From Anaerolineales bacterium (GTDB lineage Bacteria > Chloroflexota > Anaerolineae > Anaerolineales > E44-bin32): 47,899 nt of DNA. Position numbers and translations under genes: made by a program. The notes beneath the pieces were generated by a model. It was not told the origin of the DNA, searched no databases, and saw only the letters and a program-made list of their open reading frames with translations. The stretch lies in NCBI GenBank assembly GCA_004376895.1, contig SOIH01000035.1, positions 1 through 47,899 of the forward strand, read 5' to 3'. Shown here one piece after another: positions 1-47,899 of this stretch (the first letter of the stretch is position 1; each line of letters starts with the position of its first letter).

Positions 1-317
1 TCGATGCGGTGATTTTAGACCCACCGAAGTTTGCGGCAACATCGGCTCAGGTGGACCGGGCTGCGCGTGGATATAAGGATGTGAATCTCCTGGCGTTTAA
101 ACTGCTGCGGGTAGGCGGTTATCTACTGACGTTCTCCTGCTCGGGTGGCGTAACCCCTCAACTTTTCCAGAAGATTGTCGCCGATGCTGCATTAGATGCC
201 GGGGTTGACGCGGTCATCGTGGGATGGCTTTCACAGGCGAGCGACCATCCAGTTCGAGTCTACTTCCCGGAGGGCCGCTATCTCAAAGGGCTAATATGCC
301 AGATTCGTGAGAAGTGA
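1..317 (+). CDS. RlmI/RlmK-like class I SAM-dependent rRNA (cytosine-C5) methyltransferase, C-terminal part (5' truncated by window edge)
   Basis: Open from window start (frame 3): [11 protein letters not shown] motif [12 protein letters not shown] with catalytic-type Cys, [21 protein letters not shown]-terminus typical of RlmI family. Confidence 0.85.
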
Positions 318-625
318 GGACCTGCGTGAAACCACTAAAAGTAATCTTTATTGCGAAACGACTCTTCATTCAGAAGAAACCAACCAGCGTATTCAAACCG
401 GCATAGCTTTCTAAAAAACGTATCGCAAATTACCGAATATGAAAAAAGGGCACACCCACTGGTGCGCTTCTGGATTTGTTAAGTGCAAGGGTCGGCCTGG
501 GAGTGGATTCTCGTCCTTAGACGCAGAGAATGCATGATCATGATGGCGTGCTACATGGTGAACCAAACGCCTATTACTCGTGTGTTTTATCCTTTGCTGA
601 TGGTTCGAAGGTAAAGAACAAAAGA

Positions 626-656
626 AGATAGGGTGGGCCGCCGGCTCACCCTATCT
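626..656. terminator. Hairpin between convergent genes, candidate bidirectional terminator
   Basis: AGATAGGGTG ... CACCCTATCT, perfect 10-bp arms with GC-rich loop; located between + methyltransferase and - CpXC gene; no long U tract. Confidence 0.55.
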
Positions 657-724
657 CTCGTCACTCAGTATCTGTCTATAGTTGTTCTATTGGGGTAGTC
701 ACTTCATCAAGCTAATATTCACCA

Positions 725-2077
725 TCAAGAGGGTTTCATCTTCTCTTGCATTGAGAGCTTCAACGCGTGTTTATATACCTTTTGAATTCGAGCAGCGGCA
801 TCCTTCTCCTGTCCGGCTTCCAGCTGTTGGACGGTAGAGACCAGGGCATTCAGCAGATCGTTATCGATTGCCTTTTTACTTTCCTCAAGCAGTTTAATCG
901 CTCCTTCTTCATCCTCGATTTCCAGTAAGCGTTGAGCGAGCTTGAGACCCTCCGGCATCGATTCTTGAGCGAGAGAACGAATACGCTGTTCGATCGCTGA
1001 CAGACGTTTAGTGAGGTCCTCATCCTTCCGTTTTTCCGCATCCTGCAAATTAGCATGAAGTATCCCCAGGAATAGATCGTCGATCATCGGGAGGGCTTGC
1101 AGTAGAGCCTGATCGAGGTCGTCTGCGTCGAGCAGAGTCTTCAAGAGAGCAGCGGACTGTGCCGCTCGAGCCTCTTGAATCCGATCCAACTCTTCTGTAA
1201 TTTCGAGGATTTGCTGCCGTAAAGAAGTAAGGTGTTCCTTCTCCTCGCTCTGCGCCTGATCAATCCTTTCGGTGATGAGTTGGAAGAAACTGTAATCCAG
1301 TGCGGGGCGGGTGAGATTGACCAATGCCACGACACGGTTTTCATCTGGCGCTTCTACCAACAGATCGAGAAGTGTCTCGTGCGTTAATCCCTGCTCGGCC
1401 AGAGCTTGCAGGCTTTCCGTCGCTTCCTTCAGTGCTTCTTCCTGAGCTTTAAGTTTCTTCCCGAAAGAGCTGAACTCGATGATTTTCTCCAGCCTGGCGC
1501 CCATCGCTTCTTGTGCCTTCCTGTCGCCAGTCGACTGAAGAGCGAGGCTGGCAATCTGGAAAAATGTCCCATCTAGCTCGGCGTCGTGTTCCTTAACGAA
1601 GGTCTCGATTTGCTCTTCCGGCAGTGTGAGCACTTTCTCAAAGAGACGCATGGTGGCCCGCTGCGCGTCGATTTCTTCCTTCGATATCCCTTCTGCTTCC
1701 AAAACTCGTTCGACCAGACCTTGCATCGTCAGGATTGTTTGCGATTGAAAGAGGTACCCTTTACGCTCCTCAGGAGGGAGCCGATCGGACACACGCTTAA
1801 TCATCTGTCCGATGATGCGTTCCTGCTCGTTCTTCGGCATGCTCGCTTCTATGGGGACATAGGTCAGCAAAAGCTCATGCTGCGGATCATGATAAACGAT
1901 TGGCACTGCGACAGCGCCATCGAAACCACAAACGCCGCACTGGATATGATTGAGTGATCCGGAAAGAAGTTGCGCCTTCGCACCCGGATTCTGACCGACG
2001 TCGATCAGTTGCTGGATCTGAGCCTGGATAGGTGACCTGCAATTGGGGCAGGGTATTTGAGTGGTATTTATTACCAT
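725..2077 (-). CDS. CpXC-domain protein with long charged coiled-coil C-terminal region
   Basis: N-terminal CPNCRSP...HIQCGVCGFDG Cys pairs and YHDPQHELLLTYVP typical of CpXC domain; remainder Glu/Leu/Ala-rich helical. Confidence 0.75.
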   Translation of the reverse strand: MVINTTQIPCPNCRSPIQAQIQQLIDVGQNPGAKAQLLSGSLNHIQCGVCGFDGAVAVPIVYHDPQHELLLTYVPIEASMPKNEQERIIGQMIKRVSDRLPPEERKGYLFQSQTILTMQGLVERVLEAEGISKEEIDAQRATMRLFEKVLTLPEEQIETFVKEHDAELDGTFFQIASLALQSTGDRKAQEAMGARLEKIIEFSSFGKKLKAQEEALKEATESLQALAEQGLTHETLLDLLVEAPDENRVVALVNLTRPALDYSFFQLITERIDQAQSEEKEHLTSLRQQILEITEELDRIQEARAAQSAALLKTLLDADDLDQALLQALPMIDDLFLGILHANLQDAEKRKDEDLTKRLSAIEQRIRSLAQESMPEGLKLAQRLLEIEDEEGAIKLLEESKKAIDNDLLNALVSTVQQLEAGQEKDAAARIQKVYKHALKLSMQEKMKPS

Positions 2078-2078
2078 A

Positions 2079-3653
2079 TTATTCTTCTGCCTCGGTGTCC
2101 TTTAATATTGGTAGTGAGAAACAGATACATGCTCCATCCTTTACGCGGTCATCCACCCAGATTCGACCTTCGTGGGCTTCGATTACAGCTTTCGCGAGGA
2201 AGAGCCCCAAACCTGCTCCTTTGATCTTCCGGTTGGTTTCAGTCGAGCGATAAAATAGATTGAAAATTCTGGGCACATCCTCAACGGCGATTCCTGGACC
2301 TTCATCTTGCACACAAATAACAATTTCGTTCTGTTTAGTTGTCCCGGATATGGTGACTTTCCCTCCATCCGGAGAGTATTTCATTGCGTTGGAAAGCAAG
2401 TTTCCCATCACCTGCATCATGCGAGTCTCATCGGCGTAGACAATGGGAAATTCAGAAGGGAAATTTATCTTGAAATCATGATCGGCCGATTGTGTCTTAA
2501 AGCGGTTTGCCATCTGCTGTGCGAGGTGGTCGATGGCAATCTGCGACCGATCCAACTTAAGCGCGCCTGCCTGCAGGCGGGAGGCGTCTAACAAGTCATC
2601 TATCAGACCTGTAAGATGGTCGGCTTCCTCCTCGATAACTGCTAAGCTATCTTCCACGACCTCGGAGTCCCAGCGTGCATCCTCTCTACGGAGCGTGCCT
2701 ACATAACCCTTGATCAGCGCGACCGGAGTGCGTAGCTCGTGGCTGATGATGGAGATAAATGTGCTCTTTAATTCCTCTGCCTCGCGAAATTTCGTAATAT
2801 CGCGCACGGTGGCGACAATACTTATAAGTTCCCCGGCTTCATCAAAAGCGGGCGCGTAAGTGATACCTACGCTTACTGCGCCGCCGCCCTTTGTGATCAG
2901 GTCGCCTTCTACGTAGAGTGTCGCCTGTGCGCTTAGAGGCCAACCGCCGGCTTCTGTATCCTCAAGGGAAGTCCCTGGTTCTCGGCTGAGCCAGCGGATG
3001 ATCTCTATGTGTTGTTTACCGATAACGCTATCAGCCTCATAGCCCATTAAACTCGAACAAGCCCGATTGAAGCGGGTGAAACGGTATGATGGGTCGAGGA
3101 TGAAAATACCATCTGCGGCAGACTCCAGGATGGCATCCAGATGATGGTGCTGTTGAGCAATTTCAGTGAAGAGCATCGCATTGTGAACAGCAATAGCCGC
3201 TTGTGAGGCGAATGCGCTAAGGAGTTTACGATCATCGGCAGAGAATTGGCCGCGATAGGATCTGAAGATGAAGATAACCCCGACGGTCTCCCCCTTAACG
3301 TTCATCGGTAACCCTACGCCGGTGAGTAGACCCATAGATGCGGCCTGTGTTATCCGTTGCAGGCGTCTATTGACCTCAGGAAGCTCAAAGCGAGCAGGGT
3401 CGCCGTGGTCTGGGATATCCGAAAGTAGTGGATCGAGATAGCGCACGAAATCCGGGTTAATCCCGAAGGTCGAGGCGACCCGCCAGGTGCCTCCCGCATC
3501 ACGCAATGCGATGAGGCCTGCACTGCCGCCAAGTATCTCGGCCGAGAAACGGACGATTTCAGCCAGGACGCGATCTAGATCCAGCTCTTCAGTGATCGCT
3601 CGGCTGATTCTTAGTAGATAATCACGCTGGCGGATTCGGAAATCAGGAAGCAT
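2079..3653 (-). CDS. GAF-PAS sensor histidine kinase
   Basis: GAF-like N-term, PAS (AILESAADGIFILDPSYRFTRFNRA), H-box SIISHELRTPVALIKGY, N-box GNLLSNAMKYSP, DEGPGIA, GAGLGLFLAK. Confidence 0.92.
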   Translation of the reverse strand: MLPDFRIRQRDYLLRISRAITEELDLDRVLAEIVRFSAEILGGSAGLIALRDAGGTWRVASTFGINPDFVRYLDPLLSDIPDHGDPARFELPEVNRRLQRITQAASMGLLTGVGLPMNVKGETVGVIFIFRSYRGQFSADDRKLLSAFASQAAIAVHNAMLFTEIAQQHHHLDAILESAADGIFILDPSYRFTRFNRACSSLMGYEADSVIGKQHIEIIRWLSREPGTSLEDTEAGGWPLSAQATLYVEGDLITKGGGAVSVGITYAPAFDEAGELISIVATVRDITKFREAEELKSTFISIISHELRTPVALIKGYVGTLRREDARWDSEVVEDSLAVIEEEADHLTGLIDDLLDASRLQAGALKLDRSQIAIDHLAQQMANRFKTQSADHDFKINFPSEFPIVYADETRMMQVMGNLLSNAMKYSPDGGKVTISGTTKQNEIVICVQDEGPGIAVEDVPRIFNLFYRSTETNRKIKGAGLGLFLAKAVIEAHEGRIWVDDRVKDGACICFSLPILKDTEAEE

Positions 3654-3662
3654 TCGCTGCTC

Positions 3663-4982
3663 TTACGCTTCGGCTTCGGCGGATGTGATTGCCTCTTCGA
3701 GCATCTGGAGTCCTTCGTTGATAAGATCCTGTGAGATGTTCAAAGGAGGGGCAATACGGACAGAGTTCTTACCACTGCCTAGTGTGATCAACCCGTTATG
3801 GAACGCCTTTTCAACAATGCGATCGCGAAGATCAGCCGCGGGTATTTTGCTCTCGCGGTCCTTAACAAATTCAATTCCGATCATCAAGCCTTTACCGCGC
3901 ACTTGACCAATGGATGTATGGCGGGTCATGATTTCAGATAGCGCATCCAGGGCGTATTCCCCCACCTCCGCTGCGTTCTTCATAAAGCCGCCTTCAATCA
4001 ACTCCAGGGTCGCTAAGCCAGCACTGCATGAGACGGGATTGCCGCCGTAGGTATTCCCGTGCGCTCCTATTGGCCAATCCATGACGCTGGCCCGCGCGAG
4101 AATGCCGCCCAGCGGCATGCCTGACGCAATTCCTTTCGCGAAGCAAACAATGTCGGGCTCCACTCCCCAATGTTCGATCGCCCACCACTTCCCGGTGCGA
4201 CCGATACCCGATTGGACTTCATCAGCGATGAGGAGTATGCCATGCTTGTCGCACAATCTTCTTAGGGCAGGGAAGAATCCCGCGGGAGGGACAACGTACC
4301 CGCCTTCACCAAGGATGGGTTCGATCATGATCGCAGCCGTCTCTTGGGGTGGAACTGTTCGAGCGAGTATGACCTCTTCGATGTAGCGCACGACAGCTTC
4401 GCCATAATCTTCGTCTTTAGATTGAACGAGGATAGGTCGGTAGGAGTCTGGATACGGGACGTGGGTCACACCGCTCATCATCGGGCTAAAATTTTCCCGA
4501 TATTGTGTCTTGCTGGATGTGAAGGCTAGTGACCCCATAGTCCGTCCGTGAAACGCGCCGAAAAAACCTATGAAGTGCTGTCGGCCTGTATGGGATCGGG
4601 CGAGTTTAATTGCAGCTTCGACAGCTTCCGTACCGGAATTTCCCAGAAAAACTTTGGCGGGTTCCTCAAAAGGAGCGGTAGAGGCTATTTTTTCAGAGAA
4701 TTCTACCCATACGGGGTGGTAGAAATCGGAGGAGATGTGGATGAACTTGTCTACCTGTTTTTTGATCGATTCAACGACTTTCGGATGGCTATGACCGGTT
4801 GAGCACACAGCGATTCCAGAGGCGAAGTCGATGAAACGATTCCCATCAATATCCCAGACTTCGGATCCCTTTCCATGGTCCATTGCAAAAGGATAAGCCC
4901 TTGGGTAGGAGGGGGAGATTACAGCATGGTCTCGTTCTAAGAGTTTCTTCGCCTTTGTGCCAGGTACGTTCAGCGGGTTCAT
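3663..4982 (-). CDS. Class III PLP-dependent aminotransferase (acetylornithine/4-aminobutyrate aminotransferase family)
   Basis: GNSGTEAVEAAIKLAR, LIADEVQSGIGRTGKWWA, CFAKGIASGMPLGG (PLP Lys). Confidence 0.92.
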   Translation of the reverse strand: MNPLNVPGTKAKKLLERDHAVISPSYPRAYPFAMDHGKGSEVWDIDGNRFIDFASGIAVCSTGHSHPKVVESIKKQVDKFIHISSDFYHPVWVEFSEKIASTAPFEEPAKVFLGNSGTEAVEAAIKLARSHTGRQHFIGFFGAFHGRTMGSLAFTSSKTQYRENFSPMMSGVTHVPYPDSYRPILVQSKDEDYGEAVVRYIEEVILARTVPPQETAAIMIEPILGEGGYVVPPAGFFPALRRLCDKHGILLIADEVQSGIGRTGKWWAIEHWGVEPDIVCFAKGIASGMPLGGILARASVMDWPIGAHGNTYGGNPVSCSAGLATLELIEGGFMKNAAEVGEYALDALSEIMTRHTSIGQVRGKGLMIGIEFVKDRESKIPAADLRDRIVEKAFHNGLITLGSGKNSVRIAPPLNISQDLINEGLQMLEEAITSAEAEA

Positions 4983-5079
4983 TGATGCAAAGCCTCCTGA
5001 ATAAAATCTAGTTATTGAATTGGTGTGCGCCGGACATCATTGCGCATAGCCGTCATTAATGGATGGGTTTTGTGCATTT

Positions 5080-5105
5080 TCTTCGCCGTTTAGGCGCGGC
5101 GAAGA
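5080..5105. promoter_or_regulatory. Inverted repeat in divergent intergenic region (candidate operator or hairpin)
   Basis: TCTTCGCCG-N8-CGGCGAAGA, perfect 9-bp arms, between divergent aminotransferase and acyl-CoA ligase genes. Confidence 0.4.
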
Positions 5106-5128
5106 TGGTGAATTATATCACTCCCGCT

Positions 5129-5156
5129 TTGCATAGCCCTTATTCCATTGTATAAA
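5129..5156 (+). promoter_or_regulatory. Candidate sigma70-type promoter for acyl-CoA ligase
   Basis: TTGCAT - 16 bp - TATAAA, ~48 bp upstream of ATG at 5204. Confidence 0.5.
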
Positions 5157-5203
5157 AGAAGGGAGATTTCTTCGTCTAACCATTCATAAAGGAGAATGCA
5201 GAC

Positions 5204-6895
5204 ATGAAAGAGCGACCCTGGTTTAAGCACTATGAATCTGAAGTTCCGAAGTCCATTGAGTACCAAGAAGTGCCGCTCTATCATTTTTTAGAGAATGCTG
5301 CTGTAAAGTATCCTGATCAGGCTTGCGCGATATTTAAGGGTTCGGTGATTACCTATGCCGAGATGGACGAATTAGCTAATCGTCTTGCTGGCGCACTTGC
5401 TGCTATGGGCGTAAAAAAAGGAACACCAGTCGGCATCTTCATGCCCAACTCGCCGCAGTTCGTTATGGCATTCTACGCGATACTCAAAGCGGGTGGTATT
5501 GTCGTCGCAACGAATCCCCTCTACACCGCGCGTGAGATTGAACATCAGATGAAAGATTCGGGAACGGAGATCATGCTCGTCATGAGCAACTTCTATCCCA
5601 TGATCAAAGAGGTTCAACCGAATACTCCCATTAAGAAGTTGATCGTCACGAACATTAAAGAATATCTGCCCGGGCTGCTCCGATTCCTTTTCACTCTGAC
5701 CAAGGAGAAAAAAGACGGGCATCGAGTTGAATTGGGGGAAGGGGATTTGTGGCTGCAGGACATCCTTAAGGAATACTCACCCTCTGACCGACCGCAGATA
5801 ACAATTGGACAAAATGATGACGCTCTCTACCAGTACAGCGGCGGCACGACCGGCATTTCGAAGGCAGCAATCGCGACGCACGGGAACCTCGTCGCGAACA
5901 CGCTCCAGATTAAATCCTGGTTGCCATCCGTCCAGGAGGGAGCCGAGATTGTCTTGATGGCGATCCCGATGTTCCACGTCTATGGCATGGTCGCCGGCAT
6001 GAGCTTCGGCATCGCTGCCGCCTCCAGCCTAGTGATGGTCCCAAACCCGCGGGATATGGGAGATGTCCTCGGTTCGATCTCCAAGTATCGTCCGACGATT
6101 TACCCCGGTGTTCCGGCGATGTACAACGCGATCAACAATCACCCCGACGTGAAGGCGGGCAAAGTGGACGTAAGCTCGATCAAGGCGTGCATCTCCGGTT
6201 CCGCCCCGCTCATGAGAGAGACGCAGACCACCTTTGAAGAACTGACGGGAGGGAGGCTCGTTGAAGGCTATGGTCTTTCCGAGGCCCCAACAGCGACTCA
6301 CTGCAACCCGGTGTTCGGCATGAGCAAAGAGGGATCGATCGGCATCCCCTTCCCGGATGTGGACGCCCGCATCATCTCTCTGGATGATGAAGTTACTGTG
6401 CTTGAAACAGGCGAGATCGGGGAGCTAGTGATGAAGGGCCCCCAGGTAATGAAGGGCTATCTAAATATGCCCACGGAGACGACAAACGCATTACGAGACG
6501 GCTGGCTCTACACCGGCGACATCGCCTATATGGACGAGGATGGCTATTTCTTTATTGTGGATCGTAAGAAGGAGCTCATCAAGCCCAGCGGTTACCAGGT
6601 TTGGCCCAGGGAAGTAGAGGAGGTCATCGCCGAGAATCCCAAGGTCCTGGAAGTCGGAGTCGCCGGCATCCCCGATGCTTATCGTGGAGAGACCGTAAAA
6701 GCGTGGGTGGTTCTCAAGCCGGGTGAAACGCTGACTGTCGACGAAGTAAAAGCGTGGTGCAAAGAGCACATGGCTGCTTTTAAAGTTCCCACACACGTGG
6801 AATTCCGGGACGAACTGCCCAAGACAACCATCGGAAAGGTTCTGCGGCGGGAGCTCGTGCGTCAAGATCGCGAGAAGCAGGGGGCGGAAGAGTAA
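5204..6895 (+). CDS. Long-chain fatty acid--CoA ligase (AMP-binding ANL family)
   Basis: YQYSGGTTGISKAAIATH, GYGLSEAPTATHCNP, GWLYTGDIAYMDEDGYFFIVDRKKELIKPSGYQVWPREVEE, C-term PKTTIGKVLRREL. Confidence 0.94.
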   Translation: MKERPWFKHYESEVPKSIEYQEVPLYHFLENAAVKYPDQACAIFKGSVITYAEMDELANRLAGALAAMGVKKGTPVGIFMPNSPQFVMAFYAILKAGGIVVATNPLYTAREIEHQMKDSGTEIMLVMSNFYPMIKEVQPNTPIKKLIVTNIKEYLPGLLRFLFTLTKEKKDGHRVELGEGDLWLQDILKEYSPSDRPQITIGQNDDALYQYSGGTTGISKAAIATHGNLVANTLQIKSWLPSVQEGAEIVLMAIPMFHVYGMVAGMSFGIAAASSLVMVPNPRDMGDVLGSISKYRPTIYPGVPAMYNAINNHPDVKAGKVDVSSIKACISGSAPLMRETQTTFEELTGGRLVEGYGLSEAPTATHCNPVFGMSKEGSIGIPFPDVDARIISLDDEVTVLETGEIGELVMKGPQVMKGYLNMPTETTNALRDGWLYTGDIAYMDEDGYFFIVDRKKELIKPSGYQVWPREVEEVIAENPKVLEVGVAGIPDAYRGETVKAWVVLKPGETLTVDEVKAWCKEHMAAFKVPTHVEFRDELPKTTIGKVLRRELVRQDREKQGAEE

Positions 6896-6933
6896 AGTAA
6901 ACAACCGGCTTCTAGTTGGAGGCCAGAATGCGA

Positions 6934-6962
6934 AACGCCCGGGCAATCATAGCCCGGGCGTT
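6934..6962. terminator. Bidirectional terminator hairpin between convergent acyl-CoA ligase and ftsH
   Basis: AACGCCCGGGC-AATCATA-GCCCGGGCGTT, perfect 11-bp arms. Confidence 0.75.
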
Positions 6963-6985
6963 GGTTATGTAAGAGATTAGAAATT

Positions 6986-8848
6986 TCACGCACCCGCAAG
7001 GAGAGGGGTTCCGCTATTTTTCTCCTTAACGGGTTGGCCGAAAATTTTCTCGAAAGTCTCTCGATCGATAGTTTCCTCTTCGACGAGATATTCGGCGATG
7101 GTATCGAGCGAAGTTCGATATTCAGTCAGGATCTCTTTAGCGCGAGCGTAGGCATCTCGGACCAAGCCACGAACCTCGGTATCTATCTTCTCAGCGATAC
7201 GCTCAGAGTAGTCTCGCTGTTCTGAGATCTCTCGACCGAGGAAAACCAACTCCTCCTTTTGCCCATATACCATCGGTCCGAGCTCATCGCTCATCCCGAG
7301 CCGAGTGACCATCGAGCGTGCCATCTTCGTCACCCGTTCGAGATCGCTCGATGCGCCGGAGGTAATATCATTAAAGACCAACTCCTCAGCCGCACGACCA
7401 CCGAGGGCATAGGCCATATCCGCGAGAATCTTGTTGCGGGAAATCAGTGTCCGGTCCTCCTCAGGGAGGGCAAGCGTAAAGCCGCCCATCATTCCCCGAG
7501 CTACGATACTCACTTTATGAACGCGATCTGATTCGGGGATGACGTGGCTTACGACGGCGTGACCCGCTTCGTGGTAGGCGACGATTAATTTCTCTTCCTG
7601 ACTTATGAGACGGCTCTTTCGCTCAGGACCGGCGATAACGCGCTCAATCGATTCTTCGAATTCATTTTGCCCGATTGTCTTTTTGTCTCGACGAGCGGCT
7701 AGGATAGCGGCTTCATTGACGAGATTCTCAATATCGGCGCCGACAAACCCTGGGGTTGCTTTAGCGATAACCGAGAGATCCACGGTCTCCTCGAGGGGCT
7801 TACCTCTTGAGTGGACCTTCAGGATTGCCTCACGTCCGCGCATATCTGGCTGGTCGAGGGTAACCCGACGGTCGAAGCGGCCGGGTCGAAGGAGAGCAGG
7901 GTCAAGGATATCAGGTCTATTCGTCGCGGCCATGACGATCACATTCGTATCCGTATCGAAACCATCCATCTCGACGAGCATCTGGTTGAGTGTTTGCTCT
8001 CGCTCATCATGGCTGCCGCCGAGACCGGCGCCGCGCTGACGGCCTACAGCGTCGATCTCATCGACAAAAACGATGCAGGGGGCGTGGCGCTTTGCTTGAT
8101 CGAAAAGATCGCGCACCCGGCTGGCGCCGACGCCGACGAACATTTCGACGAACTCGGAGCCCGAAATGGAGAAGAAGGGCACACCCGCTTCCCCTGATAC
8201 TGCCTTCGCAAGCAGCGTTTTTCCCGTCCCCGGAGCACCGATTAAAAGCACGCCTTTTGGAATGCGAGCACCAAGTGCAATAAATTTTTCGGGTTCTTGA
8301 AGGAACTCGACAATCTCCTCAAGTTCCTCTTTCGCCTCTTCAATGCCGGCAACATCTTCAAATGTAACGGTGGGCTGGTCGCCGGTAAACATACGCGCGC
8401 GACTCTTCCCAAAGGAGAGTGCCTGGTTATTCGTACCTTGCGCCTGACGCATCATGAACCAGATCAAGCCCACGACAAGCAATGCGGGAAGGATATAGGT
8501 AATCAGGCTGAGAATGGCTCCCAGATCGCTGGGTTCTTTGATCTCGAGCATAAGAAACGGGGGAGCCAAAGATGACTCGGTGACGCCCAGATCTTTTAAC
8601 TGCTCAACCGTCGTCTTTGTAGGTTCCTTGCGAGAGAACGCATTGGTACCATCCCGGTAGATCAATTCCAATTCGTTTTCATCGACTACGATACGGACGA
8701 TTGCGCCGGATTGAATCTTTGCCGCGACCTCGTTAAAAGCTAGTCTTTCAGGTTGGGTCGCCTCGCTGCGGGAGTAGAAAAGAACCGCTACGATTGTGAG
8801 TAACAATATAAAAAGTACGAGAGAGTTTCTGCCTCGGGGTGAATTCAC
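6986..8848 (-). CDS. ftsH: ATP-dependent zinc metalloprotease FtsH
   Basis: N-terminal TM segments, [23 protein letters not shown] Walker [19 protein letters not shown] zinc site, GTG start with GGAGG SD. Confidence 0.97.
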
Positions 8849-8857
8849 ATTTACCTC

Positions 8858-8880
8858 CCAAAGCTAATAGATAGCTTTGG
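8858..8880 (-). promoter_or_regulatory. 5'-UTR hairpin directly abutting the ftsH Shine-Dalgarno
   Basis: mRNA-sense CCAAAGCTA-TCTAT-TAGCTTTGG followed immediately by GAGG and the GTG start; perfect 9-bp stem, 5-nt loop. Confidence 0.5.
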
Positions 8881-8952
8881 TTATGTAGACTAATTTTTAG
8901 AACGTTCGTCCGAATTATACCGCGGCCGATAGGGGGCGACCAGTATGTTGGA

Positions 8953-9990
8953 TTACCCGGGATTAATTGGGCAGGAAGGGTATAGCAGGCATACCCAAAG
9001 CCAGAGAGGGATTAAGCCGCCAATCGTTAGAAAGGCCACTAAACCGAGAGCCACCAAGATCCAATCCATCTCCGATGTTACCGCTGTTTTTTGAAGTGGT
9101 TTGGGCTTTTCCTGTTCGAGATCAGGGTTGTCCAATTCACCATCTGTGGATGAGCGTTCTTCTGGTATCGCATTCAGGTTGAAATTCGTGAGGATCCGTC
9201 CAAGTTGATCTGCGGTGCGATAGCGAGCGGAGGGCTCCTTCGCGAGAACCTTTAAGACAATCTGCTGCAGGGGTTCGGGGATGCTGGCCTCGATCGAACG
9301 AGGAGGTATTGGCTCGGCGGTCAGGTGAAGTTGGGCGAGATCGGCTGCGGTATCCGCTACGAATGGAGGTTGGCCGGTAATCATTTCGTAGAGGATTGCC
9401 CCGAGTGAATAAACATCGCTAGCAGGCGAAGGCGCCCCCCCTGAGGCTTGCTCCGGAGAGAAGTACTGAGGGCTTCCCCAAACAATGTCTGAATGTTCAT
9501 CGGGTTGGATCGTTGCGAGTGCACGTGAGACGCCGAAGTCGGTAATTTTCACCTTATTGTCAGGTGTAACCATGATGTTTTGTGGTTTTAGATCACAGTG
9601 AACGAGTCCTGCTCGGTGTGCATAGCCAACACCGTCAGAGATCTTTTTCATTAGTTCAACAGCTTCGAGCGGGTTCAGGTGTTTCCTGCGGCGGATGAGA
9701 GTCTTTAAATCGGTCCCCGCGATGTATTCCATCACAATGTAAAGCGTTCCCTCGTCACGGCCGAAGTCAAAAATTGTGACAATATTAGGATGGGAGAGAT
9801 TCGCAGCTGCGCGGGCTTCATGCAGGAAGCTCTCTTGGAACGATTGATCCTGGGCAAGCGGATCGCGTAAGATTTTCACTGCAACCTCGCGCTGGAGTTG
9901 GTGGTCTAATGCGCGGTAAATATCTGCCATACCTCCGGAGCCGATTTTTTCAATCAGCCCGTACCGTCCACCCAATAGGTCCTGTGCCAT
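8953..9990 (-). CDS. Serine/threonine protein kinase with C-terminal TM segment
   Basis: GGRYGLIEKIGSGGMADIYRA, VAVKIL, HCDLKPQNIMV, DFGVSRA, SDVYSLGAILYEMITGQPPF; start taken at MAQDLLGG (9990) rather than ORF-track 10128. Confidence 0.92.
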   Translation of the reverse strand: MAQDLLGGRYGLIEKIGSGGMADIYRALDHQLQREVAVKILRDPLAQDQSFQESFLHEARAAANLSHPNIVTIFDFGRDEGTLYIVMEYIAGTDLKTLIRRRKHLNPLEAVELMKKISDGVGYAHRAGLVHCDLKPQNIMVTPDNKVKITDFGVSRALATIQPDEHSDIVWGSPQYFSPEQASGGAPSPASDVYSLGAILYEMITGQPPFVADTAADLAQLHLTAEPIPPRSIEASIPEPLQQIVLKVLAKEPSARYRTADQLGRILTNFNLNAIPEERSSTDGELDNPDLEQEKPKPLQKTAVTSEMDWILVALGLVAFLTIGGLIPLWLWVCLLYPSCPINPG

Positions 9991-10175
9991 ATTGCTTACT
10001 TCTCCAAGTGCCCCGCCTGCCTGAACTGGATGGCATCTATTTGGGCACAGTCGACGTCCGGGATTCGACCCAAATAAATCAAAGGGGCACGACCATTCGA
10101 TTGTAATCCTTACAAGTATTCGCGGCAATGAAGGAGAGAATAATAATCGGCGCTATAATGGACCGGAGTAATCTT

Positions 10176-11132
10176 ATGACAAACCGATGTGCTTGGCTGC
10201 TCTATAACCCTGCTGCTGGTAGGTTTCCCGCTGGCCCGCTTCTTGAGCGCGCGCTGCGCGTTCTCTCGGCTGCGGGTTGGGATGCACAGATCGTAACAGG
10301 GGAGCCGAAGAAAGGGCTGACCGAAGTCGCAAAGGAGGCTGTTGCGCAGCGCTGTGATGCTGTATTTGTAGTCGGTGGTGATGGCTCTGTCGGTCAGGCT
10401 GCATCCGCGCTTGCGGGGTCGGAAACCGCCCTGGGGGTTCTACCGGCGGGAACTGCAAATGTATGGGCGCAGGAACTCGGTCTTCCTCGTCTTGATTGGA
10501 TTCACGTCTTTGCGCTGGAGCAGGCGGCTGAGAGATTAGCCGCTGGAGATGTCCGTCTCGTGGACGTCGGAGAGTGCAACGGTCAGGCATTCCTGCTATG
10601 GGCTGGTGTCGGGCTAGATGCTAATGTTGTTAACAGCATCGAACCACGGGAGCGCTGGGAGAAGGCGTTTGCACCAGTCCATTACGCAACACTGGCTTTG
10701 TGGAATACTATCGGGTGGGAAGGGGTGGACATAAAGGTTCGGACAGACGAGGATGAATTTGAGGGACGTTATCTGGTTGCTGTCGCTTCCAATATTCCTG
10801 CATATGCCGGTGGTTTGGTGGACTTAGCACCGGGTGCCAAGGTTGACGACGGCTTGCTGGATTTCTGGTTCATTGAGAGTGGAAAACTTCGCGATGTCCT
10901 TGTGCGGGTGGCACAGATTTTCATGGGTCGTCATGTGGATGCAGAAGGAGTATACAACTTTCAAGCTAGCGAAGCGGTCTTTGAATTGGAGGATGGTCTG
11001 CCTATGCAGTGTGACGGCGAACCAAAAGTTCTCGACTCTCCCCTTGAGTTCAGCGTTCAAAAGAAAGCTCTCAAAGTTCTCGTCCCAAGCGATGTAGATC
11101 CCGATCTCTTTGCCAGTATATCCGATGAATGA
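10176..11132 (+). CDS. Diacylglycerol kinase/LCB5 family lipid kinase
   Basis: YNPAAGRFP, VVGGDGSVGQAASAL, GVLPAGTANVWAQELGLP; ATG at 10176 preceded by GGAG (ORF track starts 10128). Confidence 0.88.
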   Translation: MTNRCAWLLYNPAAGRFPAGPLLERALRVLSAAGWDAQIVTGEPKKGLTEVAKEAVAQRCDAVFVVGGDGSVGQAASALAGSETALGVLPAGTANVWAQELGLPRLDWIHVFALEQAAERLAAGDVRLVDVGECNGQAFLLWAGVGLDANVVNSIEPRERWEKAFAPVHYATLALWNTIGWEGVDIKVRTDEDEFEGRYLVAVASNIPAYAGGLVDLAPGAKVDDGLLDFWFIESGKLRDVLVRVAQIFMGRHVDAEGVYNFQASEAVFELEDGLPMQCDGEPKVLDSPLEFSVQKKALKVLVPSDVDPDLFASISDE

Positions 11133-11175
11133 GGGATGGATGCTGTAAAAAATTAGACCTATCCTAGAGAACCCT

Positions 11176-12222
11176 TTGAATTTGATGTTGCCACTTGCAG
11201 TGGTTGCAGTAATTTTAAACGCGATGGATGCTTCGCCCGTGTGGGTTCTCATTACATCCGCGGTGGCGATGATCCCTGTAGCCGGGTTAATAGGGGAGGC
11301 GACAGAGGCCATCGCTGTGCACGCAGGACCGAGGTTAGGCGGTTTGCTCAACGCGACTTTTGGCAATGCAGCGGAATTAATCATCACCATCGTGGCAATC
11401 CGCGAAGGGCTGTTGGAACTGGTTAAAGCTTCGATAACAGGATCAATTATTGGCAATCTCCTTCTCGTTCTCGGCCTCAGTATGCTCTTAGGAGGATTAA
11501 AAAACGGAAGACAAAAATTCAATCGTGACAAGGCGAGCAGCGACGGTCTTTTACTTCTGCTGGCTATTACAGCACTGGCAATCCCCTCGCTGTTCGCTCA
11601 ATCCGGGCAGGGAATTATTGATGATTTCGATGTGGAGATCCTCAGCCTCGGTGTAGCTGGCCTGATGATGGTGCTGTATGGCCTTGGATTAATCTATGGT
11701 TTCCGATTAGAAGATGGTCCTTTAACGCGTCCATCGGCTGAATTGGTCGTGCATCGCCAGACCTGGTCGATTCGTACGGGGATTATTGTCCTGCTTGTTT
11801 CTGCCATTGGGATTGTCTGGTTGAGTGAGATTCTTGTCAAACATGTTGAAGTGGCTATTGAAAGTTACGGACTTTCCGAGTTCTTCATGGGTGTGATCAT
11901 CGTTCCGATTATCGGCAATGTCGCAGAGCACATGGTGGCTGTAGGTGTTGCCATGAAGGACCGCATCGGTCTCTCAGTGGAAATCGCCATTGGCTCGAGC
12001 CTGCAAATTGCTCTTTTCGTCGTACCTTTTTTGGTGTTTCTCAGCCTAGCGCTTGGGAACCCGCTTACCCTGGTGTTTAACAAGTTCGAATTGATCGCGC
12101 TCATAGGAGGTGTTTTAATCGCGGTACTGGTGGCTGAAGACGGTGAGGCAAATTGGCTTGAAGGGGCAATCCTGGTGGCGCTATATCTCATGCTCGCTCT
12201 AGCTTTCTTCTTACTCCACTGA
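11176..12222 (+). CDS. Calcium/proton exchanger (Cax family)
   Basis: GGLLNATFGNAAELIITIVAI and IVPIIGNVAEHMVAV alpha repeats; multi-TM. Confidence 0.93.
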   Translation: MNLMLPLAVVAVILNAMDASPVWVLITSAVAMIPVAGLIGEATEAIAVHAGPRLGGLLNATFGNAAELIITIVAIREGLLELVKASITGSIIGNLLLVLGLSMLLGGLKNGRQKFNRDKASSDGLLLLLAITALAIPSLFAQSGQGIIDDFDVEILSLGVAGLMMVLYGLGLIYGFRLEDGPLTRPSAELVVHRQTWSIRTGIIVLLVSAIGIVWLSEILVKHVEVAIESYGLSEFFMGVIIVPIIGNVAEHMVAVGVAMKDRIGLSVEIAIGSSLQIALFVVPFLVFLSLALGNPLTLVFNKFELIALIGGVLIAVLVAEDGEANWLEGAILVALYLMLALAFFLLH

Positions 12223-12722
12223 TGAAGAAAAGACCTTCTTTCCCTGGAGTTCTGAAGTCAAACTGGCTATGGGCCGTACTCGGTATCTTATTGGGCGCAA
12301 TCGCCTTACTTGTGTTGGTTGCGCTCGGATATTTCACTCGTCAAGCTCGTGCAGCGGTGTCCCCAGCGACACCGATATTAGTTCTAATCACTGCGCCAAC
12401 AGCTTCCATAACCATCCCGCCGCCGACAGAAACTGTCGAACCTGCGGATACCCCTACGCCTACACTTTCTCCGGAAGCGGATGGCTCGCTCTCGCAGGGG
12501 AGACTCGTCGAAGTCTATGGTACGGAAGGGGACGGTCTCCGGTTGCGTGACAATACTGGGCTGGATTCCAAAATTGTGTTCTTAGCAGTTGAGAGTGAAG
12601 TCTTTGAATTGCGAGAGGGCCCTGTGGAAAAGGATGGTTATGAATGGTGGTTCTTGGTTAACCCCTATAACCTGGAAAAAACTGGGTGGGCAGTTAGCAT
12701 CTATTTGCGAACAATCGATTAG
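12222..12722 (+). CDS. Membrane-anchored SH3-like domain protein
   Basis: N-terminal TM, Thr/Pro-rich linker, GDGLRLRDNTGLDSKIVFLAVESEVFELREGP...GYEWWFLVNP bacterial SH3 pattern; TGATG coupling to cax. Confidence 0.7.
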   Translation: MKKRPSFPGVLKSNWLWAVLGILLGAIALLVLVALGYFTRQARAAVSPATPILVLITAPTASITIPPPTETVEPADTPTPTLSPEADGSLSQGRLVEVYGTEGDGLRLRDNTGLDSKIVFLAVESEVFELREGPVEKDGYEWWFLVNPYNLEKTGWAVSIYLRTID

Positions 12723-12773
12723 AAGACGATTTGCCCCGTTAGTGTTCATGAGCTAATATTTGCCCGCTCAAGG

Positions 12774-13133
12774 ATGGAACAAGTGAAGAGCAAACCAAAG
12801 CGCGTCTCGGCCTCCCGTAATGAAGCGATATTGCGGATCGAATGGGAGGATGGTCACAAAAGCGAATATCCCTTCGGCATGCTTCGTGCAGCCTGTCCTT
12901 GTGCAGATTGCCGCGCTAGTCATGATCAAGATCAGGGTGCTGAGAAAGAAGACATGCTGGAACTGACCTTTCGCGATGAGAACACGACGATCCTTGAAGG
13001 AATCGAACAAGTAGGCAACTATGCAGTTAAGTTGGTTTGGCGAGATGGTCACGACGCCGGTATTTATACGTGGGATTACCTTTATCACCTTTGCCCCTGC
13101 GGTGATCATGGTGACGGAAGGAGATCGGCGTGA
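12774..13133 (+). CDS. DUF971 (GBBH-like N-terminal domain) protein
   Basis: LRIEWEDGHKSEYPFGMLRAACPCADCRASHD and VGNYAVKLVWRDGHDAGIYTWDYLYHLC. Confidence 0.85.
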   Translation: MEQVKSKPKRVSASRNEAILRIEWEDGHKSEYPFGMLRAACPCADCRASHDQDQGAEKEDMLELTFRDENTTILEGIEQVGNYAVKLVWRDGHDAGIYTWDYLYHLCPCGDHGDGRRSA

Positions 13134-13690
13134 AGGATCCTCTGGATGAGTTAATCAACTTCGCAGAGAGAACTTACGTTCGCTTAGAGGCGGAGACGCT
13201 CATCATGGATTGTATCGAGCGTGGAGAACCCAAGCCGTTTTTCAAGCTTCTTGAAGAATTGATTCTTGCTGGCACATCCTCTCTCAGCGTGTTGCGTGAG
13301 ATTCTAGATGTCATACGAGTTATAAAGGCTGGCCTGGGTAAAGAAGGCTTAGATGTACGCCAGGACCTCGTTGATGCCATGGCTGAATTCGGCATCGCTT
13401 TACCAAAGCTACTCTCTTCGGAAGATCCTGAAGCATTTAGGCAAATATGCGGCTATGAGATGAGATATAAGGTAAATGAGATCGCCTATCATTTGGAGAT
13501 TGAAGAAAGTGCCTTGCTCGAAGAAATCTGCATTGAAGCGGGGAACAAAGTAACTGCGATTGCGGGAAGAATGGCGATTCTCACGCAGCTTGAAGAGAAT
13601 GTTCAAGATTGGATTGATGGTCTTGCCTATGATGCGGTCCACAAATTCGATTATTCGGGTTGGAATCACGACCAATCCATAAGTCATTGA
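13130..13690 (+). CDS. Hypothetical protein, translationally coupled to DUF971 gene
   Basis: GTGA overlap with upstream stop; 186-aa helical ORF. Confidence 0.7.
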   Translation: MKDPLDELINFAERTYVRLEAETLIMDCIERGEPKPFFKLLEELILAGTSSLSVLREILDVIRVIKAGLGKEGLDVRQDLVDAMAEFGIALPKLLSSEDPEAFRQICGYEMRYKVNEIAYHLEIEESALLEEICIEAGNKVTAIAGRMAILTQLEENVQDWIDGLAYDAVHKFDYSGWNHDQSISH

Positions 13691-14020
13691 ATCAACCAAA
13701 CACGGGAAAAGCTGAAGTGCATGCGCGATAAGTTCGTGTAGCCATGTTTGGCATGTTTTTTCCCCATCTGACACCTAAAAAATTCGGAATAACGGGAGCA
13801 GAACTTCCGGCACATACACAGAAAAAGCATCCGCAGCCTGACAATAAATCTCCCATCGACTTTAAAGCCGCCTTATTTCTAATCAAGGCACTTCTCCAAA
13901 ACCGATAGAAAGCTGTTCTAACCGCGCAAAACTTCTGTTACAGATGATAATAAATGATGGATCCGTATCATCCCCCAACATTATCTGGCTGATGACCTAT
14001 GATCCCTCATGAAAACGAAC

Positions 14021-14040
14021 AAGGGCGCACATGCGCCCTT
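14021..14040. terminator. Hairpin downstream of LuxR-type response regulator
   Basis: AAGGGCGCA-CA-TGCGCCCTT inverted repeat in intergenic space between convergent genes. Confidence 0.55.
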
Positions 14041-14136
14041 TGGTTGTGGAAACCCTGGTTTACTCATCAGATAGAGCAGGGCGGCCTCAGGCTTGGTCAC
14101 CCATACCTTCTGGAGGAGGTTCTGACTAAAGATGGA

Positions 14137-14790
14137 TTAAAGGTAGTCTTTCAAATTATGCTCAACGGCATAGGCTGCAGCTTCCGCCCGGTTTCGGACA
14201 TTTAGTTTAGAAAGGATGCTGCTGACGTAATTTCGAACTGTTCCCTCTCCAAGAAAGAGCATCTCGGCGATCTGACGATTTGTCCTCCCCTCGGAGACAA
14301 GCTGCAATACGTGCATCTCTTGCTGGGTGAGTTCTGCAAAAGCCGATGCTTCCTCCTCACGCGCTGCTTTCCGGACTTCCTGGAACACTCTCTGAGTAAC
14401 GGCTGGATCGAGTAAAGCTTCACCTCGTCCAATCGCCTCGATCGCTCTAACAAGATCGTCCCCACCAATCTGCTTTAAGACATAACCAGCAGCCCCTGCA
14501 CGGATGGCTGAGAAGAGCATCTCGTCCTCGGCATAGGATGTGAGCATGATGACTTTGGTATCGGGGTGGTTTTCTGTGATGTCCTGACAGGCTTCGATAC
14601 CAGAGCCACCCTTCAAGCGAATATCCATCACGACGACATCCGGCTTGTACGATTTCGTTTTTTCGATTGCATCACGAGGGCCAACCGCTTCAGCGACCAC
14701 CTCGAAGCTTGGATGTTTCTCAAGCAGCGCTTTCAAACCTAAACGGACAACTTCGTGATCGTCTACCAAGAGTATGCGTTGACGGGCCAA
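14137..14790 (-). CDS. NarL/LuxR-family response regulator
   Basis: [34 protein letters not shown]-terminal [46 protein letters not shown]. Confidence 0.95.
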
Positions 14791-15030
14791 TTGTCTTCCT
14801 CTCTAATTCGGCTAATTAATATCCAGATTCTAATCGAGGTGACCTCGTTGGACAAGGAGCTAACTGTTGCCCACCCAGGCGAATACTTGTGGAAGGATCC
14901 ATTTTCAGTGGACTCTCACATCGATTTTATAAATGGTTGGAACAATGGCTAATTCAAAACTTGAACGGGACAAGTGCGTTCTTATCGGATATTAAGGATC
15001 AACATCTAAACAGCCCGGGGAGGGAAGGGT

Positions 15031-15768
15031 TCAGGAGTTCTCGCGATTAACCAAGTCGCGCTTGTAATCGACAAATCGGTAGCCTACTCCACGTTCGGTG
15101 ATGAAGTATTCAGGATTCGATGGGTCGAGTTCGAGCTTCTGGCGTAAATAATTTATATACAGACGGAGGTAATGCGTTTCATCACGGTACTCATAGCCCC
15201 AGACTTTGGCAAGCAGCTGCTCATGGGGGACAACGTATCCTGCATTCTTCACAAGATGGTATAGAAGGCGAAATTCAGTCGGGCGGAGTTTAACGAGCTC
15301 ATCGTCTACCCAAATCTCACGGCGGTCGAAGTCGATCTTGAGCCGGTTATCTACCTGGATGACATCGTGAACAGGTTGCCCGACCATTTCGGTGCGGCGC
15401 AAAACAGCTCGCACACGACTTACCAACTCACGCGGGCTGAAAGGTTTGGTTATGTAATCATCGGCGCCAAGCTCCAAACCTCGTACACGATCTTCCTCCT
15501 CACCCTTAGCGGTGAGCATAATTACAGGCACTGTGGAGATATCCCGAATAAGTCGCAGCGTTTCGAAGCCATCAAGGTCCGGCATCATCACATCTAATAG
15601 AATCAGGTCCGGCAACAGATCTCGCATCTGGTCTAGCGCCTGAGTCCCCGAAGTGGCTTCGTAGACTTCGAAGCCATCATGCTCAAGATTCAAACGGATG
15701 AAGTGAATCATCCGCGGTTCATCGTCGACAACAAGAATCTTGCGTCGGCGAGGTGAGGATTCCGTCAT
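15031..15768 (-). CDS. OmpR/PhoB-family winged-helix response regulator
   Basis: [73 protein letters not shown]; start at MTESSPRRR (15768), not ORF-track 15981. Confidence 0.94.
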
Positions 15769-15769
15769 T

Positions 15770-16012
15770 TTATTCCCGGACGAAACCGATGAGGTCTTCG
15801 TCTTCTTTGGTGGGGAGGATCTCGATGAAAAAGATTCGATGCATCGGCCACACGACGCTAGTGACAGTCTCGTGTAAAAAGGATAAATCTTTGTCATCCT
15901 TGCGTCGGGGATTATTAACTGTAAGCGACGTATCTTGCGGTCCTGGCAAATCCTCGATCTCACCAAGAACCGCTTCCTCACCAGATATATGGAGCAGAAT
16001 TGTATAAGACAT
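15770..16012 (-). CDS. 80-aa protein of unknown function within the STK/PP2C/FHA operon
   Basis: [23 protein letters not shown]...; fits exactly between FHA gene and response regulator with 1-3 bp gaps. Confidence 0.7.
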
Positions 16013-16015
16013 AGG

Positions 16016-16540
16016 CTACCTTGACCCTTTTGTCTGCTGCGATATGATTTGCAGTCTTAAGCGACCCAGCTGGATAATATCACCATGATAAATTGGCGAA
16101 GTCACTTGCCCCTTGATGCGCTTACCGTTCACGATTGTCCCATTTGCACTGTCTAGATCAATCACGAATACTCCATCTTTCTCAACCCTCAGTTCGGCGT
16201 GCATTCTAGAGATACCCTGATCATAGGCGTCGAATTTTGCCAGGTCGACATCAGGAATGACCGCTTGGCCTTCAATCGATCGGCCTAGTGTGAAATTGTC
16301 CCGCCCGAGTAGGGAGATGACGTCACCCGAGGAAACAACGCGTAACCCCAACAGCGAACCGGTCGAGAGGTCGGGTCCTGCTGGAGGAGATGGTTTGGTC
16401 GCATTTGCTTCCTTGCTGATTTTGTCGGGTGATATTGACATCGTTGGGATTGGGGAAGCGTGGACCAGTCGAGTACCGCACTCGCTGCAGAACAGGGTGC
16501 CGACGAATTCGTGGTGATTACATGATGGGCATTCGATCAT
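16016..16540 (-). CDS. Zinc-ribbon + FHA domain protein
   Basis: [22 protein letters not shown] zinc ribbon; [10 protein letters not shown]...[39 protein letters not shown]. Confidence 0.92.
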
Positions 16541-18015
16541 GACTCACTCAAAGGTGGAAGTAATAGTAAAGCTCGCGTACCGTATTTTAACGTTTTTTCG
16601 CCTTCTGTCGAGAAGCGCCGGGAGCGGGAGAGTTGAACTGCCTCATTGAGCGCGGCTTTTGCGAGATCGCGTTCGCCTGCAGCGAGAAGTTGTGTGGCCA
16701 GGTTCTCCAATCTCCTTGCGGCTTGTGCTGCTTGACCGAGCTCAACCTCATGGCGCGCTTTTTCCTGCATTTTGTATAAAGCGAGCATATTCAATGCGGA
16801 AGAAATCTCCTGTGGCGGAGGTTGAGGGTCGGCTTCGCTTGAGACCGGCAAGCTGATATCTAAGGGAAGTGTCTTTTTCTCGGAATCTGCAGCAAGCAGG
16901 TCCCCGCTGAGGTTGAGGTGAGCAAGCGGGATCTCGCTTGCGCCCGCAAGTGGATGGACAACAAGTTCTAGCAGAAGGCGGACCGAACCATGCCTCGGGA
17001 GATGACCAAGTGTCATTGGGAAGCTGTCACCGAGCGGCATTGGCTCAGGAAGGAGACGATAAGTCGAACGCAAATCAACCTGCTGACCTAGCGATCCATC
17101 GATTTGTAAATTTTTGACGACGATCTGGCTCAAGTTGTCGTAAATTGAATGCAGCAAGTCTGTTACAGCCCGTGGGGTGTTTAAAAAAATGACATGTCCA
17201 CCTGTTCGACTTGCGATTTCGTCTAACAGACGATCACTCCAATCGGAGCCGATTCCAACGCAGTTGATGGTGATACCTGCCGCGGCAGCTTGATCTGCAA
17301 GCTCAAGACAGAGCTCTTCATCCCCATATGTTCTCCCGTCTGTGAGAAGGACCAGATGGTTGACGCCCTCATTTGTGAATGTTTGGTGGATCTCATCCAA
17401 GCCAGTCGTCAAGCCTTGGGCGATCTCTGTGCCGCCACCGGCATGCATGAGGCTCAAACGAGCTCGGGCGGTAGCTAAGACTTTGGCCTGATCTGGCGAA
17501 ACAATAACTTCAGCACGATCGCTGAAAGCGGTGACGGAAGTGTTGTCCTCGGGTTGTAGATCTTGAAGGATTGCCAATACCGCCGATCGTACTTGGTCCA
17601 TCCGCTTGCCACTCATCGAGGTTGAACGGTCGATCACGATGCTGAGGTTAATGGGAGGCCTGATCTCCGGTAAATCTTCATTGGGGAAGACATCAAGAAG
17701 GATGTAGTGAACTTGTGGTTCACCGATCTCAAGCAAGCTATTACGGCTGTTGAGAATGTTGCAGTGGAATGGTGAAGCCGCTGCGTAGGCAACATCCGCA
17801 GCGGCTAAATCTTCATCATAAGCTGCGCGTAGATCTGGGTCGATGAGGGTTTCATATGCCTTGCTTACTTCTAGGAAGAGCTCCGTCTCACCAAGCTGGA
17901 TGTTCTTATCCGGGTGGAGTTGGTGGGCGGCTTCGCGAAAGGCGCGTCGGATTTGTTCCGATGTCGCATTCCTTGGCACTTTGAGGAGGGTATAGTAATC
18001 CTTCTCCACTGGCAC
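16537..18015 (-). CDS. DnaJ-domain/von Willebrand factor A fusion protein
   Basis: N-term DYYTLLKVPRNATSEQIRRAFREAAHQLHPDKN (HPD intact) then NLSIVIDRSTSMSGKRMDQVRSAV (MIDAS DxSxS) and LTDGRTYGDE; 4-bp overlap with FHA gene. Confidence 0.92.
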   Translation of the reverse strand: MPVEKDYYTLLKVPRNATSEQIRRAFREAAHQLHPDKNIQLGETELFLEVSKAYETLIDPDLRAAYDEDLAAADVAYAAASPFHCNILNSRNSLLEIGEPQVHYILLDVFPNEDLPEIRPPINLSIVIDRSTSMSGKRMDQVRSAVLAILQDLQPEDNTSVTAFSDRAEVIVSPDQAKVLATARARLSLMHAGGGTEIAQGLTTGLDEIHQTFTNEGVNHLVLLTDGRTYGDEELCLELADQAAAAGITINCVGIGSDWSDRLLDEIASRTGGHVIFLNTPRAVTDLLHSIYDNLSQIVVKNLQIDGSLGQQVDLRSTYRLLPEPMPLGDSFPMTLGHLPRHGSVRLLLELVVHPLAGASEIPLAHLNLSGDLLAADSEKKTLPLDISLPVSSEADPQPPPQEISSALNMLALYKMQEKARHEVELGQAAQAARRLENLATQLLAAGERDLAKAALNEAVQLSRSRRFSTEGEKTLKYGTRALLLLPPLSES

Positions 18016-18024
18016 CTTGTTCCT

Positions 18025-18918
18025 CTAATCAGATGGAAAACGAACGATAACAACGGAGATGTTATCGGGACCACCGGCGAAGTTCGCGGCTTGGACGAGT
18101 TGCTCGCAGGCGATTTGTGGATGAGGTGCATCGTTCACGACATGCTTAATCTGGGGATCGGGTACCACGCCCCAAAGACCATCCGAGCAGAGAAGTAGAT
18201 GCCCCCCCTTCGGTGCGGCGGTGGTGAAAACATCAATTTCAAGATTTGCCCCCTGACCGATTGCACGGTACAGAACATTTCGTTGGGGATGCGATTCGGC
18301 TTCCTCAGCGGTGAGCTGACCGAGTTCCTTGAGGCGCTCAACCAACGAGTGATCCCTAGTTAGGATTTCGATTTGACCATCATTGATGGCGTAGGCGCGG
18401 CTGTCACCGACATGCCCGATCGTCAATTTTGATCCAAGCAGCAACGCCGCAGTCATTGTCGTTCCACCTCCGGGAACTTGTTCCACAACAGCGGAGTTCG
18501 CTTCCTCCAAAGCAGTATGTAGGAGTTCTTGTAGCGGGAGCATCTCGGTAGAGTTATCTAAATCGAGCATATGAAGGACTGTCTCTTCCATCAATTTTCG
18601 AGCAACGGAGCGAATGGAAACGTTGCTGGCGACCTCTCCGGCTCGATGTCCGCCCATCCCGTCAGCAACCATGAACAGGCCGAACTCAGGAAGCGGTTCA
18701 GCCCCGGCAGAATCCCCTTTGATGACCAGTTGTGCATCCTCATTATGACTTCGCTCGAGGCCAGCTGACTGGCTTGCACCAACGATGATTCGATCGTCGG
18801 GAGCGGAGCTATAAGCGCGGCTCCCCGCGGATCCTTTACCGGTCATCCGGAAGCCGGTTCCAGTCTGAGGGGGAGATGAGCCAAAAAGGCGGGAAAATAA
18901 AGTTTTCAAAAAGGTCAT
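18025..18918 (-). CDS. PP2C-family Ser/Thr protein phosphatase
   Basis: GLERSHNEDAQLV, LFMVADGMGGHRAGEVAS, GHVGDSRAYAI, LLCSDGLWGVV, GGPDNISVVIV. Confidence 0.95.
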   Translation of the reverse strand: MTFLKTLFSRLFGSSPPQTGTGFRMTGKGSAGSRAYSSAPDDRIIVGASQSAGLERSHNEDAQLVIKGDSAGAEPLPEFGLFMVADGMGGHRAGEVASNVSIRSVARKLMEETVLHMLDLDNSTEMLPLQELLHTALEEANSAVVEQVPGGGTTMTAALLLGSKLTIGHVGDSRAYAINDGQIEILTRDHSLVERLKELGQLTAEEAESHPQRNVLYRAIGQGANLEIDVFTTAAPKGGHLLLCSDGLWGVVPDPQIKHVVNDAPHPQIACEQLVQAANFAGGPDNISVVIVRFPSD

Positions 18919-18953
18919 TTATTGATATCTCATTGAAGTTTCTATTAGGTTAC

Positions 18954-20837
18954 CTACGCGATTAGAGCGTACATCTTGTGATCAGTTGAACCGATGTAAA
19001 TGACGTTATCGGAGATAAAGGGTGTTCCTGTGATTGGCCCGTCTGAATGAAACCGCCAGCGGAGCCGGCCTGTCTTATGATCCAGGCAGTATACGGAGCC
19101 GTCGACTGATCCGCAATAGATTGATCCATCATGTGCAACCGGCGAGCCTGTAACCTGGTGATCCGTTTCGTAGCGCCAAATCTCACGTGCGTGCTTTGCA
19201 TCAACGCAGTAGATATGATTATCCCCGCAACCTATGAAAAGCAGGCCATCGGAGAAGGTTGGGGATGAGATTGTTGCTCCCCGCATTCGAAAACGCCAAA
19301 TCTGCCAGCCGTTTTCTGAATCAATTGCATACATGGTCCAATCCCGAGATCCATAGTAGACAATTTCATCAACGATGATTGCAGAGGATGTGATGCCTCT
19401 CTTCGCTTTCTTTCTCCACTTCAACTCCCCTTTAAAGTTATAGCAGTAGAAATCGCCGCTCTCACAACCGAAATAGACGAGTTCATCTTGGACAAATGGT
19501 GTGGACCAGATCGCATCGTTCGCTTCAACGCGCCATGCACGGCGGCCATTCACCTGGTTTACTACATGAAGCTGTCTGTCATCGGAGCCGACGAAAATAT
19601 GCCCTTCAGATAGGGTGGGAGAGGAGCGGATTGGACCTTCAGCGTAATACGTCCAGACCAGACTACCCCGATTTGTGGTCAGTGCGTAGAGACGACCATC
19701 CTCGGAGCCAATGAAGATGACTCCATCCTCGGCTGCGGGCCGTCCGGTGATGCCGCCCTCCGTGGCATATTTCCATTGGAATTCGCCTGTCTGTTTATCT
19801 AATGCATAAAGGTTATTGTCATAGCAGCCCAGATAGACTGAACCCTCGTAGACTATAGGGGAGCCGCGAATCTCATCCTCGCATTTAAAAGACCATATCT
19901 CCTTGACCTTATCGCTCTGAGCGATCACTGCGGCGATGCTGGGCTGGCTCAGCAGACCGGTGCGCTTTGCGGCTGAGATCAAGGCTTCCTTCATGATCAT
20001 GGCGGATGGGTAGCGATCCTTGGGATCATACGCGATGGCAGTAGAGATCACGGCCTCTATTTCAGGTGAGATAAGGGGATTGATCGACCGCGCCGGTCTC
20101 TCAGCGAAAGAAAATGGCGCTTCAACGCGCGGATCTCGTTTTGTGAGAAGGTGGTGCAGCGTTGCTCCGAGGGCGTAGACGTCACCAGCTGGAGAGGCTT
20201 CACCGCGGTATTGCTCTGGTGGTGAGTATCCCTCGGTGCCGATCATCGTCCCTTTTTCACCGGGTTGAAAATTGCGGGCGATGCCGAAATCGATCAAACG
20301 CACATGGCTGTGGTGATCGATCATTACATTCGAAGGTTTAATATCTCGGAAGATGATCGGTTCGGGCTGGATATTGTGTAAATATGAGAGAACATCGCAG
20401 AGTTCGATCGCCCAACCGATGACTTGATCCTCCGGCAAGAAGTCGTTGGTTTCGGCAAGAATCGCTTCGAGATCATCACCGTCGATAAATTCCATAACCA
20501 GGTAGGACCGTCTCTTATGTGAGAAGTTATCGTAGATTGCGGGAGCTGCCGGGTGGGAGAGGGTCGCGAGAAGATCAGCCTCACGCTCAAAATTTTTCAC
20601 TACCATTTCATGCAACGATTTATCGGCGATAAGGTTCACCATCTCTTTTATGGCGACAAGCTTGGTTACGTTGGGGAAATGAAGGTCGCGCCCTTTGTAC
20701 ACAGAACTCATCCCGCCGGCGCCCAGCATACCCAGGATAAGATATCGATCTTCGAGTGTAGTGCCCGGCTGTAAACGGTCTAGGCCATCGCCCTCGCCTT
20801 GGTCGTTTTCCCCGAGCTGACGTGTTGTTCTTGGCAT
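18954..20837 (-). CDS. Ser/Thr protein kinase with C-terminal PQQ-type beta-propeller repeats
   Basis: GAGGMSSVYKGRDL, VAIKEM, FRDIKPSNVMID, DFGIARNF; then ~7 repeats such as VYLGCYDNNLYALDKQTGEFQWKYATEGGITGRPA. Confidence 0.94.
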   Translation of the reverse strand: MPRTTRQLGENDQGEGDGLDRLQPGTTLEDRYLILGMLGAGGMSSVYKGRDLHFPNVTKLVAIKEMVNLIADKSLHEMVVKNFEREADLLATLSHPAAPAIYDNFSHKRRSYLVMEFIDGDDLEAILAETNDFLPEDQVIGWAIELCDVLSYLHNIQPEPIIFRDIKPSNVMIDHHSHVRLIDFGIARNFQPGEKGTMIGTEGYSPPEQYRGEASPAGDVYALGATLHHLLTKRDPRVEAPFSFAERPARSINPLISPEIEAVISTAIAYDPKDRYPSAMIMKEALISAAKRTGLLSQPSIAAVIAQSDKVKEIWSFKCEDEIRGSPIVYEGSVYLGCYDNNLYALDKQTGEFQWKYATEGGITGRPAAEDGVIFIGSEDGRLYALTTNRGSLVWTYYAEGPIRSSPTLSEGHIFVGSDDRQLHVVNQVNGRRAWRVEANDAIWSTPFVQDELVYFGCESGDFYCYNFKGELKWRKKAKRGITSSAIIVDEIVYYGSRDWTMYAIDSENGWQIWRFRMRGATISSPTFSDGLLFIGCGDNHIYCVDAKHAREIWRYETDHQVTGSPVAHDGSIYCGSVDGSVYCLDHKTGRLRWRFHSDGPITGTPFISDNVIYIGSTDHKMYALIA

Positions 20838-20853
20838 AATTTATATGTTTCGG

Positions 20854-20881
20854 ATTATAGCATGAGAGACATGCGCCGCAA
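20854..20881 (-). promoter_or_regulatory. Candidate sigma70-type promoter for the kinase/phosphatase/FHA operon
   Basis: On minus strand TTGCGG - 16 bp - TATAAT, ~17 bp upstream of kinase start codon. Confidence 0.5.
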
Positions 20882-20947
20882 TTGTTAACAGAGCAAAACC
20901 AGTGTAGTTGTAAGCACCATGTAAGGTTTTGCCTGACTCAACAGGAT

Positions 20948-21961
20948 TTAATGCTCTCGGCTCAGAAGCTTCTGCGTAAGGCGTGCCAGCTCCGACGCGG
21001 CCGGTTCGGTCGGCTCACTTAAGTTGAGCGCCTCGAGCGCTGAATCTGTCCAGCGCTGGGTCGCCTCCTCCGCATACTCTCGCGCTCCGGATCGATTGAG
21101 AGAGGTTATCATCCTCGTTACCCGATTATCGTTGATTTCATCAGAACCCCATAATTCCTGGAAATCGTCCGAATGGTTGATTGCAAAGATGATCGGTAAA
21201 GTCTTCTTGCGGACGCGCAGGTCGTCGCCGCTGGGTTTTCCTGTGACATCTGGTGTCCCCCAAATCCCCAGCAAATCATCATGTATCTGGAATGACATTC
21301 CCAGATCATGGCCGAATTGCTGATAAAGTGCGACTTTCGATGGTTCACTATGGGCGGCGAGAGCGCCAATTTCGCAACTCGCAGCAATCAGCGCGGCCGT
21401 CTTCCCTTCGATCATCTCTAGATATTCATCCTCAGTTACTACGTCAATTTCTTCGAATTTCAGATCGAGATGCTGACCGATTGTTAAATGCAGACATGCC
21501 TTGTCAAGTTGTTTCTGGATAGAGAGGGTGGTCGCCGAGTCGTGCCCTTGCCCCTCCAGTTCGTATGTCAGAAGGTGGGCTAATGCGAATAGCGCGTCTC
21601 CGGTGTTCGTCGCTTGAGCGATACCCCAACGTTTCCAAACCGTCTCACGCCCTCTACGTGTTTCACTTCTATCTTCGATATCGTCATGTAGGAGAGAGAA
21701 GTTATGAATCCACTCGATTGCAACGGCAGCGGGGAGGGCAGATTGCCAATTGCCGCCAGCGGCATCGCAGCATAGAAGCGATAGCAAAGGTCGTAGACGT
21801 TTTCCTCGGCTTGCATCAGGGGTAATCCAACCAAGATGGTAGCTTACCATTTGAACGAGGAGAGCTGTACTTTTGGCTTCCAGGCTGGAGAGCGAGGCCT
21901 TTAAATGTGCTTCGATTCTTGCTTGCATCGTCTCGATATACGCGCCTGGCCTGGTACTCAT
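20948..21961 (-). CDS. Polyprenyl (geranylgeranyl/farnesyl-type) diphosphate synthase
   Basis: [17 protein letters not shown] and [13 protein letters not shown] Asp-rich motifs; start at 21961 gives ATGA coupling with upstream IPP isomerase. Confidence 0.92.
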
Positions 21962-23010
21962 GCGCTGGGTTCCTTCCACATCTTGGCGGAACGCAGAGCC
22001 GGGATCTCAGGTGCTCCAGTAGCGAACATACTTAATCTAATCTGAGCTTCGATCTGTTCGATATGCGCAATTACTGCCTCGGTGGATTTGATCGCTGCCT
22101 TGAGCAGCGGTCCGGCCATGCCGCCGAGGTCGGCGCCAAGCGCAAGACACTTTGCAACTTCGATCCCGCTTCTCAATCCACCTGAAGCGATTAATGGAAT
22201 ATCTGGAAGTGCTTCACGAACCTCAATAATCGCATCAGCTGTAGGAATTCCCCAGTCGATAAATGCGGCTGCGATTGCAGCCCTCTCGGGTGACTTTGTG
22301 CGATGCATCTCGACTTGAGACCACGAAGTTCCACCAGCCCCGGCGACATCGATCGCTGCGACGCCTGTTTCCACCAAGCGCACTGCAGCCTCTTTTGAAA
22401 GTCCCCATCCGACCTCTTTGACGATAACGGGCACCGGTAATTTTCGACAAATATCGCTGATCTTTTCTAGAAGGCCAGCGAAACGAGTGTCTCCCTCCGG
22501 TTGCAAGGCCTCCTGCAGCGGGTTTAGGTGCAAAATGAGCGCATCTGCCTCTAGCATCTCGACCGCTCGCTCACACTCATGGATGCCGTACCCGTAATTT
22601 AATTGAACTGCTCCGAGATTCGCAAAGAGGAGGATGTCGGGGGCGTACTGTCGTAGATTCATCCCTGCTGCGAGTGCAGGTTCTTCGATCACAGCGCGTT
22701 GGGAGCCTGCCCCCATCGCTATCCCTTTTTCCTGCGCAGCCTCGGCCAGGGAAACATTGATTTTATCTGCTTGTTTTGTCCCTCCGGTCATCGATGAAAT
22801 CAATAGGGGCGCGTCTAAGCGCTTCGCCATGAAAGTCGCCTGCAAATCAATCTCCGAAAGATCGATCTCGGGGATTGCGTTGTGGACAAAATGATAGCGC
22901 TCAAGACCGGTTCTCAAACTGGATTGAACTTCCTCGTTAAGGTTGATGAGGATGTGATCCGATTTTCTGTTTGAAGTTGGCGTAACTTTACTCATAGACA
23001 GGTGTTCCAT
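21958..23010 (-). CDS. fni: Type II isopentenyl-diphosphate delta-isomerase (FMN-dependent)
   Basis: [75 protein letters not shown]. Confidence 0.93.
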
Positions 23011-23120
23011 GCAGTGAGAATGCCATCATAGCAAGTGTAAGAGGCACATGTCAACTTGCAGCACCATCGGTGCCTCGATTACAATGCAACGGGCCGTAAC
23101 GGAATAAAAGGAGGCGAACT

Positions 23121-23357
23121 ATGGCGGAAACCTTTGAGGATGTCAGGAACATCATTGTCGAGCTCTTAGGAGTGGATGCTGGAAAGGTCGTACCCGAGGC
23201 GAAATTCCGTGAGGATCTCGAAGCCGACTCTCTGGATTTGGTTGAGTTAATCATGGCCTTCGAGGAGAAATTCGGTGGTGAAATCTCCGACGAAGATGCG
23301 CAGAAGATTACCAGCGTTGGTGAAGCAGTCACATATATCGATGAGAAAATGAAGTAA
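23121..23357 (+). CDS. acpP: Acyl carrier protein
   Basis: [32 protein letters not shown] with phosphopantetheine DSL motif. Confidence 0.97.
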
Positions 23358-23386
23358 GTCCGGATCATCTGTTAAGTTTATTTAAT

Positions 23387-23412
23387 CGGGCCGGCTTTCC
23401 CGGCCCGTTTTT
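23387..23412 (+). terminator. Rho-independent terminator downstream of acpP
   Basis: CGGGCCGG-CTTTC-CCGGCCCG followed by TTTTT. Confidence 0.85.
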
Positions 23413-23431
23413 GATTCCTTGGATTATGGGA

Positions 23432-24628
23432 TTAAGGTTTCTTCGATTTTGGCTTCGACCGCTTTGGTTTCTTTACCTTCGACGGACCGGCTTTCGAGTG
23501 CCTGGTAAGTAAACGGTTTATCTCTTTCTCCTCATCGATTTGAGAAGAAAGGTAGTCATCGATAAAGCCGGATCTGCGCAACCGCAGTGCCATCTTGGCG
23601 ATTTTCTCCACATCGTTTGCTTCAGCCTTTTCCCGTCCGTCTGCCACGGCATGAGCTCGAGTAGCTTCAAAGAGGGTAATCTCGGCTCGAAGCGAATGGA
23701 TCCCTAAGTCTTCGATTAAATGAAGCCCGAACTCTTGCGCCTCTTTCGTAAGTTCAACATTTGGAAGAGCTGCCCTTGCAGATTGCAGTTCCTCGCAGAC
23801 TTGCATGATGACCTCTTCATAATCAGCGATCACTTGACGGGGATTACTGCGATGAGCGATGGATCGGCGATACGCCTCTAGGCGTTCTTTGGGATTATCC
23901 AAACCACGTACAACCAGGCGCAAGCCGAAACGATCGAGGATCTGTGGACGCAGGCGGCCTTCTTCTGGATTCATCGACCCGATTAATACAAACCGGGCGC
24001 GGTAGGTGGCGCTGAGCGTTCCGCGATGGAGTGTGTAGATCCCTTGTGCAGAAGCGTCGAGGACGGCGTTAACAAGGTCGTCATCAAGTAAATTAACTTC
24101 ATCGACATATAAGATATTTTTATCCGCTCGAGCGAGAATACCGCGGTTTAGGCGCAGGCGTTTTTGCACAGCAGCACGTTCATCGATTCCCCCAACAACA
24201 TCCTCAAGTCGAGCGTTTAGAGGGAGTTCTATTAACCGCACCCGATCCATGTAGGTGAGTGGATCGCCCTCGGCGAAGCGTCGAGCGCAGTCCGCGCATA
24301 CCGCGTCCATACCGCCCGTAGTGATGTCTTCTGGAAGACAACCGTATGGGCAACGACTTCTTGAGACCTCAGGGAGTAAGTCTGACAGGCTCCTGACCGC
24401 GGTTGTCTTACCAGTCCCACGAGGGCCAACAAGCAGAACACCACCAATATTGGGATTAATAAGCGCCAGCAGCAACGCTAATTTCATCTCCTGTTGGGCC
24501 ACGATTGCCAGGAAGGGGAAGGGAAGGTGTTCCGCCAGCCCCATATCTTCTGGCGGTGGAGTCTCGAGGAATCGTTTCGCTCCTGCTTGAGCCAGAAGGT
24601 CGGTTAGGGTTTCAATCTTCCTTGTCAA
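23432..24628 (-). CDS. Magnesium-chelatase subunit I-like (BchI/ChlI) AAA+ ATPase
   Basis: LLVGPRGTGKTTAVRSLSDLLPEV, LYVDEVNLLDDDLVNAVLDASAQG, IGSMNPEEGRLRPQILDRFGL; internal Cys cluster CPYGC...CADC; Lys-rich tail. Confidence 0.88.
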   Translation of the reverse strand: MTRKIETLTDLLAQAGAKRFLETPPPEDMGLAEHLPFPFLAIVAQQEMKLALLLALINPNIGGVLLVGPRGTGKTTAVRSLSDLLPEVSRSRCPYGCLPEDITTGGMDAVCADCARRFAEGDPLTYMDRVRLIELPLNARLEDVVGGIDERAAVQKRLRLNRGILARADKNILYVDEVNLLDDDLVNAVLDASAQGIYTLHRGTLSATYRARFVLIGSMNPEEGRLRPQILDRFGLRLVVRGLDNPKERLEAYRRSIAHRSNPRQVIADYEEVIMQVCEELQSARAALPNVELTKEAQEFGLHLIEDLGIHSLRAEITLFEATRAHAVADGREKAEANDVEKIAKMALRLRRSGFIDDYLSSQIDEEKEINRLLTRHSKAGPSKVKKPKRSKPKSKKP

Positions 24629-25134
24629 AGCTGCGGCTCCTCGGAACTCTTTCGTTGAGAGAGCCGGTACGCCTGTCGCTTCTCACCCTCAGACATTCGC
24701 TTTTTTTCAGCGTCGGTTTCGGCAATGAGCTTGGAGATCGGGGTCGGATGCCCTTGTTCGTCCAGGGCGACGTAAACCAGGTAGGCAGTGTTGGTGTAGG
24801 TTCTCTCTCCGCTGATGGGATTTTCGGCAAGGACCTGAACTCTGGTTTCCATGGATGTGTTTCCTACATAGGTCACCTCCGCATTCAGGATCACCAGGTC
24901 ACCGATTCGAATTGGTTTATGAAATGCCATCTGATCTATGGCGATAGTGACGACACGGCATTGTGCATGCCGCATAGCTGCGAGCGCACCGGCTTCATCG
25001 ACGAGCTTCATAATCCAGCCGCCGTGCACATCACCGCGAAGGTTAGCTTGAACCGGCAGCATCAATTGGCTTAGCGTTACCCGTGAGGATTGAACAGTTT
25101 TTGAGCCGAGAGGAGATTTCAAAGGATCGCTCAA
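24625..25134 (-). CDS. Acyl-CoA thioesterase (hotdog fold, YciA/BACH-like)
   Basis: LMLPVQANLRGDVHGGWIMKLVDEAGALAAMRHA...VDQMAFHKPIRIGDLVILNAEVTYVGNTSMETRVQV. Confidence 0.88.
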   Translation of the reverse strand: MSDPLKSPLGSKTVQSSRVTLSQLMLPVQANLRGDVHGGWIMKLVDEAGALAAMRHAQCRVVTIAIDQMAFHKPIRIGDLVILNAEVTYVGNTSMETRVQVLAENPISGERTYTNTAYLVYVALDEQGHPTPISKLIAETDAEKKRMSEGEKRQAYRLSQRKSSEEPQL

Positions 25135-25547
25135 TCCAAATCTTCCTTGAATTCGCCGGTATCCGTTGTGTGAAGGCGTTCAGGTTCATCTTCGAGCACA
25201 TCGATTATTTCAAAAGGGAGTTCAGCCATCATCGGGGGTAGAGGGACGGTAGCGGGTGGTCGAATCCGGCCGGGGTGAGGGGGGACCTCCCGCCGTAGGA
25301 GATCTCCTTCTATGATGCGCCTTCTGAGAATTCGAGGCTCATCCGATAGCCGGCCGACGAAAACGCCATCCACATCGAACACTTTGCGGTCAGGGGATAC
25401 CCATCCAATCCACTCACCAGTAGGGTCGAATATGTGAGGGAATACGAGCAGAGCAGACCAGTCCCCCAGGGTTGTGTAAATTGGTATGGGTTTCTTTCTA
25501 GAATCACGCGTCATTAACTTCTCCAGTGTTGTTTGTGCACTTTCCAT
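25131..25547 (-). CDS. Hypothetical protein, translationally coupled upstream of thioesterase
   Basis: 138-aa ORF; PHIFDPTGEWIGWVSPDRKVFDVDGVFVGRLSDEPRILRRR; ATGA overlap with next gene. Confidence 0.7.
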   Translation of the reverse strand: MESAQTTLEKLMTRDSRKKPIPIYTTLGDWSALLVFPHIFDPTGEWIGWVSPDRKVFDVDGVFVGRLSDEPRILRRRIIEGDLLRREVPPHPGRIRPPATVPLPPMMAELPFEIIDVLEDEPERLHTTDTGEFKEDLD

Positions 25548-25682
25548 ACCAATTGCGATGAAAAATGAAAATAGAATGTGCGATTGTGCATAACCCTTAA
25601 AATCTGGTGGACAAGGGAACTATCTTCACTACTGATTATACACATCGGGAAACATCCCTCCAACGCTGTGAGCCTGAAAGGG

Positions 25683-26180
25683 TCATTCCGCGTCGGAGTA
25701 TGTCCAGATGCGGTTAATAAAGAAGTTCCAAAAAAGCACGACGATCACGGCCAGGGCTAAAGCGAGATTGCGGCCAAGAACGATCGCGTTGAGAAAACCG
25801 AGAGAAGCAATACTCTCCGGCAGGATCGATTGGACAAGTGGGAGGAGATTCTCTGAATATTGAATCAAGGGTGCTTCTGAGAAGGCAAAGATCGGAGTAC
25901 GGATGACGAGGCCGACGAGGTTGACCGATGTGAATTGGATGACCTGTTGGCTGACCGGCTTTGATCTCGAATCGGGATAAGTCCAGTAGCGATTCCAGAG
26001 GAAGTTACTGGTGACGGCTGCCGAGAATGAAATTACACTGGCCACAATACTGGCAACCCCGAGCATATTGGCGAGTAAGTTAAAAGATCCAAAATCAACA
26101 ACCGCACCGATGATGCCAACGACGGAGAATTTAAGAAAGCGGTTGATTTCACGCCGTGTGCGTGGCGAGAACCCGCTCAT
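25683..26180 (-). CDS. GtrA-like family membrane protein
   Basis: [22 protein letters not shown]... [12 protein letters not shown] ... [14 protein letters not shown]; four hydrophobic segments. Confidence 0.88.
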
Positions 26181-27127
26181 AGACGTTTCTCGAAATCCTC
26201 GATAGTGAGTTTAAGACCCGTTTCAAGATCGACTTCAGGTTCCCAGTTCAAGATTGTCTTAGCGCGGGTGATATCCGGTTGGCGTTGTTGGGGATCGGAG
26301 GGAGCGCGACCATCAGGAACTTTCCGAATGCCGGCTTTGTTGCCGACGATGCGGTTAATTTCTTCAGCGAGTACGAGAATCGACATCTCCTGCGGGTTTC
26401 CCAGGTTGACAGGGTAGTTCTCTTCCGATTGCAGGAGAAGGTAAAGACCTTCTACCAGATCATCGATATAGCAGAAGCTGCGGGTCTGAGAACCATCGCC
26501 GTAGATGGTGAGAGGTTTCCCTTTGAGCGCCTGTACGATGAAATTTGGAATTGCTCGTCCGTCATCCAAGCGCATTCTGGGTCCAAAGGTATTGAAGATC
26601 CGAGCGATGTGTGTGTTGAGATCGTGGTATCGGTGGTAGGCCATCGTGATCGATTCGGCAAAGCGCTTTGCTTCGTCGTATACCGATCGTGGCCCAACGA
26701 TATCTACGTGCCCACAATAGCTCTCCTTCTGCGGGTGCTCCTGGGGATCTCCGTATATCTCAGATGTGGAAGCGAGGAGGAAGGTGGCATCATGAACACG
26801 GGCAACGCCAAGCGCATTGTGCGTTCCCAGGGACCCGACCTTAAGAGTCTGAATGGGCAATTGCGGATAGCCATAAGGAGAAGCGGGATTCGGGCTCGCA
26901 GGAGAAGCCAGGTGCATCACGGCATCGACTTTTCCTGGAATGAAGATGAAGTTAGATACATCGTATTTGATGAACGAGAAATCATCTCGCCCAGCGAGAT
27001 GGCTGATATTCGCGATGTCCCCCGTAACGAGGTTGTCAACAACGACGACTTCGTGATTATCCTTTAATAGACGGTCGCAGAGATGAGATCCGACGAAGCC
27101 CGCGCCTCCAGTTATTAGAATTCTCAA
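26177..27127 (-). CDS. NAD-dependent epimerase/dehydratase, UDP-glucuronate decarboxylase-like
   Basis: [79 protein letters not shown]. Confidence 0.93.
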
Positions 27128-27185
27128 AGTCGCCTCCTTGCATGATTTAGATAAAACATTTGTCTCGGTTCATTATAATGAGTTC

Positions 27186-28781
27186 CTAGGGTGCCCAATC
27201 CATGATCTGCGTTTGACCATCAGCGGTCAATTGCTGGCCAGCTCCGGTATCGACATCAACGATCCAGAGATCCCCTTTATAAATTACGGCAATTCGATCC
27301 CCGCCGGGCGACCAAACCGGGCCGGGAAGAGATGGTTCTAGTCCGGGATCGCCGGATGGCGGGAACAAGTAGCGTAAATTGCTGCCATCGCGATCCATGA
27401 CCGCTATACGGTAGGTGCTCTCCTGACTCTCTAGCGGCGTGATGGCCTGTAGGAAAGCTACGCGGTACGAGATCTCGGCGGTGTGTGAACTGAGAACTTG
27501 AGAAACAGTTGGGTAAGCAAACATCCCGGTTCGATCGGCAAGTGTAAGCTTCAGATTGCTCCCCATTGTGCGAGCTTCGACATTGAATGCGGGAGATGCT
27601 TGGGGGCTTTCTAAGCCTAGAGGCTCATCATGAGCCACAAAATATATCGTCTGATTGTCCCGTCCCCAAACGAGTCCGGGAACCCAGGCCCAGTCCCCAA
27701 GTGTTTGAAAGGGGATGATATCCTGCAGTGGGACAAGCTCCTTTTTCTCAAGGTCTACAAGACCATAGCTGTCTGCACGGACATATGCAAGGTGGTCACT
27801 GTCGTATCCCCAGACATAGTTCGTTCCCCACCAACCATACTGACCTCCGGCATTGGATTCAATAACTGTGCGGGGTCGGAGGGCACGACCTGCGCTTGTA
27901 AAGGCAATCGTCATCAGGTCATTATTGGCTTGCCAGCCGGGCGAAGCAAGGCTGGGTTCAGAAGTTGAATAGGTAACGGTAAAAGAAGGTTTCTCAGGCA
28001 CCCAATCCGCGAAATGGATTATGTTTCGGACACCCAAGTCGACTATTTCAAACTCAGAGTCATTCATCGAGGCGACCCAGAGCCCGTTTATCGATTCCTC
28101 CTCGGGGGTTTCGCGGGTAAAAAGTAACCATTGTCCATCGGGGGAGATCTCTAGGATACGTCCATCTAGATCGCCGGTAACGACGAGCGGGCGCCGGCTG
28201 CCACTGCTGCCTTCGATGACCCATACATTCCCACTCGTGATATACACCAGGCTGCCATCAATCGCGACCGGTGAATGCGTGCTTTGAGTACCGATCATGA
28301 TTATTTCAGGCACTGGCTCTGTAATAATGACATTCTTGACCGGTGCCCTGGAGACTTCTACGTCTGCTTCGATTAATATCCGATATGTGATTTCTTGTAA
28401 GCCGTTCTGACCTGGTTGTAGAAGGCGTGACTCGCCTTCGGGCAAGGCTTCGTTCCGGACAGTTTGGCGATCAAAAGGGATAATTATTTCCTCAATCTCG
28501 AAACTCTCGAGCACTCGTGTAATATCGATTTCAGTGCCGTCTGATAGGACGGTGTATCCCGGAGGGTTCACTCGATCTAAGGAACCAAGGATCACACCAC
28601 CGGAGTAAAGTGCTTGCTGAACACTTGCGCCAGAATGTACTTCAATAGTTTTGATAGAATCGTCCACTCGTATGAGAACTTGAATCATTCCTGCGGTTGC
28701 CTGCGGTCGAGCGCAAGAACTCAGGATCAAGATGAGTGACGCGGTGAGTTGTACGAATTGACTACGCAGTGTCTGGCTCAT
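27186..28781 (-). CDS. Lipoprotein with DUF348 + G5 domains and C-terminal TolB/PD40-type propeller
   Basis: ILILSSCARP lipobox; IRVDDSIKTIEVHSGASVQQALYSGGVILG (DUF348); G5-like LLQPGQNGLQEITYRILIEADVEVSRAPVKNVIITEPVPEIIMIGT; PD40-like DGRILEISPDGQWLLFTRE, GGDRIAVIYKGDLWIVDVD. Confidence 0.8.
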   Translation of the reverse strand: MSQTLRSQFVQLTASLILILSSCARPQATAGMIQVLIRVDDSIKTIEVHSGASVQQALYSGGVILGSLDRVNPPGYTVLSDGTEIDITRVLESFEIEEIIIPFDRQTVRNEALPEGESRLLQPGQNGLQEITYRILIEADVEVSRAPVKNVIITEPVPEIIMIGTQSTHSPVAIDGSLVYITSGNVWVIEGSSGSRRPLVVTGDLDGRILEISPDGQWLLFTRETPEEESINGLWVASMNDSEFEIVDLGVRNIIHFADWVPEKPSFTVTYSTSEPSLASPGWQANNDLMTIAFTSAGRALRPRTVIESNAGGQYGWWGTNYVWGYDSDHLAYVRADSYGLVDLEKKELVPLQDIIPFQTLGDWAWVPGLVWGRDNQTIYFVAHDEPLGLESPQASPAFNVEARTMGSNLKLTLADRTGMFAYPTVSQVLSSHTAEISYRVAFLQAITPLESQESTYRIAVMDRDGSNLRYLFPPSGDPGLEPSLPGPVWSPGGDRIAVIYKGDLWIVDVDTGAGQQLTADGQTQIMDWAP

Positions 28782-28823
28782 TGTCGTTGAAAAAGGCGGC
28801 TGGTATAATCGTCCTCCGTCAGC

Positions 28824-29417
28824 CTAACGGAGTTCACCAACGATCGCAAGTTGCCCATCGTTGATCACTAGAGATGAAACACGTATCCCAGTAGCAAGCG
28901 AACCTAAGGTTCCGGTGAAAGCCTCTGTGAGAATGGCGGAAATCGTATTTTTGACCGCTTCCGGAACGGGAATCGGACCAACGGAAGCTAAAGTAAGTTC
29001 AAATGTGATTCTACCCTCTTGATCGAGTATTGGCGATATGGAGAGGTGGATATTTGCCCGGAAAATTCCTTGGATAACGTACCCGTAGACCTGGATGGCG
29101 TTCTGCCTTAGAAAGACCTGCGGCTCTTGTAGGAGAGAATCTTCCGCGGCGAGCCTCTTGGCGACAAAGGCATTGAGTTGGCTTTCATCGAGAATGAGCA
29201 TGACCTCACCAGAGTCAAGCGCACTTTCTAATGCAGATTGCCACAAATTCGTAACTTCATTGGCAGCCTGGTCGTTGGCAGTGATGGGTGGAAAAGGTGG
29301 TTCAGGGCCTCCGACATCTACCTGGCAGGCGAGAGTAGCAAGAAACAGGCTGGCCAGAATGGAAGCAAGCGCGAGTGTGCGATGGGTAAGTCTTTGTGAG
29401 TGATTCAAATCATTCAT
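28824..29417 (-). CDS. Putative secreted lipoprotein, unknown function
   Basis: Signal/lipobox-like LALASILASLFLATLACQVD; start ATG 29417 preceded by GAGG; ORF track start 29501 is too far upstream. Confidence 0.72.
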   Translation of the reverse strand: MNDLNHSQRLTHRTLALASILASLFLATLACQVDVGGPEPPFPPITANDQAANEVTNLWQSALESALDSGEVMLILDESQLNAFVAKRLAAEDSLLQEPQVFLRQNAIQVYGYVIQGIFRANIHLSISPILDQEGRITFELTLASVGPIPVPEAVKNTISAILTEAFTGTLGSLATGIRVSSLVINDGQLAIVGELR

Positions 29418-30049
29418 CCTCGGATGCGGAAATCGCGGCCGATTATAGCACGCAGGAGAAAGAAGCGAACCCGAATGGTTCTGCCCTCGACCTTGCTGCA
29501 AGGATCGAGGCGCTGCTTTTTGTATCGCCTGAGTTGATTCCGATCCCTCAGATCGCGAACGCGTTAAATTCTTCTGTGCGTGAGATCGAAAAGTCGCTGG
29601 AAGATCTCGATAAGGTATTCATCAACCGAGGAATTCGTCTTCAGCGTGCATCCCGAAGTGTTCAGCTTATCACCGCTCCGGAAATATCCGCAGATGTCCA
29701 ACGTTTTCTTGACCTGGAAGAGACCTCTCGGTTGAGTCGGGCGGCATTAGAAGTCCTGGCGATTGTCGCATATCAGGAACCTGTCACCCGACCGCAAATC
29801 GACGCGGTACGAGGGGTTAACTCAGACAGCGTAATGAGGACGCTTCTGAGGCATGGGTTAGTCGACGAGGTTGGAAGGACAGATGGTCCAGGGCGTCCGT
29901 TTATCTATGCTACAACCTCTGATTTTCTCAACCATTTCGGTCTAACCTCCATAGCAGAGCTCCCTCCGCTTAACCTCGAAAGTGAAGTAGGCGAGGTGGA
30001 TGCGAATGGAAACGGGCTTACTGATACTGAGGATGCTGCGAGTGGGTGA
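29396..30049 (+). CDS. scpB: Segregation and condensation protein B
   Basis: AARIEALLFVSPELIPIPQIANALN, LSRAALEVLAIVAYQEPVTRPQIDAVRGVNSDSVMRTLLRHGLVDEVGRTDGPGRPFIYATT. Confidence 0.93.
   Translation: MSDSNHSSSDAEIAADYSTQEKEANPNGSALDLAARIEALLFVSPELIPIPQIANALNSSVREIEKSLEDLDKVFINRGIRLQRASRSVQLITAPEISADVQRFLDLEETSRLSRAALEVLAIVAYQEPVTRPQIDAVRGVNSDSVMRTLLRHGLVDEVGRTDGPGRPFIYATTSDFLNHFGLTSIAELPPLNLESEVGEVDANGNGLTDTEDAASG
29442..29447 (-). promoter_or_regulatory. Candidate -10 element for the divergent lipoprotein gene, inside scpB
   Basis: TATAAT on minus strand, ~25 bp upstream of ATG at 29417; weak -35 (TTCGCT) at 16 bp. Confidence 0.35.
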
Positions 30050-30761
30050 GTCAATTCGTCTGCAAAAGGTCTTGGCCCAAGCGGGTGTGGCCTCCCGCAG
30101 AAAGTCTGATGAGTTGATCCGCGATGGCCGGGTGACCGTGAACGGCGGTAAGGCTTCTCTCGGAATGAAGGTTAATCCTGATAAAGTGGAGATTCGTGTC
30201 GATGGCGAAATCATCCAACTGCAATCAGGATTTTTGTATATCTTGCTAAATAAACCACGCGGCGTACTTTCTAGTCTTCGATCACAAGGCGGACGAGCAA
30301 CTGTAAGCGATTTAATTCAGGTGAATCGCCGTATATTCCCAGTTGGGCGGCTCGATCTCGAAAGCGAGGGATTGATCTTGATGACCGATGACGGAGAGCT
30401 TACGAATCGATTAACACATCCCCGCTATCAACATGAGAAGGAATATCGTGTTCTCCTAAATAAGAAACCAGACCAGAAGCAATTAAATTCCTGGAGACGG
30501 GGTGTTGTTTTGGAGGACGGTTTTCGAACGCGTCCAGCAGAGGTGTGGGTTGAAAATTCGAAGGAGCCTTGGGTGCATGTGATCCTCACCGAAGGTCACA
30601 AGCGGCAGATTCGCGAGACTGCGAAAAGCCTTGGTTTGAGAGTTAAGAGATTAGTAAGAATCCGGTTTGCAGATCTTGAAATTGGCGATCTCAAGCCAGG
30701 AGAATGGAGGGAATTGAAGGGGGAAGAAGTCAAGCTGCTGTACCGACTTATTAATTCCTGA
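30033..30761 (+). CDS. RsuA/RluB-family 23S/16S rRNA pseudouridine synthase
   Basis: S4 domain IRLQKVLAQAGVASRRKSDELIRDGRVTVNG; LNKPRGVLSS; PVGRLDLESEGLILMTDDGEL. Start could be 30000, 30033 or 30042. Confidence 0.93.
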   Translation: MLRVGESIRLQKVLAQAGVASRRKSDELIRDGRVTVNGGKASLGMKVNPDKVEIRVDGEIIQLQSGFLYILLNKPRGVLSSLRSQGGRATVSDLIQVNRRIFPVGRLDLESEGLILMTDDGELTNRLTHPRYQHEKEYRVLLNKKPDQKQLNSWRRGVVLEDGFRTRPAEVWVENSKEPWVHVILTEGHKRQIRETAKSLGLRVKRLVRIRFADLEIGDLKPGEWRELKGEEVKLLYRLINS

Positions 30762-30842
30762 AGCAGAACTAAGTGCATTGAGTAATGTATCTGTGTGTCG
30801 AAGGTTTATCGTTTATCGCCCATTTCCGGCGAGGGAGAATCT

Positions 30843-33800
30843 ATGACGGAAGAAGCGATCTCATCAAACGAAGAACAGAGCTGGCTGGACCGTACCCTCA
30901 AGCGCAATTTGAGGATTGATCTTGAAGTAGCGGTGTATATCCTCCTGCTCTGCGTGGCAGTGTTTTCGCGATTTTACGATCTTGAAACACGGGTAATGAG
31001 CCATGACGAGAGCCTGCATACCCAGTTCTCATGGTATCTAGCGGAAGGGCGTGGATTTTCTCATGATCCACTTATGCACGGCACTTTTCAGATGCACGTC
31101 GTATCCCTCTCGTATTTTCTTTTCGGTGTATCCGATGCTTCGGCGCGAATTCCAGCCGCGTTCTTCGGTGTGATCGCGATTGGATTAGTTATCTTGTTCC
31201 GTAAGTGGCTCGGGCGCTGGGGGACGCTCGCTGCGACGGCGATGATGGTCTTTTCTCCCTATATGCTCTACTACGATCGCTACGTTCGCAACGAAGCGCT
31301 CGTTGTTCCAATGGCTCTGTTGATGTTTTACGCGGTTTTCCGTTACTTTGAAGACCGTGAAGCGAAATGGCTTTACTTATTAGCCGCCTCACTTGCACTG
31401 CACTTCACAACGAAAGAAACAGCGTTCATCTACACTGCACAACTCCTGGGGTTTCTCGGTGGGTTCTTTGCCGTGCGTATGCTGCGCATGACGTGGAAGC
31501 AAAGCATCCAAAAGATAGGATTCTTTGCCGGTCTTATAACTACTGCGATGGGGGGGGGCTTAGCAGTGGGTATCTTGTTCGGTGAGTGGGGTTCATCAGG
31601 AGAAATTACAAACGCACTTGAACCGACGATAGAAGGGGCGGTATCAATGGGTGTAGGTGCCGCGTCCAGCTTTCCCCTCGGAGCGGTTAGTCTAGTATTG
31701 GCAATTTTTGGTTTAACCCTCATGGCAGTTACATTGGTACTGGCGTTCGGTAAACGCTTGCGTACAGAATTTCCTGAACTCGATTTGCTGGTCATCGTGG
31801 GTACGGTGACACTTCCCCAGTTGGCTGCGCTGCCGGCGAATCTCCTGGGATGGGACCCCCTAGACTATTCCAGTTTCTCGTCTCTAGGCCGGACCATCAT
31901 TCTCGTGGCCTCCCTGTTACTGATCAGCGCAGCTATCGGTGCGCTGTGGGATTGGCGGAAGTGGCTAATCGCTGCTGGTGTTTTTTTCGGCATCTTCATT
32001 GTCTTCTACACCACTCTCTTCACAAACGACGACGGGCTCGCTTCAGGGCTCGTGGGATCTTTAGGGTATTGGTTTGATCAGCACGGCGTCGAACGCGGAG
32101 GACAGCCTTGGTATTACTATCTCTTCGTTCAGATTCCAATCTATGAATATCTTCCCGCGATTGGCTCGATCATGGCTTTCGTGTATTGGATCCGCTTGCG
32201 ACCAGATGATCAGGATCCAGATCCGGGAAGTAGATTTGCGGTTTCCTTCCCGGTTATTGGCTTCCTCGGATTTATGACGATCACCTCACTCATGCTTTAC
32301 TCCTTTTTCGGTGAGAAGATGCCATGGCTGACTGTTCACATTGCCCTGCCAATGATCCTTTTTGGAGGGTGGGGGATAGGCCAGTTTTTAGAAAGAATCA
32401 ACTGGCAGAACTTCAAGAAACAGCGCAGTTGGCTGGTCTTACTGCTTACCCTATTAATGCTTCTTGCTCTGTTGAGAGCGATGGGGGGGGTGTTGGGGGA
32501 GACGCCACCGTTCCAGGGGAGTCAGCTCGACCAGCTTCGAGCGACAACCGGTTTCATCGTTGCGATTGCATTCGCAATTGGTGCTGCAATTGCGATTCGC
32601 CAGCTGTCAGAGGGCATCTCATTCCGGATAATTGCTAGCATGGGGAGTGTATTTCTCCTGGGCGTGTTCTTTATGCTTACAATTCGGACTGGGTTCCGGG
32701 CGGCATTTGTTAACTACGATGATGCAACCGAATATCTGGTCTATGCCCATTCAGCAACAGGTGTGAAGACGGTAATGGATCAAGTCGAGGACCTTTCCAT
32801 CCGAACAACCGATGGTTTGGGGATCCAAGTAGCCTTTGACGATGATGTCTCTTGGCCTCTGAATTGGTACCTTCGGGACTATACCAGCCAGTATTTCTAC
32901 GGGGCTAATCCAACCAGAGAATTGCTAAACTACCCGCTAGTTCTTGTCGGAGACAATAACTGGCATCTCGTTGAACCCCTTCTGGCAGACCGCTTCTTTA
33001 GTTTCGAATACATCCGCATGTGGTGGCCAAATCAGGATTTTTGGAATCTGAAATGGTCAGCGATAGATGCGGAGAGAAGCCGTGATCAATTGCCTGACAG
33101 CGAGCCCTTGTCCCCAATGGGCACCACGGAATATCTCTCGCGTGTTTGGGCGCATATCAAGCCATTCTTCACGGATAGCACCCTGAGATCGGCGGTTTGG
33201 AAGATCTGGCTCGATCGTGATTTTACGGAGTACGCCACTTGGGTGGGGCGAGACATGAGCCTTGCCCGCTGGACTCCTTCGGATCGAATGCGATTGTATA
33301 TTCGCAAGGATATCGCCGCGCAAGTTTGGGATTATGGTGTAACCCCGGCATCCTTTACCCCGCCGATAATTGAAGATCCTTACGCTGACTCCATCATTGA
33401 ACTTGGGGCAGATTTAGTCATCGGTGGAGAGGGATTGTCTCCAGGAGAGTTGTTCCATCCTCGCGATATGACGATAGGACCAGATGGGACGCTTTATGTA
33501 GCGGATACGCTTAACCACCGCATACAGATGTTTAGCCCCGAGGGACAGATCTTGACAACTTGGGGTGGTTTCGGTGATTCCCAAACGGGAGGGGCAGAAG
33601 ATGGGACGTTTAATGAACCGTGGGGCCTTGGCGTCGCTCCGAATGGGAATGTATACGTTGCTGACACCTGGAATCATCGAATTCAGTGGTTCTCACCTGA
33701 TGGCACCTTCTTAGGTTCGTTTGGGCAGGAGGGGCTGGGGGATGAGCCCTACTCGTTCTGGGGACCTCGTGATGTCGCCGTTGATAGTCAGGGTCGAGTG

Positions 33801-34295
33801 TATGTTGCTGACACTGGTAATAAACGTGTCAAAGTCTTCGACAGCGAAGGGAACTTCGTCACCCAGTTCGGCGGTCCAGGGTATCTTCCAGGATTATTAG
33901 ACGAACCGGTTGGTATTACGATTGGAAGCGATGACCGAATATACGTCGCAGATACCTGGAATCAGCGCATCCAGGTCTTCGCAGAAATCTCCCCTCAATC
34001 ATTCGACGCCGTACAGGAATGGAGCGTTGATGCTTGGTACGGGCAATCGCTGGATAACAAGCCCTACTTGGATGCTGGTCCCGGAAACATTATCTGCACC
34101 ACCGATCCAGAGGGTTTCCGGGTGTTATGTTTCACATACGAGGGTGAGTTCCTGCTCGGGTGGGGAGGCGTATTCGGCCAGGCTGAGCACCAGTTTAGCC
34201 TGATCAGCGGCATAGCTCTTGGACCAGAGGGGAAAGTATGGGTTATTGACAGTAGTAACCACCGGGCAATGAGATTTATCCCTGCATTTCCTTAA
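30843..34295 (+). CDS. Agl23-like (TIGR03663) membrane glycosyltransferase-family protein fused to C-terminal NHL-repeat propeller
   Basis: FYDLETRVMSHDESLHTQFSWYLAEGRGFSHDPLMHGTFQMH; many TM helices; C-term NHL repeats PRDMTIGPDGTLYVADTLNHRIQMFSPEG etc. ATG 30843 has GAGGGAG SD (ORF track 30795). Confidence 0.85.
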   Translation: MTEEAISSNEEQSWLDRTLKRNLRIDLEVAVYILLLCVAVFSRFYDLETRVMSHDESLHTQFSWYLAEGRGFSHDPLMHGTFQMHVVSLSYFLFGVSDASARIPAAFFGVIAIGLVILFRKWLGRWGTLAATAMMVFSPYMLYYDRYVRNEALVVPMALLMFYAVFRYFEDREAKWLYLLAASLALHFTTKETAFIYTAQLLGFLGGFFAVRMLRMTWKQSIQKIGFFAGLITTAMGGGLAVGILFGEWGSSGEITNALEPTIEGAVSMGVGAASSFPLGAVSLVLAIFGLTLMAVTLVLAFGKRLRTEFPELDLLVIVGTVTLPQLAALPANLLGWDPLDYSSFSSLGRTIILVASLLLISAAIGALWDWRKWLIAAGVFFGIFIVFYTTLFTNDDGLASGLVGSLGYWFDQHGVERGGQPWYYYLFVQIPIYEYLPAIGSIMAFVYWIRLRPDDQDPDPGSRFAVSFPVIGFLGFMTITSLMLYSFFGEKMPWLTVHIALPMILFGGWGIGQFLERINWQNFKKQRSWLVLLLTLLMLLALLRAMGGVLGETPPFQGSQLDQLRATTGFIVAIAFAIGAAIAIRQLSEGISFRIIASMGSVFLLGVFFMLTIRTGFRAAFVNYDDATEYLVYAHSATGVKTVMDQVEDLSIRTTDGLGIQVAFDDDVSWPLNWYLRDYTSQYFYGANPTRELLNYPLVLVGDNNWHLVEPLLADRFFSFEYIRMWWPNQDFWNLKWSAIDAERSRDQLPDSEPLSPMGTTEYLSRVWAHIKPFFTDSTLRSAVWKIWLDRDFTEYATWVGRDMSLARWTPSDRMRLYIRKDIAAQVWDYGVTPASFTPPIIEDPYADSIIELGADLVIGGEGLSPGELFHPRDMTIGPDGTLYVADTLNHRIQMFSPEGQILTTWGGFGDSQTGGAEDGTFNEPWGLGVAPNGNVYVADTWNHRIQWFSPDGTFLGSFGQEGLGDEPYSFWGPRDVAVDSQGRVYVADTGNKRVKVFDSEGNFVTQFGGPGYLPGLLDEPVGITIGSDDRIYVADTWNQRIQVFAEISPQSFDAVQEWSVDAWYGQSLDNKPYLDAGPGNIICTTDPEGFRVLCFTYEGEFLLGWGGVFGQAEHQFSLISGIALGPEGKVWVIDSSNHRAMRFIPAFP

Positions 34296-34355
34296 AGGAA
34301 CCTGACCGCTAGAAGCCTACATGTTAAGTGAAGATTATAAGAGTAAGGAGAGCGG

Positions 34356-35501
34356 ATGAAGCTGCATGAATATCAATCGAAGCAATTGTTTGCTGAGCAC
34401 GGTATTCCTATCCCACATGGGCAGATGACGATGAACGCCTCGGAGGCGAAATCGATCGCCGAGGAACTCGGTGGGAGAGTCGTCGTAAAATCCCAAGTTC
34501 TCGTCGGTGGACGCGGGAAAGCAGGCGGCATCCGTCTGGTGAACACGCCTGAGGATGCAGAAGAGGCCGCTACCCAGATCCTCGGGATGAAGATAAAGGG
34601 TCTCCCAGTTCGGAAAGTGCTTATCGATGAAGCTGCCGATATTAAGACGGAGATCTACCTCGGAATTACAAATGATCGCACTAAGCGGTGTCCGGTAATG
34701 ATCGCCTCCGCTGAGGGTGGCGTAGAGATCGAGGAGGTCGCGAAAACGCATCCGGATAAGATCGTACGGGTTTGGATCGACCCGCTGCTCGGACTCCAGG
34801 ATTACCAGGCACGATATCTCGCTGCATGCACCGAAATGCCCCATGAGTATTGGCGCGATTTCATGTCGATCACGAAGGGACTCTATCAGGCATTTATTCA
34901 ATCAGACGCAACTTTAGCGGAGATCAACCCTCTCGTGATTACCGCCGATAAGCGATTGCTGGCTTTGGATGGGAAGGTGGTGCTCGATGACAACGGTCTC
35001 TTCCGGCACCCTGAACTCGCCGAAATGCGCGACCTGGACGAAGAGGCTTCGGAGGAGCGAGAGGCGCGCAAATACGGGCTCTCATACGTAAAGCTGGACG
35101 GAGAGATTGGATGTATGGTCAACGGCGCCGGCTTGGCGATGGCAACGATGGATGTGATCAATCTTTATGGTGGATCGCCTGCCAATTTCCTCGATATTGG
35201 GGGTGGTGCATCTGCTGAGAAAGTAGCCGCTGCAATTCAAATCATCATACGTGATCCAAAGGTGAAGGCAGTTCTCTTTAACATCTTCGGTGGGATCACG
35301 CGCGGTGATGAGGTAGCACGGGGAATCCTGACAGCGTTAAAGAAAACACCATCAGAACTTCCTATGATCGTACGTTTGGTTGGAACGAATGCTGAAGAGG
35401 GTCGTCATCTGCTCGCAGATGCAGACATGGAAACTGCTGTCTCGCTCGCAGACGCCGCCGAGAAGGCGATTGCAGCGGCCAGGGCGGGGGAGGGATCATG
35501 A
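34356..35501 (+). CDS. sucC: Succinate--CoA ligase (ADP-forming) subunit beta
   Basis: [60 protein letters not shown]. Confidence 0.96.
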
Positions 35502-36361
35502 GTATTTTAGTCGATAAAAATACAAAGCTGCTTGTTCAAGGAATTACCGGGCGAGAGGGTTTGTTCCACACTGCTCGAATGATTGAGCACGGCACGAATG
35601 TCGTCGCTGGAGTTACACCCCAAAAGGGAGGGGAGTGGGTGTTGGGGGGAAAGGTTCCGGTGTTCGATACGGTGAAATCGGCGGTTGAAGCTACCGGTGC
35701 GAATACCAGCGCGATATTTGTCCCATCACGTTTCTCAGCGGATGCCATCTTGGAGGCTGCCGATGCGGGGATTTCTTTAATTGTATGCATTACAGAAGGT
35801 ATCCCCGTCCAGGATATGATGAAAGTAAGGCGATACCTCGATCAGATAGGCGTCCGCTTGGTCGGACCGAATTGCCCGGGGCTGCTTTCACCAGGTGCTG
35901 CGAAAGTCGGGATTATCCCTGGGGATATAGCAGTTTCCGGTAATATTGGCGTCGTCTCAAGATCTGGAACACTGACGTATGAAGTCCTTCATGCCCTAAA
36001 GCAGAACGAGATGGGTGTCTCAACTTGTGTTGGCATCGGCGGGGATCCAATCAACGGCACGTCGTTCGTCGATACCTTGGAGTTGTTTGAGGCAGATCCT
36101 CACACCGAGAAGGTTGTTTTGATTGGCGAAATCGGCGGAACAGATGAGGAGCTAGCTGCCGAATACATACGGGACCATATGACGAAGCAGGTTGTCGCTT
36201 TCATCGCCGGAAAGACCGCACCACCTGGAAAGCGAATGGGCCACGCAGGTGCGATTGTGGAGGGCGGAGAGGGCACCGCAGAAGATAAAATTAAAGCTCT
36301 GACGGCTGCAGGGGTAATGACAGCTGACCGACCCGAAGAGATACCAGATCTGCTTCGCTGA
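35498..36361 (+). CDS. sucD: Succinate--CoA ligase subunit alpha
   Basis: [77 protein letters not shown] overlap with sucC. Confidence 0.96.
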
Positions 36362-36492
36362 GTTCAGAAGATCAATTTGGGAAAGGGTTTGAAAATCAGC
36401 AAGACAAGAGTCCGTGAATCTATGTTTCACGCATTCGCGGATTTATAAATAGTATCGGTTCATTAGAAAATGAGATAGGGGACACAATCCAA

Positions 36493-37473
36493 ATGGTTTC
36501 AAAACGCGAGAGACTTGAGGCGGCGATAGCTAAAGATGTAGCTGATCGCCCTCCGCTAGCGTTATGGCGTCATTTTCCTGTTGATGATCAAACGCCAGAG
36601 GGATTATCGGAATCCACCGCGCTTTATCAGGCGCGATATGACTACGATTTTGTTAAAGTGACCCCCGCTTCTTCTTTCTGTTTGCTGGACTGGGGGGTCG
36701 AGGATAAGTGGAATGGGAATCCTGAAGGGACCAGGGATTACACGCGGCGTGCGATCAAGAAGCCTGCGGACTGGCGGGAACTCAGAGTGCTTGACCCGGA
36801 GCAAGGGAGCCTCGGCAAGCAACTGAAGTGTCTTGAGCTATTGCGGGAGAGACTCGGAGAAACTCAACCGATCATCCAAACGATCTTCAACCCTCTTTCG
36901 CAAGCGAAAAACCTCGCGGGTCAGCAGATGTTGTTTGAACATCTCCACCAAGAACCAGAAGAAGTTCTCGCCGGACTGGAGATCATCACACAATCTACAG
37001 TCAATTTTATTGAGGCTATGAAGGATCGCGGGGTGGATGGCATTTTCTACGCCATCCAGCATGGCTCATATCAAATATTCGATTCTGAGAATTATCGAAA
37101 GTTTGGTGAGGTTTTTGACCATCGGATTTTCGAAGCAGCGGAACTATTTTGGCTAAATGTGCTCCACTTACATGGCGAAGCGATCATGTTCGACCTTGCG
37201 GAAAAATACCCTGTGCAGGTCGTGAATTGGCACGATCGCGAAGTGCCCCCGAGCTTAGCGGAGGGTGCGCTGCGGATTTCTGGTGCGGTTTGCGGCGGCA
37301 TTCGACGGATGACGATGGTTTGCGGTGACCCGACCCAGGTTCAGGAGGAGGCTGCACAAGCTCTAAAGTCTCTTAATAGCCGGGGAGTTGTGCTTGGCAC
37401 CGGCTGTGTGGTCCCTGTGCACGCACCACGAATGAATATGGAAGCCGCTCGCACTGCAGCGAACTGCGCATAG
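36493..37473 (+). CDS. Uroporphyrinogen decarboxylase (URO-D) family protein
   Basis: RERLEAAIAKDVADRPPLALWRHFP, QTIFNPLSQAKNLAG, HGEAIMFDLAEKYPVQVVNWHDRE, GTGCVVPVHAP. Confidence 0.82.
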   Translation: MVSKRERLEAAIAKDVADRPPLALWRHFPVDDQTPEGLSESTALYQARYDYDFVKVTPASSFCLLDWGVEDKWNGNPEGTRDYTRRAIKKPADWRELRVLDPEQGSLGKQLKCLELLRERLGETQPIIQTIFNPLSQAKNLAGQQMLFEHLHQEPEEVLAGLEIITQSTVNFIEAMKDRGVDGIFYAIQHGSYQIFDSENYRKFGEVFDHRIFEAAELFWLNVLHLHGEAIMFDLAEKYPVQVVNWHDREVPPSLAEGALRISGAVCGGIRRMTMVCGDPTQVQEEAAQALKSLNSRGVVLGTGCVVPVHAPRMNMEAARTAANCA

Positions 37474-37512
37474 CCATGCAATTGAGGTGATAACGCTCTT
37501 GTTGAGACGATA

Positions 37513-38079
37513 ATGGCAGGTATTAGAGTGATCGCTGGAAAAGCGAAAGGGCGTAAGCTGCAAATGGTCCCAGGTATAGATGTACGACCTATAGGGGATC
37601 GTGTGAAAGAGTCACTATTCAATATCATTGGCGCTGATATTCGCGAGGCGAGGCTCTTAGATTTATTCGCCGGTACGGGAAGTGTTGGGATTGAAGCGCT
37701 AAGCAGAGGTGCAGCTCGAGTAGTTTTTATCGATGAGAACAGAAAGGCGATTGAAACAATCCGCAAAAACCTCGAGCACACGAGACTGCAGGAAGTGGCG
37801 GATGTAGAGCAGCGTGACGCTTTCCAATTTCTGCGGTACAAGCCTATGATAGACCCGTTTGATTATATCTATGTTGCACCACCGCAATACAAGGGAATGT
37901 GGCTTAAGGGAGTTAGGGCGGTAGATGACAATGTGGCCTGGTTGAATCCAGATGCATGGGTCATAGCCCAGATTGATCCGGATGAATACGAAGAAATGGA
38001 GCTAAGGTTTTTGGTGGAGTTTGACCAACGGCAGTACGGGAAAACCTTACTTGTCTTTTATGAATGGCCGGGCATGTGA
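37513..38079 (+). CDS. rsmD: RsmD-family 16S rRNA methyltransferase homologue with altered motif IV
   Basis: MAGIRVIAGKAKGRKLQ, RPIGDRVKESLFNIIG, LLDLFAGTGSVGIEALSRGA; motif IV reads YVAPPQY rather than DPPY. Confidence 0.85.
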   Translation: MAGIRVIAGKAKGRKLQMVPGIDVRPIGDRVKESLFNIIGADIREARLLDLFAGTGSVGIEALSRGAARVVFIDENRKAIETIRKNLEHTRLQEVADVEQRDAFQFLRYKPMIDPFDYIYVAPPQYKGMWLKGVRAVDDNVAWLNPDAWVIAQIDPDEYEEMELRFLVEFDQRQYGKTLLVFYEWPGM

Positions 38080-38110
38080 TTTTGTGCGAGGGAACTCAAG
38101 ATTGAATTGC

Positions 38111-38134
38111 GGGCGGTCTTTTTGATCGCCCTTT
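38111..38134. terminator. Hairpin terminator between convergent rsmD-like and membrane protein genes
   Basis: GGGCGGTC-TTTTT-GATCGCCC (one G-T pair) followed by TTTAT. Confidence 0.6.
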
Positions 38135-39050
38135 ATCGTTCTACAAGGAAGAGTTCACCATCTACAGGTTCACCAAGTAGCCGGTCACCGTCCAGAATTT
38201 TCCGCAGAAAATGATACATCGTGAAGAGTTCAAGCGCGAAGGGCGGGAACCCCAGCAGGCCTAGAAGAGGCATTTTCCCATAATGTAAACCGAAGATCCG
38301 GAGTGGCTCAGGCACCAAATAAATCCAATGCCCACCCCCATAATGGAACGCCTGAAAGTTCCAAGCCTCCCAGAGGAAGCCGCAAACTAGCCCACCTGCG
38401 AGCAAGGATAGGATTGGCCAATATGTCCGTTCTCGCAGCATTCTTCGAAACGATGTCGCTCCCATCCGGTCGTTGATCGGATCGATCAACAGGATAAAAC
38501 CGATCCAGATGGATCCAAACAGATAGGAAGCGATCGGTGTGGGAAGCAATAATGGGATCACAACCATGAGTAGTCCGCATAGAAACCAAAGCCAGCCGGC
38601 GCCAATGAATACTTCATCGATCCTGATTTGGAGATGGCGCAGAAATCGTGTGGGCTTGAAAGTAGAGATGATCTCCGAGGAGATGAATACGCCGGGCATG
38701 ATTGTGGCGAAAGACCAAAAATAAGCGAAATCACGAATAATGGGGTTGTCTGGAACACAAAAGTATGCCCAGTTCTGAATGTGAAAATTGAGAACTTCAA
38801 AGAGCAGCCAGATACCAACCGAAAACAGCAAGACGAGGGGGAACTCCCTTCGTCGGGTCGTTAGCCAGGAACTTCCTTGGCGGCGATAGAGGAATGCATC
38901 TGCGGCCAAGATATAGCCCGTCCACATAATCGGCGTAAGCCAGACGGCGGCGAAATAGACGTCCATGACAAGCAGGATTTCACCGATGCCCATTGTGGCG
39001 AGGCCTAAGATGCCATATAGCGGGAATTTGTGTTTATCTGTGGTTTTCAC
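38133..39050 (-). CDS. Multi-TM integral membrane protein of unknown function
   Basis: Several hydrophobic helices; 4-bp overlap with Nudix gene. Confidence 0.75.
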   Translation of the reverse strand: MKTTDKHKFPLYGILGLATMGIGEILLVMDVYFAAVWLTPIMWTGYILAADAFLYRRQGSSWLTTRRREFPLVLLFSVGIWLLFEVLNFHIQNWAYFCVPDNPIIRDFAYFWSFATIMPGVFISSEIISTFKPTRFLRHLQIRIDEVFIGAGWLWFLCGLLMVVIPLLLPTPIASYLFGSIWIGFILLIDPINDRMGATSFRRMLRERTYWPILSLLAGGLVCGFLWEAWNFQAFHYGGGHWIYLVPEPLRIFGLHYGKMPLLGLLGFPPFALELFTMYHFLRKILDGDRLLGEPVDGELFLVER

Positions 39051-39556
39051 GGGTTGAAGTGGATACTTGGACTCCCATCTTCAGCGAACGTGGTCACGGC
39101 GCAATAGGGTTGTTTATTGTGATAGCTCTTTATGGCGCGAGGCAGGAGCGCAGGCAAATCCTCCACTAATGTCTGCTTATCAAAGTCTTCCAGGTCAATC
39201 CATTCTGGCGTTCCTTCGCAGGAACTGTGGGTCTCCGAGACTTCGATTTCGCCGACAAAGATATATAGGCCGATCCCTGGCGAATTCCCAACATCAACAG
39301 TGACAACACCGGAAAGATAGAGAGAAGAAGGGGACAGGATCAACCCCGTCTCCTCTTTGATCTCGCGTAGAGCTGCGCCCCGTGGATCTTCGCCCCGCTC
39401 GATATGACCCCCAATCCCATTCAAAAGGCCAGACCAAGGGCCGCGGCCCTCGGCAATCCGGATGAGAAGGACCTGCTCCTCGCACAGCAGGAAGGATAAG
39501 CAGCGAGGCAAAACTGAGTATCTCCCCGCTTGAACTTGTTGGCCCGGGAGCGACAT
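39047..39556 (-). CDS. Nudix hydrolase
   Basis: GIGGHIERGEDPRGAALREIKEETGL Nudix box (GX5EX7REUXEEXGU). Confidence 0.94.
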   Translation of the reverse strand: MSLPGQQVQAGRYSVLPRCLSFLLCEEQVLLIRIAEGRGPWSGLLNGIGGHIERGEDPRGAALREIKEETGLILSPSSLYLSGVVTVDVGNSPGIGLYIFVGEIEVSETHSSCEGTPEWIDLEDFDKQTLVEDLPALLPRAIKSYHNKQPYCAVTTFAEDGSPSIHFNP

Positions 39557-39574
39557 CAGGAATTCTTTTTCGCT

Positions 39575-40999
39575 TTAGTCATCCAGGTCACTAACATCTC
39601 CTACTCCACCACTTTCGGCGAGGTAAGACTCGATTTCAGGTTGAATTGGAACTACCTTTGTATATCTCTGGACCATCTCGCGCGTCCCGCCGACATTCAG
39701 GCGTTCAAAGAGGAGTTTGAACTGCTCCTCCCATTTCTTCTCGATCGTATGGATCGTGCTTTCGGGTAGGTCCCAGAGCGCTTGCTTGAAGGGACCAATG
39801 GCTCGCTTGCGTGTCTTGTAATAGAACTGATCGTCGGTCTGACCTTCCTTGCGTTCGTTACTGTGATTATCGCGGAGGTAGGCGAAGATCTCCTCGAGAA
39901 GATCTGAGGGGAGTTCATCGTACAGCATATTTTGGAAGCCTGTAGCAAGATGAACTTCAAGCGTGTTCGCCTCGGCGAAACGGCTGAAGGCCTCCTCTGG
40001 TAGAGTAGAAGCTCCGTGCTGGACCGCGCCGCCCATCCCATATTCCTTGGCAACGGCTGATAGTTGCTGCAATATGTCGAAATCCACACTAACTTCTGCG
40101 ATGGACCCATCCGGTAAAACGACGCCGCCATGTGATGTGCCGGTCTGGATGCTGATCTTGGAGAGGTCCGCGGCGGCTGGAAGCCTTGCTTCCATCTCTT
40201 TGTCGTACCCCTCCATGAAAGCTCGCAGCTCGGGTTCGGTGCTATTAACCCCGCCGACCTCGCCGATCTCACCACCCAGAGATATCGTCACGCCTTCCGG
40301 CTCTAAGTTGCGAATACCGGCTGCGAGTTCGGCGCAGCAGGTATAGTTGACTTCTTGCTGCTCAGGAATCGTTTCCTTGCTCAGGTCGACGAGAGTCGAG
40401 GTATCGATATCGATGTTGAAGAAACCGGCCGCGACCGAGTCCCGCGACAGTTCGAGAATTGCATCAGTCTCTGAGTTCGGATCTTTTGCATACTTGCTTG
40501 CGCTTACTTGATAGTGATCCCCCTGAATGAAAACTGGGCCCTCATAACCTTCGGCGATTGCCGCGGCGAGAATGTTGGCTGCATACTCCGCGGGGCGCTG
40601 GTCGGTGTACCCCATCTCTGAACGAGCGATCTCAAAGATCATAGCGCATGAGTCAGTCGCTACAGCGGATCTAAAGACGGTTCTTGCAGCATTAAAGGGC
40701 AGGGCGCGCAGGTTAATCGCCGGGACGGTGAAATCATCAGGCGTCTTGCCCTGGCCGCGTGCCAGATAAAAATCATGGATAGAGGCGGGGATTACACCCA
40801 TCTCGAGGGCACACGCCCGAATAAGCCACTGAGCGAGCGCTTTCTCACGAGGATCACCGAGTGCTGCCGTTCGAACAATTTTATCGATATTTTCTACAAC
40901 TACTTTGGAATCGCGCACCGATACCACGGGACCTTTGCCGATACGAATAGAATCACCGAGCGGTTTTGCGACTCGCAGCAATTCATCAATTAAAGCCAT
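39575..40999 (-). CDS. Class II fructose/tagatose-bisphosphate aldolase-like protein (long form)
   Basis: PAINLRALPFNAARTVFRSA, GPVFIQGDHYQVSASKY, DTSTLVDLS, SLGGEIGEVGG, ISIQTGTSHGGVVLPDG. Confidence 0.75.
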   Translation of the reverse strand: MALIDELLRVAKPLGDSIRIGKGPVVSVRDSKVVVENIDKIVRTAALGDPREKALAQWLIRACALEMGVIPASIHDFYLARGQGKTPDDFTVPAINLRALPFNAARTVFRSAVATDSCAMIFEIARSEMGYTDQRPAEYAANILAAAIAEGYEGPVFIQGDHYQVSASKYAKDPNSETDAILELSRDSVAAGFFNIDIDTSTLVDLSKETIPEQQEVNYTCCAELAAGIRNLEPEGVTISLGGEIGEVGGVNSTEPELRAFMEGYDKEMEARLPAAADLSKISIQTGTSHGGVVLPDGSIAEVSVDFDILQQLSAVAKEYGMGGAVQHGASTLPEEAFSRFAEANTLEVHLATGFQNMLYDELPSDLLEEIFAYLRDNHSNERKEGQTDDQFYYKTRKRAIGPFKQALWDLPESTIHTIEKKWEEQFKLLFERLNVGGTREMVQRYTKVVPIQPEIESYLAESGGVGDVSDLDD

Positions 41000-41103
41000 T
41001 GAGTTCCCTTCCTTTCAATTCAATGCATAGTTACTATGTGTGAATTATACTTGTTTCACTTCATAGTGGAGGGATCATTGTCAGCGTTTCGTCAGTCAGC
41101 TGT

Positions 41104-41132
41104 TTGTGATAAAGGTGGCATGAAGATATAAT
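41104..41132 (+). promoter_or_regulatory. Candidate sigma70-type promoter for the SPFH operon
   Basis: TTGTGA - 17 bp - TATAAT, ~50 bp upstream of ATG at 41182. Confidence 0.55.
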
Positions 41133-41181
41133 CTACTTAGATTAGTGTATCGTATTGTGCATGTAGAGTGAGGAGAGAATT

Positions 41182-41721
41182 ATGAACGATCCCCTTGATA
41201 AAATCACTGCAGGAGATAATCTTATTGGTAAGATTCGGAACTTCCTGGCCGGTTTTGTCGGGTATGTTGAGCGAGATAACCGTAGGGAAGCTGATAAATT
41301 GCTGCGACTGACCGTAGCCCAGCGTTTCGAAGAACAATGGGAGCGAATATCAGAGCTTCAGCGGCGGTTGATTAAAGAAAATCAACTCGAACAAGTAGAT
41401 GACTTGGAAGAAGCGGCGATCAAGCTGCGTGCTTTTGTGAATCGGATTAGGAACGCGTCCTATGGTTATTCAGGACTTTTTGATGCCGTCCAAATAAACA
41501 GCAAGGAACTAGAGCAGATCTATAAATATGACGTCGCTCTGCTTGAGGGAGTCGATCAGGTCTCCAATGCTATCGACAACCTCGGCGCGTCACTCGGGAC
41601 GGATGGCTTCCCCGCTGCCATTAGGCACATGGTCACTCTCAGTGAAGAGACCATCAGTACTTTTGACCGCAGAGAGGAAGTAATTTTAACTAACGTCGAC
41701 TCAACTGGAAGTGAGGAGTAA
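41182..41721 (+). CDS. Hypothetical helical protein, upstream partner of SPFH-HTH gene
   Basis: 179-aa helical/coiled-coil ORF 5 bp upstream of SPFH gene. Confidence 0.75.
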   Translation: MNDPLDKITAGDNLIGKIRNFLAGFVGYVERDNRREADKLLRLTVAQRFEEQWERISELQRRLIKENQLEQVDDLEEAAIKLRAFVNRIRNASYGYSGLFDAVQINSKELEQIYKYDVALLEGVDQVSNAIDNLGASLGTDGFPAAIRHMVTLSEETISTFDRREEVILTNVDSTGSEE

Positions 41722-41726
41722 AGAAG

Positions 41727-42767
41727 ATGGCTCGCATATTTGATGTTATCGAATACCCAAGCGAGATGGATGGTGAGATCGTTCATCGATTCCCGGAAGA
41801 TACTGCCGGGGATTTTCGCATCGGCAGTCAGGTCATTGTACGTGAATCTCAAATGGCGGTTTTTTACCGAGACGGGAAAGCACTCGACACTTTCGGTCCG
41901 GGCCGTCATACGATAGCGACTGCGAACATTCCCTTGTTGATCGACCTGATCGGCAAGGCTTTCAACGATCGTTCGCCGTTCACGGCTGAAGTGTTTTTTG
42001 TATCGACACGTGAATTCGCGGATGAGAAATGGGGAACCCCCCAGCCAATTCTGGTGCGCAATCCCGGTATGGGACTCGGCGTAGCTCTGCTGCAGGGGTT
42101 TGGAACTTACAGTTATAAAGTTGCAGATCCTCAGCAGTTTGTAGCTCAAATCGTTGGTGTAACTGGAATCTACACCACAAAAGATATCGAGGCACGGTTG
42201 CGCGCAATGCTGCTCTCCAAGCTTCAAGATCTTCTTGGTGAGACGGCGCAAGAGACGAGTGTTCCTGAACTCATCGGCCTGGTCGAGGAGCTCGGTATTG
42301 GCGTAAAAGCTAAAACGTTAGATGAGTTTAAAGCCATCGGATTGTCTCTGCTGTCCTTCTATATTGAGAGCTTGAAGCCATCCGAAAGATCCGCGGAAGA
42401 ATTGCGGGCAATGGGTATGCTCGACATGGAAACCTACACACAGCTTCAAGCTGCAGATGCGATGCGCGATGCTGCGCAAAATCCGTCTGGTGGTGCAGGG
42501 CTCACGGCTGGAATCGGGGCGGGGATGGGCATCGGCAGCGCGATTACAGACAGCCTGAAGAAATCTAGTAGTGGATCAGGTGCTGATGTTCCCGCCAGCG
42601 CATCTGGACCGCCACCGGTGATGACTCCTTCCGAAGCTGCTGCGTACTTGAAGGTTGCTGAAGAAGACGTGGTCGCAGCGATTGAAGCCGGAGATATTAA
42701 AGCAAAGAAGATCGGGAAAGCTTTCCGGATCTCGAAAGAAGCACTTGACGAGTTTCTAAGCAGCTAG
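41727..42767 (+). CDS. SPFH-domain (YdjI/virion-core-like) protein with C-terminal excisionase-type HTH
   Basis: N-term DFRIGSQVIVRESQMAVFYRDGKALDTFGPGRHTIATANIPLL; Gly-rich linker; C-term MTPSEAAAYLKVAEEDVVAAIEAGDIKAKKIGKAFRISKEALDEFLSS. Confidence 0.88.
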   Translation: MARIFDVIEYPSEMDGEIVHRFPEDTAGDFRIGSQVIVRESQMAVFYRDGKALDTFGPGRHTIATANIPLLIDLIGKAFNDRSPFTAEVFFVSTREFADEKWGTPQPILVRNPGMGLGVALLQGFGTYSYKVADPQQFVAQIVGVTGIYTTKDIEARLRAMLLSKLQDLLGETAQETSVPELIGLVEELGIGVKAKTLDEFKAIGLSLLSFYIESLKPSERSAEELRAMGMLDMETYTQLQAADAMRDAAQNPSGGAGLTAGIGAGMGIGSAITDSLKKSSSGSGADVPASASGPPPVMTPSEAAAYLKVAEEDVVAAIEAGDIKAKKIGKAFRISKEALDEFLSS

Positions 42768-42800
42768 GCTCCCGAGAATAAAAAAAAGCATAGATAGAAA

Positions 42801-42829
42801 AAGGGGCTGTTCCCTAAGGGCAGCCCCTT
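42801..42829 (+). terminator. Rho-independent terminator downstream of SPFH-HTH gene
   Basis: AAGGGGCTG-N11-CAGCCCCTT, perfect 9-bp arms, followed by TTCGATT. Confidence 0.75.
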
Positions 42830-42991
42830 TCGATTATTAAACGTGGTGACGCACAGCACGGGTGGGCCCGAATTTCAATTCACTTTGAGATGGCTTATGC
42901 AGAGGGGTATGTCGCCGCTGTGCCCTTACATATCTTGAAAACGAATAGAGAACGGGCCAATACATCGGTCGGCCCCTCCGAGATGTTGATG

Positions 42992-43020
42992 AAGAAACGG
43001 GTGTTTACCGTTTCTTTTTT
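42992..43020. terminator. Hairpin terminator with T tract
   Basis: AAGAAACGG-GTGTTTA-CCGTTTCTT followed by TTTT. Confidence 0.7.
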
Positions 43021-43026
43021 ATTAAT

Positions 43027-43725
43027 CTAATCCATATCTTCAGGGATAATGTTGAATGCACTTACCAGTTGAAGAATTTCTTCGGCGGAAAATGACTTCT
43101 GACGTTCTAGCCGCCTGATGTATGACTTGAGTTTCTTGCGATGAGCCGCCGGGATGGGTGAACCATCTGAGTTGATAGTTGTGCCGCTGGCGATGAATAC
43201 TAGGAGAGGGTTTACGTGTATTTCGGAAAGATCGGGAAGCTTTTTTGTTAACGCTTGCTTCATCGACTTCGTTTCACGTGCTGCATTTCGTTCAAGATCT
43301 TTAAGTAGTTTTTGGCTCCGGCCGAATCTGCGTTTGGCACGTTTGTGAATCCACTGGTCCGATTCGTAGCGAACCTCGCCCTGTTCATCTCTGGGCAAAA
43401 GCGCGAATACGCCTGCAGGTGTGAAAAGAGCGTGATTTGTACCCAGGTAATAGTGAAACATGGCGTAATTGTCGCCCAGACCCTTAAGCGAATCGTCAAG
43501 GACCTGGTCTATTCGGGGAGTGCGACCGAATCGATTATGTATGGCTGTGCCGAGTTGCGAGAAGAGACCTCCCGCCAGCATTAAACCAAAAGCGAGAGAG
43601 AGGAGTTCTGGTTGGAGGAAGACGATGATCACCGCGGCGAATGATGCTCCTAGCCCACCGAACATCATCAATCGCCCCAGGAATTTATTCCGCTTAATAA
43701 GACGTTCGTTGCGATATAGCTGCAT
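43027..43725 (-). CDS. Membrane-anchored NERD-like domain protein
   Basis: Two N-terminal TM helices; VLDDSLKGLGDNYAMFHYYLGTNHALFTPAGVFALLP resembles NERD-like N-term. Confidence 0.6.
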   Translation of the reverse strand: MQLYRNERLIKRNKFLGRLMMFGGLGASFAAVIIVFLQPELLSLAFGLMLAGGLFSQLGTAIHNRFGRTPRIDQVLDDSLKGLGDNYAMFHYYLGTNHALFTPAGVFALLPRDEQGEVRYESDQWIHKRAKRRFGRSQKLLKDLERNAARETKSMKQALTKKLPDLSEIHVNPLLVFIASGTTINSDGSPIPAAHRKKLKSYIRRLERQKSFSAEEILQLVSAFNIIPEDMD

Positions 43726-44988
43726 TTAATGCTCCCAGCGTTTTAGTACGAGACAGGCGTTCTGCCCTCCAAGCCCAAAGGAGTTGGAGAGTATTGTGTT
43801 TACCTTAACCTGCCTTGACTCGTTGGGTACGTAATCTAGATCCAATTCAGGATCCGGAGTTTCGTAATTGATTGTTGGGTGAATTGCGCTGTTGTGTAGG
43901 GTCAGTGCACACGCGATCGCTTCGATCGCGCCCGAGGCGCCCATTGCGTGCCCGACCATTGATTTCGTTGAGGAGATGGGGATCTGGTAGGCATGGTCAC
44001 CGAAGAGTTTCTTAATTGCGGCGGTTTCTGTAGCGTCATTTGCCGGAGTGGAAGTTCCGTGGGCGTTAATGTAATCAATTTCCCCAGGGTGAATTCCGGC
44101 GTTCTGAATTGCTAGGTTCATCGCTCTCACTGCGCCCTCTCCTCCGGGATCGGGCGCTGCTATATGAAAGGCATCGCTTGATGAAGCATATCCAGCAACC
44201 TCAGCGTAAATCATTGCCCCACGATTTTTTGCATGATCGAGTGACTCGAGAATTAGACATGCAGACCCCTCTGAATACACAAATCCCTCTCGCTTTTCAT
44301 CGAAGGGCCGCGAAGCTTGTTCCGGAGAGTCGTTGAAGCTTGTGGGGATGGCACGCATGGCGGAGAAACCACCGATAATATAGTCCGTAATGAGCGCATC
44401 TGTGGCTCCAGCGATTATGACATCTGCCCATCCGTTTCGGATGGCCTGTGCTGCCTCACCGACAGTTTGTGTTCCGGTGGCACAGGCGGTTGAGATTGTG
44501 ATGTTAGGTCCATGCGCCCCGAAGTATTTGGCAACATGGAATGCGGGCATATTCGCAAGAGTGGATGGAAGCACGAATGGGTTAACCTTGGATAGTCCCT
44601 TCTCTCGAAGCGCATAGACTCCTTCCATGCCTCGATCCCACCCTCCTATGGCTGTGCCAAAGTAAACCCCCACACGTTCGGGTTCCGCATTATCTTGGGG
44701 AAGGGTTGCGTCATCCATGGCTTTGATCGCAGCAGTCAAACCGATCTGGGAACTTCTTGATATCCGACGAGCTTCTTTCGCAGGCATATATTGAGAGGGA
44801 TCAAAGTCGGGGATTTCACCCGCTATTTGGCAGGGCAGATCGCTGGAATCGAATTGTGTGATTTTCCGTATCCCAGACTGGCCTTGCAGGATGGAATTCC
44901 AGAAGGTCTCTTTGTCGGATCCCAGACATGTGACCATGCCTATACCGGTGATCACAACGGTGTTGTTGGTGTTTTGCCTGTTGGTCAA
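43726..44988 (-). CDS. fabF: Beta-ketoacyl-ACP synthase II
   Basis: VVITGIGMVTCLGSDKETFW, TISTACATGTQTVGEA (active-site Cys), NAHGTSTPANDATE, SSTKSMVGHAMGASGAIEA. Confidence 0.96.
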   Translation of the reverse strand: MTNRQNTNNTVVITGIGMVTCLGSDKETFWNSILQGQSGIRKITQFDSSDLPCQIAGEIPDFDPSQYMPAKEARRISRSSQIGLTAAIKAMDDATLPQDNAEPERVGVYFGTAIGGWDRGMEGVYALREKGLSKVNPFVLPSTLANMPAFHVAKYFGAHGPNITISTACATGTQTVGEAAQAIRNGWADVIIAGATDALITDYIIGGFSAMRAIPTSFNDSPEQASRPFDEKREGFVYSEGSACLILESLDHAKNRGAMIYAEVAGYASSSDAFHIAAPDPGGEGAVRAMNLAIQNAGIHPGEIDYINAHGTSTPANDATETAAIKKLFGDHAYQIPISSTKSMVGHAMGASGAIEAIACALTLHNSAIHPTINYETPDPELDLDYVPNESRQVKVNTILSNSFGLGGQNACLVLKRWEH

Positions 44989-44999
44989 GTGGTGTTCTC

Positions 45000-46001
45000 C
45001 TATTTCGCAGCCAATCGTTCTCTGATCGCTGATTGCGTGGCTGCTAATACGTCGCCTTCGACCGCCTGACGGGCAACGCGAATCGCATTGACAAGCGCCT
45101 TGGTATCAGATCGCCCGTGACCGATAAAGACGAGTCCATTTACACCTAAAAGTGGTGCTGCGCCATATTCCGATGGATCGAGAAGCTTGCGCACATGTGC
45201 GAAGGCTGGTTTAGCGAGTAGGCCTCCGATCGAGGAGATGGCGCTGGACCGGATTTGATCATGGATGATCTCGACGAGAAATTTGCTTACAGCCTCGATA
45301 GCTTTAATAAACACGTTCCCGTCGAAACCATCAGAGACTACGACATCAACTTTTCCGGCGAAGATTTCCTTCGGTTCGACATTGCCGATGAAATCTAAGC
45401 CAGAGGCCTCCAGGAGTGGGTAGGTGTCCTTTACAAGCATGTTGCCTTTTCCGGGTTCCTCACCGTTTGAGAGCAGACCGATACGTGGGGATTTCTTATC
45501 GAATGCTTGAGAGACATATACCGCTCCCATCAAGGCGAATTGAAGCAAGTACTCCGGTCGGCAATTAGTATTCGCGCCGATGTCGATCATCACGGAATAG
45601 CCATCCTGCACGGGAAATGCTCCAGCGAGGCCCGGACGTTTAATGCCTCGGATGCGACCGAGCCGGAATAGGGCCGTCGCCATCGCACCGCCAGTGTTGC
45701 CTGCGGTGACGAACGCATCGGCTTTTCCCTCTTTGATGAGATCCATACCAACAGCCATCGAAGTTTCCGCTTTTCCACGGGCGGCTTTAGCGGGTTTGTC
45801 CGTCATCTGCAGAACTTCGGGCGCGTGTACGATCTCCACTGCGTTCGGGTCACCGCCAATATCAGCGAAGAGAGCCTTTAATTTGGCTTCGGGACCGACG
45901 AGTAAGATCGGTTCCCCCCAGAGTTTATAAGCTTCGAGCGCGGCATGTACTTCCGGGCCAGGGTGGGTGTCGCTTCCCATAGCATCAAGGACTATTCGCA
46001 T
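45000..46001 (-). CDS. plsX: Phosphate acyltransferase PlsX
   Basis: MRIVLDAMGSDTHPGPEVHAALEA, FVTAGNTGGAMATALFRLGRIRGIKRPGLA, DIGANTNCRPEYLLQFA. Confidence 0.96.
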   Translation of the reverse strand: MRIVLDAMGSDTHPGPEVHAALEAYKLWGEPILLVGPEAKLKALFADIGGDPNAVEIVHAPEVLQMTDKPAKAARGKAETSMAVGMDLIKEGKADAFVTAGNTGGAMATALFRLGRIRGIKRPGLAGAFPVQDGYSVMIDIGANTNCRPEYLLQFALMGAVYVSQAFDKKSPRIGLLSNGEEPGKGNMLVKDTYPLLEASGLDFIGNVEPKEIFAGKVDVVVSDGFDGNVFIKAIEAVSKFLVEIIHDQIRSSAISSIGGLLAKPAFAHVRKLLDPSEYGAAPLLGVNGLVFIGHGRSDTKALVNAIRVARQAVEGDVLAATQSAIRERLAAK

Positions 46002-46118
46002 CGCAACTTACTCCTTACTAAACTAACCCTGGAGCAGGGTCAGATCCATCGTATAAGAACTTGAAGCCACTTTGTGCATACATTTGAGATTGCTACGCCA
46101 ATGACCGCATATAAAAAG

Positions 46119-46146
46119 TTGACATTCATGGTGTGTGGGCTATAAT
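46119..46146 (+). promoter_or_regulatory. Consensus sigma70-type promoter for tRNA-Leu
   Basis: TTGACA - 16 bp - TATAAT, tRNA begins 21 bp after -10. Confidence 0.8.
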
Positions 46147-46167
46147 ACCGCGGTTCCAACAAAAATC

Positions 46168-46249
46168 GCGCTGGTGCTGGAATTGGCAGACAGGCATGGT
46201 TGAGGGCCATGTGCCGAAAGGCGTGCGGGTTCAACTCCCGCCCAGCGCA
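46168..46249 (+). tRNA. tRNA-Leu (anticodon GAG)
   Basis: Acceptor GCGCTGG/CCAGCGC, anticodon stem CATGG-TTGAGGG-CCATG, long variable arm, T-arm GCGGG-TTCAACT-CCCGC; CCA not encoded. Confidence 0.95.
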
Positions 46250-46256
46250 CAAACGA

Positions 46257-46278
46257 AAGGTCGCCATTGGGCGGCCTT
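46257..46278 (+). terminator. Hairpin immediately downstream of tRNA-Leu
   Basis: AAGGTCGCC-ATTG-GGCGGCCTT (one G-T pair) followed by CTTATGTTATT. Confidence 0.6.
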
Positions 46279-46439
46279 CTTATGTTATTGTGAAAAATGT
46301 CCCCGCTTTTCAGCGCCAGTGTCAGTCGAATCCCGATGTAGACAAATGCGATATATATGTTAACGAAAGTGAGGGAACCGCACAACAGCTCCCGATTCCA
46401 AGCTCGAAATGCGTTGAACTTTCTCCTGACCAACCTTTA

Positions 46440-47207
46440 TTAATGTTGCAGAATCTGAGAGAGGAAGAGCTTCGTTCGCTCTTCCTTCGGGTTTGTGAAA
46501 AGGTCATGGGGAGTTGTGTGCTCGACGATGAGCCCCTCATCCATGAAGACTATTTCATCTGCAGCGGCGCGGGTAAAGCCCATTTCGTGCGAAACGACTA
46601 ACATTGTCATGCCTTCCTTTGCAAGATCGAGCATGACGTCTAGCACCTCTTTAATCATCTCCGGGTCGAGCGCGCTGGTGGGCTCGTCAAAGAGCATAAT
46701 CTTGGGATCCATCGCCAGAGCGCGTGCGATTGCTACCCGCTGCTGCTGACCGCCCGAGAGTTGAGAAGGGTATACATCTGCCTTTTCCGGAATACCCACC
46801 CTTTCTAATTGCTTCATGGCAATCTCTGCAGCTTCCGACTTGGATCGTTTCCGCACAACCTTCTGCGCGAGGGTGACGTTTTCAATCGCCGTGAGGTGAG
46901 GAAAAAGATTGAAAAGCTGGAAAACCAGGCCGATCTCCGCGCGCACTTCGTTGAGGTGTTTCTGATCCGTGGTGAGCAGCTCGCCGTCTATCCAGACATC
47001 TCCCTTGGTTGGAACTTCCAGATGATTAACGCAGCGCAGCAGGGTCGATTTCCCCGATCCGCTGGGGCCGATGATCACGACGACCTTGCCGCGTTCAACC
47101 TTTATGCTGACGCCATTCAGGGCGTGTACCTGATCGAAATGCTTGTGGAGATTTTCGACCACGATGATGTGTTGAGCGTTAGTCATTTCTACGAAGCCGC
47201 CTTTCAA
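46440..47207 (-). CDS. Polar amino-acid ABC transporter ATP-binding protein (GlnQ-like)
   Basis: [78 protein letters not shown]. Confidence 0.95.
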
Positions 47208-47899
47208 AAGCCTGGAGCAAAAGGGATAGAGCCACGGTCATCGTCAGGTACATTACGGAAAGTGTCATATAGGCTTCGCGGAAGCGGAAGGTGCTTCCAG
47301 CGTATAGCCTGGAAACCTGGGTGATATCGCGCACAGCTAACACGGATACAAGCGAAGAATCCTTCACCATGGCTACGAAGTCGTTACCGAGAGCTGGTAG
47401 AACATTGCGAATAGCCTGGGGGAGGATGATGTGATACATCGCCTGGCCGTAACTCATACCGAGAGAGCGCGCAGCTTCCATCTGTCCACGTCCAATGGAC
47501 TGAATGCCGGCACGGAATATTTCGGCGATAAACGCACCGTACGTCACTGACAGAGCAACGGTGGCGCGGACCGTCATGGGGAACGATTTGTTGCTAAAGG
47601 AAGTTAATGCCACGGCGAGAGGGGTGATCCCCTGCTGCCCGAACCAATGACCGAGGTTGTTAAGTCCATCAACTACGGCTGGCACACCTACAAGGGCGAT
47701 AAAGAAGATGAGCACCATAATGGGCACACCGCGGATGAGCTCGACATAAAGGCGTGCCAGGTTGTTCAGGAATACGTTGCTGGAGAGCCGGCTCAGACCG
47801 GTTATTAAGCCCAGAAAAACCGCGATGAAGTATGAAATCAGGGAAATACTTGCGGTAACTTTAAGACCCGCTTTAATCCAGAGAAAGGCCTCACGATAA
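47179..47899 (-). CDS. Polar amino-acid ABC transporter permease (5' end truncated by window edge)
   Basis: Frame stays open to window end: [38 protein letters not shown]...[74 protein letters not shown]. Confidence 0.94.

Follow-up and report, generated by a model that had tools for sequence, protein, structure and literature searches.

A conserved Chloroflexota operon encoding a putative ArnAB-like serine/threonine phospho-switch

Six minus-strand genes lie within positions 15031-20837 of the window, the 47,899-nucleotide stretch of an Anaerolineales genome (contig SOIH01000035.1) analysed here, and raise the question whether they form one phospho-signalling unit and, if so, of what kind. 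Serine/threonine signalling in Chloroflexota is, to our knowledge, poorly known. All six open reading frames were present, in the order kinase-PQQ, PP2C, J-vWA, zinc-ribbon-FHA, 80-aa protein and OmpR, and the domains of the encoded proteins were confirmed with Pfam. The features discussed below are:

20854..20881, minus strand: operon promoter, TTGCGG (20881-20876), 16 nt, TGC-TATAAT (-10 at 20859-20854)
18954..20837, minus strand: Ser/Thr kinase with C-terminal PQQ/BamB-like beta-propeller, 627 aa (Pfam, conserved residues)
18025..18918, minus strand: PP2C-type Ser/Thr phosphatase, 297 aa (Pfam, conserved metal ligands)
16537..18015, minus strand: J-domain, vWA, beta-sandwich and C-terminal four-helix bundle protein, 492 aa (Pfam, AlphaFold model)
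16576..16578, minus strand: Thr480 codon, within motif KYGTRxL in the final helix of the C-terminal bundle of the vWA protein
16016..16540, minus strand: zinc-ribbon, linker and FHA protein, 174 aa (Pfam, conserved residues)
15770..16012, minus strand: 80-aa protein with C-terminal helix and NPRxxDxK loop, of a family without Pfam or NCBIfam entry
15031..15768, minus strand: OmpR-family response regulator, 245 aa (Pfam receiver and winged helix)
14137..14790, minus strand: NarL-type response regulator, 240 nt downstream of the operon

The genes are separated by 35 nt (kinase to PP2C), 9 nt (PP2C to DnaJ-vWA), 3 nt (FHA to 80-aa protein) and 1 nt (80-aa protein to OmpR), and the DnaJ-vWA and FHA genes overlap by 4 nt, in agreement with the first-pass annotation. 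The promoter that it had placed ahead of the kinase, TTGCGG-16-TATAAT, reads as claimed and is backed by conservation: the TTGCGG...TGCTATAAT block is retained in congeners, TATAAT occurs no more than 250 nt upstream of the kinase gene in 35 of 38 loci, and the stronger form TGnTATAAT was found there in 20 of 38 (0.15 expected from shuffles). A generic sigma-70 scan omits this promoter because its -35 hexamer has three of six consensus matches. TATAAT is nearly missing before the downstream genes (2/37, 1/39, 0/40, 2/40 and 0/40), which supports the proposed single transcription unit. The NarL-type regulator gene follows the operon in about 24 of the 40 loci of the order and is possibly a co-transcribed seventh gene, outside the core. 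A candidate terminator hairpin downstream (14040-14021) was rejected, as such sites occur at chance number and the hairpin was not seen in the congeners compared.

Conserved synteny, which the first-pass annotation had made its main test, was found within the order, in the class and in other classes. The full six-gene order is kept in 40/40 loci of the order, from many families, where contigs permit; the cassette was found again in 20/20 loci elsewhere in the class, 17 of them with OmpR, and a five-gene core in 11 loci of other Chloroflexota classes, mostly without the J domain and without OmpR. Given the same order in all these loci, the arrangement is far beyond chance. Flanking genes vary between loci and are not conserved beyond the organism's own family, and hence give no clue to function; a polyprenyl synthetase gene lies upstream of the operon only within that family. 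The operon itself is single-copy and has a stable place within the family. The vWA and FHA genes adjoin in 40/40 loci, their products have the highest distance correlation among all protein pairs (r 0.92), and both genes are lost together in loci L138, L139 and L144.

The complete write, erase and read set proposed in the first-pass annotation is supported by intact catalytic and binding residues; active-site, MIDAS, HPD, zinc-ligand, FHA and receiver residues are invariant or nearly so across the operon. The kinase domain (residues 35-283), followed by the propeller (approximately 307-627), has conserved K64, F163-R164-D165, N170 and D183-F-G, with FRD replacing HRD in 39/39 sequences, and the metal-binding D61, D86, D246 and D285 of the PP2C are invariant. 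The vWA protein has an intact MIDAS (D129/S131/S133/T196/D226), and the zinc-ribbon-FHA protein carries the FHA residues G86, S111-R112 and N133; its zinc ribbon scores weakly when this sequence is taken alone, but C4, C7, C18 and C21 are invariant in 41/41. No membrane segment was found in any of the operon's proteins, including the kinase (top 19-residue hydropathy 1.01), and the extracytoplasmic sensing through the propeller that had been suggested is thus not borne out. The idea of the DnaJ-vWA protein as a chaperone scaffold does not apply to the core either: its J domain has HPD at 34-36, but in many lineages either the domain or its HPD is missing.

In architecture the vWA and zinc-ribbon-FHA proteins correspond to ArnB and ArnA, respectively, which in archaea form a phosphorylation-driven switch of solved structure; the first-pass annotation had missed this. 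When modelled with AlphaFold (pLDDT 90), the vWA protein matched ArnB from the ArnAB complex along the whole target chain (8s05_A; Foldseek E 3.6e-25, TM 0.74 by target) and vWA2 5a8j (E 8.6e-22); its best fold match was Catenulispora 4fx5. For the zinc-ribbon-FHA profile the best solved relative was ArnA, over both domains (E 1.1e-13), and the cysteine spacing C-x2-C-x10-C-x2-C is identical to that of ArnA (C21/C24/C35/C38). The FHA domain alone is nearer to mycobacterial FHA proteins (47.7 bits for 3po8 versus 34.5 bits for ArnA), so the top rank of ArnA rests on the added zinc ribbon. As the ArnB architecture is widespread, with YfbK also listed (PMC12852372), the likeness is one of architecture and does not prove homology of the pair to ArnAB. 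In the Sulfolobus archaellum regulatory network, a pair of the same build, a zinc-ribbon-FHA protein and a vWA/beta-sandwich/helix-bundle protein, is acted on by Ser/Thr kinases and a phosphatase (PMC6509490, PMC12852372, PMC7472852). In the Chloroflexota operon, by contrast, kinase and phosphatase share the transcription unit with the pair, the phosphatase is PP2C instead of PP2A, and a PQQ-propeller kinase, a J domain, the 80-aa barrel and OmpR are added.

Phosphorylation of ArnB falls within the C-terminal bundle, to which ArnA binds (PMC6509490). In the equivalent bundle of the vWA protein, Thr480 (KYGTRxL) is a predicted phospho-acceptor and FHA docking site; together with Thr441 it is the best candidate in this protein. 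Residue 480 is Thr in 39/41 sequences of the order, and TR is retained throughout the other-class loci, a conservation that could instead have a structural reason.

The most constant member of the cassette is the 80-aa protein, which the first-pass annotation had also overlooked. It is single-copy in each genome possessing it, has a conserved NPRxxDxK loop and represents an undescribed family. Its model (pLDDT 88) predicts an Sm/SH3-like small beta-barrel with a C-terminal helix; the top Foldseek matches listed were almost all Sm/LSm with probability 1.00, yet with a best E of 2.7e-3 and TM of 0.5-0.7, and comparison of the sequence with Pfam, NCBIfam and PDB profiles gave nothing credible and no Sm/LSm match. 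Since the 80-aa protein persists in some lineages that lack vWA and FHA, it may also act outside the switch.

Several known systems share parts of this gene set. One is the TerY-P-type triad, named in the first-pass annotation, here considered with a role in stress or anti-phage defence; its defining set of vWA, PP2C and Ser/Thr kinase genes, as given in PMC11090510 (citing Anantharaman et al. 2012), stands side by side here. The kinase departs from the type in ending in a PQQ propeller and not in a zinc ribbon or OB fold; the operon's zinc ribbon belongs to the FHA protein instead, and FHA and 80-aa protein are extra. TerD was not found in 10 cassette-bearing genomes, PADLOC returned only generic kinase/phosphatase resemblance without a defence-specific match, and single copy, vertical inheritance and a stable family position are unlike defence islands, which leaves this identity improbable. 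Control of type VI secretion by threonine phosphorylation, as with PpkA/PppA/Fha, would combine the same three activities of kinase, PP2C and FHA, and PpkA bears a vWA domain (PMC1262709), but the kinase architecture differs: the operon's kinase has no transmembrane segment and its vWA domain is a separate protein. The type VI label is already contradicted by the lack of the apparatus (sheath protein VipB absent in 10 cassette-bearing genomes, E. coli control positive), and we discount it almost entirely. It is also very improbable that unrelated genes merely share a promoter, given that the order holds in many families and in several classes with differing flanks, and that partial losses take vWA and FHA together. 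The Streptomyces AfsK/AfsR system (PMC1262709; NCBIfam NF053615) has the same kind of kinase with a C-terminal PQQ propeller controlling a transcription factor; here the kinase scores 234 bits against the AfsK family, under the cut-off of 1300, the regulator is plain OmpR-type and not AfsR, and the operon has PP2C, vWA and FHA.

A stronger case, though in our judgement still an unlikely one, is that the kinase phosphorylates OmpR directly at Thr107, as PrkC does WalR, with the vWA, FHA and 80-aa proteins merely tuning the kinase. The Bacillus subtilis PrkC/PrpC-WalR system (PMC4478028) likewise combines a kinase and a PP2C with a regulator of the OmpR family in which Thr precedes the conserved Lys. 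In the present regulator D59 and K108 are found in 41/41 sequences, Thr107, at the WalR Thr101 position, is T in 40/41 and S in 1/41, and the peptide is nearly the same as that of WalR, GADDYVTKPFSTR. No histidine kinase gene adjoins the regulator here, and of 51 loci a single one has such a gene within 1 kb; the 80-aa protein and OmpR genes stay paired even after loss of the rest (L141, L142). On the other hand, Thr/Ser occupies this position in 9 of 34 B. subtilis response regulators, WalR being the sole substrate (PMC4478028), and PrkC is a PASTA membrane kinase in a system without vWA, FHA and 80-aa proteins. Outside the class the cassette comes without the regulator, which makes OmpR an unlikely ancestral target. 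The OmpR-type regulator at which the first-pass annotation had the circuit end is tied to the unit within the class; it is a class-level addition, mostly absent from other classes.

We therefore consider it probable that the operon is a vertically inherited, cytosolic Ser/Thr phospho-switch of ArnAB-like build, reset by PP2C, with the 80-aa protein as adaptor or output and OmpR joined in Anaerolineae. Who phosphorylates whom, which complexes form, and what signal and output are involved we infer as follows. Writing, erasing and reading would take place in the cytosol on a Thr in the C-terminal helix bundle of the vWA protein. The FHA protein may hold the vWA protein loosely through its zinc ribbon, as in archaeal ArnAB, and its FHA domain would grip the phospho-threonine, giving a tight complex until PP2C resets the switch. 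The small-barrel 80-aa protein would be its adaptor or output partner. In Anaerolineae the output may be joined to the orphan OmpR-family regulator, through the 80-aa protein and/or by phosphorylation directly on Thr107 in the manner of PrkC and WalR; there the vWA protein may also have gained its J domain as a means of recruiting DnaK.

More tentatively, this may be an ancestral or near-ancestral phospho-switch of Chloroflexota, undescribed in the literature searched, whose constant part, the new small beta-barrel family, is coupled in different lineages to the kinase, the ArnAB-like pair or a response regulator; the 80-aa protein, and not the transcription factor, would then be the hub relaying phosphorylation state. 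We found no description of the cassette in the literature searched, in which subscription journals were thinly covered. Partners need not be guessed, because one conserved transcript covers the kinase and phosphatase, the probable substrate and its reader, the small protein and, in one class, the transcription factor. The core vWA/FHA pair follows the plan of an on/off switch known from archaea and controlled by phosphorylation, in a gene set kept across a large phylum. Its resemblance to ArnAB suggests a structural mechanism for bacteria that can be put to the test, and with the 80-aa family comes a new conserved protein whose gene context is clear.

We identified six genes on the minus strand of the window, which is one entire contig of a metagenome-assembled genome (2.96 Mb, 299 contigs, 87.5% complete), with the spacings reported in the first-pass annotation. 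Two further minus-strand genes lie 3' of them.

15031–20837, minus strand: six-gene operon (kinase-PQQ, PP2C, DnaJ-vWA, zinc-ribbon-FHA, 80-aa protein, OmpR-type regulator)
14137–14790, minus strand: NarL-type response regulator (99–100% identity in three congeners)
8953–9987, minus strand: another Ser/Thr kinase gene (KIN2) without propeller, syntenic in many relatives

Pfam confirmed the kinase with PQQ propeller, PP2C, J and vWA domains, FHA and OmpR-type regulator; the zinc ribbon gave a weak signal when the single sequence was used, and the 80-aa protein had no Pfam match. Order and strand of the six genes were constant at 40 loci from the order, with a few breaks due to contig ends, gene calls or insertions, and median intergenic distances were tight (33, 11, −4, 12 and 1 nt). 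The adjoining polyprenyl synthetase/IDI block is found there in the own family only, which argues that the operon is not merely frozen chromosome. Two loci of one family (L042, oriented 9745–10968; L044, oriented 6225–7448; family f5) carry an extra Ser/Thr kinase gene between the zinc-ribbon-FHA and 80-aa genes. The NarL-type gene lies 3' of the operon in about 24 of the 40 loci and is possibly co-transcribed.

In 35/38 loci the 250 nt preceding the kinase contained TATAAT, and in 20 of 38 TGnTATAAT, versus 0.15 expected from shuffling. The same hexamer preceded the later genes, in order, in 2/37, 1/39, 0/40, 2/40 and 0/40 loci and the downstream NarL-type gene in 0/23. A generic promoter scan by itself would miss this promoter. 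These data support a single transcription unit under one conserved promoter.

The 80-aa protein was present in 83/101 relatives, in 114/247 class genomes and in 109/350 across the phylum, always in one copy, and coincided by genome with a strong DnaJ-vWA match; the few exceptions were reduced forms or contig edges. Twenty further loci of the class had the ordered five-gene core (the operon minus OmpR; 20/20), 17 of them with OmpR. The core was complete without OmpR at 11 loci of other classes, where the vWA protein mostly lacked the J domain; several lineages inside the class have likewise lost this domain or its HPD. In the reduced forms, surveyed by searches anchored on the 80-aa protein and hence among loci carrying its gene, this protein partners each other operon part in turn.

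Reduced forms of the operon
Kinase + 80-aa: L121, L122, L132, L147
FHA + 80-aa: L123, L125, L128, L131
80-aa + OmpR: L141, L142
Kinase + PP2C + 80-aa + OmpR: L138, L139, L144

One genome (L118) has the 80-aa gene without the cassette, even though the core is complete in other members of its family. In phylum family f43 (L126, L127, L134–L137, L146), the 80-aa homologue is a weaker match and in most cases longer. It frequently carries a C-terminal tail that ends in EDLEIDEDFLRRVREA, and the next gene often encodes a protein with a topoisomerase I-like start.

The AlphaFold model of the 80-aa protein (pLDDT 88) has five strands and a C-terminal helix. Almost all Foldseek matches listed were Sm/LSm (probability 1.00), but they scored modestly (best E 2.7e-3, TM about 0.5–0.7), and no Sm sequence match was found. 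As far as this goes, the family, overlooked in the first-pass annotation, is predicted to be an Sm/SH3-like small barrel, with no finer assignment.

Among 38–41 sequences, the kinase FRD/DFG, PP2C Asp residues, J-domain HPD, all five vWA MIDAS residues, four zinc cysteines, FHA Ser-Arg and Asn, and OmpR D59 and K108 were invariant or nearly so. No operon protein has a hydrophobic stretch of membrane-spanning length, and the suggested extracytoplasmic sensing was therefore not borne out. The regulator scored best against RpaB, MtrA and YycF/WalR, each under its cut-off, and no histidine kinase gene was found adjoining it. PrkC phosphorylates WalR at Thr101 (PMC4478028); the regulator has Thr there (Ser once), a lead only, since Thr is common at this position. 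At L167 (oriented 7678–8424) the OmpR gene is split across three reading frames by a frameshift, pseudogenization or assembly error.

The operon had been labelled TerY-P, which we judge wrong; overlooked was the ArnAB architecture of its vWA and FHA proteins, apparent from fold and profile matches. After the J domain, the vWA protein is predicted to form a vWA domain, beta-sandwich and four-helix bundle, and the structures it matched best over its full length were a vWA protein from Catenulispora and, from the archaeal ArnAB complex, the ArnB chains. Independently of this, ArnA was the best solved relative of the zinc-ribbon-FHA profile, with ribbon and FHA both matched and identical Cys spacing. 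Since the FHA stretch alone is closer to mycobacterial FHAs than to ArnA and ArnB-like architecture is common, a likeness to ArnAB in how the pair works has more support than descent from it. In Sulfolobus the helix bundle of ArnB is phosphorylated by kinases; the zinc ribbon of ArnA holds ArnB in its unphosphorylated state, and the FHA binds the bundle once it is phosphorylated (PMC6509490; PMC12852372). PP2A reverses the phosphorylation (PMC7472852). Two threonines in the C-terminal bundle of our vWA protein, T441 and T480, are well conserved, and the Thr-Arg of the KYGTRxL motif around T480 is retained in other classes as well. The vWA/FHA distance correlation (0.92) was the highest among operon pairs, with shared phylogeny contributing to all values. 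The outline of the first interpretation stands, without its sensing location and TerY-P label. Conserved operon, intact motifs and folds are strongly supported, and for the proposed switch we infer which way phosphorylation runs, that a complex forms and what the output is.
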